Shown: positions 1-64,000 of the stretch, one piece after another
How positions within the stretch are numbered: the first letter of the stretch is position 1
Layout: each line of letters begins with the position of its first letter
Assembly: GCF_000344615.1 (NCBI RefSeq)
Contig: NZ_KB467824.1
Span: 5,467,125 to 5,531,124 of the forward strand
Source: Janthinobacterium sp. CG3
GTDB lineage: Bacteria > Pseudomonadota > Gammaproteobacteria > Burkholderiales > Burkholderiaceae_D
Reading direction: 5' to 3'
DNA: 64,000 nt
Notes under the pieces: model-generated
The model's input: the letters and a program-made list of their open reading frames with translations, nothing else
What the model was told of the DNA's origin: nothing
Database searches by the model: none
Translations under genes and position numbers: made by a program

Positions 1-453
1 GCCCGCGGCGCCCGCCGCCTGCTGGAGATCGGCACCTCGAACGGTTATTCGACGCTGTGGCTGGCGCGCGCCACCGCCGCGCTCGGCGGCAGCGTCACCA
101 CGGTCGAGTATGCGGCGCATAAATTCGCGCTGGCTCAGGCCAATTTCGCCCGCGCCGGGCTGGGCGGGAGCATCCGGCCGCTGCTGGCCGACGCCGGCCG
201 GGTGCTGGCCGAGGCGGCCGACGGCGCCTACGATTTCATCTTCCTCGACGCCGAGCGCAGCCAGTACCAGGCCTGGTGGCCGCAGCTCGAACGCGTGCTG
301 TGCGCCGGCGGCGTGCTGGTGGTCGACAACGCCACCTCGCACTACGCCGAAATGGCCGCCTTCGTGCAGGCGATCGGCGCCGACGCCGGCTTCACCAGCT
401 GCCTGGTTCCGGTCGGTAAGGGCGAGTTCATCGCCGTCAAGGCCGGCGCATGA
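1..453 (+). CDS. O-methyltransferase, class I SAM-dependent (5' end outside window)
   Basis: The reading frame is open from base 1, so the N-terminus lies upstream of the window. The visible 150 residues hold the SAM-binding glycine motif LLEIGTSNGYS right at the start, an acidic residue ending strand 2 (TTVEY), the FIFLDAE strand and the VLVVDNATSH segment, the layout of small Rossmann-fold O-methyltransferases of the YrrM/caffeoyl-CoA type. The substrate is not visible. Its stop codon overlaps the start of the acetyltransferase gene (ATGA). A second copy, colinear over all 453 bases without indels and about 94 % identical by my count, lies at 1856-2308 but is disrupted. This copy keeps TGG at the codon that became a stop there, so it is the likely functional one. 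Confidence 0.85.
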   Translation, partial: ARGARRLLEIGTSNGYSTLWLARATAALGGSVTTVEYAAHKFALAQANFARAGLGGSIRPLLADAGRVLAEAADGAYDFIFLDAERSQYQAWWPQLERVLCAGGVLVVDNATSHYAEMAAFVQAIGADAGFTSCLVPVGKGEFIAVKAGA

Positions 454-953
454 CGGCGGCGCGGCGCGGCGCGCTAGCGTTCAGGGTCGGCGGCGCGGCC
501 GACATCGCCGCCTTGTGGGCGCTGCGCTCGGCGGCGCTGCGGCGCGGTTGCGCGTCGCACTATCCGCCGCGGGTCGTCGAACTCTGGTCGGCCTGCGCGC
601 CGCCGGACGGCTACGCCGGCCTGCTCGACGGCGGCGGCGCCGTGCTGGCGGAGTCGGAGCAAGGATTGCTGGGATACGCGGTCCTGGACCGCGCCAGCGG
701 CGAGGTCTGCGCCGTCTTCGTCGACCCCGACTGCGGCGGGCGCGGCGTCGGCAAGGCGCTGCTGCAAGCGCTGTGCGAACTGGCCTGCGCCGACGGCATC
801 GCCAGGCTGTACCTGTACGCGTCGCTGAACGCGGTCGACTTTTACCGCGCGGCCGGCTTCACGGCGATCCGCGACGAGCAGTACGCCCACCCCTGCGGCG
901 TCGCGCTCAGCTGCGTCTACATGGAGATGGCGCTGCTAATGCCGTTCAGTTAA
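450..953 (+). CDS. GNAT family N-acetyltransferase
   Basis: A 167-residue protein with the GNAT fold. The acetyl-CoA pyrophosphate loop is seen as VDPDCGGRGVGKALLQ (motif A, Q/R-x-x-G-x-G/A) around residues 90-106, followed by LYLYASLNAVDFYRAAGF, the usual motif B region with the catalytic-type tyrosine. The acceptor is unknown. It starts within the stop codon of the preceding methyltransferase, so the two are translationally coupled. The stop codon sits at the very edge of the IS4 remnant, and the last residues (MALLMPFS) may have been altered by that insertion. No copy of this gene follows the second methyltransferase. Confidence 0.85.
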   Translation: MTAARRGALAFRVGGAADIAALWALRSAALRRGCASHYPPRVVELWSACAPPDGYAGLLDGGGAVLAESEQGLLGYAVLDRASGEVCAVFVDPDCGGRGVGKALLQALCELACADGIARLYLYASLNAVDFYRAAGFTAIRDEQYAHPCGVALSCVYMEMALLMPFS

Positions 954-1687
954 GGATTTTCTTTGGTTGTCTTGGCCCATTTAGTTGTCTTGGTTGTCTC
1001 TGTTGTACTGGTTCCTTTTGTTGTCTTATAAGGACAGCGCTGTGGTTTTGACTTGACAGTGCGAGCGAACTTTCGATCGGGCCGTGGCGGGTCATGCAGA
1101 AGGACCAAACGCTGCCGCAGGCGTTGCAATAACGCCGGCATTTTGCCTTGCGCCTTTGTAATTGCTAGCCAGCGCGGCTCATACTGGAAACCATGGGATG
1201 CTCGGATGAAGCTAATGTCCGTCGGTTCGCAATTGGCCTCCAGCGCGGCTTTTGCCATTTCTGTGCGCAGCAAGTTGTAGGCGATAAGCAAGCCCCAAAT
1301 CTCCTGGTTGATCCCCTGCTTGGTTCTGCTGCGCAAAGTGTGCTTCATCCCGATCATCGATTGCTTGATTTCCAGATAGCTCGTTTCAAGGTGCCAGCGC
1401 CGGGCGTAGCATGCAACCAGTTCTGCCGCGGGGAACAGCAGGCGCTCATTGAGCGACGTCAGCAGCGTGGAAACGCGTCCCTTGGCATCAATGGTTCTGA
1501 TGGCGCGCGCTTGCCAAGTCTTGGGCAGGCTGGGGTCGAGTTTGCGGGCTTCCGCCGAAACCTTCATCCGTACCAGCGCGTCAGCGTCGCTTTCCTCGAG
1601 TACCGTCCACTTGGTAGTGCTCTTGGCGGGTATCAGGAAGTGCCGGTTTTTTCTACGGGTACTCAAGCCGACCAGGATTTCCGCGCT
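950..1687 (-). pseudogene. IS4-family transposase, N-terminally truncated remnant
   Basis: The minus-strand frame encodes the C-terminal half of an IS4-family DDE transposase. The signature Y-(2)-R-(3)-E-(6)-K is intact as YARRWHLETSYLEIK, followed by the family-typical GMKHTLRSRTKQGINQEIWG and an AYNLLR segment. The frame is closed upstream by an in-frame TAG at 1688-1690, and the N-terminal part with the first two catalytic aspartates is missing (about 240 residues remain; full-length members run near 400-450). The element is therefore dead. The C-terminus is unusual: a run of TTK-like repeats encoded by degenerate CAAGACAAC units. The region is visibly less GC-rich than its neighbours. Terminal inverted repeats and target duplications could not be recognised. 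Confidence 0.8.
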
Positions 1688-1720
1688 CTATTTTATCCAA
1701 CGTCGACACGGAGCGAGGAC

Positions 1721-2308
1721 ATGACCGCATTGAACGCGCTGCTGCGCGAACTGGAAGCGTTTGGCGAAGACAACGACCACAGCCACGCGCAACGCGAGCG
1801 CAGAATGCTCAACATCACGCGCGACACCGGCGAACTGCTGGCGGTGCTGGTGCAGGCCCGCGGCGTCCGCCGCCTGCTGGAAATCGGCACCGCGAACGGT
1901 TATTCGACGCAGTGGCTGGCGCGCGCCACCGCCGCGCTCGGCGGCAGCGTCACCACGGTCGAGTATGCGGCGCATAAATTCGCGCTGGCGCAGGCCAATT
2001 TCGCCCGCGCCGGGTCGGGCGCGAGCATCCGGGCGCTGCTGGCCGACGCCGGCCGGGTGCTGGCCGAGGCCGCCGACGGCTCCTACGATTTCATCTTCCT
2101 CGATTCCGAGCGCAGCCAGTACCAGGCTTGGTGACCGCAGCTCGAGCGCGTGCTGCGCGCCGGCGGCGTGCTGGTGGTCGACAACGCCACCTCGCACTAC
2201 GCCGAAATGGCCGCCTTCGTGGAGGCGATCGGCGCCGACGCCGGCTTCACCTGCTGCCTGGTCCCGGTCGGCAAGGGCGAGTTCATCGCCGTTAAGGCGT
2301 CCGCTTGA
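1721..2308 (+). pseudogene. O-methyltransferase, second copy, broken by a nonsense codon
   Basis: ATG at 1721 follows a purine-rich site (GGAGCGAGG) and opens a 195-codon gene of the same family as the gene at the window start. Codon 138 is TGA (2132-2134) where the first copy has TGG: the context reads QYQAW-stop here and QYQAWW there. The frame then continues without indels to the normal stop at 2306-2308, so a single G-to-A change explains the break. The truncated product would keep the SAM motif (LLEIGTANGYS) but lose the last third of the fold. The first 45 residues, which are outside the window for copy one, are seen only here. Readthrough or a sequencing error cannot be excluded. Confidence 0.8.
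1856..2308 (+). repeat. Direct repeat of window bases 1-453
   Basis: The two segments align base for base with roughly 27 substitutions and no gaps. The repeat unit presumably extends further left in the first copy, beyond the window. The GNAT gene and the IS4 remnant lie between the two copies. Confidence 0.85.
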
Positions 2309-2335
2309 CGGTAAGCCTTGATCGGCGTGGCAAGG

Positions 2336-3469
2336 TTACGCCTTGCCACCCCCGCATGGCGCCGCCGCAAGCATCCTCGCGGCGACCAGGAAGTCGCTCC
2401 AACGGACCCAGCGCAGGTCGGCATCCAGCGCGGTGCCGGGCGGTACCTCACGCTTATGCGCAATGACCATGTGGCGTTTGGGCACGACCAGTAGATATTG
2501 CCCGAAATGGCCTCTAGCCGTGTAGGCGCCTTGCAGGACAGACCCTTCCGGCTCTTCCAACGTCCACCAGAGATAAGAATATCCGAGCCCGTGCCTGGTT
2601 TCGCTGGCCGGGTGCATGTCCGCCGAAGGTGTGACGCTGCGGCTGATTTTCGCCACCCAGTCGGCGGGAATGATTTGCTTGCCGCGCCACTGGCCGTGCT
2701 CAAGCATCAGGTAGCCCAGCCGCGCCAGATCCCTCGCCGACAGGTAAAAGGTGTAGGCCATGTGTTCGGAGCGGCTATGATCGCCCCCCCTCCTGTGTTT
2801 TTTCAGGTTGAAGTCTTCAAGCTGCAACGGTCCGGCCAAATCGTCGGCAAACGCCTGATATATATTTTTCTGCGTCAGCATCTCAAATGCGCTGCCTGCC
2901 GCGTTGAAATCCCAATTGTTATAGAGAAAATATGCGCCCGGCACTTGTGAACCGCGCGGCGGTGCAAAGGCGAGCTTGTCACCGCCGTTCGCGGCAGGGT
3001 GATACACGCCAGAACGTGCGCTGAGCAAATCGTGCAAGCGGGCTTGCCGTTCAATCGGTAGTAGGCCGCCGACGTCGTCGATACCGATATCGGCCATGGT
3101 TTTGTCCAAATCGACGTTGCCGTTCTCGACATACTTGCCAAACATCATGGCGAGTACGCTTTTTCGCGCCGATGCGATATGGTGCTTGGTGGAATCGACC
3201 GCGCCATAACTGAACAGGGTGCGGCCATCTTGTACCGCGACGAGTGCGGTCGTGGCCTGCGTTGTTAAATAGCTGCGAGTTGCGTCCAACTCTTTACTGC
3301 ATTTTGCATCCAGGCTAGTCGTCGGGATGGTTTGCCACGACTTGCCGGGATAGACCGCATTGCCGCTTGGGGCATCCATTGCCGCCGAAGTGCAGGCGGA
3401 CAAGCCAAACCATACCGGGACGATGACAAACGCTTGGAGGAGCCAGGTTCTTTTTTGAGGTACTTGCAT
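2336..3469 (-). CDS. Serine hydrolase, beta-lactamase/class C-like lipoprotein
   Basis: A 377-residue exported protein. The ATG at 3469 is preferred over an in-frame TTG at 3481 because GGAA lies about 8 bases before it. The N-terminus has positive residues, a hydrophobic stretch and a lipobox (GLSAC, Cys26), so it should be a lipoprotein. The catalytic Ser-x-x-Lys is SARK at residues 100-103 (IASARKSVLAMMFGKYV), as in class C beta-lactamases and the DD-peptidase/esterase relatives. The C-terminal half has the family's RGHFGQYLLVVP strand. The substrate cannot be told: this family holds esterases and peptidases more often than true antibiotic-hydrolysing enzymes. It stands alone, convergent with the methyltransferase pseudogene. 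Confidence 0.82.
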   Translation of the reverse strand: MQVPQKRTWLLQAFVIVPVWFGLSACTSAAMDAPSGNAVYPGKSWQTIPTTSLDAKCSKELDATRSYLTTQATTALVAVQDGRTLFSYGAVDSTKHHIASARKSVLAMMFGKYVENGNVDLDKTMADIGIDDVGGLLPIERQARLHDLLSARSGVYHPAANGGDKLAFAPPRGSQVPGAYFLYNNWDFNAAGSAFEMLTQKNIYQAFADDLAGPLQLEDFNLKKHRRGGDHSRSEHMAYTFYLSARDLARLGYLMLEHGQWRGKQIIPADWVAKISRSVTPSADMHPASETRHGLGYSYLWWTLEEPEGSVLQGAYTARGHFGQYLLVVPKRHMVIAHKREVPPGTALDADLRWVRWSDFLVAARMLAAAPCGGGKA

Positions 3470-3544
3470 CGGGTATTCCAAAAAATAAGGGCGGTCAGTT
3501 GGGGAAAGAAGGGCGCGGCGTTCAAGGTGCCAGCCCCGGCGGCC

Positions 3545-4438
3545 TCACGCCGGCGGGCCCAGGTGTTCGCGCGCCAGCGCCCGCAGCAGCGGCGTGGCCG
3601 GGTGCGCGTCGGCCGGCGTGGCCAGGCCGACGCCGAGCGCCAGTTCGCCGCCCTCGGCCAGGCTGCGGTAGCACACGCCGTCCAGGCGCAGCGCCTTGAA
3701 CGACTCGGCCAGCAGCGCCACGCCCTTGCCGCTGGCGACGTCGCCGAGCAGCACGTGGTGGTCGAGCGGCTCGCGCAGGAAGCTCGGGGCGAAGCCGTGG
3801 CGGGCGAACACCGCGTGGCAGTGGTCGAAGAAGGCCGGCTGGCGCGCCCGCTCGAACCAGTACACCGCTTCGCCGCCCAGGTCGGCCAGCGCCAGCGTGC
3901 GCCGGCGCGCCAGCCGGTGCCCGCTGTGCAGCGCGACGACGATAGGCTGCGCCCCCAGCGGCTGCAGTGCCAGCTCGAAGGTTTGGCTCGGCAGCGCGAC
4001 GATGGCCGCGTCCAGGCGGCCGGCGCGCAGCGCCGCCACCAGCCGCGGCGACGGCGCGAACGTCAATTCCAGCGCGCTGTGGCCCAGCGCCGCCGCCAGC
4101 GCCGCGCGCAGCGGACCGAACATGCCCGCTTCGACCGAACTGGTCAACCCGAGCCGCAGGCCGGCCGGCGCCGGGTCGCGCAGTATCGAACGTTCGGCCC
4201 GCTCCAGCAGCGCCAGGATCTGCCGCGCCTGCGGCAGCAGCTGGCGCGCCGCCTCGGTCAGCGCCACGCCCTGGGTGTCGCGCTCGAACAGGCGCACGCC
4301 AAGGCGCTGTTCCAGCGCCTTGATGGCGCGCGACAGCGGCGGCTGGGTCATGTGCAATTGCTGCGCGGCCTGGCGGAAGTTCAGGCACAGCGCCACGGCG
4401 ACGAACATCTGCAATCCATTGGTGTCGAGTTTTCTCAT
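3545..4438 (-). CDS. LysR-family transcriptional regulator
   Basis: A 297-residue protein with an N-terminal winged helix-turn-helix (residues 5-64; FRQAAQQLHMTQPPLSRAIK is the LysR recognition region) and a C-terminal periplasmic-binding-type effector domain (from about residue 92). It is divergently transcribed from the aldo-keto reductase gene 87 bases away, the classic arrangement in which a LysR protein controls its neighbour and itself. An inverted repeat of the T-N11-A type overlaps its own start codon. The effector is unknown. The predicted ligand pocket cannot be read from sequence alone. Confidence 0.9.
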   Translation of the reverse strand: MRKLDTNGLQMFVAVALCLNFRQAAQQLHMTQPPLSRAIKALEQRLGVRLFERDTQGVALTEAARQLLPQARQILALLERAERSILRDPAPAGLRLGLTSSVEAGMFGPLRAALAAALGHSALELTFAPSPRLVAALRAGRLDAAIVALPSQTFELALQPLGAQPIVVALHSGHRLARRRTLALADLGGEAVYWFERARQPAFFDHCHAVFARHGFAPSFLREPLDHHVLLGDVASGKGVALLAESFKALRLDGVCYRSLAEGGELALGVGLATPADAHPATPLLRALAREHLGPPA

Positions 4439-4451
4439 ACCTTATAGGTAT
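4437..4451. promoter_or_regulatory. Candidate LysR-type operator
   Basis: ATACC-TTATA-GGTAT is an inverted repeat of two 5-base arms around 5 bases and fits the T-N11-A pattern of LysR sites. It lies in the divergent LysR/aldo-keto reductase intergenic region and overlaps the regulator's start codon (4436-4438), which would suit autorepression. Confidence 0.55.
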
Positions 4452-4525
4452 CACGAAATGGCGCATTCCACAAGCCGGGCGCGGCGCCTAGACTGGCGTT
4501 TCGACTTCATTGAAAGGAACACTTC

Positions 4526-5503
4526 ATGCAACAACGCATACTGGGTAACAGCGGCATCGCCGTGTCGGCGCTGGGGTTGGGCTGCATGGGCATGTCCGAG
4601 TTTTACGGCGCGACCGACGAGGCGCAGTCGCTGGAAACGCTGGCGGCGGCGCACGACGCCGGCGTGACGCTGTTCGACACGGCCGACACCTACGGCTTCG
4701 GCGCCAACGAGGAATTGCTCGGGCGCTTCCTGAAGGGGCGCCGCGGCCGGGCCGTCGTCGCCACCAAGGCCGGGCTGGTGCGGGCGGCCGGCGCCTACCA
4801 GCGCCGCGTCGACAATTCGCCGGCCTACCTGCGCAGCGCCTGCGAAGCCTCGCTCAAGCGCCTCGGCGTCGAGGCCATCGACCTGTATTATCTGCACCGG
4901 CTGAACCTGGAGACGCCGCTGGAGGAGTCGCTGGGCGCGCTGGCGCGGCTGGTGCGCGAGGGCAAGGTGCGGGCCATCGGCCTGAGCGAGGTCTCGCCGG
5001 CGACGCTGCGGCGCGCCGCGGCGATCCACCCGATCGCCGCGGTGCAGAGCGAGTATTCGCTGTGGACGCGCGAGCCGGAGCAGGGCGTGCTGCAAGCCTG
5101 CCGCGAGGTCGGCGCCGCCTTCGTGCCGTACAGCCCGCTGGGCCGCGGCTTCCTGACGGGCGTGGCGGCGCCCGGCGCGGCGGCGGATTTCCGCGGCCAA
5201 CTGCCGCGCTTTTCGGGCGAAAACGGCGTCCGCAACCAGGCCATCGCCGACACCGTCAAGGCGATCGCGCTGGAACAGGGTTGCAGCCCGGCGCAACTGG
5301 CGCTGGCCTGGCTGCTGGCGCAGGGCGACGACATCGTGCCGATTCCCGGCACCAAACGGCTCGGCTACCTGCGCGAGAACCTCGGCGCGCTGCAGGTGCG
5401 CCTGGACCGGGCCGAGCTGGCGCGCATCGGCGCCGCGTTGCCGCTGGGCATGGCGGCCGGCGCCCGCTACACCGAGGAGGGCATGAAGGGCCTCGACGCC
5501 TGA
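4526..5503 (+). CDS. Aldo/keto reductase
   Basis: A 325-residue NADPH-dependent oxidoreductase of the aldo-keto reductase superfamily, closest in pattern to AKR13-type proteins (opening QRILGNSGIAVSALGLGCMG). The catalytic tetrad is visible: Asp and Tyr in TLFDTADTYGFG, Lys in VVATKAGL and His in DLYYLHRLN. The C-terminal cofactor segment reads IVPIPGTKRLGYLREN. A GAAAGGA ribosome site lies 8 bases before the ATG. The physiological carbonyl substrate is unknown. The divergent LysR gene probably regulates it. Confidence 0.9.
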   Translation: MQQRILGNSGIAVSALGLGCMGMSEFYGATDEAQSLETLAAAHDAGVTLFDTADTYGFGANEELLGRFLKGRRGRAVVATKAGLVRAAGAYQRRVDNSPAYLRSACEASLKRLGVEAIDLYYLHRLNLETPLEESLGALARLVREGKVRAIGLSEVSPATLRRAAAIHPIAAVQSEYSLWTREPEQGVLQACREVGAAFVPYSPLGRGFLTGVAAPGAAADFRGQLPRFSGENGVRNQAIADTVKAIALEQGCSPAQLALAWLLAQGDDIVPIPGTKRLGYLRENLGALQVRLDRAELARIGAALPLGMAAGARYTEEGMKGLDA

Positions 5504-5603
5504 GCGGGCGCGCCGGCCGGCGCGCTTTGCGCTTCTATCGTGTGCGAAAGACAATACGAAAGCTGGTAGCATCTGTCCGTACATGGATGGAGCGGGAGTG
5601 GCG

Positions 5604-6419
5604 GTGGACAAGGTGTTCGACATCGAGCTGAAATTATTGCTGGAGGGGATATTGCTGAAGTATCAGCACGACTTCCGCGATTACTCGGTCGCGTCCCTGC
5701 GCCGGCGCGTCCGCCAGGCGATGACGCGGTTTTCCTGCCAGACGGTGTCGCAGCTGCAGGACCGCGTACTGCACGAGCCGGCCGTGTTCGCCCAGATGCT
5801 GCAATACTTTACCGTGCAGGTCAGCGAGATGTTCCGCGACCCGGCGTATTTCCGCGCGCTGCGCGAGCAGGTCGTGCCGGTGCTGCGGACCTATCCGTCG
5901 ATCAAGATCTGGGTGGCCGGCTGCAGCAGCGGCGAGGAAGCCTGGTCGCTGGCGATCCTGCTGCAGGAGGAGGGCCTGCTCGAGCGCAGCATGATTTACG
6001 CCACCGACATCAACGTCGACGCGCTCGCCGTCGCCGAGTCCGGCATCTACCCGATCGAGCGCATCGCCCGCTTCAGCGACAACTACCGCCTGGCCGGCGG
6101 GCGCGGCTCGCTGTCGGACTATTACACGGCGGCCTACAAGGGCGCCGTCTTCGAGCGCCGGCTGCGCAAGCAATTCGTCTTCGCCGACCACAGCCTGGCC
6201 ACCGACAGCGTGTTTTCGGAGGTGCACCTGGTGTCGTGCCGCAACGTGATGATCTACTTCAACCGCGCCCTGCAAGGTCGCGCCACCGGCCTGTTCCACG
6301 AGGCCCTGGTCAAGCGCGGCTTCCTCGGCCTGGGCATGCGCGAGAGCCTGCGCTTCGGCGAGCACGCCGGGGCCTTCCGCGAAGTCGCGCCGGCCGCCAA
6401 AATCTACCAGCGGATCTGA
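5604..6419 (+). CDS. CheR-type protein-glutamate O-methyltransferase
   Basis: The protein has the CheR layout: an N-terminal helical domain (IELKLLLEGILLKYQHDF), then a SAM-dependent methyltransferase with VAGCSSGEEAWSLA, YATDINVDALAVAE and SCRNVMIYFN. GTG at 5604 is chosen because GGGAG lies just before it; an ATG at 5583 would add seven residues but has no ribosome site. It is followed after one base by a cheB remnant and then by two sensor kinase genes, so it belongs to a CheR-CheB-hybrid kinase signalling cluster rather than a flagellar chemotaxis operon; no chemoreceptor gene is nearby. It may methylate a partner within this pathway. Confidence 0.85.
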   Translation: MDKVFDIELKLLLEGILLKYQHDFRDYSVASLRRRVRQAMTRFSCQTVSQLQDRVLHEPAVFAQMLQYFTVQVSEMFRDPAYFRALREQVVPVLRTYPSIKIWVAGCSSGEEAWSLAILLQEEGLLERSMIYATDINVDALAVAESGIYPIERIARFSDNYRLAGGRGSLSDYYTAAYKGAVFERRLRKQFVFADHSLATDSVFSEVHLVSCRNVMIYFNRALQGRATGLFHEALVKRGFLGLGMRESLRFGEHAGAFREVAPAAKIYQRI

Positions 6420-6420
6420 C

Positions 6421-6666
6421 ATGGACGCACTGCCGCCGCGCGAAGTCGAGGACAAGCAAGCGCTTGCCAACGGAACCGCGTATTTCGCCGCGCCCGATTA
6501 TCATGTGCTGTTCGAGTCCGAGCGCAGCGTCGCGCTGTCGCGGGACCAGGCCGTCAACTTCTCGCGCCCGTCGATCGACGCCGCGCCCGGCATCGAACAG
6601 ATCGCGGCGGGCCCGGCCCGCCTGGGCAGCCCAACCAATAATACAACCGGCGCCGGCGCGCGCTAA
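6421..6666 (+). pseudogene. cheB methylesterase remnant with internal deletions
   Basis: The 81-residue frame matches only one stretch of the CheB methylesterase domain: EDKQALANGTAYFAAPDYHV followed by ALSRDQAVNFSRPSID. In full CheB proteins this stretch is preceded by the GASAGG region with the catalytic serine and followed by the region with the catalytic aspartate (LTGMGxDG). Both are absent. The N-terminus starts abruptly one base after the cheR stop, and after SRPSID the sequence runs into an unrelated or C-terminal tail ending at 6666. At least two deletions, each leaving an open frame, seem needed. If translated it cannot be a methylesterase, but it could still act as a small structural partner. 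Confidence 0.7.
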
Positions 6667-6675
6667 AAGACGACC

Positions 6676-7812
6676 GTGACCCCGACCATCTCCATCCTCG
6701 TCGTCGACGACATCGAACAAAACCTGGTCGCCGCCGAGGCGCTGCTGGCGCGTCCCGGCATGACCATCCTGAAGGCGGCCTCCGGCGCCGCCGCGCTGGA
6801 ACTGCTGCTGGTGCACGAGGTCGCGCTGGCGCTGATCGACGTGCAGATGCCGCAGATGGACGGCTTCGAACTGGCCGAGCTGATCCGCGGCAGCGAGCGC
6901 ACCCGCGCCATTCCGCTGATTTTCCTCACCGCCGCCACGCGCGAGCCCAGCTACAGCTTCCGCGGCTACGAAGCGGGCGCCGTCGACTTTCTGTTCAAAC
7001 CGGTCGACGCCAAGGCCCTGGTCAGCAAGGTCAAGGTCTTCGTCGAGCTGCACCAGCAAAAAAAACAGCTGTCGAGCCAGCTCGAGGAGCTCAAGCACGC
7101 GCTGCGCCTCAATGAAATGTTTACCGCCGTGCTGGGGCACGACTTGCGCACCCCGCTGTCGGTGGTGATGAACGGCGCCATGCTGCTGCCCTTGATGAGC
7201 GAGCAGCCGAAGGTGGTCATGACGGCGCAGCGCATCCAGAGCAGCGCCAAGCGCATGGCGCAGATGGTCGACCAGTTGCTCGACCTGGCGCGCACCCGCT
7301 CCGGCGCGCTGCAACTGCGTCCGGCGCGCGACGACTACGCGCGCATCTGCGGCGCCATCGCCGACGAATTCGCCGGCCCCGGGCAAGCGGCGCGCATCGC
7401 CATCGCGTCCAGCGGCGACACCTGCGGCGTGGTCGACGTCGGCATTTTCTCGCAGGTGCTGTCGAACCTGCTGAGCAACGCGCTGAACCACGGCGACGGC
7501 GGCGAAACGGTGCATTTGGGCGTAGACGGCGGCGCCGCCGACGCCGTCAGGGTCAGCGTGCGCAACCGCGGCGCCATCGCGCCGCAACTGCTGCCGCATA
7601 TTTTCGAGCCGTTCCAGCAGGGCAGCGAAAGCCGCAAGAGCGCCCAAGGCCTGGGCCTGGGGTTGTACGCGGTGCGCATGTTCGTGCAGGCCCACGGCGG
7701 CGCGGTGGCGGTCGCCTCCGACGAGCGCGACGGCACCGTCTTCACCGTCACCATGCCGCGCCACGGCCCGGCGCCGCAGGACCGGCAGCACCAGTTGGAC
7801 GGTTGCGCATGA
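6676..7812 (+). CDS. Receiver domain-histidine kinase (response regulator/sensor kinase fusion)
   Basis: A 378-residue cytoplasmic protein with a GTG start. Domains in order: receiver (residues about 5-122, phospho-acceptor Asp55 in LIDVQMPQMDG), a short linker helix, HisKA with His155 in VLGHDLRTPLS, and a HATPase domain (N box SNLLSNALNHG, G boxes IFEPFQQGSE and QGLGLGLYAV). There is no membrane segment. The receiver ahead of the kinase suggests it is switched by another kinase, most likely the large hybrid kinase encoded next, whose start overlaps its stop codon (ATGA). This fits a phosphorelay built from the two genes and CheR. Confidence 0.88.
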   Translation: MTPTISILVVDDIEQNLVAAEALLARPGMTILKAASGAAALELLLVHEVALALIDVQMPQMDGFELAELIRGSERTRAIPLIFLTAATREPSYSFRGYEAGAVDFLFKPVDAKALVSKVKVFVELHQQKKQLSSQLEELKHALRLNEMFTAVLGHDLRTPLSVVMNGAMLLPLMSEQPKVVMTAQRIQSSAKRMAQMVDQLLDLARTRSGALQLRPARDDYARICGAIADEFAGPGQAARIAIASSGDTCGVVDVGIFSQVLSNLLSNALNHGDGGETVHLGVDGGAADAVRVSVRNRGAIAPQLLPHIFEPFQQGSESRKSAQGLGLGLYAVRMFVQAHGGAVAVASDERDGTVFTVTMPRHGPAPQDRQHQLDGCA

Positions 7813-10800
7813 CGGCCGGCTACCTGCCGCGCGGCGGCGGCGCCACCGGCGAGCTGGTGCGCGCCCTGGACTGGTCGGGCACCGCGCTGGGCGCCATCGC
7901 CGACTGGCCGGCCAGCCTGCGCACCAGCGTCGACATCGTGCTCAATTCGCCGATCGCCATGGTGTTGATGTGGGGGCCGCGCCACGTGATGGTCTACAAC
8001 GACGACTACGCCGCCATCGCCGGCGCCAAGCACCCGGCCGCGCTGGGCGGCAGCGTGCCCGAGGTGTGGCCGGAAATCTGGGACTGGAACCGCGCCGTCC
8101 TCGAGGCCGGCCTGCGCGGCGAGGCCCGGGCGCACCGCGAAAACCCGATGGTGCTGCTGCGCCACGGCGCCCCCGAGCAGGTCTGGTTCGACCTGTTCTA
8201 CACGCCGGTGCGCGACGAGTCCGGCGCGGTGGCCGGGGTGCTGTGCACGGTGGTGGAAATCACCGGCAGGCTGCGCCAGGAGCGCAGCCTGCGCCGCGCC
8301 AGCGAGGAGCTGGGCGTGGTGAACCGCACGCTGGCGGCCGAGGGCCGCGCCGCGCGCGAGGCCAACGTCCGGCTCGACGAGGAGCGCGGCCTGCTGCGCG
8401 CGCTGTTCGAGCAGGCGCCCGGTTTCATGGCGGTGCTGCGCGGCCCGCGGCACGTGTTCGAGCTGGCCAACCGGCCCTACCAGCGCCTGACCGGGCACCG
8501 CGCGCTGATCGGCCGCCCGCTCGCCGAGGCCCTGCCCGAGGTGCGCGCGCAGGGCTTTATCGAGCTGCTCGACGCCGCCTACCGCAGCGGCCAGCCGTAC
8601 CAGGGCCGCCAGGTCGAGGTCGAACTGCTGCCGCCGGACGGCGGCCCGGCGCGGACGCGCTACGTCGACTTCGTCTACCAGCCGATCAAGGACGGCGCCG
8701 GCGCCGTCTCGGGCATCCTGGTCGAGGGCGTCGACGTCACCGAGACGCGGGAAAACGAGGAGCGCTGGCGCATCGCCCAGCAGGCCGGCGGGGTCGGCAG
8801 CTTCGAATGGTTCCCCGACACCGGCGAGGTGCTGGTGTCGGCCTCGTTCCGGCGCATCTGGGGCCTGGCCGACGAGCGGCCGGTCGACGCGGCGGCGCTG
8901 GCGGCGCTGGTCGAGCCGCAGGACCGCGACAAGATCGGCCCGGCGCGCATGCAACTCGGGCTCGAGGGCAATCCGCTGGCCTACGTCGAGTACCGCATCC
9001 GCCGGCCCGACAACGGCCAGTTGCGCTGGATCGCCCGCCAGGGCGAGGTGGTGGCCGGCGCCGGCCCGCGGCGCTACGTCGGGGTGTCGTTCGACGTCAC
9101 CGGGCGCAAGCTGACGGAGGAGGCGCTGCACGCCAGCCAGGACCGGCTGGCGGCGATTTTCGGCCAAGCCTCGGTCGGCCTGGCCGAGCTGGACCTGGAC
9201 GGCAATTTCCGCCGCGTCAACGGCGCGCTGTGCGCGATGCTCGGGCGCGGCGCCGAGCAGCTATTGGCGTCGAACATGGACGACATCATGCATCCGGACG
9301 ACGTCGCCGGCAACGCCGCGCTGCGGCGCCGCCTGGTCGACACCGGCGCCCCGTTCACGCTGGAGAAACGCTACCTGAAGCCGGACGGCGCCCAGGTCTG
9401 GGTGGCGTCGAACTTTGCCCGCCTGGTCGACGAGAGCGGCCGGGCGCAGGCGCTGATCGCGGTGCAGACCGACATCACCGAGCGGCGCCGCGCCGAGCAG
9501 GCGCTGCACGAGTTGAACGAGACGCTCGAGCAGCGCGTCGCGCGCGAGGTGGCCGAGCGCGCCAAGGCCGAGGAGGCGCTGCTGCAGGCGCAGAAAATGG
9601 AGGCGGTCGGCCAGCTGACCGGCGGCATCGCCCACGACTTCAACAACGTGCTGCAGATTATCTCGGGCAATCTGCACCTGCTGTACCAGCAGGCGCCGCA
9701 GGACAGCGCCACGCGCCAGCGCCTGGAGACGGCGATCGCCGCCGTCGAGCGCGGCGCCAAGCTGTCCTCGCACCTGCTGGCGTTCGCCCGGCGCCAGCCG
9801 CTGCAGCCGGTGGTGGCCGACCTGGGCCGCTTGCTGCGCGATATGGACGCGCTGCTGCGGCGCGCGCTGGGCGAGGCGGTCGAGATCAGCAGCGTGGTCG
9901 GCGGCGGCCTGTGGAACACGCTGGTCGACCCGAGCCAGTTGGAGAACGTGATCCTCAACCTGGCCATCAACGCGCGCGACGCGATGGACGGCGCCGGCCG
10001 CCTGGACATCGAGCTGGGCAACGCCGTCATCGACGGGCGCTACGCGCGCAAGCTGGCCGGCGTGCAACCCGGCCAGTACGTGCTGCTGAGCGTGCGCGAC
10101 AGCGGCTGCGGCATGTCCGGCGACGTGCTGCAACGCGCCTTCGAGCCCTTTTTCACCACCAAGGCCGAGGGCGTGGGCACCGGCCTGGGCCTGTCGATGG
10201 CCTACGGCTTCGTCACGCAAAGCCACGGCCACATCCGCATTGAAAGTGAACCGGGCCGCGGCACCGTTGTCAAAATCTATTTGCCGCGCTGTTTGCAGGA
10301 GGCGCAGCGGCACCACGAAGGCTTCGGCGACGAGGTCGCCGGCGGCAGTGAAACCATCCTCGTGGTCGAGGACGACGTCGGCGTGCGCGCCACCGTCGTC
10401 GACATGCTGGGTGAACTCGGTTACACGGTGCTCAAGGCCGAGGACGGCGAAAGCGCGCTGGCGACGCTGCACGGCGGCGCGCAGGTCGATTTGTTGTTTA
10501 CCGACGTGATCATGCCGGGGCCGGTGCGCAGCCCCGACCTGGCGCGGCGGGCGCAGGAGTTGTTGCCGGACATCGCGGTGCTGTTTACGTCGGGGTATCC
10601 GCAAGACGCCATCGTGCACGGCGGCCGGCTCGACGCCGGCGTTGAATTGCTGAGCAAGCCGTACCGCCGCGACGAACTGGCGCGCAAGCTGCGCCAGGTG
10701 CTGGCCGGCCGGCGCCAGCAGAACCAGGAGCGCGCGCGGCAATCGATACCGGGGGGGACGAGCCTGAACCTGACCAACAACGCGCTGGCGGCGCAGCCGG

Positions 10801-11165
10801 GCGCGGCGCCGACTTCGCTGAAAATCCTGGTGGTGGAGGATAACCTGGACTCGCAGCAGATGGTGTGCGAGCTGGTGGGCATGCTCGGACACACCGTCAG
10901 CGGCGTCTCCGACGGCGAGCGCGCCTGGGAGCTGGTGCGCGAGCACGACTTCGACATCCTGTTTTCCGACGTCAGCCTGCCGGGCATGTCGGGCATCGAA
11001 CTGGCCCGGCTGGTGCTGCGCGACAAGCCCGGCATCCGCGTTATCTTCTCCACCGGCTATGGCAAGGAAACGCTGGAGGGGATCGGCTTCGAAGCGCGGA
11101 TACTGCGCAAGCCGTATGACTTGATGGAGTTGAAGGCGGCGCTGGAATACGCCGGCGCCGAGTAA
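7809..11165 (+). CDS. Multi-PAS hybrid histidine kinase with two receiver domains
   Basis: A 1118-residue protein. The ATG at 7809 overlaps the stop of the preceding kinase gene. About four PAS/PAC units fill residues 40-560, followed by a coiled coil (ELNETLEQRVAREV), HisKA with His609 in LTGGIAHDFNNV, HATPase (NLAINARDAMDG; GTGLGLSMAYG), and two receivers starting near residues 847 (ILVVEDD, TDVIMPG) and 1003 (ILVVEDN, SDVSLPG). There are no membrane helices, so it should sense a cytoplasmic or diffusible cue through PAS domains. The first receiver has an altered loop after its acceptor Asp (MPGPVRSPDL). The paired receivers suggest internal phosphotransfer and cross-talk with the neighbouring receiver-kinase. 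Confidence 0.9.
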   Translation: MTAGYLPRGGGATGELVRALDWSGTALGAIADWPASLRTSVDIVLNSPIAMVLMWGPRHVMVYNDDYAAIAGAKHPAALGGSVPEVWPEIWDWNRAVLEAGLRGEARAHRENPMVLLRHGAPEQVWFDLFYTPVRDESGAVAGVLCTVVEITGRLRQERSLRRASEELGVVNRTLAAEGRAAREANVRLDEERGLLRALFEQAPGFMAVLRGPRHVFELANRPYQRLTGHRALIGRPLAEALPEVRAQGFIELLDAAYRSGQPYQGRQVEVELLPPDGGPARTRYVDFVYQPIKDGAGAVSGILVEGVDVTETRENEERWRIAQQAGGVGSFEWFPDTGEVLVSASFRRIWGLADERPVDAAALAALVEPQDRDKIGPARMQLGLEGNPLAYVEYRIRRPDNGQLRWIARQGEVVAGAGPRRYVGVSFDVTGRKLTEEALHASQDRLAAIFGQASVGLAELDLDGNFRRVNGALCAMLGRGAEQLLASNMDDIMHPDDVAGNAALRRRLVDTGAPFTLEKRYLKPDGAQVWVASNFARLVDESGRAQALIAVQTDITERRRAEQALHELNETLEQRVAREVAERAKAEEALLQAQKMEAVGQLTGGIAHDFNNVLQIISGNLHLLYQQAPQDSATRQRLETAIAAVERGAKLSSHLLAFARRQPLQPVVADLGRLLRDMDALLRRALGEAVEISSVVGGGLWNTLVDPSQLENVILNLAINARDAMDGAGRLDIELGNAVIDGRYARKLAGVQPGQYVLLSVRDSGCGMSGDVLQRAFEPFFTTKAEGVGTGLGLSMAYGFVTQSHGHIRIESEPGRGTVVKIYLPRCLQEAQRHHEGFGDEVAGGSETILVVEDDVGVRATVVDMLGELGYTVLKAEDGESALATLHGGAQVDLLFTDVIMPGPVRSPDLARRAQELLPDIAVLFTSGYPQDAIVHGGRLDAGVELLSKPYRRDELARKLRQVLAGRRQQNQERARQSIPGGTSLNLTNNALAAQPGAAPTSLKILVVEDNLDSQQMVCELVGMLGHTVSGVSDGERAWELVREHDFDILFSDVSLPGMSGIELARLVLRDKPGIRVIFSTGYGKETLEGIGFEARILRKPYDLMELKAALEYAGAE

Positions 11166-11386
11166 GGGCGTCGGCGTGGCAGGCGTTCACACCACTGGCG
11201 TCGGCCCGGCGCCTTGCCTTGGGTGGAAGGCAAGCGTCGCCGCCTTGCGCCGCGCCAAACCGGCCGCGGCGCCGTCGCCCCCTCCTACGCCCGGCGTAGC
11301 CGTCGTCCTATAGCGCGGCAACGCTCGCAACCGTAAAGTTGGTGCGGGCACGGCGCGCGGGCGCCGCCTTTACATTGGAGCAAGCC

Positions 11387-13105
11387 ATGGCGAGCCAGCA
11401 GGAAAATGGCGCCGCGTCGGCCGGCGCGCAGCGGCGCCCGGCGGCGCGGCGCAAACAAGTCGACCGTTTGCTGCGCACCGTGTTCGGCGTCGAGCGCCTG
11501 CGCGACGGCCAGCAGCACGTCATCGACAGCGTGCTCGAAGGCCGGGACACGCTGGCCATCATGCCGACCGGCAGCGGCAAGTCGCTGTGCTACCAAATCC
11601 CCGCCTCGATCCTCGGCGGCGCCACCATCGTCGTCTCGCCACTGATCTCGCTGATGAAGGACCAGCTCGACAAATTGCAGGAGGTCGGCATCAGCGCGGC
11701 CCAGGTCAACAGCAGCCTGACGCGCGGCGAGGAGCGCGACGCCATCGAGCGCATCCGCGCCAGGGTCAGCGAGATCGTCTTTTGCACGCCGGAGCGGCTG
11801 GGTACGCCGGACTTCCTGGCCTTGTTCGAGCACACCCCGGTGGGGCTGGTGGTGATCGACGAGGCCCACTGCATCTCGCAATGGGGCCACGACTTCCGCC
11901 CGGCCTATCTGGAGATGGCGGCGGCGATCCAGGCGCTGGGCCGGCCGACCATCCTGGCGCTGACGGCCACGGCCACCGAGGACGTCAGCGCCGACATCGC
12001 CGCGCAACTGGGGGCGCCGGCGATGCACGTCGTCAACACCGGCATCTACCGCGCCAATTTGCGCTACCGCGTGATCCAATGCACCAACGCCGACGACAAG
12101 AACGCCGAGGCGCTGCGCCTGGTGCGCGACAGCGCCGGCGTCGGCATCGTCTACGCCGCCACGGTGAAGGCGGCCGAGCAACTGCACGACATGCTGCGCG
12201 AGGCCGGCGAAAGCGTCGCGCTTTACCACGGCAGGCTGGCGGCGCGCGAGCGCGAGGACAACCAGAACCTGTTCATGGCCGGCGAGCGGCGCGTCATGGT
12301 GGCCACCAACGCCTTCGGCATGGGCATCGACAAGAGCGACACCCGCTTCGTCATCCACCTGCAGGTGCCGGCCAACCTGGAGGCGTATTACCAGGAATCG
12401 GGCCGGGCCGGGCGCGACGGCTTGCCGGCCGAGTGCACGCTGCTGTACTTCCAGGACGACAAGCGGGTGCAGCAGTTTTTCCTGGCCAAACACTACCCGA
12501 CGGAGCAGGAGCTGCGCCAGCTGTTCGACGCCGCCAGGGAGCTGGCGGCGGGCCGCTCCAGCTTCACGTTCGACGAATTGAAGGCCAAGGTCGACGGCGT
12601 CGCCGAGGGCCGGCTGCGGGTATGCCTGAAGCTGCTCAAGGACGGCCGCCTGCTGCGCCAGAACCGCCGGCTGGCGTATCTGCCCAAGCCGGGCGCGCCG
12701 GCGGCCGGCGTGTTCGAGCAACTGGCCCAGGTCTACGTCGACAAGCAGGAGCGCGACCGCGCCGCGCTGGAACAGGTGGTGGGCTACGCGCAAAGCGGTT
12801 TTTGCCGCTGGAAGCTGCTGCTCGACTATTTCGGCGACAAGGCCGACTTCGAGCGCTGCTGCCACTGCGACAATTGCCTGGCGCCGCCCGCCGTGATGGA
12901 AGCGCTCAGCGACGCCGTTCATGTCGACGACGCCGCCGCCCCGCCGGCCCCGGCGCCCGTCCCGGCGATCACCGTCGGCAGCCAGGTCAAGGTGCCGAAA
13001 TTCGACATCGGCACGGTGCTGTCGGTGGCCGGCGACATGGTCACCATCGAATTTCCCGAACGCACCACCAAGACCTTCATGGCCGAGTTTGTCACGCCGG
13101 CGTGA
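11387..13105 (+). CDS. RecQ-like ATP-dependent DNA helicase
   Basis: A 572-residue superfamily 2 helicase. ATG at 11387 is chosen because GGAG lies six bases upstream. Motifs: Walker A MPTGSGKSLCYQ, DEAH box VIDEAHCISQWGHDFRP (the RecQ aromatic-loop sequence), motif III ALTATAT and motif VI QESGRAGRDG. A zinc-binding four-cysteine region follows (CRWK...CCHCDNC). The usual C-terminal HRDC domain is not apparent. Instead a proline/alanine linker leads to a short beta-rich tail (VKVPKFDIGTVLSVAGDMV). It unwinds DNA 3'-5' in recombination repair. It lies 180 bases before the ligase-associated repair operon and may act with it, though an own promoter separates them. Confidence 0.88.
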   Translation: MASQQENGAASAGAQRRPAARRKQVDRLLRTVFGVERLRDGQQHVIDSVLEGRDTLAIMPTGSGKSLCYQIPASILGGATIVVSPLISLMKDQLDKLQEVGISAAQVNSSLTRGEERDAIERIRARVSEIVFCTPERLGTPDFLALFEHTPVGLVVIDEAHCISQWGHDFRPAYLEMAAAIQALGRPTILALTATATEDVSADIAAQLGAPAMHVVNTGIYRANLRYRVIQCTNADDKNAEALRLVRDSAGVGIVYAATVKAAEQLHDMLREAGESVALYHGRLAAREREDNQNLFMAGERRVMVATNAFGMGIDKSDTRFVIHLQVPANLEAYYQESGRAGRDGLPAECTLLYFQDDKRVQQFFLAKHYPTEQELRQLFDAARELAAGRSSFTFDELKAKVDGVAEGRLRVCLKLLKDGRLLRQNRRLAYLPKPGAPAAGVFEQLAQVYVDKQERDRAALEQVVGYAQSGFCRWKLLLDYFGDKADFERCCHCDNCLAPPAVMEALSDAVHVDDAAAPPAPAPVPAITVGSQVKVPKFDIGTVLSVAGDMVTIEFPERTTKTFMAEFVTPA

Positions 13106-13220
13106 CCAGCACGCCGTCGGATAGCGCGCCGGCGGCGCCGACGCCACACCGGCGGCAACGAGCCGGGGCGCGCCTTCAGGTCCGCCCCCGGCGGTGCGCC
13201 GGTGGTTTTGTGTGCGCCAG

Positions 13221-13253
13221 TTGACAGTCGCCAGCCATGCTTTTAACTAGAAT
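13221..13253 (+). promoter_or_regulatory. Possible promoter of the ligase-associated repair operon
   Basis: A consensus TTGACA (13221-13226) is followed by TAGAAT at 13248-13253. The 21-base spacing is longer than ideal, so the true -10 may be the AT-rich TTTTAACT just before it. No LexA-type CTGT-N8-ACAG site is seen here. Confidence 0.35.
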
Positions 13254-13284
13254 CAACCATCGTGACTGACATTGGAGCGGCGGC

Positions 13285-14349
13285 ATGGCGGATTTGGTGG
13301 TGGTGCGGCCGCAGGGCCTGTATTGCGAGGCGGGGCAGTTTTACATCGACCCGTGGCGTCCGGTTGAGCGGGCGGTGATCACGCACGCCCACGCCGACCA
13401 CGCCCGCGTTGGCCACGGCCATTACCTCAGCGCGGCCGCCGGCGTGCCGGTGCTGCGCGCGCGCCTGGGTCCTATCCATATCGACGGCCTGGAATACGGC
13501 GTGCCGCTGCGACACAAGGACGTGACGATATCGCTGCACCCGGCCGGCCACGTGCTCGGCTCGGCGCAGGTGCGCATCGAACACCGCGGCGAAGTGTGGG
13601 TCGCCTCGGGCGACTACAAGATCGAGGCCGACGCCACCTGCGCCGGCTTCGAGCCGGTGCGTTGCGACACCTTCATCACCGAATCGACGTTCGGCTTGCC
13701 GATTTACCGCTGGCAGCCGCAGCGCGAAGTCTACGACGACATCAACGACTGGTGGCGCAAGAACGCCGCCGAGGGCCGCGCCAGCGTGCTGTTCTGCTAC
13801 GCCTTCGGCAAGGCGCAGCGCATCCTGAGCGGCCTCGACGCCGACATCGGCCCCATCGTCTGCCACGGCGCCGCGCAGGCGCTGACCCAGGTCTACCGCG
13901 ACTGCGGCGTGCGCCTGCCGCCGACGCGCATGGTGCACGAGCTGGCCGACCGCGCCGCGCTGAAGCGGGCCATCGTCATCGCGCCGCCGTCGGCCGCGGG
14001 CTCGCCGTGGATCAAGCGCTTCGGCGACTACAGCGACGCCTTCGCCAGCGGCTGGATGCTGCTGCGCGGCGCGCGCCGGCGGCGCGGCGTCGACCGCGGC
14101 TTCGTGCTGTCGGACCACGCCGACTGGCCGGGCCTGATGCAAGCCATCGAAGCGAGCGGGGCGCAGCGCGTCATCGTCACGCACGGCTCGATTCCAACGA
14201 TGGTGCGCTGGCTGCGCCAGAAGGGTTGGCAGGCCGGCGCCTTCGACACCGAGTACGGCGACGACGAGGCGGCCGAGGCGGCCGAGGTGGCCGACGCCGG
14301 CCCGGCCGCCGCAACCGCGGCGCCGCCCGACGGAGCCGCCGATGCGTGA
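13285..14349 (+). CDS. Ligase-associated DNA exonuclease, metallo-beta-lactamase/beta-CASP fold
   Basis: A 354-residue nuclease of the MBL family linked to bacterial ATP-dependent ligases. The metal-binding motif HAHADH is at residues 34-39 (VITHAHADHARVGHG). Further conserved stretches are HPAGHVLGSAQ, VASGDYK and DTFITESTFG, and a late SDHADWPGL. TGGAG lies upstream of the ATG. It is the first gene of a four-gene operon with ligase, helicase and phosphoesterase, each overlapping the next. The known role of the family is end processing in a DNA damage response; the overlap of 8 bases with the ligase gene indicates coupled translation. Confidence 0.9.
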   Translation: MADLVVVRPQGLYCEAGQFYIDPWRPVERAVITHAHADHARVGHGHYLSAAAGVPVLRARLGPIHIDGLEYGVPLRHKDVTISLHPAGHVLGSAQVRIEHRGEVWVASGDYKIEADATCAGFEPVRCDTFITESTFGLPIYRWQPQREVYDDINDWWRKNAAEGRASVLFCYAFGKAQRILSGLDADIGPIVCHGAAQALTQVYRDCGVRLPPTRMVHELADRAALKRAIVIAPPSAAGSPWIKRFGDYSDAFASGWMLLRGARRRRGVDRGFVLSDHADWPGLMQAIEASGAQRVIVTHGSIPTMVRWLRQKGWQAGAFDTEYGDDEAAEAAEVADAGPAAATAAPPDGAADA

Positions 14350-15991
14350 ATTCGCCCGCCTGTACGCCGAGCTCGACGAAACCACAGCCACCAAGCGCAA
14401 GCTCGACGCCTTGCAAGCCTATTTCAGCAGCGCGGCGCCGGAGAACGCGGCCTGGGCCGTGTATTTCCTGGCCGGCGGCAAACCGCGCCAGGCCGTGCCG
14501 AGCAGGCTGCTGCGCGCGTACGCGACCGCCTACGCCAAGCTGGACGACTGGCTGTTCGACGAATGCTACGACGCCGTCGGCGACCTGGCCGAAACCATCG
14601 CGCACATTTTGCCGGCGCCCAGCCGCCACAGCGACGTCGGCCTGGCCGAGTGGATCGAGGGGCGCATCGCGCCGTTGCGCGGCGCCGCCCCGGAAACCAT
14701 CCGCGCGGCGCTATTCCAGTATTGGGACGAGCTGGACGCGCGCGAGCGTTTCCTGCTGGTGAAGCTGATCGGCGGCGGCTTTCGCGTCGGCGTCTCGAAG
14801 CTGCTGGTGACGCGCGCGCTGAGCGCCATCGCCGCCGTCGATAGCAAGTTGATCGCGCAGCGCCTGATGGGTTGGACCGACGGCGCCGTCAGCCCGACCG
14901 CGCACGGTTTCCTGCAATTGATCGGCGCCCGCTCCGAGCAGGAGCACGCGCTGCGCGGCGGCCAGCCGTATCCGTTTTTCCTGGCGCACCAGTTGCAGGG
15001 CGAGCCGGAGGCGCTGGGCGAACCGGGGCGCTGGCAGGTCGAGTGGAAATACGACGGCATGCGCGCCCAACTGGTGCGCCGCGAGGGCCAAAGCTGGCTC
15101 TGGTCGCGCGGCGAGGACTTGATCACCGAACGCTTCCCCGAGCTGGCCGCGCTGCCCCTGCCGGACGGCTGCGTCGTCGACGGCGAGATCCTGATATGGC
15201 ACGCCGGCGAGGCGCCGGCGCCGTTTAGCGAGCTGCAAAAGCGTATCGGCCGCAAGAGCCTGTCGGCCAAGCTGCTGGCCGAGCTGCCGGCGGCGCTGGT
15301 CGCCTACGACCTGCTGGAATTGGACGGCCTCGACCTGCGCGCGTTGCCGCAGCGCGAGCGCCGCGCGCTGCTGGAAACGCTGGTGGCGCGGGTGGCCGCG
15401 CCGCAGTTGCGCCTGTCGCCGCTGATCGTCGCGGCGCAGTGGCAAGAGTTGGCGGCGATCCGCGGCGAATCGCGCGCCCGCGGCGTCGAGGGCATGATGC
15501 TCAAGGCGCGGGACGGCGCCTACGGCGTGGGCCGCACCAAGGACGTCGGCACCTGGTGGAAGTGGAAGATCGACCCCTACACCATCGACGCGGTGCTGAT
15601 CTACGCGCAAAGCGGCCATGGCCGCCGCGCCTCGCTGTACACCGACTACACCTTCGCCGTCTGGGACGCCGATCCGGACCCCGGCCACGCCGGGGCGGGC
15701 GGGCGCAAGCTGGTGCCGTTCGCCAAGGCGTATTCCGGCCTCACCGACGCCGAAATCGCCCAGGTCGACAACGTGATCCGCAAGACGACGATCGAGAAGT
15801 TCGGCCCGGTGCGCAGCGTCAAGCCGAGCATGGTGTTCGAGATCGGCTTCGAGGGCATCGCCGCGTCGAGCCGGCACAAGGCCGGCATCGCGGTGCGCTT
15901 TCCGCGCATCCTGCGCCGGCGCGACGACAAAAGCGTCGACGACGCCGACACGCTGGACGCGCTCAAGGGCCTGCTGGCGGCGCCTCCATGA
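14342..15991 (+). CDS. ATP-dependent DNA ligase
   Basis: A 549-residue ligase. Domains in order: an N-terminal helical DNA-binding domain (to about residue 200), the adenylation domain with the catalytic Lys236 in [11 protein letters not shown], motif III (CVVDGEIL), motif IV ([10 protein letters not shown]) and motif V (WWKWKIDPY), then an OB fold to the end. It seals nicks using ATP, in contrast to the NAD-dependent LigA that bacteria use for replication, so it is a repair enzyme. It overlaps the exonuclease gene upstream and the Lhr-type helicase gene downstream (ATGA), as in the ligase-associated repair operons of many proteobacteria. Confidence 0.93.
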
Positions 15992-18450
15992 CGCTGGCGC
16001 GGCGCATCGACCAGTGGTTCGACGAACGCGGCTGGCGGGTGTTCCCTTTCCAGCGCGCGCTGTGGCGGGCGGCGCTGGCCGGCCGCTCCGGGCTGCTGCA
16101 CGCCAGCACCGGCGCCGGCAAAACCTACGCGGTGTGGTTTGCCGCGCTGTTGCGCGGCGCGCGCGCCGACGCCGGCGGCAAGGCCGCGAAGCGCGGCCTG
16201 CGGGTGGTGTGGATTACGCCGATGCGGGCGCTGGCCGCCGACACCCTGCGCGCCTTGCAAGAGTCCGGCGCGGCGCTGGCGCCCGGCTGGCGCATCGACG
16301 CGCGCACCGGCGACACCAGCGCGGCGCAGCGCGCGCGCCAGGCCAAGACGCTACCCGAGGTGCTGGTGACGACGCCGGAAAGCCTGACCTTGCTGCTGAG
16401 CAAACCGGACGCCGAAGCCCGGTTCGGCATGCTCGACATGGTGGTGCTCGACGAGTGGCACGAGCTGATGGGCAGCAAACGCGGCGTGCAGGCGCAGCTG
16501 GCGCTGGCGCGCTTGCGGCGCTGGAATCCGGCGCTGCTGACCTGGGGCCTGTCGGCGACCATCGGCGACGTCGCCCAGGCCCAGGCCGTGTTGTTGGGCG
16601 GCGCCGACGCCGGCGGCCTGCTGTTGGAGGGCGATATCGGCAAACAGATCCTGGTCGACACGCTGATCCCGCCGCAGCCGTCGCGCTTTCCGTGGAGCGG
16701 CCATTTGGGCCTGGACATGCTGCAGCCGGTGGTGGCCGAGATCGAGCGCCACCAGGCCACGCTGGTGTTTACCAACACCCGCTCGCAGGCCGAGCTGTGG
16801 TATCAGAACCTGCTGGCGGCGCGGCCGGACTGGGCCGGGGTGATCGCGCTGCACCACGGCTCGCTCGACAAGGCGGTGCGCGACTGGGTCGAGAAGGGTG
16901 TCAAGGACGGCCGCTTGAAGGCGGTGGTGTGTACCTCCAGCCTGGACCTGGGCGTCGACTTCCTGCCGGTCGAACGGGTGCTGCAGATCGGCAGCGCCAA
17001 GGGCATCGGCCGGCTGTTGCAGCGCGCCGGGCGCAGCGGCCACGCGCCCGGACGCGTGTCGCGCCTGACGCTGGTGCCGACCCACAGCCTGGAGCTGCTG
17101 GAGGCGGCCGGCGCGAAACAGGCGGTGGCCGAGCGCCGGGTCGAGCCGCGGCCGGCGCCGGACAAGCCGCTCGACGTGCTGGTGCAGCATCTGGTCACGG
17201 TCGCGCTGGGCGGCGGTTTTCGCCCCGACGCGCTGTACGACGAGGTGCGCACGGCCTGGTCGTACCGCGCGCTGACGCCGCGGGAATGGCAGTGGGCGCT
17301 GGACTTCGTCGCGCGCGGCGGCCAGAGCCTGACCGTGTACCCGGAATACCGGCGCGTGCTGGCCGACGCCGACGGCGTCTACCGGGTGCCGGACGCGGCG
17401 CTGGGCCGGCGCCACCGGATGGGCATCGGCACCATCGTCTCGGAGGCGTCGATCCAGGTCAAGTTCATGCGCGGCGGCAAAATCGGCAGCGTCGAGGAAG
17501 CCTTTATCTCGCGCCTCAAGCAGGGCGACCATTTCCTGTTCGGCGGGCGCATCCTGGAGTTTGTGCGGGTCCATGAAATGACCGCGTATGTGAAGCGCGC
17601 CAGCGGCAGCAAGGGGGCGGTGCCGCGCTGGCAGGGCGGCAAGATGCCGCTGTCGTCGGAGCTGGCGCACGCGGCGCTGGAACAGTTGCGCCTAGCCGCG
17701 CTGGGCCGCTACGACGGCCCGGAAATGCAGGCCCTGAAGCCGCTGCTGGAGATCCAGCAGCGCTGGTCGGCGCTGCCGTCGGCCGACACGCTGCTAGTCG
17801 AAAGCCTGGCCAGCCGCGAGGGCCGGCATCTGTTCCTGTTCCCGTTCGCCGGGCGCGCCGTGCACATCGGGCTGGCCGCGCTGTTGGCCTACCGCATCGG
17901 CCGGCTGCAAGCGGCGACGTTTTCGATTGCCGTCAACGATTACGGTTTCGAGCTGCTGGGGCCGGAATCGCTGGACGTGGCGGCGCTGTTCCAGGGCGCC
18001 GATGGCGGCGCGGCCCTGTTCAGCGCCGACGCCCTGCTGGAGGACGTGCTGGCCAGCCTGAACGCGACCGAGCTGTCGCAGCGGCGCTTTCGCGAAATCG
18101 CCCGCATCGCCGGGCTGGTGTTCCAAGGCTATCCGGGGCAGCCGAAGAGCGCGCGCCAGTTGCAGGCGTCGTCGTCGCTGTTCTTCGAGGTGTTTCGCAA
18201 GCACGACGCCGGCAATCTGCTGCTCACGCAGGCCCAGCGCGAAGTGCTGGAGCAGGAGCTGGAGCTGACGCGCCTGCGCGCCACCCTGTTGGAGTTGCAG
18301 GGGCGCCGCATCGCCTTCAAGCCAACCAAGCGCGCCACGCCGTTCGGCTTTGGCCTGATGGTCGAGCGTTTCCGTGAAAAACTGACAACCGAAAAACTCG
18401 CCGACCGCATCGGCCGCCTGCTGCGCGAGCTGGAGAAGGCCGCCGCATGA
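15988..18450 (+). CDS. Ligase-associated DEXH-box helicase (Lhr type)
   Basis: An 820-residue superfamily 2 helicase. The long open frame extends far upstream of the gene, but the ATG at 15988 overlapping the ligase stop codon is the natural start and gives [11 protein letters not shown] at once followed by helicase sequence. Motifs: Walker [12 protein letters not shown], motif Ia [13 protein letters not shown] box ([15 protein letters not shown]), motif III LSATIG, and motif [15 protein letters not shown]. The second half matches the Lhr winged-helix and C-terminal region. It is a 3'-5' translocase acting with the ligase, exonuclease and PdeM proteins encoded by the same operon. Confidence 0.92.
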
Positions 18451-19106
18451 CGGCGTACGCGCTCAGCCTGGCCGGCGAGTCCGTGCTGTTATTGCCGCAG
18501 AAGGCGCTGTACTGGCCGCGCCGCAAGACGCTGCTCGTCGCCGACATCCATTTCGGCAAGGCCAGCGCCTTCCGCGCGCAGGGCGTGCCGGTGCCGAGCG
18601 GCACCACCTCGGCCAATCTGGCGGCGCTCGACGAACTGCTCGCCCTGCACCCGGTGGAACGGATTGTCTTCCTGGGCGACTTCCTGCACGCCCGCGCCGC
18701 CCACGCGCCGGCCACGCTGGCGGCCATGCTGGCCTGGCGCGGGCGCCATCGAACGCTGGCGCTGACGCTGGTGCGCGGCAACCACGACCGGCACGCCGGC
18801 GATCCGTCGGCCCTGCTGGGCATCGAAATGGTCGACGAACCGTGGCAGCTCGGGCCGTTTTCGCTGTGCCACCATCCCGACCTGGCGGCGCCCGGCTACG
18901 TGCTGGCCGGGCACGTGCACCCGGTGTTCCGGCTGGCGGCGGGCCGCGACGCGCTGCGCTTGCCGTGTTTTCTGGTCGGCGCGGCGCGCGCGGTGTTGCC
19001 GTCGTTCGGCGCGTTCACCGGCGGCTTCGCGGTCGCGCCAGCGCCCGGCGAGCGGTTGTTCCTGGTCGCCGGCGAGGCGGTGCTAGCGCTGCCCGGGCGG
19101 GGTTGA
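18447..19106 (+). CDS. pdeM: Ligase-associated DNA damage response endonuclease PdeM
   Basis: A 219-residue calcineurin-like metallophosphoesterase. Metal-ligand motifs appear in the expected order: [25 protein letters not shown], a mid-protein CHHPD and GHVHPVF. The start overlaps the stop of the helicase gene by four bases, and it closes the four-gene ligase-associated repair operon. Family members are manganese-dependent nucleases that act on single-stranded or structured DNA. Nothing is truncated and all metal-binding positions look intact. Confidence 0.88.
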
Positions 19107-19255
19107 GACAGGTCAACGGGGTGCAAGACTGGTCCTACAGGCGCGCGTGTTTTTCTCCTATTTTGGAACGCAGGCGCGCGCACTACCATGAACTTTCCCT
19201 TAGCGGGACGCCAAGATGATTGGGCGATCTCAATCCGTTACAAATGGAGATAATC

Positions 19256-19705
19256 ATGGCCACATCCAGCAACGATAATAAACAAGGCAGCAAACAAGAC
19301 AAGAGCGGCGACAGCAAGCAAAGCGACACCAGCAAGCGCGGTTTCGCGTCGATGGACCCCGAGCTGCAACGGGAGATCGCCAGCGAAGGCGGGCGCGCCG
19401 CCCATGAGAAGGGTACCGCTCATGAGTTCACCTCGGAAGAGGCGCGCCGGGCAGGCAGCCAAAGCCACAAGAACGACGGCAGCCGCCAAAGCGCGGCCAG
19501 CGGTAGCGGTTCGCGCGACACGGCGCGCGCCGACCAGGATCAGGATCAGGATCAGGATCAGGATCAGGAGGAAAAGGGCGGCGGCGCAAGCGCTAGCCGT
19601 CAAAGCAAGGACAGCGAAAGCGGCAGCCGTCAAAGCAAGGATAGCGAAAGCGGCAGCCGCCAAGGTCAGAAGGGTGGCTCGTCCGGCGGCTCGGGTTCGC
19701 GCTGA
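19256..19705 (+). CDS. KGG-motif general stress protein with repeat-rich tail
   Basis: The ATG at 19256 (ATGGAG six bases before it) gives a 149-residue, very hydrophilic protein. The middle, RGFASMDPELQREIASEGG followed by AAHEKGTAHEFTSEEARRAG, holds KGG-type repeats as in GsiB/YciG stress proteins. The rest is Gln/Ser/Lys/Gly-rich and must be disordered. Two DNA repeats shape the tail: a hexamer coding six Asp-Gln pairs and a tandem 30-base unit coding SRQSKDSESG. Such proteins accumulate under desiccation, heat or starvation; the function is otherwise unknown. Confidence 0.8.
   Translation: MATSSNDNKQGSKQDKSGDSKQSDTSKRGFASMDPELQREIASEGGRAAHEKGTAHEFTSEEARRAGSQSHKNDGSRQSAASGSGSRDTARADQDQDQDQDQDQEEKGGGASASRQSKDSESGSRQSKDSESGSRQGQKGGSSGGSGSR
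19532..19567 (+). repeat. Hexanucleotide tandem repeat inside the KGG protein gene
   Basis: Six units of GAYCAG encode (Asp-Gln)6. Because the unit is six bases, slippage would change length without shifting the frame. Confidence 0.85.
19595..19654 (+). repeat. Tandem 30-base repeat, two copies
   Basis: Two adjacent 30-base units differ at one position (GAC/GAT) and encode SRQSKDSESG twice. A partial third unit (AGCCGCCAA) follows. Confidence 0.8.
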
Positions 19706-19763
19706 GCCCAGTAGCCGAATGTGCTCTCCTTGAAGACCGCAGGCGGGACTTGCGGGGCCTAAG

Positions 19764-19797
19764 GTGCAAGCGAGAAACATTCGTTTCCCGCTTGCAC
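19764..19797 (+). terminator. Stable hairpin downstream of the KGG gene
   Basis: Nine base pairs (GTGCAAGCG/CGCTTGCAC), one A/C mismatch and five more pairs (GAAAC/GTTTC) enclose an ATTC loop. No T-run follows, so it may be an mRNA-stabilising or Rho-assisted end structure rather than an intrinsic terminator. Confidence 0.5.
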
Positions 19798-19929
19798 TTG
19801 CGTAGGATAAATCTTGCGATCGTGGCCGTTTTAGTCCTATACAGGAAGGGAAGGCGTGGACTAATATGAGTTCAGGCAAGCTTTTGCTTCGCTTCCATTG
19901 TGCGTATCGAGACCATCAAGGAGAGTGTC

Positions 19930-20172
19930 ATGAACTCATCTAACCAAGGTAACAGCCAAGGTAATAGCCAAGAAAGCCAACAAGGATCGTCCTCCGGCGC
20001 CCAGCAGCGCGCCGAACGAGAGGACCCGAATTTCGTGCTGGTCGACTTTGACGAAGGTTTCGACATTGGCGACGAGCAATTCATCCTCGGCGAAGTGCGG
20101 CGCGCCGACCGCGCCCGCAACCGCCAGAGCGCGGAAGAGCAGCAGCAAGGCGGCCCGGAAAAGGTTGAGTAA
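19930..20172 (+). CDS. Small acidic hypothetical protein
   Basis: An 80-residue protein preceded by a strong AAGGAG ribosome site. The N-terminus is Asn/Ser/Gln/Gly-rich (NSSNQGNSQGNSQES), like the tail of the upstream KGG protein. The centre is a short, more ordered acidic segment (NFVLVDFDEGFDIGDEQFIL) and the end is charged and Gln-rich. I do not recognise a family. Its composition and position beside the KGG stress protein suggest a desiccation or stress role, but that is a guess. Confidence 0.65.
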   Translation: MNSSNQGNSQGNSQESQQGSSSGAQQRAEREDPNFVLVDFDEGFDIGDEQFILGEVRRADRARNRQSAEEQQQGGPEKVE

Positions 20173-20208
20173 GGGCTTCAGCCAGGTTCCTGAAGCTAGG
20201 GCCTAACT

Positions 20209-20234
20209 CCGGGGTCGGACCTGTCTGACCCCGG
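20209..20234. repeat. Intergenic palindrome, copy 1
   Basis: CCGGGGTCGGA and TCTGACCCCGG face each other around CCTG (one G/T wobble), followed by CTTTT. The same 11-base arms recur at 39645-39675 with a different loop, so this is a dispersed intergenic palindrome that may double as a terminator between the small gene and the convergent oxidase gene. Confidence 0.65.
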
Positions 20235-20292
20235 CTTTTCGCGGTTGCTTTTTTGCCAGGCGACCGCGGCCCGTATATTCCCTCCAGTCGCC

Positions 20293-20802
20293 TTAGCGCG
20301 GCGCGTTGACGTCGATCTTGGCGTGTTCGCCCATCCCCTGCGGCCGCTCGCCGGTCACCGCGGCCTTCGCCATCGCGTACAACTGGGCCATTTTGCTCAA
20401 ATGGGAATCCCAGTATTCGGCCGTTTCGATGCTGACCTTGATCAAGGCCAGATGCGGGTCATCCAATCCTTCCGGAAACCAGGCTTTGACGATGGGATTC
20501 CACATTTCCTCGGCTTTTGCCCGGTCTTTCAGCAATTCGGCGTGGCCCGACACCGATACGTACAGGCTTTCCTTAATGTCGCTGAAACTGACGTTCACCT
20601 GCGGATTGGCCTGCAGTTCGTGGGTGAACGGCGACTTGTCCGAGGTAAAGAACCAGATCTGCCCTTGGCCGTCGATCTGCTGCTGCGTCATCGGCCGGCT
20701 GGTCAGCCGCCCGGCGACGTTGCTCGTCGTGAGCATGCCAAATTCCACATGCTTGATTTTCGCCTTGATGGCGTCGAGTTGGTCTTGTGCGAATTGCGTC
20801 AT
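20293..20802 (-). CDS. Pyridoxamine 5'-phosphate oxidase-like general stress protein
   Basis: A 169-residue split-barrel flavin-binding protein of the general stress protein 26 type. The opening region GMLTTSNVAGRLTSRPMT, the strand IWFFTSDKSPFTHEL and the VNVSFSD segment are characteristic of this family; a YWDS motif lies near the C-terminus. Members bind FMN or F420, but the reaction is rarely known. It is not the PdxH biosynthetic enzyme. It is convergent with the stress-type genes upstream and divergent from the iron-regulated operon. Confidence 0.85.
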   Translation of the reverse strand: MTQFAQDQLDAIKAKIKHVEFGMLTTSNVAGRLTSRPMTQQQIDGQGQIWFFTSDKSPFTHELQANPQVNVSFSDIKESLYVSVSGHAELLKDRAKAEEMWNPIVKAWFPEGLDDPHLALIKVSIETAEYWDSHLSKMAQLYAMAKAAVTGERPQGMGEHAKIDVNAPR

Positions 20803-20961
20803 GTTATCTCCTTAAAATCGGGCGTGTCGGTTTGTCCTGAACATAACAATAAGCGCTTGCCCCGCGCGACTCTGTTCGACAACGTACGCTGGCCGCCTAT
20901 CCACGCGCGGCTGCATGAACCGGCCTATTTGTATCGGCATGTATCAGCCGGGACTTGGCAG

Positions 20962-20992
20962 TTGACTTTATAAATGATAATCATTATCATTT
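20962..20992 (+). promoter_or_regulatory. Promoter with overlapping Fur box
   Basis: TTGACT (20962-20967) and TATCAT (20985-20990) are spaced by 17 bases. A perfect palindrome with 10-base arms (AAATGATAAT and its complement, centre 20982) covers the spacer and the -10 box and contains the Fur core ATGATAATCATTATCAT. Iron-bound Fur would block this promoter. It drives the operon beginning at 21123. Confidence 0.88.
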
Positions 20993-21122
20993 ATCTTTCT
21001 TGCCAGTCTTCTTGCCAGTCGTAGTCGTTGCTCCTTAGAATGGATCGGCCAGCCACGGTCGCAGGCTGAACAATTTTTTGATGAAGGATAGCAATGACGC
21101 ATACCGCCTTAGGTGACTGCCT

Positions 21123-21770
21123 GTGAACCCGCAGGCGGGCAGTTCGAACCGCAACGCCGGCCTCGCCGTCTGGCTGAAGAATTTGCATCAGTGGCATTGG
21201 ATCAGTTCGGCGTTATGCCTGCTGGGCATGCTGCTGTTTAGCGTCACCGGCATCACGCTCAACCACGCCTCGCAGATCGAGGCCAAGCCCGCCGTCACGC
21301 GCAAGAACGCGACGCTGCCGGGTCCGCTGCAAGCCGAGTTGCGCCAGTTCGCCGCCGGCCACGACGGCGCCAAGGAGCCCTTGCCGGCCGGCGCCGAACG
21401 CTGGTTGAGCGACACCTGGTCGCTCCAAGCCGGCGGCCGCGTCGCCGAGTGGTCGGTCGACGAGGTCTATCTGCCGTTGCCGAAGGCCGGCGGCGACGCC
21501 TGGGTGCGCATTGGCCTGGAGGACGGCGCCGCCGAGTACGAGCTCACCGACCGCGGCTGGATTTCCTGGTTGAACGACGTGCACAAGGGCCGCAACACCG
21601 GCACCGCCTGGAACTGGTTCATCGATATGTTCGCCGGGGCTTGCCTGGTGTTTTGCCTGACCGGTTTGCTGATTCTGAAGTTCCACGCGGCCAACCGGCC
21701 GTTCACCTGGCCGATGGTGGGCCTGGGCATCGTGATTCCGTGCGTCATCGCTATTTTGTTTATCCACTAA
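21123..21770 (+). CDS. PepSY-associated transmembrane protein
   Basis: A 215-residue inner-membrane protein with a GTG start behind AGGTGA. A membrane helix at about residues 28-48, a periplasmic domain of about 110 residues and two C-terminal helices (about 165-187 and 195-214) match the PepSY_TM family. Histidines stand at the membrane edges (LHQWHW, LNHAS, NDVHKGRN), suitable for haem or other cofactor ligation as in related transmembrane reductases. As first gene of a Fur-controlled operon with DUF2271, ApbE and a flavin reductase, it probably carries electrons across the membrane. A 10-codon frame (21094-21126) with its own ribosome site overlaps the start. Confidence 0.82.
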   Translation: MNPQAGSSNRNAGLAVWLKNLHQWHWISSALCLLGMLLFSVTGITLNHASQIEAKPAVTRKNATLPGPLQAELRQFAAGHDGAKEPLPAGAERWLSDTWSLQAGGRVAEWSVDEVYLPLPKAGGDAWVRIGLEDGAAEYELTDRGWISWLNDVHKGRNTGTAWNWFIDMFAGACLVFCLTGLLILKFHAANRPFTWPMVGLGIVIPCVIAILFIH

Positions 21771-21824
21771 TGTCTCCAATCAGTTTCAGCATTCTTCGAT
21801 TCATTTTATTTTGACAGGCACACC

Positions 21825-22340
21825 ATGAAATTACGCTATTCCATCGCGCTCAGCATTCCGCTGATGAGCGCCTCTGCGATGGCGGCCGATCTGGCCCTCA
21901 AGCTTGAAATTCCGCAACTGAACGTCGCTGAATACCACCGTCCCTACGTGGCGGTGTGGCTCGAGGGCGCCGATCAAAAAGTGCTGGCCAACCTGTCCGT
22001 GTTGTACGACGTCAAAAAGAAAGACAACGCCGGCACCAAGTGGTTGAAGGACATGCGCCAGTGGTGGCGCAAGAGCGGGCGCGACCTGGCCATGCCGATG
22101 GACGGCGTCAGCGGCGCCACGCGCGCGCCCGGCGAACACACATTGAGTTTCCCTGGCGCCAAGGCGGCGCTGGACAAGCTGCCGGCCGGCGATTACCAGG
22201 TGGTAATCGAGGCGACCCGCGAGGCCGGTGGCCGCGAACTGGTGCGCGTACCGTTCCAGTGGCCGCCGAAGTCGGCGCTGGCGCTACCCGCCAAAGGCAA
22301 GGAAGAACTCGGTGCCGTCGCTGTCCAACTCAAACCGTAA
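21825..22340 (+). CDS. DUF2271 exported protein, predicted covalent flavoprotein
   Basis: A 171-residue protein with a cleavable signal peptide (cut after SASAMA, residue 20). The rest matches DUF2271: a small beta-sandwich opening LKLEIPQLNVAEYHRPYVAV. Residues 93-99 read DGVSGAT, matching the D-x-x-S/T-G-A-T motif at which ApbE attaches FMN through a phosphoester to threonine, as in NqrC, so Thr99 is the predicted acceptor. The ApbE gene lies two genes downstream. I infer a periplasmic flavin carrier that receives electrons from the PepSY protein. The family has no assigned name here. Confidence 0.85.
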   Translation: MKLRYSIALSIPLMSASAMAADLALKLEIPQLNVAEYHRPYVAVWLEGADQKVLANLSVLYDVKKKDNAGTKWLKDMRQWWRKSGRDLAMPMDGVSGATRAPGEHTLSFPGAKAALDKLPAGDYQVVIEATREAGGRELVRVPFQWPPKSALALPAKGKEELGAVAVQLKP

Positions 22341-22352
22341 GACTGGAAAACC

Positions 22353-23177
22353 ATGTTCATGAATCTGAGTAAGCCGCTGGCGGCCCTGGCATTGGCCGGG
22401 CTGGCATTGAATGCGCAGGCGCACCGTCCCTGGATGGTGCCGTCGAGCTCCATGGTCGAGTCGAAAGATCCTTGGGTGACGGTCGACGCCGCCATTTCCG
22501 AAGACCTGTTCGACATCGACCACCAGGCGCTGAAGCTCGACGCGCTGGAAATTACCGGTCCTGACGGCGCCCGCGTGCAGCCGGAAAACAGTCTCACCGG
22601 CCGCCTGCGCAGTGTGTTCGACGTGAAAATGCTCAAGCCGGGTACCTATAAGGCCGCCATCGTTTCGCACAACATGATGGCCAGCTACAAGCTGAACGGC
22701 GAGTCGAAGCGTTGGCGCGGTTCCGAAGAGGCGTTCGCCAAGGACATCCCGGCCGGCGCGCAGGACGTCAAGGCGACCCGCATGCTAAGCCGCCTGGAAA
22801 CCTTCTTTAGCGCCAATAGCACCAACGACGCGGTCTTCAAGCCAAGCGGTGCCGGCCTTGAACTGGTGCCGTTGACCCATCCGAACGATATGCGCGCCGG
22901 TGAAAAAGCCAGTTGGCGTTTCCTGCTCGACGGCAAGCCGGCGGCCCACCAGGCCTTCAGTCTGGTGGCGGGCGGGGTGCGTTACCGCGGCGTGCTGGGC
23001 GAGATCCGCCTGAGCACCGACGCCAAGGGCGAGGTCACGTTTACGATCCCGGCCGCCGGCATGTATTTCCTGAGCAGCAGCTGGCCGGCCGCCGCGCCCG
23101 CCGTTGCCGACCAGCCCGCGGTGCAGCCGCCGCGTCGCGTCAGCTATTCCGCGACCGTCGAAGTGCTGCCCGAATAA
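22353..23177 (+). CDS. DUF4198 periplasmic protein
   Basis: A 274-residue exported protein. The signal peptide should be cut after AQA (residue 23), leaving mature His24 (HRPWMVPSS) as N-terminal residue. The rest is beta-rich and matches DUF4198, a family often found beside metal-uptake genes. A free N-terminal histidine is a copper-binding feature in CopC-like and LPMO proteins, so metal binding is plausible but not shown. Twelve bases separate it from the DUF2271 gene, placing it firmly within the Fur-regulated operon. Its exact task, perhaps metal capture at the cell surface, is inferred. Confidence 0.78.
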   Translation: MFMNLSKPLAALALAGLALNAQAHRPWMVPSSSMVESKDPWVTVDAAISEDLFDIDHQALKLDALEITGPDGARVQPENSLTGRLRSVFDVKMLKPGTYKAAIVSHNMMASYKLNGESKRWRGSEEAFAKDIPAGAQDVKATRMLSRLETFFSANSTNDAVFKPSGAGLELVPLTHPNDMRAGEKASWRFLLDGKPAAHQAFSLVAGGVRYRGVLGEIRLSTDAKGEVTFTIPAAGMYFLSSSWPAAAPAVADQPAVQPPRRVSYSATVEVLPE

Positions 23178-23198
23178 CCCTTTCTATAAAGACCGACG

Positions 23199-24218
23199 AT
23201 GCGCCGGGTACTCCTGCCTCACCATTTTTCCGCGCACCCGGCGCCCGCCGGCGGCACCATCCGCGACTGCAGCGGCGCCAGCATGGGCACCACCTGGTCG
23301 GTACGGCTGGTCGCGGCGGGCCGCTGCGAGCATCTGCAAGAGGGTTTGCAGCAGCAACTCGACGGCGTCGTCGCGCAGATGAGCCATTGGTTCGACGACT
23401 CCAGCCTGTGCCGCTTCAACCGCGCCCCGGCCGGCACCTGGCACAGCCTGCCGGCCGGGTTTTTCGAGGTGCTGGCGTTTGCCTTGACGGTGTCGCGGCA
23501 GAGCGGCGGCGCCTACGATCCCTGCGCCGGGGCGCTGGTCAACCGCTGGGGCTTCGGCCCGACCGGACGTTTCGACCAGCCCGGCTTTGCCGCGCCGACG
23601 CCGGGCCAGGCCGCGGCGCTGTTGGCGCAACACCGCGCCCGCAGCGTCGAACTCGACCCGGTGTCGCGCCGCGCGCGCCAGCCCGGCGGCGCGCTGCTCG
23701 ACCTGTCGGCGGTGGCCAAGGGCTATGCCGTCGACCTCCTGGCGGGTTATCTGGAAGGGCAGGGTGTGCGCCATTACCTGGTCGAGGTCGGCGGCGAGTT
23801 GCGCGGCGCGGGCACCAAGCCCGACGGCCAGCCGTGGTGGGTCGCGCTGGAGCAGGTTGACGGCGCCGATGAAGGCGCCGCCGGCGCTCCCGGCCAGATG
23901 GTGCTGGCATTGCACGGCTTGGCGGTCGCCACCTCCGGCGACTACCGGCGCTTCTTCGAACAGGACGGGCGGCGTTTCCCCCATACCATCGACCCGCGTA
24001 GCGGCGCGCCGATCGCCAACCTGCTCGCTTCGGTCACGGTGGTGCATGCCGCGTGCATGGCGGCCGACGCCTGGTCGACCGCGCTGACCGTGCTTGGCCT
24101 CGATGCCGGCCTGGCGCTGGCCGAACGGCTGGGGCTGGCCGCGCGCTTCGTGCTGCGCGACGGCGCCGGCTTCAGCGAGCGCCTGAGCAGCCACTTGCAA
24201 GGCATGCTCGACGCATGA
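23199..24218 (+). CDS. apbE: FAD:protein FMN transferase (ApbE)
   Basis: A 339-residue flavin transferase. Family motifs are clear: SGASMGTTWSVRL at the start, GGAYDPCAGALVNRWGFG, DLSAVAKGYAVD, VEVGGELRG, TSGDYRRFFEQDGRRFPH followed by TIDPRSGAPI, and the magnesium-site region MAADAWSTAL. It splits FAD and transfers FMN to threonine in partner proteins; the obvious partner is the DUF2271 protein encoded nearby. The N-terminus has no signal peptide or lipobox, unlike the usual exported lipoprotein ApbE, so either it acts in the cytoplasm before export or the true start differs. Its stop overlaps the reductase start. Confidence 0.88.
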   Translation: MRRVLLPHHFSAHPAPAGGTIRDCSGASMGTTWSVRLVAAGRCEHLQEGLQQQLDGVVAQMSHWFDDSSLCRFNRAPAGTWHSLPAGFFEVLAFALTVSRQSGGAYDPCAGALVNRWGFGPTGRFDQPGFAAPTPGQAAALLAQHRARSVELDPVSRRARQPGGALLDLSAVAKGYAVDLLAGYLEGQGVRHYLVEVGGELRGAGTKPDGQPWWVALEQVDGADEGAAGAPGQMVLALHGLAVATSGDYRRFFEQDGRRFPHTIDPRSGAPIANLLASVTVVHAACMAADAWSTALTVLGLDAGLALAERLGLAARFVLRDGAGFSERLSSHLQGMLDA

Positions 24219-25579
24219 TGTTGACCTCCGATCCCACCCGGCTGGCGCTGCTGGCCGGTTTGACGCTGGGTTACGCGGCGGTGTGCCTGGCGCCGTATCT
24301 GCGCCAGCGCCGCAAGCGCCGCGCCGCGCAGCGCGAACGCGCCGCGTTGGCGCAGGCGCCGGCCTGGATCGTCGCCTATGCCAGCCAGACCGGCAACGCC
24401 GAGGAGCTGGCCGGGCAAACCGCGCAGACGCTGCGCCTGGCCGGGCTGCCGGTGCGCCTGTGCGCGCTGGCCGAACTGGCCGGCGCCGACTTGCAGGGCG
24501 CCGAGCGCGTGTTGTTCCTGGTCAGCACTTACGGCGAGGGCGACGCGCCGGACAACGCCGCCGCCTTCCTCGATCGGGTAATGGGCGCGCCGCTGCCGCT
24601 GGCGCAGTTGCACTACGCCGTGCTGGCGCTGGGCGACAGCGCCTACGCCCGGTTTTGCGGCTTCGGCCGGGCGCTCGACCAGTGGCTGGCGGCGCAGGGC
24701 GCGGCGCGGCTGTTCGCGCGCGTGGAAGTGAACCGCAGCGCGGCCGCCGCCATCGAACCGTGGTTCCGCCAGCTGAGCCACCTGGCCGGTACCAGCGACG
24801 CGCCGGACTGGAGCGCGCCGGCCTTCGAACAGTGGCGCCTGGCCGAGCGGCGCCTGCTCAATCCGGGCAGCGCCGGCGCGCCGGTCTACCATATCGCGCT
24901 TGACCGCGGCGCCGGCGCGCTGCCGCAATGGCATTCGGGCGACCTGGTGCAGGTGGCGGCGCCGGCCGACCCGGCCCGGCCGCGCGAATATTCGATCGCC
25001 TCGATCACCCAGGACGGCCGGGTGCATTTGCTGGTGCGCCTGCACGCGCATCCCGACGGCGGCCTGGGGCTGGCGTCGGGATGGCTGGCGGTACAGGCCG
25101 GCATTGGCGAGCCGGTCCAGCTGCGCCTGCGCCAGCACCGCCGTTTCCGCCTGGAAGACAACGCCGCGCGGCCCTTGATTTTGATCGGCAACGGCAGTGG
25201 CATCGCCGGCTTGCGCGGGCATTTGAAAAGCCGCGCGCTGGCCGGGCAGAAGCGCAACTGGCTGTTTTTCGGCGAGCGCAACGCCGCCCACGATTTCCAT
25301 TACCGCGACGACATCGAGCAATGGCAGGCCAGCGGCGCGCTGGCGCGCCTGGACCTGGCGTTTTCGCGCGACCAGGCGCAGCGCTTGTATGTGCAGGACC
25401 GGCTGCTGGGCAACGCCGACGAGGTGGCGCAGTGGGTCGGGCAGGGCGCGGCGATTTATGTTTGCGGCAGCCTGAACGGCATGGCCGGCGGCGTCGACGC
25501 GGCGCTGCGGCAGATCCTGGGCCGCGCCGCGCTCGACGCGCTGGCCGCCGAGGGGCGCTACCGCCGCGATGTGTATTAA
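24215..25579 (+). CDS. Membrane-anchored flavodoxin/FAD reductase (sulfite reductase alpha-like)
   Basis: A 454-residue protein. An N-terminal helix (ALLAGLTLGYAAVCLAPYL) anchors it in the inner membrane. Then come a flavodoxin domain (YASQTGNAEELAG, STYGEGDAPDNAAAF, LGDSAYARFC), an FAD domain (PREYSIASI) and an NAD(P)H domain (LIGNGSGIAGLRG, FFGERN, VCGSLNGMAGGVD). The order is that of diflavin reductases but without the large connecting insert. The start overlaps apbE (ATGA; a second ATG follows at 24218). It should move electrons from NAD(P)H via FAD and FMN to the PepSY membrane protein, powering the periplasmic flavoprotein. Confidence 0.87.
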   Translation: MMLTSDPTRLALLAGLTLGYAAVCLAPYLRQRRKRRAAQRERAALAQAPAWIVAYASQTGNAEELAGQTAQTLRLAGLPVRLCALAELAGADLQGAERVLFLVSTYGEGDAPDNAAAFLDRVMGAPLPLAQLHYAVLALGDSAYARFCGFGRALDQWLAAQGAARLFARVEVNRSAAAAIEPWFRQLSHLAGTSDAPDWSAPAFEQWRLAERRLLNPGSAGAPVYHIALDRGAGALPQWHSGDLVQVAAPADPARPREYSIASITQDGRVHLLVRLHAHPDGGLGLASGWLAVQAGIGEPVQLRLRQHRRFRLEDNAARPLILIGNGSGIAGLRGHLKSRALAGQKRNWLFFGERNAAHDFHYRDDIEQWQASGALARLDLAFSRDQAQRLYVQDRLLGNADEVAQWVGQGAAIYVCGSLNGMAGGVDAALRQILGRAALDALAAEGRYRRDVY

Positions 25580-25638
25580 CGTGCGCAGGGCGGTGATTTT
25601 TTTAGGCGCCGCCGGCCCTTTGCCGCCGGCGCCCTTCC

Positions 25639-26868
25639 TTAGACCGCCGCTACCGGTTCGATGTCACCGCTCACTTCCTGCAGCCCGCGCGCCAGGCTGG
25701 AGATGCTCGGATTGTCGATGAACACGCAGCGCTTGCCGGTGCGTTTGCAGTGGTCCTTGACACGCCAGTAGGCGCTGTGGCTGATGCAGCCGGTCTGGCA
25801 AATCACCAGGTCGGCCGCCGCCAAGCTCGAATCGAGCATGTTGGCGTTGTCCTCCAGGCCGCCGTCGTGGTGCGCGAACTGCGCGCCAACCCGCTCGATC
25901 AGCGCGCGGTAGGTGGCGACGTTGCCGCTGCGCCCGCCCACGCACAGTACGCTCCGGTCGACCAGGCGGATCGGCATCTTCATGCCGCGCGCCGGCTCCG
26001 GTTTGGTGGGCGCCGGCGCCGGCGGGGCGTCCGGGGCGCGCGCCTGGGTCTGCTTCAAGTCGACGATCTGCATGCGCAAGTCGCGCTCGCGCCGGTCCAT
26101 CTGCGCCAGCCGCTGCGCCAGCCGGGTGCGCGACTCCAGTCCCGGAATCGACTCCCGCAATTGCGCCAGTTGCGCGCGCAAGCCGTCGATCACGCTGTCC
26201 TTGCCGATCGCCTGCGCGCGCGCCTGCATCAGCAAACCGTCGGTGCGCTCCAGCTCGGTGCTTTTGTCGGCCAGCAGGGCCTGGCTGCGTTGTTGCAGCT
26301 TGGCCAGCTCGCGCGCCATGGCGGCGTTTTCCTCGACCAACTGGTTGAACTTGCCCATGTCGGCGCGCACGCACGCGCCGGCCTGGTGCTGGATCATGTG
26401 CAGGTCGCGGCACATGCGCTCCTCCAGCTCGGCGTCGCAGCGCGGGTGCGTCAAGCCGGCCCAAAAGGCGCCGGCGACGTCGCCGCCCGCCACCGCCGCC
26501 TGCCACAGCTGCGCCACCTGGTCGGCGCTCTTGGCGCCGCGGAAGCGCTGAACCACGTGGGCGTAGCGCCGTTCGAGTTCCTTGTGCAAGGCTTCGGACA
26601 GGCGGTTGCGGGTGCCGCACTCGGTCACCGCGCCGACGTGTACCTCGTAGTCGTCGGCCAGTACGCGCCCGCCGGTCATCTTGCCCACCAGCTTGCGCAG
26701 GCCGCCCAGCGGCAGGCCGACCCCGACCAGCGGACAGTGGCAGGTGTGCGAGAGTTCCCAGATGCGCCGCCGGCGCGACGTCAGCGCGGCGGGCGCGGCG
26801 TCGTCGCCGGCGCAATTGCTGATCACCGGCGGGTGCGTGGTCGCGGTGGCTTGGTCTTTGTCGCACAT
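25639..26868 (-). CDS. DUF2325 domain protein
   Basis: A 409-residue protein. The C-terminal 100 residues are the DUF2325 domain (VLCVGGRSGNVATYRALIER, DLVICQTGCISHSAYWRVKD), a Rossmann-like unit. The middle (about residues 180-290) is a coiled coil rich in Glu, Gln, Arg and Leu, joined by a Pro/Ala linker. The N-terminus has a conspicuous HTCHCP cluster at residues 41-46 and more Cys/His residues (ERMCRDLHMIQHQAGACV), suggesting metal or haem binding. It is the last gene of a minus-strand set with a hypothetical gene and hemP, downstream of a Fur-like site. The biochemical role is unknown. Confidence 0.8.
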   Translation of the reverse strand: MCDKDQATATTHPPVISNCAGDDAAPAALTSRRRRIWELSHTCHCPLVGVGLPLGGLRKLVGKMTGGRVLADDYEVHVGAVTECGTRNRLSEALHKELERRYAHVVQRFRGAKSADQVAQLWQAAVAGGDVAGAFWAGLTHPRCDAELEERMCRDLHMIQHQAGACVRADMGKFNQLVEENAAMARELAKLQQRSQALLADKSTELERTDGLLMQARAQAIGKDSVIDGLRAQLAQLRESIPGLESRTRLAQRLAQMDRRERDLRMQIVDLKQTQARAPDAPPAPAPTKPEPARGMKMPIRLVDRSVLCVGGRSGNVATYRALIERVGAQFAHHDGGLEDNANMLDSSLAAADLVICQTGCISHSAYWRVKDHCKRTGKRCVFIDNPSISSLARGLQEVSGDIEPVAAV

Positions 26869-26873
26869 GGCGG

Positions 26874-27236
26874 CTATCCTGTCTGGCGTGAAGAGGTGGG
26901 CGGGCGCTGGGCCGGCGCGGCGGCCTTGGCGGCGCCCATGATGCGGCTGAGGAAGGAGCTTTTATGCGGCTGCGGCATGGCCCGCTCGACGACCGCGGCC
27001 CACTGTTCGGACAATTGCTGGCAGGTCGCCTGCAGCACCGGCCCGAGGTCGGGCAGGCCGGCCAGCGCCTTCAGGTGGCGTTCAATCACCGACGCCAGTT
27101 TCAGGCAGGCGCCGTTTTCGGCGCTGCGCGCGGTGTAGTGCGACATCAGGTGCAGCACGGCCGACAGCATCAGCTCGGGCTGGTGCGCCACATTGTTTTG
27201 GGACAGAAATATGGGGTCAATACGATCGATCGCCAT
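26874..27236 (-). CDS. Hypothetical protein between hemP and DUF2325 gene
   Basis: A 120-residue, mostly helical protein. ATG at 27236 is chosen over an adjacent TTG because AGGAG lies six bases upstream. There is no signal peptide. The C-terminal tail is Ala/Pro-rich and charged. I do not recognise a family. It is 5 bases upstream of the DUF2325 gene and about 100 bases downstream of hemP on the same strand, so it likely belongs to an iron/haem-related transcription unit; its function is not inferable from sequence. Confidence 0.7.
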   Translation of the reverse strand: MAIDRIDPIFLSQNNVAHQPELMLSAVLHLMSHYTARSAENGACLKLASVIERHLKALAGLPDLGPVLQATCQQLSEQWAAVVERAMPQPHKSSFLSRIMGAAKAAAPAQRPPTSSRQTG

Positions 27237-27337
27237 CAAACGCTCCTGTTCGGGGGTGGTTTGGCTGGCTGCCGGCGTGGCGTGCGACCGCGCGGGATTG
27301 GCTGGCTGGGGTGGGCCGGCCGTTGGCCGGAAACTGC

Positions 27338-27538
27338 CTAGGCGGTGAGAATGAGCTTGTTCAATTGCGTCACGCGCAGGCGGTAGACCTTGCCGGCGTG
27401 CTCGATTTCGACTTCGCGGCGCTCCTCCAACAGCGCCGCGCTGGTAATGCGCCGCACCGGCTGGGCCGGCTGCGCGCTCGACAGTGCCGCGGCTGGGTGG
27501 ATAGAGGCGGTGGCGGTGGTGGATTTTTGACTGTGCAT
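27338..27538 (-). CDS. hemP: Hemin uptake protein HemP
   Basis: A 66-residue protein whose C-terminal half, RRITSAALLEERREVEIEHAG followed in frame by KVYRLRVTQLNKLILT, is the HemP domain; the ending Y-x-L-R-x-T-x-x-x-K-L-I-L is diagnostic. The N-terminal half is Thr/Ser/Ala-rich and probably flexible. In betaproteobacteria HemP helps to switch on haem uptake genes. A Fur-like site lies 24-42 bases upstream. No haem receptor gene lies next to it, so the target must be elsewhere; the two genes downstream may be part of the same response. Confidence 0.85.
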   Translation of the reverse strand: MHSQKSTTATASIHPAAALSSAQPAQPVRRITSAALLEERREVEIEHAGKVYRLRVTQLNKLILTA

Positions 27539-27561
27539 GACTAACCTTCTTTATCTCAGTT

Positions 27562-27580
27562 GAGAATGATTCGTATTTGC
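27562..27580 (-). promoter_or_regulatory. Candidate Fur box upstream of hemP
   Basis: GAGAATGATTCGTATTTGC matches 12 of 19 positions of the Fur consensus by my count, with the best conserved half to the left. The position just before hemP, a gene usually under Fur control, strengthens the call. Confidence 0.5.
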
Positions 27581-27775
27581 ATTATTGTTGAGCGTGGCTG
27601 AAAATGCAAGCTTTATTTGCTGCGGCAAGCGGTATAGGCAAGCCGCATTTGCGCGCCTATGTACGCCAGCGTACAGATTGCCCGGCGGCGAACGGATTAA
27701 GCTGGCTTTATTGACGGGTGGCAAGCACCGCCCGCTACCGTGCGTCCAGGCGCCCAACGATCCAAGGAGAACATC

Positions 27776-28894
27776 ATCAAAACCCTTCCAAACTATTCGC
27801 GTACCCTGTGCGCCGTGCATTTCGCCATGTTGCCGCTGTTTGCCGTGGCGCTGAGCGCGCTGCCGCAACAGGCCCAAGCCCAGGCCCACGCCCAGCAGTC
27901 GAGCCAGTACGACACGGCGGCGCCGCGCATCGAAGGCTTCAACGTCGACGAAGTGCGGCGTCTGGAACCGGGCGTCGAACTGAACTTCAGCCTGTACGGC
28001 ACGCCGGGCGGCAGCGCCACCATCCGTATCGACGGCGCCCGCCGCAACCTGGTGCTTAACGAGGTGGACGCCGGCCTGTACGAAGGCACCTATACGCTCG
28101 GCAGACGCGATAGCATCGAGGCGCGCAGCCCCGTGACGGCGAATTTGCGCGTAGGCAACCTGGTCACCAGCGCCGTCCTCAGCGAGTCCTTGCTGAAGGG
28201 CGTGGGCCGCCACGGCGCCCGCCAGGACGCCATCGCCGACCTGAAAATCGAGCGCTTCGAGGTCCTGCCAAGCGACGACCTGCTTCCCGGCAGCGACTTG
28301 CAGTTCACCGTGCGCGGCACGCCCGGCGCCAAGGCCGACATGACCATCGTCGGCACCAAGGGGGTGTTTTTCCTGCCCGAGGTGCGCGCCGGTGAATACG
28401 TCGGCACTTACACCATCAAGCGCCGCGACAACATCACGCCGGCCAGCGCGGTGGTGGCCAATTTGCGCCAGGGCCAGCGCGTCACCAGCGCCACGCTCAG
28501 GCAGCCGATGCTGGCCGCCCGCGCGGCGCCGCCGGTGCCACGGCCGGCGCCGGTGGTGTGCGCCAACTGCGCGACGGTCGAAGCGGTCAATGTGATCGAG
28601 GTGAACGGCGACGGCAGCTATCTGGGCACCATCGGCGGCGGTGTCGTCGGTGCCTTGCTCGGCAGCCAGGTCGGCGACGGCCGCGGCCGCACCGCGGCGC
28701 AAATCGCCGGCGCGCTGGGCGGCGCCTACGCCGGCCGTAACATCGAGCGCAATGTACGCAAGACCCAGCACTACGAGGTGGTGGTGCGGTTTGCCAACGG
28801 CGGCGCCCAGACGGTGGCGTTTGAAAACGATCCGTCTTACCGCGTCGGCGACAAGGTCCGGGTTGTCAACGGCACCCTGGCGCGCGAGCAGTAA
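27776..28894 (+). CDS. Exported glycine-zipper protein with two duplicated beta domains
   Basis: The protein has a signal peptide ending ALPQQAQAQA, two homologous beta-rich domains and a C-terminal glycine-zipper segment (YLGTIGGGVVGALLGSQVG, IAGALGGAYAGRNIER) typical of outer-membrane glycine-zipper 2TM proteins. Domain one (IEGFNVDEVRRLEPGVELNF) and domain two (IERFEVLPSDDLLPGSDLQF) align along their length, sharing GTPG, EGTYT/VGTYT and RRD motifs. The start is uncertain: a good AAGGAG sits six bases before ATC at 27776, giving a proper signal peptide. Standard alternatives are GTG 27740, GTG 27815 and ATG 27827. Function: probably envelope structure; unknown in detail. Confidence 0.75.
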   Translation: MKTLPNYSRTLCAVHFAMLPLFAVALSALPQQAQAQAHAQQSSQYDTAAPRIEGFNVDEVRRLEPGVELNFSLYGTPGGSATIRIDGARRNLVLNEVDAGLYEGTYTLGRRDSIEARSPVTANLRVGNLVTSAVLSESLLKGVGRHGARQDAIADLKIERFEVLPSDDLLPGSDLQFTVRGTPGAKADMTIVGTKGVFFLPEVRAGEYVGTYTIKRRDNITPASAVVANLRQGQRVTSATLRQPMLAARAAPPVPRPAPVVCANCATVEAVNVIEVNGDGSYLGTIGGGVVGALLGSQVGDGRGRTAAQIAGALGGAYAGRNIERNVRKTQHYEVVVRFANGGAQTVAFENDPSYRVGDKVRVVNGTLAREQ

Positions 28895-28926
28895 AGCGGT
28901 CGCTGAAGCGCCCGGCGGGACAGTAC

Positions 28927-28963
28927 AAAAAAAGGCCCGGTTGCAGCTTGCGCTGGCCGGGCC
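28927..28963 (-). terminator. Rho-independent terminator of the FNR-like gene
   Basis: GGCCCGG and CCGGGCC (28934-28940, 28957-28963) form a stem; on the minus strand it is followed by seven T (28933-28927). It lies about 85 bases past the stop of the FNR-type regulator gene. Confidence 0.75.
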
Positions 28964-29046
28964 GAAGCTGGGGGTAAAACCGGTTCACATCAACTCACGC
29001 TGACACTTGATTACTGATCGACGCTGGCGTGCGCAACGGCGGCCAA

Positions 29047-29910
29047 TTAAATGGTCGCCAACAATTGCACGGGGGCGGCCGGTTCGGCGCCGGCGCGCAG
29101 TTTCGCGGCCGCCAGTTGCTTGGCGCGCGAACGCGACGGCGGCAGGCGGCGCAGCGTTTTCAGCGCGTCGGGGTCCTTGATGCCGATGGTGCGCTGGTCG
29201 ACGCTGATCAGGCCGATTTCATTGAAGGCCGACAGCGTGCGGCTGACCGTTTCCAGGGTCAAGCCCAGGTAGCTGCCGATTTCGTGGCGCGTCATGCGCA
29301 GGTTGAACAACTTGCTCGAGTAGCCCATCTGGGCGAAGCGGTCGGCCAGCGACACCAGGAAGCGCGCCACCCGCGCCTCGGCGCTGAGGGCGCCGAGCAT
29401 GCCGATCATCGCTTGTTCGCGCACCAGTTCGCGGCTCATCACGCCGTACATGACATTTTCCAGCTCGATATGGATGCGCCCCAGCGCCGTCAGTTTTTTG
29501 AACGGCAGCAGGATCAGGTCGCAGTCCGACAAGGCCACCGCCTCCGACGAATAATGCTTGGAATGGATGCCGTCGACGCCGAGCATGTCGCCCTTCATCG
29601 GGAAGCTCAGCACCTGCTCGTTGCCGAATTCGTCGATCAGCACGGTTTTCAGGAAACCCGAGTTGACGATGTAGAGCGTGTCGAAGGGCTGGCCGATGGT
29701 GTGGACGCGCTGGCCGGTCTTGAACTGCACGTGCTGGAACAGCAGCTCGTCGGCGGCGATCGAGCAGGCGGTTGAAATATGCAGCAAATCACAGACTTCC
29801 TTCAAATTCGACCACAGCCGCCCTTGGCGCTGGCGGCCCGCTTCCATCGACGAAGACTGCGCGGCCGACGACGAAGCGGGACGGATTTCAGACGTTTGCG
29901 TTGACAGCAT
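29047..29910 (-). CDS. Crp/Fnr-family regulator, FNR-like
   Basis: A 287-residue regulator. The second of two close ATGs (29910) is preferred, since AGGAG directly abuts the first. It has a cyclic-nucleotide-type sensor domain (about residues 50-165), a long dimer helix and a helix-turn-helix with TRHEIGSYLGLTLETVSR, nearly identical in type to FNR, whose E-x-x-S-R reads TTGAT-N4-ATCAA. Of the four FNR iron-sulfur ligands, counterparts of C20, C29 and C122 are seen (Cys40, Cys49, Cys130), but C23 is a leucine. So oxygen sensing by a 4Fe-4S cluster is doubtful. A perfect FNR site lies before the nearby usp gene. Confidence 0.88.
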   Translation of the reverse strand: MLSTQTSEIRPASSSAAQSSSMEAGRQRQGRLWSNLKEVCDLLHISTACSIAADELLFQHVQFKTGQRVHTIGQPFDTLYIVNSGFLKTVLIDEFGNEQVLSFPMKGDMLGVDGIHSKHYSSEAVALSDCDLILLPFKKLTALGRIHIELENVMYGVMSRELVREQAMIGMLGALSAEARVARFLVSLADRFAQMGYSSKLFNLRMTRHEIGSYLGLTLETVSRTLSAFNEIGLISVDQRTIGIKDPDALKTLRRLPPSRSRAKQLAAAKLRAGAEPAAPVQLLATI

Positions 29911-30329
29911 GCTCATCTCCTGTTGACAGGTACATCAAATTTCAAATATCGGATAAGGGAAGCGCTCGCCTCGCTGAGCGTCCCGCTCCGACCGGTGCGG
30001 CGCGCCGTCTCCAAGTACGGCGGCGCCTGTCGATCAGAACCTGGACCACTCGCCAAGGTTCAGGGCGGCCCCAAACGGGATCGAGCGGCAGCGGCAGCGG
30101 GTCGGGCGGCGCGTCGCCTGGGCACAAACACTGTACAGACCACGTTGCGGCTCAATCCGCTGACGGCCTGTCGGGTAGGGAAGTAACCGGCCAGCAACTT
30201 GATTCGCTGATTTCAGTATGCCAACTAGGGTGCTTGATTGATATCAGCAGGCGCTGAATATGGCGGTAGGAGGTGGCGCGCTCGCTGTAGGATTGTTCCT
30301 ACTGCGAACTGGCCGGGCGACCGCGTGGG
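29911..30329. other. Intergenic region between FNR-like and response regulator genes
   Basis: About 420 bases with no supported gene. Short open frames exist but have no ribosome sites or family resemblance. The only signal I see is an FNR-like palindrome at 30234-30247. Confidence 0.6.
30234..30247. promoter_or_regulatory. Candidate FNR box
   Basis: TTGAT-TGAT-ATCAG matches the FNR/ANR consensus TTGAT-N4-ATCAA at 9 of 10 positions. It sits about 320 bases upstream of the FNR-like gene, far for a direct promoter site, so autoregulation is only a possibility. Confidence 0.45.
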
Positions 30330-30974
30330 TCAGGTTTTGAAGGGCGATAGCAGACGGTGGGCAACGGCGTACTGGACCATCTCGGACAGGGAACTCATGC
30401 CCATTTTTTGCATGATGCGGGTCTTGTGCGTGCTCACCGTTTTCACGCTCAGGTGCAAGTTGTTGGCGATCTCGGTGATCGACTTGCCGGCCACCAGCAG
30501 GGAAAAGACCTCGAATTCCCGGTCCGACAACTGTTTGTGCAGCAAGCTCTCATTCGGCATCATGATGTTGAGCACCAGTTGCTCCGCCACCTCGGCGCTG
30601 ATGTAGGGCCGCCCCGAGGCGACCTTGCGGATCGCCCCGACCAGCTGGGTGCCGGCGCTCTCCTTGGTCAGGTAGCCCTGGGCGCCGGCGCGGATCGCCC
30701 GCACCGCGTACTGCTCCTCCTCGTGCATGGTGAGAATGAGGATGGCCAGCTTGGGCGCCTCGCTTTTGATCTGGCGGATCAGGTCGACGCCGCTGCGCCC
30801 CGGCATCGACAGGTCGAGCAGCAGCAGGTCGAAGCCGCCCTGGCGCACGTGGCCAAGGACTTCGAAACCGTCGATCGCTTCGCCAACGATATCAATGTCG
30901 GGCGCGCCGTCGAGTATGCGTTTCAAACCCTCACGCATGATGGTGTGGTCGTCGGCAATGACAATTCGTATCAT
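30330..30974 (-). CDS. NarL/LuxR-type response regulator
   Basis: A 214-residue two-domain regulator. Receiver: acidic pair in VIADDHTIMREG, phospho-acceptor Asp in LLLDLSMPGRSG, switch Thr in ILTMHEEE and Lys in GYLTKESA. Output: LuxR-type helix-turn-helix (LSDREFEVFSLLVAGKSITE, LHLSVKTVSTHKTRIMQKMG) near residues 147-210. No cognate kinase gene is adjacent, so it is an orphan within the window. It lies on the same strand as the FNR-like and universal stress genes, a grouping that suggests a low-oxygen or redox response. Confidence 0.9.
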   Translation of the reverse strand: MIRIVIADDHTIMREGLKRILDGAPDIDIVGEAIDGFEVLGHVRQGGFDLLLLDLSMPGRSGVDLIRQIKSEAPKLAILILTMHEEEQYAVRAIRAGAQGYLTKESAGTQLVGAIRKVASGRPYISAEVAEQLVLNIMMPNESLLHKQLSDREFEVFSLLVAGKSITEIANNLHLSVKTVSTHKTRIMQKMGMSSLSEMVQYAVAHRLLSPFKT

Positions 30975-31124
30975 AGGGAAATGGTTAGGTGCCCGGCCGG
31001 CGTTGCTGACCGCTGCAAGAGGTTAAACTGAAATAAGGAGGCGAATATACTATAGTTTTTAGTTAGTTTGCTATTTCCTTAATTGATGCCGCGAATAACG
31101 CCGGCGCATACCGGCGCCGCGCGT

Positions 31125-31595
31125 TCAGGTCGACGGTTCCTTGATCAGGCGGTGTACCAGCACCGGCAGCGTGGTATGCGACAGCACCTTGTTGGTGACG
31201 CTGCCGAGCAACAATTGTCCCCAGCCGCTGCGCCCGTGCGAGCCCATGAAAATCAGGTCGCAGTCGCACTGCTTGGCCACGTCGACGATTTTCAGCGCCG
31301 CGCTGTCGGAAAACGCCGTCAGGCCGGCGCTTTTCAGGCCGCGTTTGGCGGCCGCGTCGTGGATGGGCTGCAAGTGCTCGGCGCCGGCCTTGCTCATGGC
31401 GGCGCGGTATTCCTCTTCGCTCGGATAGCTCGGCGGAATGATCTCGATGTATACCGGGTATTGGTATTCCGGCGCCACGTACAGCGCCAGGATGTCGGCG
31501 TGCATTTGCTCGGCGAACGCGACGCCGGCGCAGGCCGTCATGTTCGAGACGGCGGAGCCGTCGGTCGCAATCAGAATTTTCTTATACATGGCCAT
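31125..31595 (-). CDS. Universal stress protein, UspA family
   Basis: A 156-residue single-domain protein. The N-terminal strand KKILIATDGSAVSN and the ATP-binding motif GSHGRSGWGQLLLGSV (G-2x-G-9x-GS/T) are intact, so it should bind ATP. A GGAGAT ribosome site precedes the ATG. A perfect FNR site lies about 94 bases upstream of the start (centre), and a TACAAT -10-like hexamer follows it, so oxygen-dependent control by an FNR-type protein, such as the one encoded nearby, is likely. Typical role: survival under energy stress or anoxia. Confidence 0.9.
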   Translation of the reverse strand: MAMYKKILIATDGSAVSNMTACAGVAFAEQMHADILALYVAPEYQYPVYIEIIPPSYPSEEEYRAAMSKAGAEHLQPIHDAAAKRGLKSAGLTAFSDSAALKIVDVAKQCDCDLIFMGSHGRSGWGQLLLGSVTNKVLSHTTLPVLVHRLIKEPST

Positions 31596-31682
31596 CTCCT
31601 TGATCAGCTTGACCGCGGCCGCAGGCGGCGCGGCCTGTCTTCATTGTAGACGCGAATGCGATCATTGTCCGACCGCAAAGAC

Positions 31683-31696
31683 TTGATATTTATCAA
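31683..31696. promoter_or_regulatory. Perfect FNR/ANR box upstream of usp
   Basis: TTGAT-ATTT-ATCAA is a full consensus FNR site. On the minus strand it precedes TACAAT (31648-31643) and the usp start at 31595. Class II FNR promoters place the site near -41.5; the exact start point is unknown here. Confidence 0.82.
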
Positions 31697-31742
31697 TGCT
31701 ATCGACGCTTTTTCGCCAGCCGTGCCGGTCAGGCCACGCTTT

Positions 31743-31775
31743 GCGCCGCCGCGGGGCGTTTTGGCGGCGCTTTTT
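31743..31775 (+). terminator. Orphan Rho-independent terminator on the plus strand
   Basis: GCGCCGCC (31743-31750) and GGCGGCGC (31763-31770) form a perfect 8-base-pair stem with a 12-base loop, followed by TTTTT. No plus-strand gene ends here: the region upstream holds only the divergent usp promoter area. Either an untracked short transcript ends here or it lies within the cheZ leader. Confidence 0.6.
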
Positions 31776-32065
31776 ACAAAAAGGCGGGCATTTGTTGCCC
31801 GGTGCGTGTTTTGCTTCTCTATCCGATGTTAGTATTTCAAAATGCAACTGCTGACGGGCGATTCCGTCGCGCCGAGGCCCTTGCGCTGGCGCGCGGCGGC
31901 CGAAACAGCGGATTCACATTGAACAAGCAGCCAGCGCCCTGCTACACTCGCGTAAACGCTGTTATATTGCCGGAAGTCATCTTAATCGGAAGAATTCCAG
32001 GTATAAGTCTGTGATACGCAACGTGTAGGCGACACATTTTTACAAATTATGGAGAAGCAGGGACT

Positions 32066-32899
32066 ATGACCAACGCCGCTGATGATTTCGACGCACTATT
32101 CGATGAAGTGTCCGCGCAAACCACTGCGCCGAAACCTGCTCCAACCCCCACACCAGCCCCCGCCGCGTCCGCCGACGACGATTTCGATGCCCTGTTCGAC
32201 TCGGTAGCGGCGAGCGTGCCGGCGCCCGCCGCGGCCGCGGCCGTGGCGCCGGCGTCCGTCGCCGCCGCGGCGGAAGCGCCGGCTGGCGCCGATGACGCCG
32301 CCGACAAACCGATGTTCGAGCGCCTCGGCGGCATCGTCCGCCTGTTGCACGATTCGCTGCGCGAGCTTGGCTACGACAAGGCCCTGACCGAGGCCTCGTC
32401 GCAGATCGTCGACGCCCAGGACCGCCTGGAATACGTCGCCAGCCTTACCGAGCAGGCCTCCAACAAGGTCCTCAACACCCTCGACGACGGCATGCCGGCG
32501 CAGGACGCGCTGTCGAAAAAGGCCAAGGATATGGACGGGCGCTGGACCGCGCTGTTCGCCGGCAAGCTCAGCCTGGATGAATTCAAGACCCTGGCCGGCG
32601 ACTCGAAACAGTTTGCCCAAACCGTGACCGAGGCCACCGAGGCGGAAAAGGCGCGCTTGCTGGAAATCATGATGGCGCAGGACTTCCAGGACATCACCGG
32701 GCAGTTGATCAAGAAGGTCGTGATGATCACCAAGACGGTGGAGCACGAACTGGCAGAGTTGTTGCGCGACAACGCGCCGCCGGCCATGCGTGAGAAACTG
32801 GCGCACAAGCCGGTGGTGTTGATGCAGGGTCCATCGGTGCCGTCGGCGGCGCTGGACCAAGACAATGTCGATGATCTTCTTGCTGACCTGGGATTCTAA
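32066..32899 (+). CDS. cheZ: Chemotaxis phosphatase CheZ
   Basis: A 277-residue CheY-P phosphatase. The active-site helix reads MMAQDFQDITGQLIKKV, holding the Asp and Gln that position water in the E. coli enzyme. The C-terminal peptide DNVDDLLADLGF is the CheY-binding tail. The N-terminus is extended and carries two similar acidic units, DDFDALFDEV and DDFDALFDSV, joined by Ala/Pro-rich linkers; these resemble the C-terminal CheY-binding peptide and could bind extra partners. It precedes cheA with a one-base overlap, an arrangement that couples signal shut-off to the kinase. Confidence 0.9.
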   Translation: MTNAADDFDALFDEVSAQTTAPKPAPTPTPAPAASADDDFDALFDSVAASVPAPAAAAAVAPASVAAAAEAPAGADDAADKPMFERLGGIVRLLHDSLRELGYDKALTEASSQIVDAQDRLEYVASLTEQASNKVLNTLDDGMPAQDALSKKAKDMDGRWTALFAGKLSLDEFKTLAGDSKQFAQTVTEATEAEKARLLEIMMAQDFQDITGQLIKKVVMITKTVEHELAELLRDNAPPAMREKLAHKPVVLMQGPSVPSAALDQDNVDDLLADLGF

Positions 32900-34800
32900 T
32901 GGACGATATGCTCAAGGATTTTGTCGTTGAAGCGATGGATCTTGCGGTTAACGTTGAAGAGCATTTACTGTGCCTTGAGCGCGACCCCGACAACAAGGAA
33001 ACGTTGAACGCGGTGTTTCGCTCCTTCCATACCATTAAGGGCGGCGCCGGCTTCATGAACCTGCCGGCGCTGGTGGCGGCCTGCCACCTGACCGAAAACC
33101 TGTTCGACGCGTTGCGCACCGGCGCCGCGCCGGTGACGCCGATCGCCATCGAGGCGGCGTTGCAGGCGTCCGGTTTTGTTGCCGACCAGCTCACCGAGCT
33201 GGCCAACGGCAACGCGCCGGAGAGTCTGCCGGCGATGCCGGCCGAACTCGAACTGATCCTGACCAACGCCATTGAAGGCAAGGCGATGGCGCCCAAGGCG
33301 GGCGCGGCCGCTCCGGCCGCCGCGCCCGCGCCCGCGCCGGTGGCCGCGCCTGTCGCCGCCGCCGCGCCGGTGCCGGTTGGCGCCGACGGCCTGGACTGGG
33401 AAGCGATGTATGTCGCGGTGATCCCCGAAGGCAGTTACGTGCCGGCGGTCGCGGCGGCAGCCGCAGCGGCGCCGGCCGCCAGCGCCGCCGTCGCCGAGCC
33501 GGTGGCCGCCGCGCCCGCGGCGGCGGCAGCGGCCCCGGCCGCCAAAGCCGGCGGCAAGAACTGGGACGGTGTCGACCGCCGCGAGGAACGCGCCGAGGTG
33601 CGCACCGCCGCGCCGGTCAAGGAAGACAGCATCCGCGTCGACGCCGTCAAGCTCGACGCCCTGCTGGAAGTGGCCGGCGAGTCGGTGCAGGCCGCCAACC
33701 AGGCCGCCGTGCTGCTCGAACGCCTGCTGCAATTCAAATTCGAAGGGCAGGCCGCGACGCTGATGGCAACGCTGGCCGAGACGCTGGAGCGGGCCTCGCG
33801 CTACTCCACCGAATTGCAACGCGCCACGCTGGCCACGCGCATGCAGCCGGTCGGGCGCCTGTTCCAGAAATTCCCGCGCCTGGTGCGCGAGTTGGCCAAG
33901 GACCTGGGCAAGGACGTCGAACTGACCATCGAGGGCGCCGAAACCGAAGTCGACCGCGTTGTCGTCGACAGCCTGTACGACCCGCTGGTGCACATGTTGC
34001 GCAACGCGCTGGACCATGGCGTCGAGACGCCGGAAGAACGCGCCGCCGCCGGCAAACCGGTCAAGTCCTACATCTCGCTCAAGGCCTGGCAGGAAGCCAA
34101 CAGCGTGATGATCGTGCTGCAGGACGACGGCAAGGGCATGGACCCGGCCAAGCTGCGCAAGAAAGCCACCGAGAAGGGCCTGATCAGCGAATCGGCCCAG
34201 TTGTCCAACGACGAATCGTTCCAACTGGTGTTCCTGCCGGGCTTCTCGACCAAGGACGTCGCCTCCAGCGTCTCCGGTCGCGGGGTCGGCATGGACGTGG
34301 TGAAAACCGCGGTCGAGAAGAACCGCGGCGCGATCCACATCGACTCGGCGCTCGGCGTCGGCACCAAGTTTTCGATCCGCCTGCCGATCGAGCTGTCGAT
34401 CGTGCCGACGATGCTGGTATCGACCTCGGGCGCCGCGCTGGCGCTGCCGATGGCGGTGGTGCAACGGGTCGTCGAATTGCCGGAAACCTTCATGGAAGTG
34501 GGCGGTTTCCCGGTGCTCAAGGACCAGGGCCGGCCGCTGCCGGTGCGCTCGCTGGCCGGCGCGCTGGGCTACGAGTTGTGCAGCGAACGGGTGGGCATTG
34601 TTGTGGCGGCGCCACAACCGTACATTCTCGCGGTCGAGGCCGTCGACGGCACCGCCGACCTGGTCATCAAGCCGATGACCGCGATCGCGGTCGAGGGCAT
34701 TACCGGCACCGCCCGCTCGGCCGAGGGCGAGTTGGTCCTAGTGGTCGGACTATCGTTCCTGATGGACGGGTGCAGGGGAAGTGTACGTATGGCGGCCTAG
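32899..34800 (+). CDS. cheA: Chemotaxis histidine kinase CheA
   Basis: A 633-residue CheA. Domains in order: Hpt with phospho-acceptor His44 in FHTIKGGAGF, an Ala/Pro-rich linker (about residues 130-215) in place of a clear CheY-binding P2 domain, dimerisation and HATPase domains (MLRNALDHGVETPEER, DDGKGMDP, GRGVGMDVVK) and a CheW-like regulatory domain to the end. No cheW, cheY or receptor gene is in view; the cheZ gene is directly upstream. The missing P2 suggests slower or different CheY docking, as in some type IV pili and alternative chemosensory systems. A terminator follows 25 bases downstream. Confidence 0.88.
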   Translation: MDDMLKDFVVEAMDLAVNVEEHLLCLERDPDNKETLNAVFRSFHTIKGGAGFMNLPALVAACHLTENLFDALRTGAAPVTPIAIEAALQASGFVADQLTELANGNAPESLPAMPAELELILTNAIEGKAMAPKAGAAAPAAAPAPAPVAAPVAAAAPVPVGADGLDWEAMYVAVIPEGSYVPAVAAAAAAAPAASAAVAEPVAAAPAAAAAAPAAKAGGKNWDGVDRREERAEVRTAAPVKEDSIRVDAVKLDALLEVAGESVQAANQAAVLLERLLQFKFEGQAATLMATLAETLERASRYSTELQRATLATRMQPVGRLFQKFPRLVRELAKDLGKDVELTIEGAETEVDRVVVDSLYDPLVHMLRNALDHGVETPEERAAAGKPVKSYISLKAWQEANSVMIVLQDDGKGMDPAKLRKKATEKGLISESAQLSNDESFQLVFLPGFSTKDVASSVSGRGVGMDVVKTAVEKNRGAIHIDSALGVGTKFSIRLPIELSIVPTMLVSTSGAALALPMAVVQRVVELPETFMEVGGFPVLKDQGRPLPVRSLAGALGYELCSERVGIVVAAPQPYILAVEAVDGTADLVIKPMTAIAVEGITGTARSAEGELVLVVGLSFLMDGCRGSVRMAA

Positions 34801-34825
34801 ACCGGACCGCCTCAACAGACACAGT

Positions 34826-34853
34826 GCCTGCCTCACCCGCGGGCATTTTTTTT
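34826..34853 (+). terminator. Rho-independent terminator after cheA
   Basis: GCCTGC pairs with GCGGGC (one T/G wobble) over a 7-base loop, followed by A and eight T. A second GC-rich hairpin without T-run follows at about 34858-34875. Confidence 0.75.
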
Positions 34854-34979
34854 GGGCCGTCCCGCCGCGGGACGGGTCGACTCACTCGGCAATGTTTGTC
34901 ATGGATTGTGTATCGAAACCGAATTTCGTATCGCCATACCGGGCCGCGGCCCGGCCCCGGTTTTGCATTGCACAAAATA

Positions 34980-34988
34980 TGGCATAAT
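34980..34988 (+). promoter_or_regulatory. Possible extended -10 promoter of leuC
   Basis: TGGCATAAT is a TGn-extended -10 element about 49 bases before the leuC ATG; no good -35 hexamer is seen. No obvious leader peptide or attenuator was found in the 236-base gap. Confidence 0.4.
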
Positions 34989-35036
34989 CATTGTGGATTA
35001 CTCACTACAGGCTGTGGCTACGCCGCATAAATCATA

Positions 35037-36437
35037 ATGAAGACGCTTTACGACAAACTTTGGGAATCCCACGTTGTGCGGGCCGAGGATGACGGCACGA
35101 CAATTCTGTACATCGACCGGCACCTGGTGCACGAGGTCACCAGCCCGCAAGCGTTCGACGGCTTGCGCGCGGCCGGACGGCAACCGTGGCGCGTCTCGGC
35201 CAACCTGGCCGTGGCCGACCACAACGTGCCGACCACCGGCCGCGCCGGCGGCATCGCCGACCCGGTCTCGCGGCTGCAGGTCGAGACGCTCGACGCCAAC
35301 GCCAAGCGCTACGGGCTGACCTATTTCAACATGAACGACAAGCGCCAGGGCATCGTCCACGTGATCGGGCCGGAGCAGGGCGCGACCCTGCCGGGCATGA
35401 CGGTGGTCTGCGGCGACTCGCACACGTCGACCCACGGCGCCTTCGGCTGCCTGGCGCACGGCATCGGCACCTCCGAGGTCGAGCACGTGCTGGCCACGCA
35501 GACGCTGCTGGCGAAGAAATCCAAGGCGATGCTGGTGCAGGTCGACGGCGCGTTGCCGGCCGGCGTCACCGCCAAGGACGTCGTGCTGGCCATCATCGGC
35601 AAGATCGGCACCGCCGGCGGCACCGGCTACGCGATGGAGTTCGGCGGCTCGACCATCCGCGCGTTGTCAATGGAAGGTCGCATGACGGTTTGCAACATGG
35701 CGATCGAGGCGGGCGCGCGCGCCGGCATGGTCGGCGTCGACGACACCACTATCCACTACGTCAAGGGCCGGCCGCTGTCGCCGGTCGGACCGCACTGGGA
35801 CCGCGCGGTCGACTACTGGCGCACCTTGCACTCGGACGCCGGCGCCCGCTTCGATCTGGTGGTCACGCTCAACGCCGCCGACATCAAGCCGCAGGTCAGC
35901 TGGGGCACCTCGCCCGAGATGGTGGTGGCGGTCGACGGCCGCGTGCCGGACCCGGAACTGGAAAAAGATCCGGTGCGCCGCGACGCGATGGAAAAGGCGC
36001 TGCTGTATATGGCCTTGCAGCCAAACATGGCGATCGAGGACATCCGCATCGACAAGGTCTTCATCGGTTCCTGCACCAATTCGCGCATCGAGGATTTGCG
36101 CGCCGCCGCCGCCGTGGTGCGCGGCAAGTACCGCGCCTCCAACGTCGCGCTGGCGATGGTGGTGCCGGGTTCCGGGTTGGTCAAGGACCAGGCCGAGCGC
36201 GAGGGCCTGGACCAGATCTTCAAGGACGCCGGCTTCGAATGGCGCGACCCGGGCTGCTCGATGTGCCTGGCGATGAACGCCGACCGGCTGGAGCCGGGCG
36301 AGCGCTGCGCCTCGACCTCGAACCGCAATTTCGAGGGACGGCAAGGGCAGGGCGGACGCACCCATCTGGTGTCGCCGGCGATGGCGGCCGCGGCCGGTAT
36401 CGCCGGGCATTTCGTCGACGTGCGCAAGCTGCGATGA
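35037..36437 (+). CDS. leuC: 3-isopropylmalate dehydratase, large subunit
   Basis: A 466-residue aconitase-family enzyme that isomerises 2-isopropylmalate to 3-isopropylmalate in leucine synthesis, together with LeuD. The three cysteine ligands for the 4Fe-4S cluster appear as IGSCTNSR and DPGCSMC. Substrate-site signatures [15 protein letters not shown] and [11 protein letters not shown] are intact, and the length is normal. It opens the leuC-(entericidin)-leuD-leuB-asd block typical of Burkholderiales. The ribosome site is weak. Confidence 0.97.
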
Positions 36438-36497
36438 CGGCGGCCGCGCTGGTCGCGGCGGCCGCTTATACCAAGATCACCCTCAAGCGAGAATAAG

Positions 36498-36620
36498 ATG
36501 AAGAAACTCATTGCGCTATGCGTTACCGCCCTGATTTTGACCGGTTGTAATACCATGTCGGGCTTCGGTAAAGACGTTCAAAAGGTCGGGCAAGCCGTTG
36601 AAGGCGTCGGCAAAAAATAA
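36498..36620 (+). CDS. Entericidin A/B-family small lipoprotein
   Basis: A 40-residue protein: [17 protein letters not shown] then a short tail rich in Gly, Lys and Val ([17 protein letters not shown]). The lipobox ILTGC at residues 13-17 makes Cys17 the lipidated residue, leaving a mature peptide of 24 residues. The tail matches the entericidin family of small cell-envelope lipoproteins, linked to stress and membrane integrity in E. coli. It lies between leuC and leuD, a position also seen in relatives, and is likely co-transcribed with them; no functional tie to leucine synthesis is known. Confidence 0.88.
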
Positions 36621-36673
36621 CACGCGATGCGGCGGGCCTGACGGTCCGCCCGTCAGCACACTGCAGAGCAACC

Positions 36674-37321
36674 ATGGACAAATTTACGCAATACGAAGGG
36701 CTGGTGGCCCCGCTTGACCGCGCCAACGTCGACACCGACGCCATCATCCCGAAACAGTTCCTGAAGTCGATCCACCGCAGCGGCTTCGGCCCCAACCTGT
36801 TCGACGAGTGGCGCTACCTCGACCACGGCGAGCCGGGCCAGGACAACAGCCGCCGCCCGCTGAACCCGGAGTTCGTACTCAACGAGGCGCGCTACCAGGG
36901 CGCCTCGATCCTGCTCACGCGCAAGAACTTCGGTTGCGGTTCCTCGCGCGAACACGCGCCGTGGGCGCTCGACCAGTACGGTTTTCGCGCGATCATCGCG
37001 TCGAGCTTCGCCGATATCTTCTTCAACAATTGCTACAAGAGCGGCCTGCTGCCGATCGTCTTGCCGGAAGCGCAGATCGACCATCTGTTTAACGAAGTCA
37101 AAGCCTTCCCCGGCTACAAGCTGGTGGTGGACCTCGAACAGCAGTGCGTAAGGACCAGCAACGGCAGCGTCTCCTATCCGTTTCACATCGACGCCTTCCG
37201 CAAGTATTGCCTGATGAATGGACTGGACGATATCGGCCTGACGCTGCGCCACGCCGACGCCATCCATAGCTTCGAGGAGCGCCATCTGGCCAGTCAACCG
37301 TGGTTGGCGAACGTTATCTAA
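36674..37321 (+). CDS. leuD: 3-isopropylmalate dehydratase, small subunit
   Basis: A 215-residue partner of LeuC. It has the swivelling-domain signatures: [13 protein letters not shown] near the N-terminus and [15 protein letters not shown], with the invariant serine-arginine pair. Length and layout are normal. It follows the entericidin gene after 53 bases and precedes leuB by 14. Confidence 0.96.
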
Positions 37322-37335
37322 CTTGATCGAATAAT

Positions 37336-38409
37336 ATGAAAATTGCAATCCTGCCTGGCGACGGCATCGGCCCGGAAATCATCGAGCAAGCCGTCAAGGT
37401 CTTGAACGTGCTGGGCGAATCCTTCGAAATGGAAACGGCGCCGGTCGGCGGCGCCGGTTACGCGCAGCACGGCCACCCGTTGCCGGACGCGACCCTGGCG
37501 CTGGCCAAGGCCGCCGACGCGGTGCTGTTCGGCGCCGTCGGCGACTACCAGTACGACCAGCTGGAGCGTTCCCTGCGCCCGGAGCAGGCGATCCTCGGCC
37601 TGCGCAAGAACCTGGGCCTGTTCGCCAACTTGCGCCCGGCCATCCTGTACCCGGAACTGGCCAACGCCTCGACCTTGAAGCCTGAAATCGTTTCCGGCCT
37701 GGACATCCTGATCATCCGCGAACTGACCGGCGACATCTACTTCGGCCAGCCGCGCGGCGTGCGCGAATGCCCGGACGGCCCCTTCAAGGGCCAGCGCGAA
37801 GGCTACGACACGATGCGCTACGCCGAAGGCGAAATCCGCCGCATCGCCCACGTCGCCTTCCAAGCCGCGCAAAAGCGCGACAAGCGCCTGACCAGCGTCG
37901 ACAAGGCCAACGTGCTGGAAACCTTCCAGTTCTGGAAGGACATCATGATCGACGTCGGCAAGGAATACCCGGACGTCGCGCTCGAGCACATGTACGTCGA
38001 CAACGCGGCGATGCAACTGGTGCGCGCGCCGAAGAAGTTCGACGTCATGGTGACCGGTAACATGTTCGGCGACATCCTGTCCGACTGCGCCGCGCAACTG
38101 ACCGGCTCGATCGGCATGCTGCCGTCGGCCTCGCTCGACGCCAACAACAAGGGCCTGTACGAACCGTCGCACGGCTCGGCGCCGGACATCGCCGGCAAGG
38201 GCATCGCCAATCCGCTGGCGACCATCCTGTCGGCGGCGATGATGCTGCGCTTCACGCTGAACCGCAGCGAGCAGGCCGACCGCATCGACGCCGCCGTCAA
38301 GAAGGTGCTGGCGCAGGGCTTGCGCACCGGCGACATCTACGAAGCCGGCACCACCCGCGTCGGCACCGTCGACATGGGCGACGCCGTGGTCAAGGCGCTG
38401 GCGCAATAA
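37336..38409 (+). CDS. leuB: 3-isopropylmalate dehydrogenase
   Basis: A 357-residue NAD-dependent beta-decarboxylating dehydrogenase, third step of leucine synthesis. Motifs: LPGDGIGPE at the start, the substrate-binding [12 protein letters not shown], [11 protein letters not shown], the DKANVL lysine, and the metal-site pattern [19 protein letters not shown] with cofactor loop [17 protein letters not shown]. It is part of the leucine gene block and followed by asd. Confidence 0.97.
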
Positions 38410-38459
38410 AGAACATATGTGAAGCTACGGGCGTGCCCGTTTATTGTTGAGGAAAAGTG

Positions 38460-39587
38460 ATGAAACTAGTTGGCTTGGTAGGTTGGCGCGGTATGGTGGG
38501 TTCGGTCCTGATGCAACGCATGCAGGAAGAGGGCGATTTCAACTTCATCGAGCCGGTGTTTTTCACCACCTCGAACCCGGGCGGCGCCGCGCCGGCGATG
38601 GCAAAGAACGAAACCACGCTGAAGGACGCCGGCAATATCGCCGAGCTGAGCAAGTGCGAGATCATCATCTCCTGCCAGGGCGGCGACTACACCGCCGAGG
38701 TGTTCCCGGCACTGCGCGCGGCCGGCTGGAACGGCTACTGGATAGACGCGGCCTCGACCTTGCGCATGGAAAAAGACGCGGTCATCGTGCTCGACCCGGT
38801 CAACCTGCACGTCATCAAGGACGCGCTGGGCAAGGGCGTCAAGAACTACATCGGCGGCAACTGCACGGTCTCTTGCATGATGATCGGCTTGAGCGGCCTG
38901 TTCCAACACGACCTGGTCGACTGGATGACCTCGATGACCTACCAGGCCGCTTCCGGCGGCGGCGCGCAGCACATGCGCGAACTGCTGACCCAGTTCGGCA
39001 CCATCAACAGCTCGGTCAAGGCCTTGCTCGACAACCCGGCCTCGGCGATCCTGGAAATCGACCGCCAGGTGCTGGCGACCCAGCACGGCTACAGCGCCGA
39101 TGAGATCAAGCAATTCGGCGCGCCGCTGGCCGGCAACCTGATCCCGTGGATCGACAAGGACCTGGGCAACGGCCAGTCGAAGGAAGAGTGGAAGGCCGGC
39201 GCGGAAACCAACAAGATCCTCGGCCGCGGCGCCGACTTCGGCAGCAAGGAAATCGCCGTCGACGGGCTGTGCGTGCGCATCGGCGCGATGCGCTGCCACT
39301 CGCAGGCCTTGACCATCAAGCTGAAAAAAGACGTGCCGCTCGACGAAATCAACGACATCATCGCCAGCAACAACGAATGGGTCAAACTGGTGCCGAACAC
39401 CCGCGAAGCCTCGGTGCGCGACTTGTCGCCGGCGGCCGTCACCGGCGGCCTGACCATTCCGGTCGGGCGCGTGCGCAAGATGAGCATGGGCGGCGAATAC
39501 CTGTCCGCGTTCACCGTCGGCGACCAATTGCTGTGGGGCGCGGCCGAGCCGCTGCGGCGCATGCTGCGCATCCTGCTGGACGCGTAA
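38460..39587 (+). CDS. asd: Aspartate-semialdehyde dehydrogenase
   Basis: A 375-residue NADPH enzyme making aspartate semialdehyde for lysine, threonine, methionine and diaminopimelate. ATG at 38460 has GAGGA six bases upstream; a GTG one codon earlier is less likely. The cofactor loop is [13 protein letters not shown], the catalytic cysteine is in [10 protein letters not shown], and the active-site histidine lies in [16 protein letters not shown]. The Gram-negative type (GWRGMVGS) is recognised. It ends the leu block. Confidence 0.96.
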
Positions 39588-39644
39588 ACCGGGCTTCAAA
39601 AAACCCCCGCGCCGCCGCCTGAAAACCGGGCCGGCGGCGTCAAA

Positions 39645-39675
39645 CCGGGGTCGGACCCTGGCGCTCCGACCCCGG
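39645..39675. repeat. Intergenic palindrome, copy 2
   Basis: Perfect 11-base arms CCGGGGTCGGA and TCCGACCCCGG enclose a 9-base loop. The arms equal those at 20209-20234, and both copies are intergenic. A further GC-rich hairpin (GCCGCCG/CGGCGGC) lies just upstream at 39611-39638. Confidence 0.65.
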
Positions 39676-39844
39676 CCTTCTCCCCTGGCTTACAGGGCGA
39701 AAACGGCTATTTCAAGCCTAAAGTACCGCCGAAAATCAAACAACCCCTTCCGCAGGGGCGGAAAGCGTGCGCAAAGCTTGCACGCGCCAGTGCATGATGA
39801 TATGTTGAGACCTCCGGGAAAGCACCTATTCTCCCCTGTCAACC

Positions 39845-42670
39845 ATGATGCCGCCAAATATGCCTGTAAATACTCGCCCCAGGGTCGTTTCCTTCGCGCT
39901 GAAAACACTCACCAGTGCTGTCGCCTGTGCAGTTTTATTGTCTCCCGCGGTGCAAGCGGCCGGTCTCGGCAAGCTCACTGTTTTATCCTCGCTGGGCCAG
40001 CCCCTGCGGGCCGAAATCGAGCTCACTTCCGTGGCGGCCGACGAGGCGTCCGGGCTGGCGGCGAAGCTGGCCCCGGCCGAAGCCTTCCGCCTGGCCAACA
40101 TCGATTTCAACCCGGCGTTGCTGTCGCTGCGCTTCGCCGTCGAGCAGCGCGGCGGGCGCCAGTTCATCCGCGTCAGCTCGTCGCAGCCGGTCAACGAACC
40201 GTTCGTCGACATGCTGCTCGAACTGAGCTGGAACGGCGGCCGCCTGGTGCGCGAATACACCTTCCTGCTCGACCCGGCCGACATGCGCCAGTCGCAGATG
40301 GCGCAGGTGGCCGCGCCAGTCGACCTGGCGACGCCGCGCGGCGCGCAGCAGCAGGCGCCAGCGCCGCAGCAGCAAGCGGCACAGCCAAGCCAGGCCGCAC
40401 CGCCAAGCCAAGCGGCACAGCGCTCCCAGCAGGCGGAGCCGGCGGCCCCGGCCGCGCCGCGGGCCGAACGCGCGGCGCGCGCCGCGTCCCAGCCGGCGCC
40501 TGAAAAAGCGCAGAAGCGGGCCGACGAGCCGGACTACCGCGTCAAAACGGGCGACACCCTGAGCCGTATCGCCAAACAACTCAAGCCGACCAACGTGTCG
40601 CTCGACGTGATGCTGGTGGCGCTCTACCGCGCCAATCCGGAAGCGTTCAGCGGCAACAATATGAACCGCCTGCGCTCGGGCCGCATCCTGGCCGTGCCGG
40701 ACGCCGACACCTTGCGCCACACCGGCGATGGCGAGGCGCGCGGCGTCATCGTCGCGCACGCGGCCGATTTCGCCGCCTACCGCAACAAGCTGGCCGGCCA
40801 GGTCGCCGCCGGCGCGCCGTCGAAGGACGCGGAAGCGGGCCAGAGCGCCGCCGGCAAGATCACCGCCAAGGTCGAGGAACGCGCCACCCCGGCCAACGAA
40901 TCGAAAGACCAATTGAAACTGTCGAAGGCGGCCCCGGCGGCGTCGGCCGGCGGCGCCACCGCCGTCGCCGGCGTCGAAGACAAGATCGCCAAGGAAAAGC
41001 AGGTCGCCGAGGCGGCGGCCCGCGTCAAGGAACTGGAAAAGAACGTCAGCGACCTGGAAAAGTTGATGGCGGTAAAAAGCAAGGCGATGCAGGCCGCGGC
41101 CAGCGCGCCGGCCGTTGCCGTCGTGGTGCCGGACGCGCCCGTGGTGGGCGCGCCGGTCCCGGCGCCGAGCGCGGAGATGCCCAAGCAAAAGCCGGTGCCG
41201 CTGGTGAAGAAAGCCCCGCCGGCGCCGGCGCCGGAGCCGTCCATCGTCGACACGCTGATGGAGAACATCAGCTCGGTTGGCATCGCCCTGGCGGCGCTGC
41301 TGGCCGGCGTCGCCGCGCTGGTCATGTCGCGGCGCAAGAAAAAGGCGCCGCCCAAGGTCGAGCCGGGCGTGCTGGGCGACCCGGGCGAGCAAGCCCACTC
41401 GATCTTCGCCGAATCCGGCGGCCAGAGCGTGGACACCAACAACAGCGTGTTCAACTCCAATTTCGCGCCGTCGGCCAGCCAGCTCGACACCAACGAAGTC
41501 GACCCGGTCGCCGAAGCCGACGTCTACATCGCCTACGGCCGCGACGCCCAGGCCGAGGAAATTTTGAAGGAAGCGCTGCGCACCCATCCGGAGCGCCACC
41601 CGGTGCGCCTGAAGCTGCTTGAAATCTACGCCACCCGCAAGGACGCGCGCGCCTTTGAAACGCAGGCCGGCGAACTGTACGCGATGACCAAGGGGCAGGG
41701 CGAGGAATGGCGCCAGGCCGCCGGGCTGGGGCTGACCCTGGAGCCGAACAATCCGCTCTACAGCGACGGCGCCGCGCCGCCGGCCGACGTGTCGCCGGCA
41801 AAGCCGCAGGAACACGCCTTCGACGCCCACCTCGCGGCCGCCACCGCCACCGCCGCGACCGCCGGCGCGGCCGTGGCCGCCGCCGCGCTGGCCGAACCCG
41901 ACTTCCAGCCGGATTTCGACCTGGACCAGGAATTGACCGCGCCGGCCGCGCGCGCCAGCGACTTCGGGCTGGACGCGGCGTCGCAGGAGACGGCGCTGCC
42001 GACGCCGGCCTCGGTCGCCGCCGACACCGGCCACTTCCTCGACTTCGACCTCGGCGGCTTGAGCTTCGAGCCGGTCTCGACGACGGCGCCGATCGCCATG
42101 CCCGGCCCGGACGCGGCGCCGGCGCCGGCCGCCGACGCGTCGTTCGACATGGACTTCGACATGCCGTTCGATAAAGCCGAGGCCAGCGCCGAGCCGGCCC
42201 CCGCGCCCGACAACGGCATGGACTTCGGCCTGGACCTTGAGCCGGCGCGCACGGTGGACAGCGTCGCCGCGGCGCCCGCGCCGGACCCGCTGATGGATCT
42301 GGACCTGATGAATTTCGACCTGCCGGCGACGCCGGCGGCGCTGGCGGAGCCCTTGTCGAGCGAATCGATCGACGACTTCTTCGCCAAGCCGGCATCGCCG
42401 GTGGCGCAAGAGGCGGCAACGGCGGCGCCGGAGTTCGACCTGTCGGGCATCGACCTCGACCTGGGCGCCGAGGCCAAATCGGCTGGCAGCGGCGTCGACG
42501 ACCCGCTGTCGGCGGCGCACATGGAAATGGACACCAAGCTCGACCTTGCGATCGCCTACCAGGAAATCGGCGACAAGGAAGGCGCGCGCGAACTGATCGA
42601 CGAAGTCATCAAGGGCGGCAGCGACGCCCAAGTGGCGAAGGCCAACTCGATGCGGCAACTGCTGGGGTAA
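39845..42670 (+). CDS. fimV: FimV-type pilus assembly/peptidoglycan-binding protein
   Basis: A 941-residue protein with a signal peptide (ALLSPAVQAAG region), the FimV N-terminal domain (GLGKLTVLSSLGQPLRAEI), a LysM domain at about residues 230-290 (YRVKTGDTLSRIAKQ), a single membrane helix near 478-495, and an acidic cytoplasmic tail with Asp/Ala/Pro-rich repeats ending in a TPR-like helical domain (LDLAIAYQEIGDKEGARELI). FimV scaffolds type IV pili, twitching and polar signalling. Neighbours asd and truA are typical for Burkholderiales. A GspE/PilB-like ATPase gene elsewhere in the window fits a pilus-bearing cell. Confidence 0.92.
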   Translation: MMPPNMPVNTRPRVVSFALKTLTSAVACAVLLSPAVQAAGLGKLTVLSSLGQPLRAEIELTSVAADEASGLAAKLAPAEAFRLANIDFNPALLSLRFAVEQRGGRQFIRVSSSQPVNEPFVDMLLELSWNGGRLVREYTFLLDPADMRQSQMAQVAAPVDLATPRGAQQQAPAPQQQAAQPSQAAPPSQAAQRSQQAEPAAPAAPRAERAARAASQPAPEKAQKRADEPDYRVKTGDTLSRIAKQLKPTNVSLDVMLVALYRANPEAFSGNNMNRLRSGRILAVPDADTLRHTGDGEARGVIVAHAADFAAYRNKLAGQVAAGAPSKDAEAGQSAAGKITAKVEERATPANESKDQLKLSKAAPAASAGGATAVAGVEDKIAKEKQVAEAAARVKELEKNVSDLEKLMAVKSKAMQAAASAPAVAVVVPDAPVVGAPVPAPSAEMPKQKPVPLVKKAPPAPAPEPSIVDTLMENISSVGIALAALLAGVAALVMSRRKKKAPPKVEPGVLGDPGEQAHSIFAESGGQSVDTNNSVFNSNFAPSASQLDTNEVDPVAEADVYIAYGRDAQAEEILKEALRTHPERHPVRLKLLEIYATRKDARAFETQAGELYAMTKGQGEEWRQAAGLGLTLEPNNPLYSDGAAPPADVSPAKPQEHAFDAHLAAATATAATAGAAVAAAALAEPDFQPDFDLDQELTAPAARASDFGLDAASQETALPTPASVAADTGHFLDFDLGGLSFEPVSTTAPIAMPGPDAAPAPAADASFDMDFDMPFDKAEASAEPAPAPDNGMDFGLDLEPARTVDSVAAAPAPDPLMDLDLMNFDLPATPAALAEPLSSESIDDFFAKPASPVAQEAATAAPEFDLSGIDLDLGAEAKSAGSGVDDPLSAAHMEMDTKLDLAIAYQEIGDKEGARELIDEVIKGGSDAQVAKANSMRQLLG

Positions 42671-42684
42671 GGCCGCGGCCCGGA

Positions 42685-42719
42685 CTGTGTCGGCGCGGCA
42701 GTATAATGCGCTGACACAG
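42685..42719. promoter_or_regulatory. Dyad surrounding a TATAAT box before truA
   Basis: CTGTGTC-G-GCGC and GCGC-T-GACACAG form a 12-base inverted repeat (one G/T wobble); TATAAT (42702-42707) lies inside the 11-base centre. It could be an operator over the truA promoter or an RNA hairpin at the end of fimV. No good -35 box is visible. Confidence 0.5.
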
Positions 42720-42738
42720 ACTTCACATTGGACAGCAA

Positions 42739-43551
42739 TTGAAACGGATAGCACTCGGGGTCCAGTACGACGGCACGGCCTGGCACGGTTACCAGAAACA
42801 AGAAGACCGCCAGACGGTGCAAGACCAGCTTGAAATCGCGCTGGAAAAATTTGCCCGCGTACCGGTCGGCACCACCTGCGCCGGCCGCACCGACACCGGC
42901 GTGCACGCGCTGGAGCAAGTGGTGCACTTCGATACCGACCTCGAACGCGACATCCACTCCTGGATCCGCGGCGTCAACACCTTCCTGCCGGCCTCGATCG
43001 CGGTGCGCTGGTCGCACGAAATCGACGCCAGCGTCGCCGCCGCCAACCCGGACGAGCAATTCCACGCCCGCTTCAGCGCGCGCTCGCGCACCTACCATTA
43101 CGTGCTCTACAACAATCCCACCCGCTCGCCGCTGCTGGAAGGGCGCGCCGGCTGGGTCTTCCGCGCGCTCGACGTCGCGCCGATGCGCGAAGCGGTCAAA
43201 CCGCTGATCGGCTGGCACGACTTCACCGCCTTCCGCGCGGCGCACTGCCAGGCCAAGTCGCCGGTCAAGCTGATGCATGAAATCGGCATCGAACGGCGCG
43301 GCGAACTGATCGTCTTCACCATCCGCGCCAACGCCTTCCTGCACCACATGGTGCGCAACCTGGTCGGCTCGCTGATCTACATCGGCCTGGGCAAACACCC
43401 GCCGCAATGGCTGGGCGAAGTGCTGGCGGGGCGCTGCCGCGCCGACGCCGCGCCGACCTTCATGCCGGACGGCTTGTATCTGGCGAAAATCGATTACGAC
43501 CCCAAATGGTGCCTGCCGCAAGAAGCCGCCAGCCCCTTGCCCTGGTTCTAA
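42739..43551 (+). CDS. truA: tRNA pseudouridine(38-40) synthase
   Basis: A 270-residue pseudouridine synthase acting on the anticodon stem of tRNAs. The catalytic aspartate is in AGRTDTGVHA; other family stretches are ALGVQYDGTAWHGYQKQ and FTIRANAFLHHMVRNLVG. The start is TTG at 42739, with GGA upstream; the encoded sequence then matches the family's beginning directly. It is followed by the tryptophan genes, as in relatives. Confidence 0.93.
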   Translation: MKRIALGVQYDGTAWHGYQKQEDRQTVQDQLEIALEKFARVPVGTTCAGRTDTGVHALEQVVHFDTDLERDIHSWIRGVNTFLPASIAVRWSHEIDASVAAANPDEQFHARFSARSRTYHYVLYNNPTRSPLLEGRAGWVFRALDVAPMREAVKPLIGWHDFTAFRAAHCQAKSPVKLMHEIGIERRGELIVFTIRANAFLHHMVRNLVGSLIYIGLGKHPPQWLGEVLAGRCRADAAPTFMPDGLYLAKIDYDPKWCLPQEAASPLPWF

Positions 43552-43579
43552 CAACAACCCTGGGGGCAGGTCCCGGAAC

Positions 43580-43606
43580 GGCGGTTCTCGTGCCTTGAAA
43601 ACCGCC
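43580..43606. other. Hairpin between truA and trpF
   Basis: GGCGGTT and AACCGCC pair over a 13-base loop in the 110-base truA/trpF gap. Around it lie GGGACGTGACCCC and GGGACGATCCCC, short G-run/C-run segments reminiscent of the palindromic repeats elsewhere in the window. No T-run follows. Confidence 0.4.
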
Positions 43607-43660
43607 ATATTGGGACGTGACCCCGCGGTGTAGGGACGATCCCCTATTTGCAGGAGAGTG

Positions 43661-44356
43661 ATGATGCAGAGAACGCGTATCAAGATTTGCGGCCTGACCC
43701 GCGCCGAGGACGTGGCGGCGGTGGTCGAGGCCGGCGCCGACGCGATCGGCTTGGTGTTTTATCCGAAGAGTCCGCGCTATGTGACGCCGCGCCGCGCCGC
43801 CGAGCTGATCGCCGCGCTGCCGCCCTTCGTCGGCGCCGTCGGCTTGTTCGTCAACGCCAGCGTCGACGAGTTGGCGATGGTGGCGCGCATCGCGCCGCTG
43901 GCGTTGTTGCAGTTCCACGGCGACGAATCGCCCGAGCACAGCGCCAGGCTGGCCGCCGCCGCGAATCGTCCCTTCATGCAGGTTTTTCGCGTCAAGCCCG
44001 ACACGAGCGCCGCCGATTTGTTAGAATACGAGCAGCGCTACCGCGCCGCCAGCACCTTGTTTTCGGGCCTCTTGCTCGATACGTATGTCGATGCCTACGG
44101 CGGCGCAGGAAAGGTATTTGATTGGTCTCTCATTCCAAAAGAACTCGCGCCTCGGGTCGTTTTAAGTGGTGGCTTGAGCGTACAAAACGCGACTGACGCG
44201 GTGGTACGCGTACGCCCTTACGCAGTCGACGTCAGCAGTGGCGTCGAGGCGGACAAGGGTATCAAGGACGCGCGCAGGATCCGCGACTTCGTCCGGGCGA
44301 TCCGTGCCGCCGATGCCATCATTGAAAGAGAAAAATCCCATGACAAGCCTGCCTGA
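43661..44356 (+). CDS. trpF: Phosphoribosylanthranilate isomerase
   Basis: A TIM-barrel enzyme of about 231 residues converting phosphoribosylanthranilate in tryptophan synthesis. Motifs: [11 protein letters not shown] with the catalytic cysteine, [25 protein letters not shown] and the phosphate site SGGLSVQNA with DVSSGVE. Start candidates GTG 43658, ATG 43661 and ATG 43664 all follow AGGAG; 43661 or 43664 fit best. It overlaps trpB by 17 bases, so the two are coupled. Confidence 0.95.
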
Positions 44357-45584
44357 ATCCGGCCCAGCCGCCGCATTGTTCCACGCCACCGATTACCATT
44401 TGCCAAACGCCAAGGGCCATTTCGGCCCCTACGGCGGCGCCTTCGTCGCCGAAACCCTGAGCCACGCGCTGGCCGAGCTGAACGAGGCCTACGCGCGCTA
44501 TAGCAACGACGCCGAATTCCTCAACGAATACCGCTACGAGCTGAAGCATTTCGTCGGCCGTCCGTCGCCGATCTACCACGCCAAGCGCTGGTCCGAGATG
44601 ATGGGCGGCGCGCAGATTTATTTCAAGCGCGAGGATTTGAACCACACCGGCGCCCACAAGATCAACAACGTGATCGGCCAGGCCCTGTTGGCCAAGCGCA
44701 TGGGCAAGCCGCGCATCATCGCCGAAACCGGCGCCGGCCAGCACGGCGTGGCCACGGCCACCATCTGCGCCCGCTTCGGCCTGGAATGCGTGGTGTACAT
44801 GGGCAGCGAGGACGTCAAGCGCCAGGCCCAGAACGTTTACCGGATGAAGCTGCTGGGCGCCACCGTCGTACCGGTCGAGTCCGGCTCCAAGACGCTCAAG
44901 GACGCGCTCAACGAGGCCATGCGCGACTGGGTCACCAACATTGAAAACACCTTCTACATCATCGGCACCGTGGCCGGCCCGCATCCGTACCCGATGATGG
45001 TGCGCGATTTCCAGTCGGTCATCGGCGAGGAATGCCTGGTGCAAATGCCGGAAATGACCGGCCGCCAGCCCGACTACGTGCTCGCCTGCATCGGCGGCGG
45101 CTCCAACGCGATGGGTATTTTCTATCCCTACATCGACCGGCGCGACGTGCGCCTGGTCGGCGTCGAGGCGGCAGGCGAGGGGCTGCACACCGGCAAGCAC
45201 GCGGCCTCGCTGACGGCCGGCTACCCGGGCGTGTTGCACGGCAACCGCACCTATTTGCTGCAGGACGAAAACGGCCAGATCATCGAGACCCATTCGGTCT
45301 CGGCCGGGCTGGACTATCCGGGCGTCGGCCCCGAGCACGCGTGGTTGAAGGATTCCGGGCGCGCGCAGTACGTCTCGATCACCGACGACGAGGCGCTGCA
45401 GGCTTTCCACGATTGTTGCCGCATCGAAGGCATCATCCCTGCGCTGGAGTCGTCGCACGCGCTGGCCTACGCGGCCCAGTTGGCGGCGACCCTGCCGAAG
45501 GAGCAGATCGTGCTGGCCAATTTGTCCGGCCGCGGCGACAAGGACATGCACACCGTGGCGGAGCGGATGGGGCTGAATTGGTAG
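44340..45584 (+). CDS. trpB: Tryptophan synthase, beta chain
   Basis: A 414-residue PLP enzyme joining indole and serine. The ATG at 44340 within the end of trpF is preferred over upstream in-frame codons because sequence after it begins the family pattern ([15 protein letters not shown]). The PLP lysine is in HTGAHKINN, the phosphate-binding glycine loop is GGGSNAMG, and the catalytic glutamate region [12 protein letters not shown] is intact. It forms the alpha-beta complex with TrpA. Confidence 0.97.
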
Positions 45585-45669
45585 GTCGGCTTCGCGTAGC
45601 GTAAGCCGCCGGCGGCGCCGCCAGCGGCGCCGGCCCGCCCCCATTCCACACAATCATAGAAAGCCATCC

Positions 45670-46467
45670 ATGTCCAGAATCACCGCCACATTCGCCGCGC
45701 TCGCGGCGCAGAAAAAAACCGCCCTGGTCACCTTCATCACCGCCGGCGACCCCGGCCCGGAATTGACGCTGCCGCTGATGCACGCGCTGGTCGAGGGCGG
45801 CGCCGACATCCTCGAACTGGGCGTGCCGTTTTCCGATCCGATGGCCGAAGGCCCGGTGATCCAGCGCGCCTGCGAGCGCGCGTTGAAATTCAACATCGGC
45901 CTGAAGGACGTCTTCGAATACGTGCGCCGCTTCCGCGAAACCAACCAGAGCACCCCGGTGGTGCTGATGGGTTACGCCAATCCGCTCGAACGCATGGGCG
46001 CCGAGGCGTTTATCGCCGCCTCGAAGGCGGCCGGCGCCGACGGCGCCATCATCGTCGACTATCCGCCCGAGGAATGCGAGGAGTTCGCCGCGGCGATGCG
46101 CGCCAACGGCCTCGACATGATCTTCCTGCTGGCGCCGACCTCGACCGAGGAACGCATCGCCCAGGTCGCCAAGGTTGGCGGCGGCTTCAGCTATTACGTG
46201 TCGCTCAAGGGCGTCACCGGCGCCGGCAATATCGACACCGTCCAGGTGGCCGAGCGGCTGGCGGCGATCCGCCGCCACGTCAAGCTGCCGATCGGCGTCG
46301 GTTTCGGCATCCGCGACGCCGCCACGGCGAAGGCGGTGGCGGCGGTGGCCGACGCGGTCGTCATCGGCAGCCGCATCATCCAGGAAATCGAGAATGCGCC
46401 GCCGCAGGGAGCGCCCGCCGCCGTGCGCAGCTTCGTCGCCGGCATCCGCGAGGCGCTCGACGCCTGA
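45670..46467 (+). CDS. trpA: Tryptophan synthase, alpha chain
   Basis: A 265-residue TIM-barrel enzyme that cleaves indole-glycerol phosphate and channels indole to TrpB. The catalytic glutamate is in [11 protein letters not shown] and the aspartate in IIVDYPPEE; the phosphate loop reads IGVGFGIRD with VIGSRII. It lies 85 bases after trpB and ends in a GC-rich hairpin (CGCCGCAA/TTGCGGCG) just past its stop. Confidence 0.96.
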
Positions 46468-46734
46468 CGCCGCAACGGCGTTGCGGCGCAAAGCGACAGT
46501 AGATGAGGCCGGACGCCGCCGCCCACTTTGATAATTGTTTTGGGGCAAGTTCGACAGCCCGGCCCTAAACGGCTACACTACGGCCACTGAACGAAGCTAT
46601 CACTGGTGAAGCAAGGATGGGACGGGGCCGCCGGCCCGTCGGGTCGGGCGCATAGCCCCGCCCCGGCGGGGCCGCCGGGCCCGTGCGCCGCTTGCCGGAG
46701 TAACCGTCTGCCCGACAGGGCCATAGGAGAGAAT

Positions 46735-47607
46735 ATGAGTTGGTTAGAAAAATTGCTGCCCCCGCGGATTCAACGTTCCGACGCCGCGGCGCGCAAAACC
46801 ATGCCGGAAGGCCTGTGGGTCAAATGCCCGTCGTGCGAAGCCGTGCTGTACCGCACCGACCTGGAGTCGAACCTGCATGTTTGCCCGAAGTGCGACCACC
46901 ACATGCGCATCCGCGCGCGCGCCCGCCTGGACGGCTTGCTCGACGCCGGCGGCCGCTATGAAATCGGCCAGGAAATCCTGCCGGTCGACACCCTCAAATT
47001 CAAAGACAGCAAAAAATACCCGGACCGCCTGAAGTCGGCCATGGAAGCGACCGGCGAGACCGACGCGATGGTGGTGCTGGGCGGCGCCATCATGAGCCTG
47101 CCGGTGGTGGTGGCGTGCTTCGAATTCGAATTCATGGGCGGCTCGATGGGTTCGGTCGTCGGCGAGCGCTTCGTGCGCGGCGCCCAGGTCGCGCTGGAGC
47201 AGAAGGTGCCGTTTATTTGCATCACCGCCACCGGCGGCGCGCGCATGCAGGAAGGCTTGCTGTCGCTGTTGCAGATGGCCAAGACCACCGCGATGCTGAC
47301 CAAGCTGTCCGAGAAGAAGCTGCCGTTCATCAGCGTGCTGACCGATCCGACCATGGGCGGCGTGTCCGCCTCGTTCGCCTTCATGGGCGACGTCGTGATC
47401 GCCGAGCCGAAGGCGCTGATCGGCTTCGCCGGCCCGCGGGTGATTGAAAACACCGTGCGCGAAAAACTGCCGGAAGGCTTCCAGCGCGCCGAGTTCCTGG
47501 TCACCAAGGGTGCCGTCGACATGATCGTCGACCGGCGCAAGATGCGCGAAGAAATCGCCCGCCTGCTGGCCTTGCTGCAAAACCAGGCCGTCGAGGTCCT
47601 CGCTTAA
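46735..47607 (+). CDS. accD: Acetyl-CoA carboxylase carboxyltransferase, beta subunit
   Basis: A 290-residue subunit of the first enzyme of fatty acid synthesis. ATG at 46735 (AGGAGA before it) gives [10 protein letters not shown], the usual start. The N-terminal zinc ribbon is CPSC and CPKC (residues about 34-56), followed by the carboxyltransferase fold ([45 protein letters not shown]). It follows the trp genes and precedes folC, the common order in beta- and gammaproteobacteria. Confidence 0.97.
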
Positions 47608-47683
47608 TTTGTTGTCGTTTTATTCGCGGCGCGCCAACGGGAAATTGTTCCGCCGGCGCGCCGCTTTCACGTAAAGCCCCGCC

Positions 47684-48982
47684 ATGCCCAACCTCCCCAC
47701 TACTCTGCCGGACTGGCTCGCCATGCTGGAAACCCGGCATTCCGAAACCCAGATCAACATGGGCCTGGACCGCGTGCAAGCGGTCAAGGCGCGCATGGCG
47801 CTGCGCTTCGACTGCCCGGTCATCATGGTCGCCGGCACCAACGGCAAGGGCTCCACCTGCGCCATGCTGGAGTCGGTGCTGCTGCGCGCCGGTTACAAGG
47901 TCGGCCTGTACATCAAGCCGCATTTCCTCGACTTCAACGAGCGCGCCCGCGTCAACGGCAACATGGCCGGCGACGCCGAGCTGGTGGCCAGCTTTGTGGC
48001 CGTCGAGGCGGTGCGCGGCGACACGCCGCTGACCTACTTCGAGTTCACCACGCTGGCGATCATGCACCTGCTGGCCGGCGCCGGGCTGGACGTGGCAATC
48101 CTCGAGGTCGGCCTGGGCGGGCGCCTGGACGCCGTCAACGTCATCGACGCCGACGTCGCCATCGTCACCAGCATCGACATCGACCACACCGACTACCTGG
48201 GCAGCACGCGCGAGGCGATCGGTTTCGAGAAGGCCGGCATTTTCCGCGCCGGCAAGGCCGCCATTTGCAGCGACCCGGTGCCGCCGCAGTCGCTGATCGA
48301 GCACGCCGGGGCGATCGGCGCCGACCTGTGGCTGATGGGCCGCGACTTCAACTATTCGGGCGACAAGCAGCAGTGGAACTACGGCGGGCGGGTGCAACGG
48401 CGCCACGCGCTGGCCTATCCGAGCCTGCGCGGCGCCAACCAGATCCTCAACGCCGCCGCCGTGCTGGCCGCGCTGGAGGTGCTCAAGCTGGACTTGCCGG
48501 TGGGCGCGCAGGAAGTGCGCACCGGCCTGGTGACGGTGGAACTGCCGGGCCGTTTCCAGGTGCTGCCGGGACGCCCGGCGGTGATCCTCGACGTCGCCCA
48601 CAACCCGCACGCGGCCGCCGCGCTGAACCAGAACCTGGGCAATATGGGCTTCCATCCCTATACCTACGCGGTGTTCGGCTCGATGCTCGACAAGGACATC
48701 GACGGCGTGATGGCGGCGATGGGCGAGCACGTCGACCATTGGTGCGTCTGCGACCTGCCGTCGGCGCGCGCGGCGACGGCCTCCGAGCTGGCGGCGAAGG
48801 CGCAATCGATGCTGGCCGGCAGGGACGATAGCGACGAGCGCAGCGTCACTATTTTCCCCAATCCAGCCCAGGCATATGCAAATGCGATGAGCCGGGCCGG
48901 CGAGAATGATAGAATTGTGGTCTTTGGCTCCTTCCTGACCGTCGCCGGCGTGATGATGGCCCGAAAATCCTCACTTCACTGA
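47684..48982 (+). CDS. folC: Folylpolyglutamate/dihydrofolate synthase
   Basis: A 432-residue Mur-ligase-like enzyme adding glutamate to folates. Motifs: ATP loop VAGTNGKGSTCAML, the VGLYIKPHFLDFNERARVNG substrate region, the cis-Pro/lysine area EVGLGGRLDAVN and the C-terminal DVAHNPHAAAAL. Length is normal. It sits between accD and a SPOR-domain gene. Confidence 0.95.
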   Translation: MPNLPTTLPDWLAMLETRHSETQINMGLDRVQAVKARMALRFDCPVIMVAGTNGKGSTCAMLESVLLRAGYKVGLYIKPHFLDFNERARVNGNMAGDAELVASFVAVEAVRGDTPLTYFEFTTLAIMHLLAGAGLDVAILEVGLGGRLDAVNVIDADVAIVTSIDIDHTDYLGSTREAIGFEKAGIFRAGKAAICSDPVPPQSLIEHAGAIGADLWLMGRDFNYSGDKQQWNYGGRVQRRHALAYPSLRGANQILNAAAVLAALEVLKLDLPVGAQEVRTGLVTVELPGRFQVLPGRPAVILDVAHNPHAAAALNQNLGNMGFHPYTYAVFGSMLDKDIDGVMAAMGEHVDHWCVCDLPSARAATASELAAKAQSMLAGRDDSDERSVTIFPNPAQAYANAMSRAGENDRIVVFGSFLTVAGVMMARKSSLH

Positions 48983-49008
48983 CCGTATTCCACCGAAAAA
49001 TATCACGC

Positions 49009-50046
49009 ATGGGCTTGTTCTCGAAATTTAGTAAAAACAAGCAAGATGGCGCTGGCGAAGACAGCGGCTTTTACACCGCCGACGACCAGGGCGCGACTGC
49101 GAAGGCGCGCTCCAAGCGCGCCAGCAACGCCGGCAACAGCGCCGGCGCCGGGCCGCGCCGCGGCGGCAAGGACGCCGCCGATCCGGTGCTGCCGGAGAAG
49201 AAACGCGCGCGCCGCCGTTTGGTCGGCGCCGTCGCGCTGGCGCTGGGGGTGGCGGTCGGCTTGCCGATGCTGCTCGATTCCGAACCGAAGCCGCTGGCCT
49301 CCGATATCGCGATCCAGATCCCGTCGAAGGACAAGCCGGCCGCGCAGCACGGCGCCGCCACGTCGGCGTCGGGTTCGGTGTCGTCGCGCGTGGCGGCCGG
49401 CGACGCCCTTGACCAGTCCGAGGAAATCGTTGACGATGCCGCGGCGCCGGTGCCGGCGGCGCCTGTCAAGGTGGCGCCGACGCCAGTGGCGCCGCCGGTG
49501 CTCGCCGAAGTAAAGACTCACATTGAACCGAAGCCGGTGAAACCGGAAGCGCCCAAAGTCGAGGCCAAGGTCGCGACCAAACCGGACGCGCCGAAGGCCG
49601 AGGGCAGGGTCGCGCCAAAGCCGGAGCTAAAGCCGGAACCGAAGCCGAAGCCCGAATCCAAGCCGCACGAGACCCGCCAGGCCGAGGCCAAGCCGGTCGA
49701 GCCCAAACCGGTCGAGCCGAAACCGGCCGCCAAGCCGGCCCAGCCGGCCGAAGACGCCACGCGCGCGCTGGCGATTTTGGAAGGCAAGCCGGCGGTTAAG
49801 CCGCAGGAGGCCGGCTCCGGCAAGTTCGTGGTGCAGGTTGCCGCGCTGGCGACCCAGGACAAGGTCGACGAATTGCAGGGCAGGCTGAAGGAAGCGGGCA
49901 TCCACTCCTACACGCAGAAGGTGCCGACCCCGACGGGCGAGCGCATCCGCGTGCGGGTGGGGCCGTTCGGCAGCAAGGAAGACGCCGAGAAGGCGCGCGC
50001 CAAGTTGAGCAAGCTGGGCCTGGGCGGCAGCCTGGTGCCGGCTTGA
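49009..50046 (+). CDS. SPOR-domain inner-membrane protein (DedD-like)
   Basis: A 345-residue protein. The cytoplasmic N-terminus is basic; a membrane helix (LVGAVALALGVAVGLPMLL) lies at about residues 70-89; a long Pro/Lys/Glu-rich periplasmic spacer with repeating K-P-x-E-x-K-P units follows; a SPOR domain ends the protein (GKFVVQVAALATQDKVDELQ, RIRVRVGPFGSKEDAEKARA). SPOR domains bind denuded peptidoglycan at division sites, so it likely acts in septation as DedD does. Gene order folC-dedD-cvpA-purF supports this. Confidence 0.88.
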   Translation: MGLFSKFSKNKQDGAGEDSGFYTADDQGATAKARSKRASNAGNSAGAGPRRGGKDAADPVLPEKKRARRRLVGAVALALGVAVGLPMLLDSEPKPLASDIAIQIPSKDKPAAQHGAATSASGSVSSRVAAGDALDQSEEIVDDAAAPVPAAPVKVAPTPVAPPVLAEVKTHIEPKPVKPEAPKVEAKVATKPDAPKAEGRVAPKPELKPEPKPKPESKPHETRQAEAKPVEPKPVEPKPAAKPAQPAEDATRALAILEGKPAVKPQEAGSGKFVVQVAALATQDKVDELQGRLKEAGIHSYTQKVPTPTGERIRVRVGPFGSKEDAEKARAKLSKLGLGGSLVPA

Positions 50047-50086
50047 CGCCAAAGATGGCGGCGAGCGGCCAGCAAGGGCGGGCGGC

Positions 50087-50575
50087 GTGACGCTGTTCGA
50101 CTACCTGGTCTTGTTCGTGCTGATCTGCTCGGTGGTCATCAGCACGCTGCGCGGCCTGGTCAAGGAAATGCTGTCGCTGGTGAGCTGGGTGGTCGCCTTC
50201 GTCGTCGCCAACGCCTATGGCGCGGCGCTGGCGGCGTTGTTGCCGGATGTTATACCCGGCCAGGTGATACGCCTGATGGTGGCGTTCGTGGTGTTGTTTA
50301 TCGGCGTGCGCCTGTTGATGGGGCTGCTCGCCATGGCGGTGGACGCGCTGGTCACGGCAACCGGCCTGAGCCTCGCCGACCGCGGCCTCGGCGGCCTGTT
50401 CGGCCTGGCGCGCGGCCTGGTCATCGTGTTGGCCGCCGTTATCTTGTGCGGGATGACGTCGATCCCACAGCAGGCTTTCTGGAAACACGCGCTGTTAAGT
50501 CCGCTGGCGGAAAGCGGGGCCCGCACCATCAAGCCCTTTCTGCCGGCCGCTTACGCGCAGTACGTGCAATTTTGA
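50087..50575 (+). CDS. cvpA: CvpA family membrane protein
   Basis: A 162-residue protein with four predicted membrane helices and the CvpA opening (LFDYLVLFVLICSVVISTLR GLVKE pattern, residues 2-25). GTG start at 50087 behind a purine-rich GGGCGG. Family members affect envelope homeostasis and biofilm formation, with no known enzymatic role. It is located directly before purF, the context that gave its association with purine genes. Confidence 0.88.
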   Translation: MTLFDYLVLFVLICSVVISTLRGLVKEMLSLVSWVVAFVVANAYGAALAALLPDVIPGQVIRLMVAFVVLFIGVRLLMGLLAMAVDALVTATGLSLADRGLGGLFGLARGLVIVLAAVILCGMTSIPQQAFWKHALLSPLAESGARTIKPFLPAAYAQYVQF

Positions 50576-50614
50576 ATTTTTTTAAAATCAGTAGCACCAG
50601 TTTAGGAGCACACC

Positions 50615-52138
50615 ATGTGTGGCATCGTCGGCGTCGTTTCTCATCAACCTGTTAATCAAATGCTCTATGATGCCTTGCTGCTGTTGCAGCATCGCGGTCA
50701 GGACGCGGCAGGGATCGCGACCAATCACAGCAGTATGTTTTCCATGCACAAGGCCAACGGCCTGGTCCGTGACGTTTTCCGCACCCGCAACATGCGTTCG
50801 CTGCAAGGCAACTCGGGTATCGGCCACTGCCGCTATCCGACCGCCGGCTCGTCCAGCGAGGAGGAAGCGCAGCCGTTCTACGTCAACGCCCCGTTCGGCA
50901 TCACGCTGGCGCACAATGGCAACCTGACCAACTGGGAACAACTCAAGACCGAGATGTTCAAGAACGACCGCCGCCACATCAACACCGACTCCGACTCGGA
51001 AGTGTTGCTCAACGTGCTGGCGCATGAAATCGACGAAGCCACCAGCGCGCTGACGCTCGACCCGGCCGCCGTCTTCAAGGCCGTCACCGTGCTGCACCGC
51101 CGCGTGCGCGGCGCCTACGCCGCCGTGGCGCAAATCGCCGGCCTGGGCCTGCTGGCCTTCCGCGACCCGTTCGGCATCCGTCCGCTGTGCATGGGCATCA
51201 TCGAAAGCGACAAGGGCACCGAATACATGGTGGCCAGCGAATCGGTCGCGCTCGAAGGCATGGGCTTCCGCTTCGTGCGCGACATCGCGCCGGGCGAAGC
51301 GGTCTTCATCGACCTCGACGGCGTGCTGCACAGCCAGCAATGCGCCGACAACCCGAGCCTGAACCCCTGCGTCTTCGAATACGTCTACCTGGCCCGCCCG
51401 GACTCGATCATCGACGGCGCCTCGGTCTACGCGACGCGCCTGAAAATGGGCGAATACCTGGCCGAGAAGATCCGCAAGGAATTCCCGGAAGGCGAAATCG
51501 ACGTCGTCATGCCGATTCCCGACTCGTCCCGTCCGGCCGCGATCCAACTGGCGCTGGCGCTGAACATCGAATACCGCGAAGGTTTCATCAAGAACCGTTA
51601 CATCGGCCGCACCTTCCTGATGCCGGGCCAGGCCATGCGCAAGAAATCGGTGCGCCAGAAGCTCAACGCCATCGCCTCCGAGTTCAAGGACAAGGTCGTG
51701 CTGCTGGTCGACGATTCGATCGTGCGCGGCACCACCAGCCGTGAAATCGTGCAGATGGCGCGCGAAGCCGGCGCCAAGAAAGTCATCTTCGCCTCGGCCG
51801 CGCCGCCGGTGATCTTCCCGAACGTGTACGGCATCGACATGCCGACCCGCGACGAGCTGATCGCCTACGGCCGCACCACCGAGGAAGTGTGCCGCGAAAT
51901 CACCGCCGACGCCCTGGTGTACCAGGACATCGACGCGCTCAAGCGCGCCATTTCGGACGTCAACCCGGCGCTGACGAACTTCGAAGCCTCGTGCTTCGAC
52001 GGCGTCTACGTCACCGGCGATGTGTCGCAAGCCTATCTCGACCGTCTTGAGTACGCGCGCCACAATCCGAAGGCGGCGGCGGTGGAAGACACCCCGCGTT
52101 CGCAGCTGAACCTCAACCTCGCCACCACCGAAGGGTGA
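50615..52138 (+). CDS. purF: Amidophosphoribosyltransferase
   Basis: A 507-residue enzyme for the first step of purine synthesis. Cys2, the glutaminase nucleophile, is exposed after Met removal ([10 protein letters not shown]). The glutaminase domain has [11 protein letters not shown] and AHNGNLTN; the PRTase domain has [13 protein letters not shown] and the PRPP loop [15 protein letters not shown] clear ribosome site GGAG precedes it and a strong terminator follows. It is the end of the accD-folC-SPOR-cvpA-purF block. Confidence 0.97.
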
Positions 52139-52144
52139 TGGCGC

Positions 52145-52170
52145 GCCCGGCTTGCGCCGGGCTTTTTTTT
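52145..52170 (+). terminator. Rho-independent terminator after purF
   Basis: GCCCGGC and GCCGGGC pair around TTGC, followed by eight T. It lies 7 bases past the purF stop. Confidence 0.88.
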
Positions 52171-52207
52171 GCCCGCGCGCACGCGCGGCGGCGTTTCCGG
52201 AAAAACC

Positions 52208-53449
52208 ATGAGCGACACAAAAAACTACGGCTTTACCACCACCATCCTGCACGGCGACCGCCAGAAGTCGATCGAACACGGCTCGCTGCACCGGCCGATC
52301 CACACCTCGGTGGCTTTCGGCTACGCCGACGCGCGCCAGCTCGCCTCGGTATTCCAGGGCAAGGAGCCGGGCTTCCGCTACGGCCGCCAGGGCAACCCGA
52401 CCGTCTCGGCGCTGGAAGATAAAATCACCAAGATGGAAGACGGCGTCGCCAGCATCTGCTTCGCCACCGGCATGGGCGCCATCGGCGCCGTGTTCCAGGC
52501 GCTGTTGCGCGCCGGCGACCACGTGGTCTCGTCGTCCTTCCTGTTCGGCAACACCAACAGCCTGTGGCAAACGGTGGCCGGGCAGGGCGTCGGCGTCGCC
52601 TTCGTCGACGCCACCGACGTCGGGCGGGTCGCCGCGGCGCTCACGCCGGCGACGCGCATGGTTTTCGTCGAAACCATCGCCAACCCGCGCACCCAGATCG
52701 CCGACCTGGAGCGCATCGGCGAACTGTGCCAGCGGCGCGGCATCCTCTACATCGTCGACAACTCGATGACCTCGCCCTACCTGTTCCGCCCGAAGGCGGT
52801 GCACGCCGGCCTGGTGGTGAACGCGCTGACCAAGTCGATCGGCGGCCATGGCGACGCGCTTGGCGGCTGCCTGACCGACACCGGCGCCTACGACTGGAGC
52901 CGCTTCCCGAACATCGTCGAGAACTACAAGAAGGCCGCGCCTAAGCAATGGGGCATGGCGCAGATCCGCGCCAAGGGCTTGCGCGACTTCGGCGCCTCGC
53001 TGGGGCCGGAGGCGGCGCACAGCATCGCCGTCGGCGCCGAAACGTTGGCGCTGCGCATGGAGCGCGCCTGCGCCAACGCCATGGCGCTGGCGCAACTGCT
53101 GGAGGCGGACGAGCGCGTCGCCGCCGTGCACTACCCGGGCCTGGCCTCGCACCCGCAGCACGCCCTCGCCGGCGAACTGTTCCGCGGCTACGGCTTCCTG
53201 TTCAGCTTTGAGTTGAAGGACGGCATCGACTGCTTCGACTTCCTGAACCGGCTGAAGTTGGCGATCCCGGCCAGCAACCTGGGCGACACCCGCACGCTGG
53301 TGATCCCGGTCGCCCACACCATCTTCTTTGAAATGGGCGCCGAGCGGCGCGCCTCGATGGGCATCGCCGAATCGCTGATCCGCGTCTCGGTCGGCATCGA
53401 AGACAGCGCCGACCTGCTGGACGACTTCCGCGCCGCCTTGGCCGGCTAG
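52208..53449 (+). CDS. Cystathionine gamma-synthase/O-acylhomoserine sulfhydrylase family PLP enzyme
   Basis: A 413-residue Cys/Met metabolism PLP enzyme. ATG 52208 starts the recognisable MSDTKNYGFTTTILHGDRQ. Motifs: substrate-pocket YGRQGNPTVSALE, IVDNSMTSPYLFRP, and the PLP lysine in ALTKSIGGHGDALGG. The purF-downstream position is where many betaproteobacteria have metZ, but the sequence around RYGRQGNPT differs from classical MetZ, so the exact activity (cystathionine gamma-synthase, sulfhydrylase or a lyase) is open. A shared terminator follows. Confidence 0.85.
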   Translation: MSDTKNYGFTTTILHGDRQKSIEHGSLHRPIHTSVAFGYADARQLASVFQGKEPGFRYGRQGNPTVSALEDKITKMEDGVASICFATGMGAIGAVFQALLRAGDHVVSSSFLFGNTNSLWQTVAGQGVGVAFVDATDVGRVAAALTPATRMVFVETIANPRTQIADLERIGELCQRRGILYIVDNSMTSPYLFRPKAVHAGLVVNALTKSIGGHGDALGGCLTDTGAYDWSRFPNIVENYKKAAPKQWGMAQIRAKGLRDFGASLGPEAAHSIAVGAETLALRMERACANAMALAQLLEADERVAAVHYPGLASHPQHALAGELFRGYGFLFSFELKDGIDCFDFLNRLKLAIPASNLGDTRTLVIPVAHTIFFEMGAERRASMGIAESLIRVSVGIEDSADLLDDFRAALAG

Positions 53450-53519
53450 TTGGTGCGGTTGTCGTCGCTCGGGTTGGCCGGAACGGCGCAATCCGACCCG
53501 CGACACGCTGCGGGTCAAC

Positions 53520-53549
53520 AAAAAAGCCGGCCCAGGAGGCCGGCTTTTT
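53520..53549. terminator. Bidirectional terminator between the PLP enzyme gene and lexA
   Basis: GCCGGCC and GGCCGGC pair around CAGGA, flanked by six A on the left and five T on the right, so it can stop transcription from both converging genes. Confidence 0.85.
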
Positions 53550-53569
53550 GCACTATTCTTTCATCGATC

Positions 53570-54208
53570 TCAATGCCAGCTGCGCATCAGGCCGACCGCC
53601 AAGCCCTCGATGGCGAACTCGTCGGCTTCCGGATCGACCTTGATGATCTTGAAGTCCGGGTTCTCCGGCAGCAGCTCGATCAGGCTGCCGGTCTTGCGGT
53701 AGCGCTTGACGGTGACGTCGTTGCCGATGCGCGCCACGACGATCTGGCCGTTCTTGGCGCTGTCGACCTTTTTCACCGCCAGCAAATCGCCGTCCATGAT
53801 GCCGGCGTCGCGCATCGACTCGCCGCGCACCTTCAGCAGGAAATCGGGGCGGGCCGAAAACATCGCCGGGTCGACCTGGTAATGGGTCTCGACGTGCTCC
53901 TGCGCCAGCATCGGCGAGCCGGCCGCGACGCGGCCGATCAGCGGCAGCGACATCATCAGCGAGGTCGGCACGCGCGCGGCGGGCGCGTCGACGGAGGCGC
54001 CGATCAGGCGGATGCCGCGCGAGGTGCCGGGCGAAATCTCGATGGCGCCCTTGCGCGCCAGCGCCTGCAAATGCTCCTCGGCGGCGTTGGCCGACTTGAA
54101 GCCCAGTTCGTTGGCGATCTCCGCGCGGGTCGGCGGGAAGCCGGTATTCTCAATCGCATCCTTGATCAGATTCAGAATTTGTTCTTGCCGTGCAGTGAGC
54201 TTGATCAT
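53570..54208 (-). CDS. lexA: SOS repressor LexA
   Basis: A 212-residue repressor. N-terminal winged helix ([34 protein letters not shown]), then the self-cleavage site Ala-Gly in [11 protein letters not shown], and the catalytic serine ([15 protein letters not shown]) and lysine ([15 protein letters not shown]). All processing residues are intact. Two tandem SOS boxes lie 23 to 56 bases upstream, so it is autoregulated. Confidence 0.97.
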
Positions 54209-54231
54209 CGGGGTCCGCGCATCGTGAAATG

Positions 54232-54264
54232 CTGTCTATATAAACAGACTGTATTTTTGTACAG
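54232..54264 (-). promoter_or_regulatory. Two LexA (SOS) boxes
   Basis: CTGT-CTATATAA-ACAG (54232-54247) and CTGT-ATTTTTGT-ACAG (54249-54264) both match CTGT-N8-ACAG exactly and are one base apart, so two LexA dimers could bind on nearly the same face of the helix. Confidence 0.9.
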
Positions 54265-54328
54265 TATCGACGCCAATGCAAGGGCTTTTACCCGTTTTTG
54301 AGAAATAATGCCGAAAACCAGCACCCAG

Positions 54329-54361
54329 CCCGTGTTGCGCGGCGGCGGCGCGCAACACGGG
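54329..54361. other. Long perfect hairpin before the rpsF promoter
   Basis: CCCGTGTTGCGC and GCGCAACACGGG (12 base pairs) enclose a 9-base GGC-rich loop in the divergent lexA/rpsF region; the rpsF -35 box starts three bases later. No T-run. It may insulate the two divergent transcripts or act at the DNA level. Confidence 0.5.
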
Positions 54362-54363
54362 TG

Positions 54364-54392
54364 TTGAGTATTGACAAAAAAGGCGTTATAAT
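54364..54392 (+). promoter_or_regulatory. Promoter of the rpsF operon
   Basis: TTGAGT (54364-54369) and TATAAT (54387-54392) are spaced by 17 bases. A closer TTGACA at 54371 is only 10 bases away and cannot serve. The leader to the rpsF ATG is about 67 bases. Confidence 0.75.
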
Positions 54393-54466
54393 CTTCGGCT
54401 CACCGCTTCCCACACTCGTCTTGACGCCGAGGTGGGCGATTATCAATCCGTCCTTAAGGAGTTTGC

Positions 54467-54853
54467 ATGCGTCATTATGAAATAGTATTTATCGTCCATC
54501 CGGACCAGAGCGAGCAAGTGCCCGCCATGATCGAACGTTACAAAGCCAGTGTGTCGACACGCGGCGGTTCGGTTCACCGCGTGGAAGATTGGGGCCGCCG
54601 TCAAATGGCTTACTCGATCCAAAAACTCGCCAAAGCACACTACATCTGCATGAACATCGAGTGCGACAATGAGACCCTGGTCGAATTGGAAACAGCATTC
54701 AAATTCAATGATGCCGTGTTGCGTCATCTGACCGTCAAGATGAAGAAAGCTGAAACAGCTCCTTCGCCGATGATGAAGTCGGTTCAACGTGAAGACGCGG
54801 CCAAAAGCCATCGCACCGAAGCGCCTGCGGCTGCCGCCGCCGTCGCAGCTTAA
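54467..54853 (+). CDS. rpsF: 30S ribosomal protein S6
   Basis: A 128-residue ribosomal protein. The start [18 protein letters not shown] and the [16 protein letters not shown] segment are characteristic of S6. The C-terminal tail is Ala-rich and extended relative to minimal S6. A TAAGGAG ribosome site precedes the ATG. It opens the rpsF-priB-rpsR-rplI operon. Confidence 0.97.
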
Positions 54854-54873
54854 TTGTTGTTCGGGAACCTGAG

Positions 54874-55173
54874 CTGAACCAGCTACAAGTTGTCGCCGTC
54901 ATTGCCGAGCGCGAAGTATTGCGCTACACCCCGGCGGGTATGCCGATTGTGAATGCAGTATTGCAGCACAGTTCGCAACAAATGGAGGCCGGCATCGCCC
55001 GCTTGACCGAGTTTGACGTCGCCGCGCTTGCCGCTGGCGAAATCTCAGGCCGGTTCAGTGAGGCAGCCTTGGGCGGGGTCTATCAGTTCACCGGTTTCCT
55101 GGCTCGCAAGAGCCGCAACAGTAAAAGCCTGGTGTTTCACATCATTGATTTTAGTGCTGTCAATTCAGACTAG
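54874..55173 (+). CDS. priB: Primosomal replication protein N (PriB)
   Basis: A single-stranded-DNA-binding OB-fold protein of 99 residues used in replication restart. Family homology begins at NQLQVVAVIAEREVLRYTPAG, which requires a start at CTG 54874, as no ATG, GTG or TTG is available there; the next start, TTG at 54919, would lose the first strand. GGGAA lies about eight bases before the CTG. It sits between rpsF and rpsR, its normal place. Confidence 0.85.
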   Translation: MNQLQVVAVIAEREVLRYTPAGMPIVNAVLQHSSQQMEAGIARLTEFDVAALAAGEISGRFSEAALGGVYQFTGFLARKSRNSKSLVFHIIDFSAVNSD

Positions 55174-55200
55174 CGCATTTATTAGATACAGGAGCCTCAA

Positions 55201-55491
55201 ATGGCATTCGGTAAAAAGTTCGACAAAAACAAGCTCAAGCTTAAAGAAAAGCGCAAACAGCAAAACCCGCTGTTCAAACGTAAGAAGTTCTGCCGCTTCA
55301 CCGCCGCGCACGTTGAACAAGTCGACTACAAAGACGTCGATACGCTGAAAGATTTCGTCCAGGAAAACGGCAAGATCATGCCAGCACGCCTGACCGGTAC
55401 CAAAGCGCACTACCAGCGCCAAGTTGACACCGCAATCAAGCGCGCCCGCTTCCTCGCGCTGCTGCCATACACCGACCTGCACCACGCTTAA
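55201..55491 (+). CDS. rpsR: 30S ribosomal protein S18
   Basis: A 96-residue basic ribosomal protein with the S18 signature [19 protein letters not shown] and the C-terminal [14 protein letters not shown]. The N-terminus is a Lys/Phe-rich extension ([17 protein letters not shown]) common in betaproteobacteria. It partners with S6 on the ribosome platform, and the two genes flank priB. Confidence 0.97.
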
Positions 55492-55523
55492 TTGCTGGCG
55501 TCAGAGAATTCCTGGAGAGAAAT

Positions 55524-55976
55524 ATGCAAATCATTCTGTTAGAAAAAGTCGCTAACGTCGGCAACCTCGGCGAAGTCGTCAAAGTCAAAGACGGTTACGC
55601 TCGTAACTTCCTGATCCCGCAACGCATGGCTCGCCGTGCTACCGCTACCGCTATCGCTGAATTCGAAGTCAAGCGCGCGGAACTGGAAAAAGCTGCCGCC
55701 GCTAAACTGGCCGCTTGCCAAGCCCAGGGCGAAAAACTGAACGGCATGACCGTTCAAGTTGCCCAGAAAGCCGGCGTCGATGGCCGTCTGTTCGGTTCCG
55801 TCACCAACTTCGACATCGCTGAAGCGTTGACGAAGCAAGGTTTCGCAGTCGAAAAAGCGCAAGTGCGTATGCCTAACGGCCCGCTCAAAACCACCGGCGA
55901 GCACGCCGTGTCGGTTGCGCTGCACACCGACGTCGTCGTTGACGTCACCATCGCCGTCGTCGGCGAGCACGCGTAA
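55524..55976 (+). CDS. rplI: 50S ribosomal protein L9
   Basis: A 150-residue ribosomal protein with the L9 opening [20 protein letters not shown] and [16 protein letters not shown], a central helix and a C-terminal RNA-binding domain. A GGAGAG ribosome site precedes it. Codon use is less GC-biased than in neighbours, as for other highly expressed genes here. A terminator follows. Confidence 0.97.
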
Positions 55977-56020
55977 AGCGCTACCGGCCCGACGGCCGGT
56001 GCAAGCTTGTTGTAATGCTA

Positions 56021-56046
56021 AAAAGCCGGGTCCGCCCGGCTTTTTT
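56021..56046 (+). terminator. Rho-independent terminator after rplI
   Basis: AAGCCGGG and CCCGGCTT pair around TCCG, followed by six T. A second hairpin (ACCGGCC/GGCCGGT) lies directly after the rplI stop at 55983-56000. Confidence 0.85.
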
Positions 56047-56082
56047 ATCGCCAATTTTTTTTAGCCGCGCCGCCGAAGCGGG

Positions 56083-56088
56083 TATAAT
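56083..56088 (+). promoter_or_regulatory. -10 box directly before dnaB
   Basis: A consensus TATAAT ends 8 bases before the dnaB ATG. The expected start of transcription is at or next to the A of the ATG, and no ribosome site lies between, so a leaderless dnaB mRNA is likely. The -35 region is poor. Confidence 0.5.
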
Positions 56089-56095
56089 TCGCGCC

Positions 56096-57481
56096 ATGAA
56101 CGCCCCCTCAGATCCGCAACTCGACTCCCTCCGTATTCCGCCGCATTCGATCGAAGCAGAACAATCCGTCATCGGCGGTTTGCTGCGCGACAACGCGGCG
56201 TGGGACCGCATCGCCGACTTCATGCATGCGGAGGATTTCTATCGCTACGACCACCGCATCATCTTCGAGCAAATCGTCAAGATGATCAACGCCTCGCGCC
56301 CGGCCGACGTGATCACCGTGTACGAAACCCTGACCCAGCTGGGCAAGGCGGACGAGGTCGGCGGCCTGGTGTACCTGAACGCGATGGCGCAAAACACGCC
56401 GTCGGCGGCCAACATCCGCCGCTACGCCGAAATCGTCCGCGACCGCGGCGTGCTGCGCAAGCTCATCACCGTCGCCGACGACATCTCCGGCACCGCCTTC
56501 AGCCCGCAGGGCAAGGAGGTCAAGCAGATGCTCGACGAGGCCGAGTCGAAGATTTTCGCCATCGCCGAGGAGGGCGCCCGCGGCGCCCAGGGCTGGACCG
56601 CGATCCAGCCGCTGCTGACCCAGGTCGTCGAGCGCATCGACGAACTCTACAGCCGCGACAACCAGAGCGAGATCACCGGCGTGCCGACCGGCTTCATCGA
56701 CCTCGACCGCATGACCTCGGGCCTGCAGCCGGGCGACCTGGTGATCGTCGCCGGCCGCCCGTCGATGGGCAAGACGGCGTTTTCGGTCAACATCGGCGAG
56801 AACGTCGCCATCGACAGCGGCCTGCCGGTCGCCATCTTCTCGATGGAGATGGGCGGCTCGCAGCTGGCCATGCGTATGCTCGGCTCGGTCGGCCAGCTCG
56901 ACCAGCACCGCCTGCGCACCGGCCGCCTGAACGACGAGGACTGGCCGCGCCTGACCCACGCGATCCAGAAAATGAACGACGCCCAGCTCTACATCGACGA
57001 GACGCCGGCGCTGAACTCGATCGAGCTGCGCGCCCGTTCGCGCCGGCTGTCGCGCCAGTGCGGCAAGCTCGGCCTGATTATCGTCGATTACTTGCAACTG
57101 ATGTCCGCCAACAGCCCCGGCGACAACCGCGCCACCGAGATTTCCGAAATCTCGCGCGGCTTGAAGGGGCTGGCCAAGGAACTCGGTTGCCCGGTGATCG
57201 CGCTGTCGCAGCTGAACCGCTCGCTCGAACAGCGCCCCAACAAACGCCCGGTGATGTCCGACTTGCGCGAATCGGGCGCGATCGAACAGGATGCCGACGT
57301 GATCCTGTTCATTTACCGCGACGAGGTCTACAACCCCGACTCGCCCGACAAAGGCACCGCCGAGATCATCATCGGCAAACAGCGTAACGGCCCGATCGGC
57401 AGCATCCGCCTCACCTTCATGGGGCAGTACACCAAATTTGGCAATTACAGTGGTGGCCTGGCGCTGTACCAAGGCGACTAA
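56096..57481 (+). CDS. dnaB: Replicative DNA helicase DnaB
   Basis: A 461-residue RecA-type hexameric helicase. ATG 56096 gives MNAPSDPQLDSLRIPPHSIE, the normal start; an upstream open frame is spurious. The N-terminal domain (EQSVIGGLLRDNAAWDRIAD) is followed by Walker A GRPSMGKTAFSVN at about residue 222, Walker B LIIVDYLQLM and the arginine-finger region ending in GKQRNGPIGSIRL. It is the main replication fork helicase. It follows the ribosomal genes after a terminator and likely has its own promoter. Confidence 0.96.
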   Translation: MNAPSDPQLDSLRIPPHSIEAEQSVIGGLLRDNAAWDRIADFMHAEDFYRYDHRIIFEQIVKMINASRPADVITVYETLTQLGKADEVGGLVYLNAMAQNTPSAANIRRYAEIVRDRGVLRKLITVADDISGTAFSPQGKEVKQMLDEAESKIFAIAEEGARGAQGWTAIQPLLTQVVERIDELYSRDNQSEITGVPTGFIDLDRMTSGLQPGDLVIVAGRPSMGKTAFSVNIGENVAIDSGLPVAIFSMEMGGSQLAMRMLGSVGQLDQHRLRTGRLNDEDWPRLTHAIQKMNDAQLYIDETPALNSIELRARSRRLSRQCGKLGLIIVDYLQLMSANSPGDNRATEISEISRGLKGLAKELGCPVIALSQLNRSLEQRPNKRPVMSDLRESGAIEQDADVILFIYRDEVYNPDSPDKGTAEIIIGKQRNGPIGSIRLTFMGQYTKFGNYSGGLALYQGD

Positions 57482-57569
57482 GCTTCATTGGCAATTCCAT
57501 CGGCCGCCCCGCCACCCGGGGCGGCGTTCTGTAGTAAATATCACGACGCAATGCTTAACGGAGAATGAC

Positions 57570-58196
57570 ATGTTTGGACGCTTGATGCCCACCGAGGGCA
57601 AGTTTTTTGATTTGTTTAACCAGCACGCCGAATTGTGCGTCAAAGGCGCCAAAGAGATGCTGGGCCTGATGACCAACTTCGACGACCTGGAAAATCGCGT
57701 GCACGCGATTGAAAGCATCGAAAAACAGGCCGACAAGGTCACCTACGCCACCGTCGAGATGCTGCACAAGACCTTCATCACGCCGATCGACCGCGACGAG
57801 ATCCACCAGCTGATCACGCGCATGGACGACATCCTCGACCTGATGGAAGACGCCGCCCAGACCGTCTCGCTGTACGACCTGAAGGCGGTCACGCCGGAAG
57901 CCAAGCGCCTGGCCGAACTGGTGCTGGCCTGTACCGAGAAGGTGCGCGACGCCGTCGCCCTGCTGCACAACATGGACAACTCGCGCCAGATCGTCGCCAT
58001 CTGCGAAGAGATCGACCGCTTGGAGTCGGACGCCGACCACGTCATGCGCGCCGCCATGTCCAAGCTGTTCCGCGACGAACCGGACGTGCGCAACCTGATC
58101 AAGCTCAAGGCCATCTACGAAATTCTGGAAACCGTCACCGACCGCTGCGAAGACGTTGCCAACATCATTGAAGGCATCATCGTCGAAAACGCCTAA
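57570..58196 (+). CDS. DUF47/PhoU-like phosphate transport accessory protein
   Basis: A 208-residue all-helical protein. ATG 57570 follows GGAG. The DUF47 family resembles PhoU, with E/D-x-x-x-D metal-binding patterns (ESIEKQADKVT, DRLESDADHVMR, DRCEDVANIIEG). The inorganic phosphate transporter gene follows 44 bases later, so the pair forms the usual DUF47-Pit unit, in which the DUF47 protein tunes the transporter. Confidence 0.92.
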   Translation: MFGRLMPTEGKFFDLFNQHAELCVKGAKEMLGLMTNFDDLENRVHAIESIEKQADKVTYATVEMLHKTFITPIDRDEIHQLITRMDDILDLMEDAAQTVSLYDLKAVTPEAKRLAELVLACTEKVRDAVALLHNMDNSRQIVAICEEIDRLESDADHVMRAAMSKLFRDEPDVRNLIKLKAIYEILETVTDRCEDVANIIEGIIVENA

Positions 58197-58240
58197 GGCG
58201 TCGCTCGTTCTGAACAGCTAGAAATCGAAAAGAAAAATCC

Positions 58241-59254
58241 ATGCAAACCCTACAAATGAGCATCTACGCGCTCGCCTTGCTGATCGCACTGGCGCTGGTG
58301 TTCGACTTCATGAACGGCTTCCACGACGCCGCCAACGCGATCGCGACGGTGGTCTCGACCGGCGTGCTGAAGCCGCAGACGGCGGTGGCGATGGCGGCCT
58401 GCTTCAACTTCGTCGCCATCTTCGTGTTCCACCAGTTGACGGTGGCCACCACGGTGGGCAAAGGCACCATCGACCCCGGCGTCGTCGACCAGTACGTCAT
58501 CTTCGGCGCCCTGATGGGCGCCATCGTCTGGAACCTGGTCACCTGGTACTACGGCATTCCGTCGTCGTCGTCGCACGCGCTGATCGGCGGCCTGGTCGGC
58601 GCCGCGGTGGCCAAGTCCGGCACCGGCGCGCTGGTCTCGGCGGGCCTGATCAAAATCGTCGTTTTCATCGTGCTCTCGCCGGTGCTGGGCTTCGTGTTCG
58701 GCTCGCTGATAATGCTGCTGGTGTCGTGGGTCTTCGTGCGCTCGACCCCGCGCCGGGTCGACAAGTGGTTCCGCCGCCTGCAAATGGTGTCGGCCGCGGC
58801 GTACAGCCTGGGCCACGGCGGCAACGACGCGCAAAAAACCATCGGCATCATCTGGATGCTGTTGATCGCCGCCGGCTATTCGCAGGCCGGCGAGGCCACG
58901 CCGCCGCTGTGGGTGATCATCTCCTGCTACACGGCGATCAGCTTCGGCACGCTGTTCGGCGGCTGGCGCATCGTCAAGACCATGGGCCAGAAGATCACCA
59001 AGCTGAAACCGGTCGGCGGCTTCTGCGCCGAAACCGGCGGCGCCATCACGCTGTTTACCGCCACCGCGATGGGTATCCCGGTGTCGACCACCCACACCAT
59101 CACCGGCGCCATCGTCGGCGTCGGCTCGTCGCAAAAAATGTCGGCGGTGCGCTGGGGCGTGGCCGGCAACATCGTCTGGGCCTGGATCTTCACGATCCCG
59201 GCCTCGGCCTTCGTCGCGGCGATCGCCTGGTGGTGCGGCCAGTTCATCATGTAA
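58241..59254 (+). CDS. pit: Inorganic phosphate transporter, PiT family
   Basis: A 337-residue membrane protein with about ten helices. Both copies of the PiT signature are visible: FDFMNGFHDAANAIATVVST near the N-terminus and LGHGGNDAQKTIGIIW in the second half, with the loop YGIPSSSSHALIGGLVGA and PVSTTHTITGAIVG. It imports phosphate, commonly as a metal-phosphate, driven by protons. It is paired with the DUF47 gene and followed by a strong terminator. Confidence 0.93.
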   Translation: MQTLQMSIYALALLIALALVFDFMNGFHDAANAIATVVSTGVLKPQTAVAMAACFNFVAIFVFHQLTVATTVGKGTIDPGVVDQYVIFGALMGAIVWNLVTWYYGIPSSSSHALIGGLVGAAVAKSGTGALVSAGLIKIVVFIVLSPVLGFVFGSLIMLLVSWVFVRSTPRRVDKWFRRLQMVSAAAYSLGHGGNDAQKTIGIIWMLLIAAGYSQAGEATPPLWVIISCYTAISFGTLFGGWRIVKTMGQKITKLKPVGGFCAETGGAITLFTATAMGIPVSTTHTITGAIVGVGSSQKMSAVRWGVAGNIVWAWIFTIPASAFVAAIAWWCGQFIM

Positions 59255-59296
59255 GCGTCAAATCGCCTCAGGCAGCACCGGGCGGTACGCCCCGCA

Positions 59297-59329
59297 AGCC
59301 GCCCCGCGATTCGCCGGGCGGCTTTTTTT
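59297..59329 (+). terminator. Rho-independent terminator after the phosphate transporter gene
   Basis: AGCCGCCC (59297-59304) and GGGCGGCT (59316-59323) pair over an 11-base loop and are followed by a run of seven T overlapping the stem end. Confidence 0.85.
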
Positions 59330-59457
59330 GCGCGCGCGGCACGCCCTAGCGTCGTTGCTGGAAGGAATATTCAGCAATTCGAGATGGTGGCGTGCTACAT
59401 TCACGCCTGCAAAAGCGGGGCCGCTGGCGTCCCGCGCCAAACAAAGAGATAAGCGGG

Positions 59458-61059
59458 ATGGACGAGTTAGGCATGGATGAGTTGTTGCGGCGGCATTTTG
59501 ACATCGGCGGCTTGGCGCGCTCGCCGGCCGTGCTGGAAACGGCGCTGGGGATGATGGCCGGCTGGCTCGCCGCCGAACGGGCCAACCCCTATCCGGCCAC
59601 CGGGTTCGACCAGCTCAAGCGCGAGTTCAACGGCATGCCCCTGCCGGAGCGGGGCATGGCGGCCGGCGCCCTGCTGGCGGAGCTGGAGCGCGACGTCTTC
59701 GCCCATACCGCGCAGCTGAACCATCCGAAATACATCGGCCACATGACCCAGGCGCTGCCCTGGATGTCGGTGCTGGCCGAGGCCTTCATCGCCACCTTGA
59801 ACCAGAACCAGGTCAAGATCGAAACCGCCTACGTCTCCACGTTGATTGAAAACAAGGTGCTGGGCTGGTTGCACCAGCGCGTCTACGATTACGACGAGGC
59901 GTTTTACCACGACGTCTTCGCCGACGGCAACCGCCCGCTCGGCAATATGGTCGGCGGCGGCACGATGGGCAACCTGACGGCGCTGGCGGTGGCGCTGGAG
60001 CGCCAGTTGCCGGGCGTGCGCAAGGCCGGGCTGTACGCGGCGCTGCAAAAAACGCGGCACAGCGGCGTGGTGGTGCTGGGGTCGTCGCGCACGCACTATT
60101 CGATGAAGAAGGCGCTGGCCACGCTGGGTTTGGGCGAGGACGCGATGTGCCTGGTTCCGGTCGACGCCGACAACCGCATCGACCTGGCGGCGCTGCAACG
60201 CAAGATCGACGAACTCAAGGCCCGGCGCGTGAAGATCCTGGCGCTGGTTGGCATTGCCGGCACCACCGAAACCGGCAGCGTCGATCCGCTGCCCGAGCTG
60301 GCGGCGATCGCCCAACGCGAGCAGGTGTGGTTCCACGTCGACGCGGCGTGGGGCGGGGCGCTGCTGCTGGCCGACCGCTACAAGGAACTGTACCGCGGCA
60401 TCGAGCTGGCCGATTCGGTCGTCATCGACGGCCACAAGCTGTTCTGGGTGACGATGGCGCAAAGCATGGTGCTGTTCAAGGACGTCTCCAGCCTGGACTG
60501 CCTGAAGCACAACGCCAACTACATCATCCGGGCGCGCTCGGGCGACCTGGGCCAGACGTCGCTGGAAGGCTCGCGCCGCTTCGACGCGTTGAAGCTGTGG
60601 ATGTCGTTCAAGCTGCTCGGCATGCGCGGCTACGACGCGCTGCTGGCGCGGTGCGGCGCGCTGGCCGGGCAGATGCGCGGGCTGATCGCCGCCGACGCGG
60701 ATTTCGAGCTGACCTCGGCCTCGCCGACCTTTATCCTGACCTACCGCTACGTGCCGGCGCCGATGCAGGCGTCGCTGCGCGCCGCGCTCGCCGCCGGCCG
60801 CGCCGCCGACACCGCCGCGCTGAACCTGCAACTGAATACGCTGAACGCCTCGCTGCAGACCTTGCAGAAGGACGGCGGCAAGAGCTTCGTCTCGCGCACG
60901 GTGCTGGAGTCGACGCCCTATCCGGGCGATATCGTGGTGCTGCGCATCATCCTGACCAACCTGACGACGACGCCGCGGCACCTGCGCGAGATCCTGGAAG
61001 AGCAGCGCTTGTTGGGCGCCAGCCTGGCGGCGGGGTTGACGCCGGTCGGCGCCGGGTAA
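59458..61059 (+). CDS. Pyridoxal-dependent decarboxylase, group II (glutamate/aspartate decarboxylase-like)
   Basis: A 533-residue PLP enzyme. The PLP-binding lysine is in VVIDGHKLFWV, the aspartate pairing with the ring nitrogen in FHVDAAWGG, and the region NHPKYIGHMTQALPWMS plus IETAYVSTLIENKVLGWL matches the group II decarboxylase fold. The pattern recalls PanP, the putative aspartate 1-decarboxylase that supplies beta-alanine in vibrios, but glutamate or aromatic amino acid decarboxylation cannot be excluded. ATG 59458 is taken as start; ATG 59473 is possible. It is a single-gene unit between two terminator-like hairpins. Confidence 0.82.
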   Translation: MDELGMDELLRRHFDIGGLARSPAVLETALGMMAGWLAAERANPYPATGFDQLKREFNGMPLPERGMAAGALLAELERDVFAHTAQLNHPKYIGHMTQALPWMSVLAEAFIATLNQNQVKIETAYVSTLIENKVLGWLHQRVYDYDEAFYHDVFADGNRPLGNMVGGGTMGNLTALAVALERQLPGVRKAGLYAALQKTRHSGVVVLGSSRTHYSMKKALATLGLGEDAMCLVPVDADNRIDLAALQRKIDELKARRVKILALVGIAGTTETGSVDPLPELAAIAQREQVWFHVDAAWGGALLLADRYKELYRGIELADSVVIDGHKLFWVTMAQSMVLFKDVSSLDCLKHNANYIIRARSGDLGQTSLEGSRRFDALKLWMSFKLLGMRGYDALLARCGALAGQMRGLIAADADFELTSASPTFILTYRYVPAPMQASLRAALAAGRAADTAALNLQLNTLNASLQTLQKDGGKSFVSRTVLESTPYPGDIVVLRIILTNLTTTPRHLREILEEQRLLGASLAAGLTPVGAG

Positions 61060-61064
61060 TCCAA

Positions 61065-61105
61065 CATGCCTGCGTCACCCGTTACGCCGGCGTGACGCGG
61101 GCATG
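61065..61105. terminator. Long hairpin between convergent genes
   Basis: CATGCCTGCGTCAC pairs with GTGACGCGGGCATG (14 base pairs, one T/G wobble) over a 13-base loop. It lies between the convergent decarboxylase and ATPase genes. No T-run on either side, so its role as terminator is uncertain. Confidence 0.5.
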
Positions 61106-61154
61106 TCGGCTTACGCCGTTCCTGCTAACCCGACCGACGAAGAGCGCGCTAGCA

Positions 61155-63515
61155 CTATTTGATGCACACGGCGCGCACCATTTTAATGTCGGTGATGCCC
61201 AGCAGGGTTTTTTCGATGCCGTCCATTTTCAGCGTCAGCATGCCGTCCTCCAGCGCCGCCGCCAGCAGTTGCGCGACCCGGCTGTGCTCTTGCAGCAGTT
61301 TTTTCACCTTGTCGCTGCCGAGCATCAGCTCGTGCAGGCCGACGCGTCCGCGGTAGCCCTTGTTGCATTCGCCGCAGCCGACGGCGCGGTACAGCGTAAA
61401 GCGGCCGTCGGCGTCGGCGTAGCGCCGGCGCCAGCCGTCCAGCACGGCGGCGCGCGCGGCGGCGGCGTCGCGCGTGAAGCTGTCGGTGCTGTGCAGCTCG
61501 ACGCAAAATTCGCTCAGCAGCAGGTCGATTTCGGCGGCGTCCGGATGGTAGGCGCTTTTGCAGCCGGCGCACAGGCGCTTGGCCAGCCGCTGCGCCAGAA
61601 TGCCGAGCAGCGCGTCGGCGAAGTTGAACGGGTCCATGCCCATGTCGAGCAGGCGCACGATCGACTCCGGCGCGCTGTTGGTGTGCAGCGTGGCGAACAC
61701 CAGGTGGCCGGTCAGCGAGGCTTCGATGCCCATCGCCACGGTCTCCTTGTCGCGCATTTCGCCGACCATGATGACGTCCGGGTCGGCCCGCAGGAAGGCC
61801 CGCATCACGGTGGCGAAGTCGAGCCCGGCCTTGCGGTTCACCTGCACCTGGCGCAGCCCCTTCTGGGTGATCTCGACCGGGTCCTCGACGGTCCAGATCT
61901 TGGTGTCGGGCGTGTTCAAGTGGCTCAGCACCGAGTGCAGCGTGGTGGTCTTGCCGGAGCCGGTCGGGCCGCACACGAAGAACAGGCCGTAGGGTTTTTC
62001 AATGGCGCCGCGCAGGCGCTCCAGGTTGAACGGCAGCACGCCCAGCTTGTCCAGCGGGATCGGCTCGCCCTGCGCCAGGATGCGCATGACGATGTCCTCG
62101 ACGCCGCCGCTGGACGGGATGGTCGCCACCCGCAGTTCGATGTCGAGCGGGCCGTATTTCTTGAACTTGATCTTGCCATCCTGCGGCTTGCGCCGCTCCG
62201 AGATGTCGAGGTCGCACATGATCTTCACCCGCGCCACCAGCGCGCTGCGGTAGCTGGCCGGGATCTCGATGTAGGGCACCAGCGTGCCGTCCTTGCGGAA
62301 GCGGATGCCGGTCTTGCCCTTGCCCGGCAGCGGTTCGATGTGGATGTCCGAGACGCCCTGGCGGTAGGCGTCGACGATGATCTTGTTGACCAGTTTCACC
62401 AGCTCGTTCTCGACCGCCTCCGACACCTCGCCCGTCGCGCCGTCTTCGTCGTCGCCGTCCTGCATGCCCGACAGCAGGTCGCCGACGCTGCCCGAATCGC
62501 TGGCCGCGCCGAAGAACAACTCCACCGTCTGGGTGAATTCGCGCTGGCCGCAGACGCGGAAGACCACGCTCGACTTGGGGAAGATCTGGTTGACGATCTT
62601 GGTGTTGCAGACCCGCTCCGGGTCCAGCGCCAGCACCAGCAGGCCGTCCTTGCCGTCCTCCAGCGGCAGCCAGCCGTTCTGCTCGACGTACTGGCGCTTC
62701 AGGTTTTTCAGCAACTCGAGCGGGCGCAGGCGCTCGCGCTTGAAGGGTTCGTACGGCAGCGCGTAAAACGCCGCCAGCGCCTGGCCGACGCTGGCCGGCG
62801 TTACCTGGAATTGGTCCAGTAGCACCGCCTCCAGGTCGAGCGACTGCTCGCGCGCGGCGCGGGTGGCCTGCTCCAGTTCGGCCGCCGACAGCACCGCCTC
62901 GGCCACCAGCGCGTCGTATTTGCCGCGCAGCAGTTGCGGGGGCCTCAGGCGCTGGCTCAGCGCCACCGACAGCGACGCGCACAGTTCCTTGACGCCGTCC
63001 TGGTAGAGCGGGGCGAACGGCCCGCCGTCGCGGTTGTTGATGAACTGGACCACCCCCAGCAGCTCGTTCGACTGCACCGCCACCAGCGGCGCCACCAGCA
63101 TTTCGCGGGTGCGGTAGCCGGTGCGCTGGTCGACGCCCTGCTGGAAATGCAGCTCGGGCGACAGGCGCTTCAGTTCGGCCTCGTCGTAGACGTCGCTCAG
63201 GTTGACGGTTTTCCTGGTCAGCGCGACGTAGCCGGCGATGCTGTGCGCCGACACCGCCAGCTTCAGGTCGCGAAACGAGGTCAGCCCGGTCTTCACCTTC
63301 GAGACGATGTAGGCCTTTTCCGCGTCGAGCGCGTACAGCGTGAAGCGGTCGCTGTGGAACAGGTCGCAAAAGTCCATGCCAAGGTCGAGCATGATCTCGT
63401 CGAGCTTGCTGGTGGCGTGGATCTTGTTGGTGACCGCCTGCAACTGCTTGAAGAAGTGCAGGCGCAGGTCGAGTTCGGTGGGGCGGGTGCGGCGGTCGAC
63501 GCCTGCTTCGTTCAT
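61155..63515 (-). CDS. GAF-domain GspE/PilB-type ATPase
   Basis: A 786-residue ATPase. Residues about 20-190 form a GAF sensor domain (LDLGMDFCDLFHSDRFTLYA, LVAVQSNELLGVVQFINNRD). A GspE/MshE N-terminal domain follows (about 220-340), then the secretion ATPase with the usual boxes: Walker A VCGPTGSGKTTTLHS, Asp box TVEDPVEI, Walker B RADPDVIMVGEMRD, His box TGHLVFATLHTNSA. The zinc-binding tetracysteine appears as CAGC and CGEC. Such ATPases power type IV pili or type II secretion, but no other pilus gene is adjacent; the GAF domain suggests ligand control, possibly by a cyclic dinucleotide. Confidence 0.88.
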   Translation of the reverse strand: MNEAGVDRRTRPTELDLRLHFFKQLQAVTNKIHATSKLDEIMLDLGMDFCDLFHSDRFTLYALDAEKAYIVSKVKTGLTSFRDLKLAVSAHSIAGYVALTRKTVNLSDVYDEAELKRLSPELHFQQGVDQRTGYRTREMLVAPLVAVQSNELLGVVQFINNRDGGPFAPLYQDGVKELCASLSVALSQRLRPPQLLRGKYDALVAEAVLSAAELEQATRAAREQSLDLEAVLLDQFQVTPASVGQALAAFYALPYEPFKRERLRPLELLKNLKRQYVEQNGWLPLEDGKDGLLVLALDPERVCNTKIVNQIFPKSSVVFRVCGQREFTQTVELFFGAASDSGSVGDLLSGMQDGDDEDGATGEVSEAVENELVKLVNKIIVDAYRQGVSDIHIEPLPGKGKTGIRFRKDGTLVPYIEIPASYRSALVARVKIMCDLDISERRKPQDGKIKFKKYGPLDIELRVATIPSSGGVEDIVMRILAQGEPIPLDKLGVLPFNLERLRGAIEKPYGLFFVCGPTGSGKTTTLHSVLSHLNTPDTKIWTVEDPVEITQKGLRQVQVNRKAGLDFATVMRAFLRADPDVIMVGEMRDKETVAMGIEASLTGHLVFATLHTNSAPESIVRLLDMGMDPFNFADALLGILAQRLAKRLCAGCKSAYHPDAAEIDLLLSEFCVELHSTDSFTRDAAAARAAVLDGWRRRYADADGRFTLYRAVGCGECNKGYRGRVGLHELMLGSDKVKKLLQEHSRVAQLLAAALEDGMLTLKMDGIEKTLLGITDIKMVRAVCIK

Positions 63516-63528
63516 GGTGGCGGCGCCT

Positions 63529-64000
63529 TCAGGGGAGGTCGATTTCCAGGCCTTCGTAGGCGAGGAACACTTGCAGGCCGTGCGGCAGCGGCGCGTGGCG
63601 CGCCATCACGTCGGCGAACACCGCCTCCAGCTCGGCGTCGCCGCGGCTCGGTTCGTGGTGGGTGCAGTACAGGCGCTTGGCGCCGCAGCGCAGCGCCAGC
63701 GCGAACGCCGCGTCGAAGGTGCCGTGGCCCCAGCCGCGCTTGGCCGGGTATTCCTCGCGGGTGTACGAGCAGTCCATGATCAGCACGTCGACGCCCCGCA
63801 CGATGGCCTCGATGGCGTCCTGGCGCCGGGCCATGTCGAGGTGGGCGGCGGCGTGCGTCGGCGCGCCGGCGGCGTGGTGGTCGTACCCCGGCTCGTGGTC
63901 GCCGCTGAAGAACACCGACTTGCCGTTGCAGTCGATGCGGTAGCCCAGGTCCGTCACCGGGTGGTTCATCTCGGCGTTGCGGACCACCGCGTCGGCCACG
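63529..64000 (-). CDS. Metallo-beta-lactamase-fold hydrolase, C-terminal part (5' end outside window)
   Basis: The frame runs off the right window edge, so the N-terminal HxHxDH part is not visible. The seen 157 residues show MBL-fold metal-ligand features: NHPVTDLGYRI, FFSGDHEPGYDHH (fourth motif Asp), LIMDCSYTREEY and the late CTHHEPSRGD histidine pair. It resembles the arylsulfatase/RNase Z-like branch that often accompanies cyclic-nucleotide signalling proteins. It ends 13 bases before the GAF-ATPase gene on the same strand, so the two are co-transcribed. Confidence 0.78.
   Translation of the reverse strand, partial: VADAVVRNAEMNHPVTDLGYRIDCNGKSVFFSGDHEPGYDHHAAGAPTHAAAHLDMARRQDAIEAIVRGVDVLIMDCSYTREEYPAKRGWGHGTFDAAFALALRCGAKRLYCTHHEPSRGDAELEAVFADVMARHAPLPHGLQVFLAYEGLEIDLP

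Follow-up and report, generated by a model that had tools for sequence, protein, structure and literature searches.

Operons of this kind have been described in Caulobacter, where the same five annotated genes (CC_3059-3063) are reported, from promoter fusions and Fur binding, to be Fur-repressed (PMC3751524). According to the passages cited here, insertion mutants of this operon are unfit in EDTA, and the operon is upregulated in iron-starved mutants (PMC12004947). A survey published in 2021 proposed an iron reductase function for clusters of PepSY, DUF2271 and ApbE genes and demonstrated that a DUF2271 protein is flavinylated (PMC8238504). Furthermore, Alteromonas induces gene pairs of DUF4198 and DUF2271 when iron is limiting (PMC7190382). 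We here compare these systems with a five-gene locus of Janthinobacterium sp. CG3, which lies in a stretch of 64,000 nt that was analysed as a whole (the window).

The operon and its Fur box

We confirmed five open reading frames on the forward strand of the window. They encode a PepSY_TM_like_2 inner-membrane protein (21123..21770; PF16357 with 264 bits and PF03929 with 34 bits), an exported DUF2271 protein (21825..22340; PF10029, 169 bits), an exported DUF4198 protein (22353..23177; DUF4198, 168 bits), an ApbE FAD:protein FMN transferase (23199..24218; PF02424, 261.5 bits) and a CysJ-like diflavin reductase with an N-terminal membrane anchor (24215/24218..25579; Flavodoxin_1 with 98 bits and NAD_binding_1 with 37.5 bits; all Pfam). 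The first four genes are separated by 54, 12 and 21 nt, and ApbE and the reductase overlap by ATGA. Coordinates and Pfam families thus agree with a prior sequence-only reading, which had described five genes with short gaps or overlaps. As in PepSY-like flavinylation systems, the PepSY-like gene is clustered with ApbE and with DUF2271, whose signal was read from the sequence.

The same reading had noted a perfect Fur palindrome over a good promoter, which we can uphold. A 25-bp palindrome with 12-bp arms around C20982 (20970..20994) was read from the sequence, and its centre is the Fur box core AATGATAATCATTATCATT (20973..20991). It overlaps a sigma-70-like promoter, TTGACT-17-TATCAT (20962..20990, forward strand), that has 10/12 matches in a consensus scan, so that the box sits over the promoter as in genes of the Fur regulon. 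The core is the sole exact match to the pattern in the genome; the other listed sites have one to three mismatches, and the reversed pattern had no match in the whole-genome scan. Within the window, it stands alone at up to three mismatches, where shuffles give an expectation of 0.00. We thus reject a Fur box arising by chance. Near-matches elsewhere in CG3 precede the genes for Fur, FeoB, TonB, IucA/IucC, three TonB receptors, a ferritin-like protein and a factor of the sigma-70 family.

Close relatives keep the gene order and often the Fur box. Order and strand of the five genes are the same in 48/48 fetched family loci (DUF2271 score of at least 150 bits; two more such matches, in G074 and G113, lie outside this set). 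The order was found in 62 of 80 named loci, a set that is skewed to close kin because it comprises the best 80 of at least 317 relatives, and in a minority of the phylum loci (23/59, L133-L191). We scored order by the stop position of the reading frames; scoring by start gives 44/48 and 61/80, numbers that are lowered by over-long starts. A box with no or one mismatch lies upstream of PepSY in 23/48 family loci (the shuffle mean is about 7.9 mismatches) and in 22 of the best 80 named loci. In the phylum sample the box is weak, with no or one mismatch in 1/41 loci and up to three in 6/41. Since both the five-gene order and the box are conserved in the family loci, we conclude that their combination is not due to chance.

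The sequence-only reading had also suggested surveying whether this order recurs near TonB receptors. The order recurs in all 48 fetched family loci, and a receptor-like reading frame occurs in the fetched flanks of 21/48 family loci, 32/59 phylum loci and 36 of the best 80 of at least 317 named relatives (raw counts with no background rate). The operon of CG3 itself has no directly adjoining TonB receptor, and its flanks encode PNPOx-like and DUF2325 proteins. The proposed link to iron is backed by the Fur box found here and by the published Fur control and EDTA fitness defect of the Caulobacter operon.

The predicted electron path

This gene set, which is predicted to respond to iron, very probably moves electrons through the inner membrane to reduce iron outside the cytoplasm, and systems of this kind have been described in other bacteria. 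We consider it likely that the locus encodes a transenvelope ferric reductase under repression by Fur: in iron shortage, Fur would leave the box and the operon would be expressed. The electron path from NAD(P)H over flavin and membrane to an FMN-bearing protein, which had been called complete, draws support from sequence, conservation or publications on relatives, as do the covalent FMN on DUF2271 and the link to iron.

The diflavin reductase is probably the entry point of the electrons. It combines a flavodoxin (FMN) domain with an FAD/NADPH domain and aligns with CysJ-type structures through to its C-terminus YRRDVY; the N-terminal membrane anchor was read by eye. Electrons would pass within it from NADPH to FAD and on to FMN. 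The best NCBIfam model is cysJ, with 263.6 bits against a cut-off of 668.15 and 453 residues against 597 model positions. As the score is far below the curated cut-off, we reject an assignment as CysJ proper (the alpha subunit of assimilatory sulfite reductase) and regard the protein as related to it.

The PepSY protein would then take the electrons through the membrane. Three transmembrane helices are predicted (AlphaFold2, mean pLDDT 91.0), with conserved histidines close to their ends. In the family alignment, H25, H154 and H188 occur in 49/49 sequences, H215 in 48/49 and H48 in 44/49. In the named set A3, which was drawn from the best 80 of at least 317 relatives, H25, H154 and H215 are present in 38/38 and H48 and H188 in 34/38. 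The sequence-only reading had placed histidines at the membrane faces; this part stands, with the correction that the membrane step probably involves heme. FoxB, a PepSY-like protein, binds two hemes via histidines (PMC11334425). By analogy, the protein is probably a transmembrane electron carrier bearing heme, with electrons probably passing over two bis-histidine hemes. FoxB (7abw) is a weak Foldseek match to the PepSY model (E 0.04, TMq 0.24, rank 5); it is absent from a second structural match list, which excludes nothing, and a profile search among structures returned no PepSY-like chain. In Alteromonas, PepSY_TM proteins near TonB receptors have been interpreted as permeases (PMC7190382). 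Correspondingly, the protein of CG3 might be a siderophore permease, with DUF2271 and DUF4198 as periplasmic binders of siderophore or metal. We regard this as highly improbable, as the protein has just three predicted helices, the operon supplies a diflavin reductase and a flavin transferase, and the PepSY-like FoxB was solved with its two heme sites.

From the PepSY protein, electrons would reach the periplasmic DUF2271 and its FMN, which would be bound covalently to threonine 99. DUF2271 has a Sec-type signal, MKLRYSIALSIPLMSASAMA, and the flavinylation motif DGVSGATR, whose T99 is kept in 52/52 aligned family sequences. A DUF2271 protein of Amantichitinum with the same kind of motif, [S/T]GA[S/T], is flavinylated (PMC8238504). 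The motif, its conservation and this relative all argue for the earlier claim that the exported DUF2271 protein carries covalent FMN. As [S/T]GA[S/T] is missing from the PepSY protein, DUF4198 and the reductase, we reject a second ApbE substrate among these proteins of the operon. ApbE itself contains one SGAS at residues 25-28, adjoining its MGT core, and most of the listed N-termini of relatives lack this SGAS. The FMN of DUF2271 would reduce ferric iron, either free or chelated, and Fe(II) would then be taken up, most likely through FeoB, into the cytosol; the FeoB gene of CG3 is likewise preceded by a Fur-like box.

DUF4198 is probably a periplasmic metal-binding protein and may carry the metal, because it resembles solved metal-binding proteins and would have a conserved histidine as the first residue after cleavage. 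It has a Sec-type signal, and its mature N-terminus is predicted at His24 (cleavage site by eye). This histidine occurs in 50/52 family rows and in 35/35 rows of alignment A2, the rows of which were chosen and trimmed at such a site. Further conserved candidate ligands are H34 and H153 (31/35 each). The model of the protein matches the metal-binding Zcp structures (9mhj-9mhn, solved with Zn, Cu and Co) and the Ni-DUF4198 structure of Ideonella (9gcb). With its histidine first, the mature protein would hold the metal or hand it on.

Metals other than iron are conceivable, as the Ideonella relative of DUF4198 prefers nickel (Kd 18 nM; PMC12537917) and CC3060/CC3061 of Caulobacter appear on the list of genes that change in a mutant of zur (PMC4176598). 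The operon might thus serve the reduction of copper, nickel, zinc or cobalt, or the repair of the envelope, with Fur control as a mere link to iron stress; the match of the DUF4198 model to Zcp points the same way. However, at the position of the second ligand of the nickel protein, mature His18, the CG3 protein has a Trp that is nearly invariant in A2, and we reject the Ideonella nickel type for it. Furthermore, the exact Fur box is kept in close kin, TonB-receptor neighbours are frequent (counted with no background rate), and the Caulobacter operon is linked to iron by its phenotypes in EDTA and in iron-starved mutants. We therefore consider a function for another metal or in repair unlikely.

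ApbE and the site of flavin attachment

ApbE aligns with solved FMN transferases (with 5mgy over residues 24-326) and keeps the stretches HTIDPRSG and ADAWSTAL, which correspond to the core patterns HxIDPxSG and ADxxST. We take these two stretches to serve FAD and Mg binding. The N-terminus, MRRVLLPHHFSAHPAPAGG..., has no recognisable signal peptide and no hydrophobic stretch. A mis-called start that hides a signal is rejected, as an in-frame TAA lies directly upstream of the start in the window. The exported DUF2271 with its motif fits the claim of a periplasmic flavinylated protein, but the simple picture of a periplasmic ApbE that flavinylates it does not follow from the CG3 sequence.

To compare relatives, we analysed the stretch of 45 residues that precedes the MGT core of ApbE; a signal was scored if the longest run without D, E, K, R, H, N, Q or P was at least 8 residues and if a 12-residue Kyte-Doolittle mean reached at least 1.9. 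As controls we used 29 ApbEs from elsewhere, i.e. the best of a 60-genome search (L291-L319 without L306 and L307, which both adjoin DUF2271) and two other ApbEs of CG3; the cores of L309 and L311 were placed by a fallback rule. Both criteria are passed by 1/169 separate DUF2271-linked ApbEs compared to 26/29 controls; owing to the kinship between loci, these counts are not independent. Among the failing controls, L099 and L304 look signal-less and the core of L305 was wrongly placed. By run length alone, 20/169 linked ApbEs pass (5/53 family, 9/47 phylum and 6/69 named, the last drawn from the best 80 of at least 317 relatives), and by eye these are not signals, except for L151. Of the DUF2271 proteins, 166/185 pass the run length and 72/185 pass both, so that the second criterion is strict and weak signals of the DUF2271 type would escape the joint test in ApbE. 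Even from the most upstream start, no more than 30 residues precede the core in 97/169 linked ApbEs; 7/29 controls are equally short, and a short N-terminus is thus compatible with a signal.

The missing signal spans two supported groups of the ApbE tree (112 rows, midpoint root). Type I forms one group of 39 rows (support 100/92) and type II a separate group of 19 rows (100/99), whereas the 29 exported ApbEs form a third group near type I (99/98). In the tree labels, L140 and L141 are marked as signal-bearing by a cruder rule (run of at least 10), and neither has a signal by eye. The ApbE of Caulobacter segnis (L282) likewise has no signal.

As it has no recognisable signal peptide, ApbE most likely works in the cytosol, with the DUF2271 precursor as its substrate. 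More generally, we propose with middling confidence that in DUF2271/PepSY iron systems a cytosolic ApbE loads FMN, in the compartment that makes FAD, on the unfolded precursor, which is then exported by Sec, that this would hold for two ApbE groups as opposed to the exported lipoprotein ApbEs, and that lineages with an ApbE-DUF2271 fusion or with no local ApbE would flavinylate outside. Export of DUF2271 by Tat, which would easily explain cytosolic flavinylation, is rejected, as an RR motif precedes the mature part in just 13/185 proteins.

Alternatively, the operon ApbE might reach the periplasm by another route, or another exported ApbE might do the work, so that flavinylation would be periplasmic. 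CG3 does encode an exported ApbE elsewhere (C1:5437207). For 20 of the 23 genomes with no ApbE in the fetched operon region (all but G357, G268 and G323), the best match elsewhere in the genome was examined, and it is exported in 20/20. Furthermore, of six ApbE-DUF2271 fusions, which carry signals, all pass the run length and five pass both criteria; the ApbE of L151 is a lipoprotein, though its operon is ordinary in other respects; and the Amantichitinum ApbE construct is termed signal-peptide-truncated by its authors in the passages concerned (PMC8238504). However, in 28/33 genomes with a separate-gene type I operon no ApbE other than the linked one was found, and 0/28 of these linked ApbEs pass both criteria; the absent signal is also common to both supported groups. 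Periplasmic flavinylation is thus a real possibility to which we give somewhat less than an even chance.

If FMN is indeed loaded in the cytosol, export of FAD would not be needed and Sec would carry a flavin-bearing chain. Published papers, in the passages available, place the flavinylation of exported proteins by ApbE outside the cytosol, where FAD is needed. An ApbE review describes cytosolic ApbEs as well, whose substrate in Klebsiella is a soluble fumarate reductase. The passages of the flavinylation papers and of this review make no mention of a signal-less ApbE that serves an exported substrate. The missing signal therefore matters beyond this operon, as it raises the question of where the flavin is attached to an exported partner.

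Comparison with known systems

PepSY-like membrane proteins have been linked to the reduction of ferric iron or siderophores in FoxB, HiuB and VciB (PMC11334425, PMC12424826, PMC8238504). The PepSY protein of CG3 differs from these in being short, with three helices. Furthermore, hiuB is accompanied by genes for a TonB receptor and a small membrane protein (PMC12424826), and VciB is described as having no association with flavinylation components (PMC8238504), whereas the CG3 operon brings a flavin chain. The CG3 DUF4198 protein has 18% identity in the alignments to both Ni-DUF4198 and Zcp and has not kept the Ideonella His18.

The likeness is greater to CC_3059-CC_3063 of Caulobacter crescentus (CCNA_03155-03159), where the annotated order is transporter, DUF2271, DUF4198, ApbE and sulfite-reductase flavoprotein, and where a PepSY-family membrane protein is named (PMC12004947). 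Caulobacter belongs to another bacterial class, and its likeness to CG3 lies in the annotated genes and their order. The clusters of Meheust et al. 2021 share PepSY, DUF2271 with [S/T]GA[S/T], DUF4198 and ApbE with the CG3 operon, and iron reduction was proposed for them; the text passages neither discuss a missing ApbE signal nor single out a separate diflavin gene (PMC8238504). The literature found, as far as its passages go, reports no ferric reductase activity of the five-gene assembly.

The sequence-only reading had offered the assembly as an iron reductase as its own inference. It is not new, as such an assembly had been described and read in this manner before. The CG3 operon provides a clean example, well conserved, of what is probably a flavin-based ferric reductase of Oxalobacteraceae-like bacteria. 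In comparison with these known systems, the interpretation of the electron path is sound and already known, and the new point is the compartment of ApbE.

The operon, its Fur box and its conservation

In the window (contig C1, 5467125–5531124, of a genome of 6.27 Mb), ORFs and Pfam matches confirmed five genes with short gaps or overlaps, as a sequence-only reading had described. They lie on the + strand, spaced by 54, 12 and 21 nt with an ATGA overlap at the last pair, and carry in order the Pfam labels PepSY_TM_like_2, DUF2271, DUF4198, ApbE and flavodoxin plus NAD-binding. The flanking genes, encoding a PNPOx-like protein (20293–20802) and a DUF2325 protein (25639–26868), are on the opposite strand, and neither has an obvious link to the operon. 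The proposed Fur palindrome over a promoter was also borne out: the 25-bp palindrome at 20970–20994 overlaps a promoter-like pair, its core is the sole exact match of the pattern in the whole genome, and within the window the core pattern was matched nowhere else at up to three mismatches (expected 0.00). Genome sites with one to three mismatches, whose downstream genes were assigned by nearby ORF, lie upstream of fur and feoB, of genes for a TonB protein, three TonB receptors and a sigma-70-family factor, and of an IucA/IucC siderophore synthetase and a ferritin-like gene. Since these near-matches stand before iron genes, the pattern does mark iron genes in this genome.

We found DUF2271 in 56 of 145 same-family genomes and in 81 of 397 sampled phylum genomes (75 above the cut-off), and took 54 family (L044–L097) and 77 phylum regions (L133–L209). 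The closest to the window's DUF2271 among the named matches listed is from a Janthinobacterium metagenome genome (90% identity), which probably places the window in or near this branch of the Oxalobacteraceae. All five genes occur in order on one strand in 48/48 fetched family loci with a DUF2271 of at least 150 bits; two other such family matches lie outside these loci. The order is complete in 62/80 named loci (the best 80 of 317 relatives), the remainder having no ApbE or no reductase and some sitting at a contig edge, and in 23/59 phylum loci (L133–L191). A box with at most one mismatch precedes PepSY in 23/48 family loci, 22 of the best 80 of 317 named loci and only 1/41 phylum loci (shuffled sequence averages about eight mismatches). 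As for the suggested conservation near TonB receptors, the order held throughout the family loci, with a receptor-like ORF within the fetched flank in 21/48 of them, in 32/59 phylum loci and in 36 of the best 80 of 317 named loci. The operon is thus genuine and well conserved among close kin.

Three family loci (L044, L045, L046) have a tandem duplication of the DUF4198-DUF2271 pair. In L135, L140, L141, L148, L163 and L169, the DUF2271 motif variants (TGPT, TSPT, TQPT, SSAT) retain the threonine yet depart from the published [S/T]GA[S/T] pattern. The window's genome holds a second locus (about 3579006–3583600 on C1; 7007–11561 of L099), possibly a further iron-linked flavinylation operon, which encodes CCP_MauG (di-heme peroxidase-like), Porin_O_P, FMN_bind with a signal and an SGAT motif, ApbE without a signal, and DUF4405, and has a Fur-like site with three mismatches.

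ApbE without a recognisable export signal

The window's ApbE begins MRRVLLPHHFSAHPAPAGG, with no hydrophobic stretch; its conserved MGT core starts within 30 residues and an in-frame TAA lies immediately 5' of its start. Most of its relatives have similar N-termini. By two joint criteria applied to the 45 residues before the core (a run of at least 8 free of D, E, K, R, H, N, Q and P, and a 12-residue Kyte-Doolittle mean of at least 1.9), a signal was detected in 1/169 separate DUF2271-linked ApbEs (0/53 family, 1/47 phylum, 0/69 from the best 80 of 317 named) versus 26/29 ApbEs from elsewhere. The exception, L151, has a clear lipobox; with run length as the sole criterion, 20/169 pass. Signals are present in the six natural ApbE-DUF2271 fusions, and where the operon has no ApbE, the best ApbE of the genome is exported in 20/20 genomes examined out of 23. 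An RVLxP motif recurs N-terminal to the core in the window's ApbE, L266, L282 and many ApbEs of separate-gene (type I) operons.

In a second architecture, type II, DUF2271 is accompanied by a PepSY-reductase fusion some 740 residues long and by an ApbE likewise without a signal. The fusion ends in the diflavin part, and its size and place suggest that the N-terminal part is PepSY. Type II occurs at L092, L094–L097 and most of L192–L209; within L192–L209 a TonB receptor was found in 1/18 loci (L207, not type II). The linked ApbE is the only one found in 28/33 type I phylum genomes with a separate ApbE and in 3/14 type II genomes, and the two types form distinct supported groups in the ApbE tree.

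Where the flavin is attached

As nearly all of the linked ApbEs have no recognisable signal, and as they are often the sole ApbE and fall into two tree groups, one of three readings should hold. Either DUF2271 receives FMN ahead of export, or the linked ApbEs exit the cytosol by some unrecognised way, or a different ApbE does the work in genomes that have one. In the accessible text of PMC8238504, co-expression of a signal-truncated DUF2271 with ApbE in E. coli shows that the reaction is able to run in a cytosol; however, the co-expressed ApbE is itself termed signal-truncated, which runs counter to loading before export in that species (Amantichitinum). The window's genome also encodes an exported ApbE, adjoining genes that by eye resemble nos genes, so cytosolic loading is not forced there. 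The ApbE of Andreprevotia sp. IGB-42 (L266), possibly a relative of Amantichitinum and presumably close to it, has no signal. The accessible parts of the literature searched yielded no discussion of ApbE location in such systems; ApbEs are described as mostly exported and some as cytosolic in the available part of PMC12052999.

Comparison with described systems

As an operon, the locus is ordinary in kind, and its interest rests on the ApbE location and on a likely metal role of DUF4198. In the accessible part of PMC12537917, a DUF4198 binds Ni through its N-terminal histidine and His18. The PDB entries 9mhi–9mho are named phosphoribosylglycinamide formyltransferase in the sequence table; those inspected are titled Zcp metal-binding and match DUF4198, and the molecule name looks wrong.

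In Caulobacter, the accessible portion of PMC3751524 annotates CC_3059-3063 as transporter, DUF2271, DUF4198, ApbE and sulfite reductase flavoprotein, and the two columns of its table give changes of 12.25 to 51.11. There, iron limitation induced the promoter fusions, loss of fur derepressed them, and Fur binding is reported for CC3059. Under EDTA, insertions in the operon reduce fitness (PMC12004947, as far as accessible). Among 3220 PepSY-like clusters, 2833 contain DUF2271 and 1500 DUF4198, iron reduction is proposed, and ApbE flavinylates DUF2271 (PMC8238504, in part); PepSY-like proteins hold heme (PMC11334425, in part). Because of these papers, in the parts available, the sequence-only reading is right in outline, and the assembly as an iron reductase, which it offered as its own idea, was already in print.
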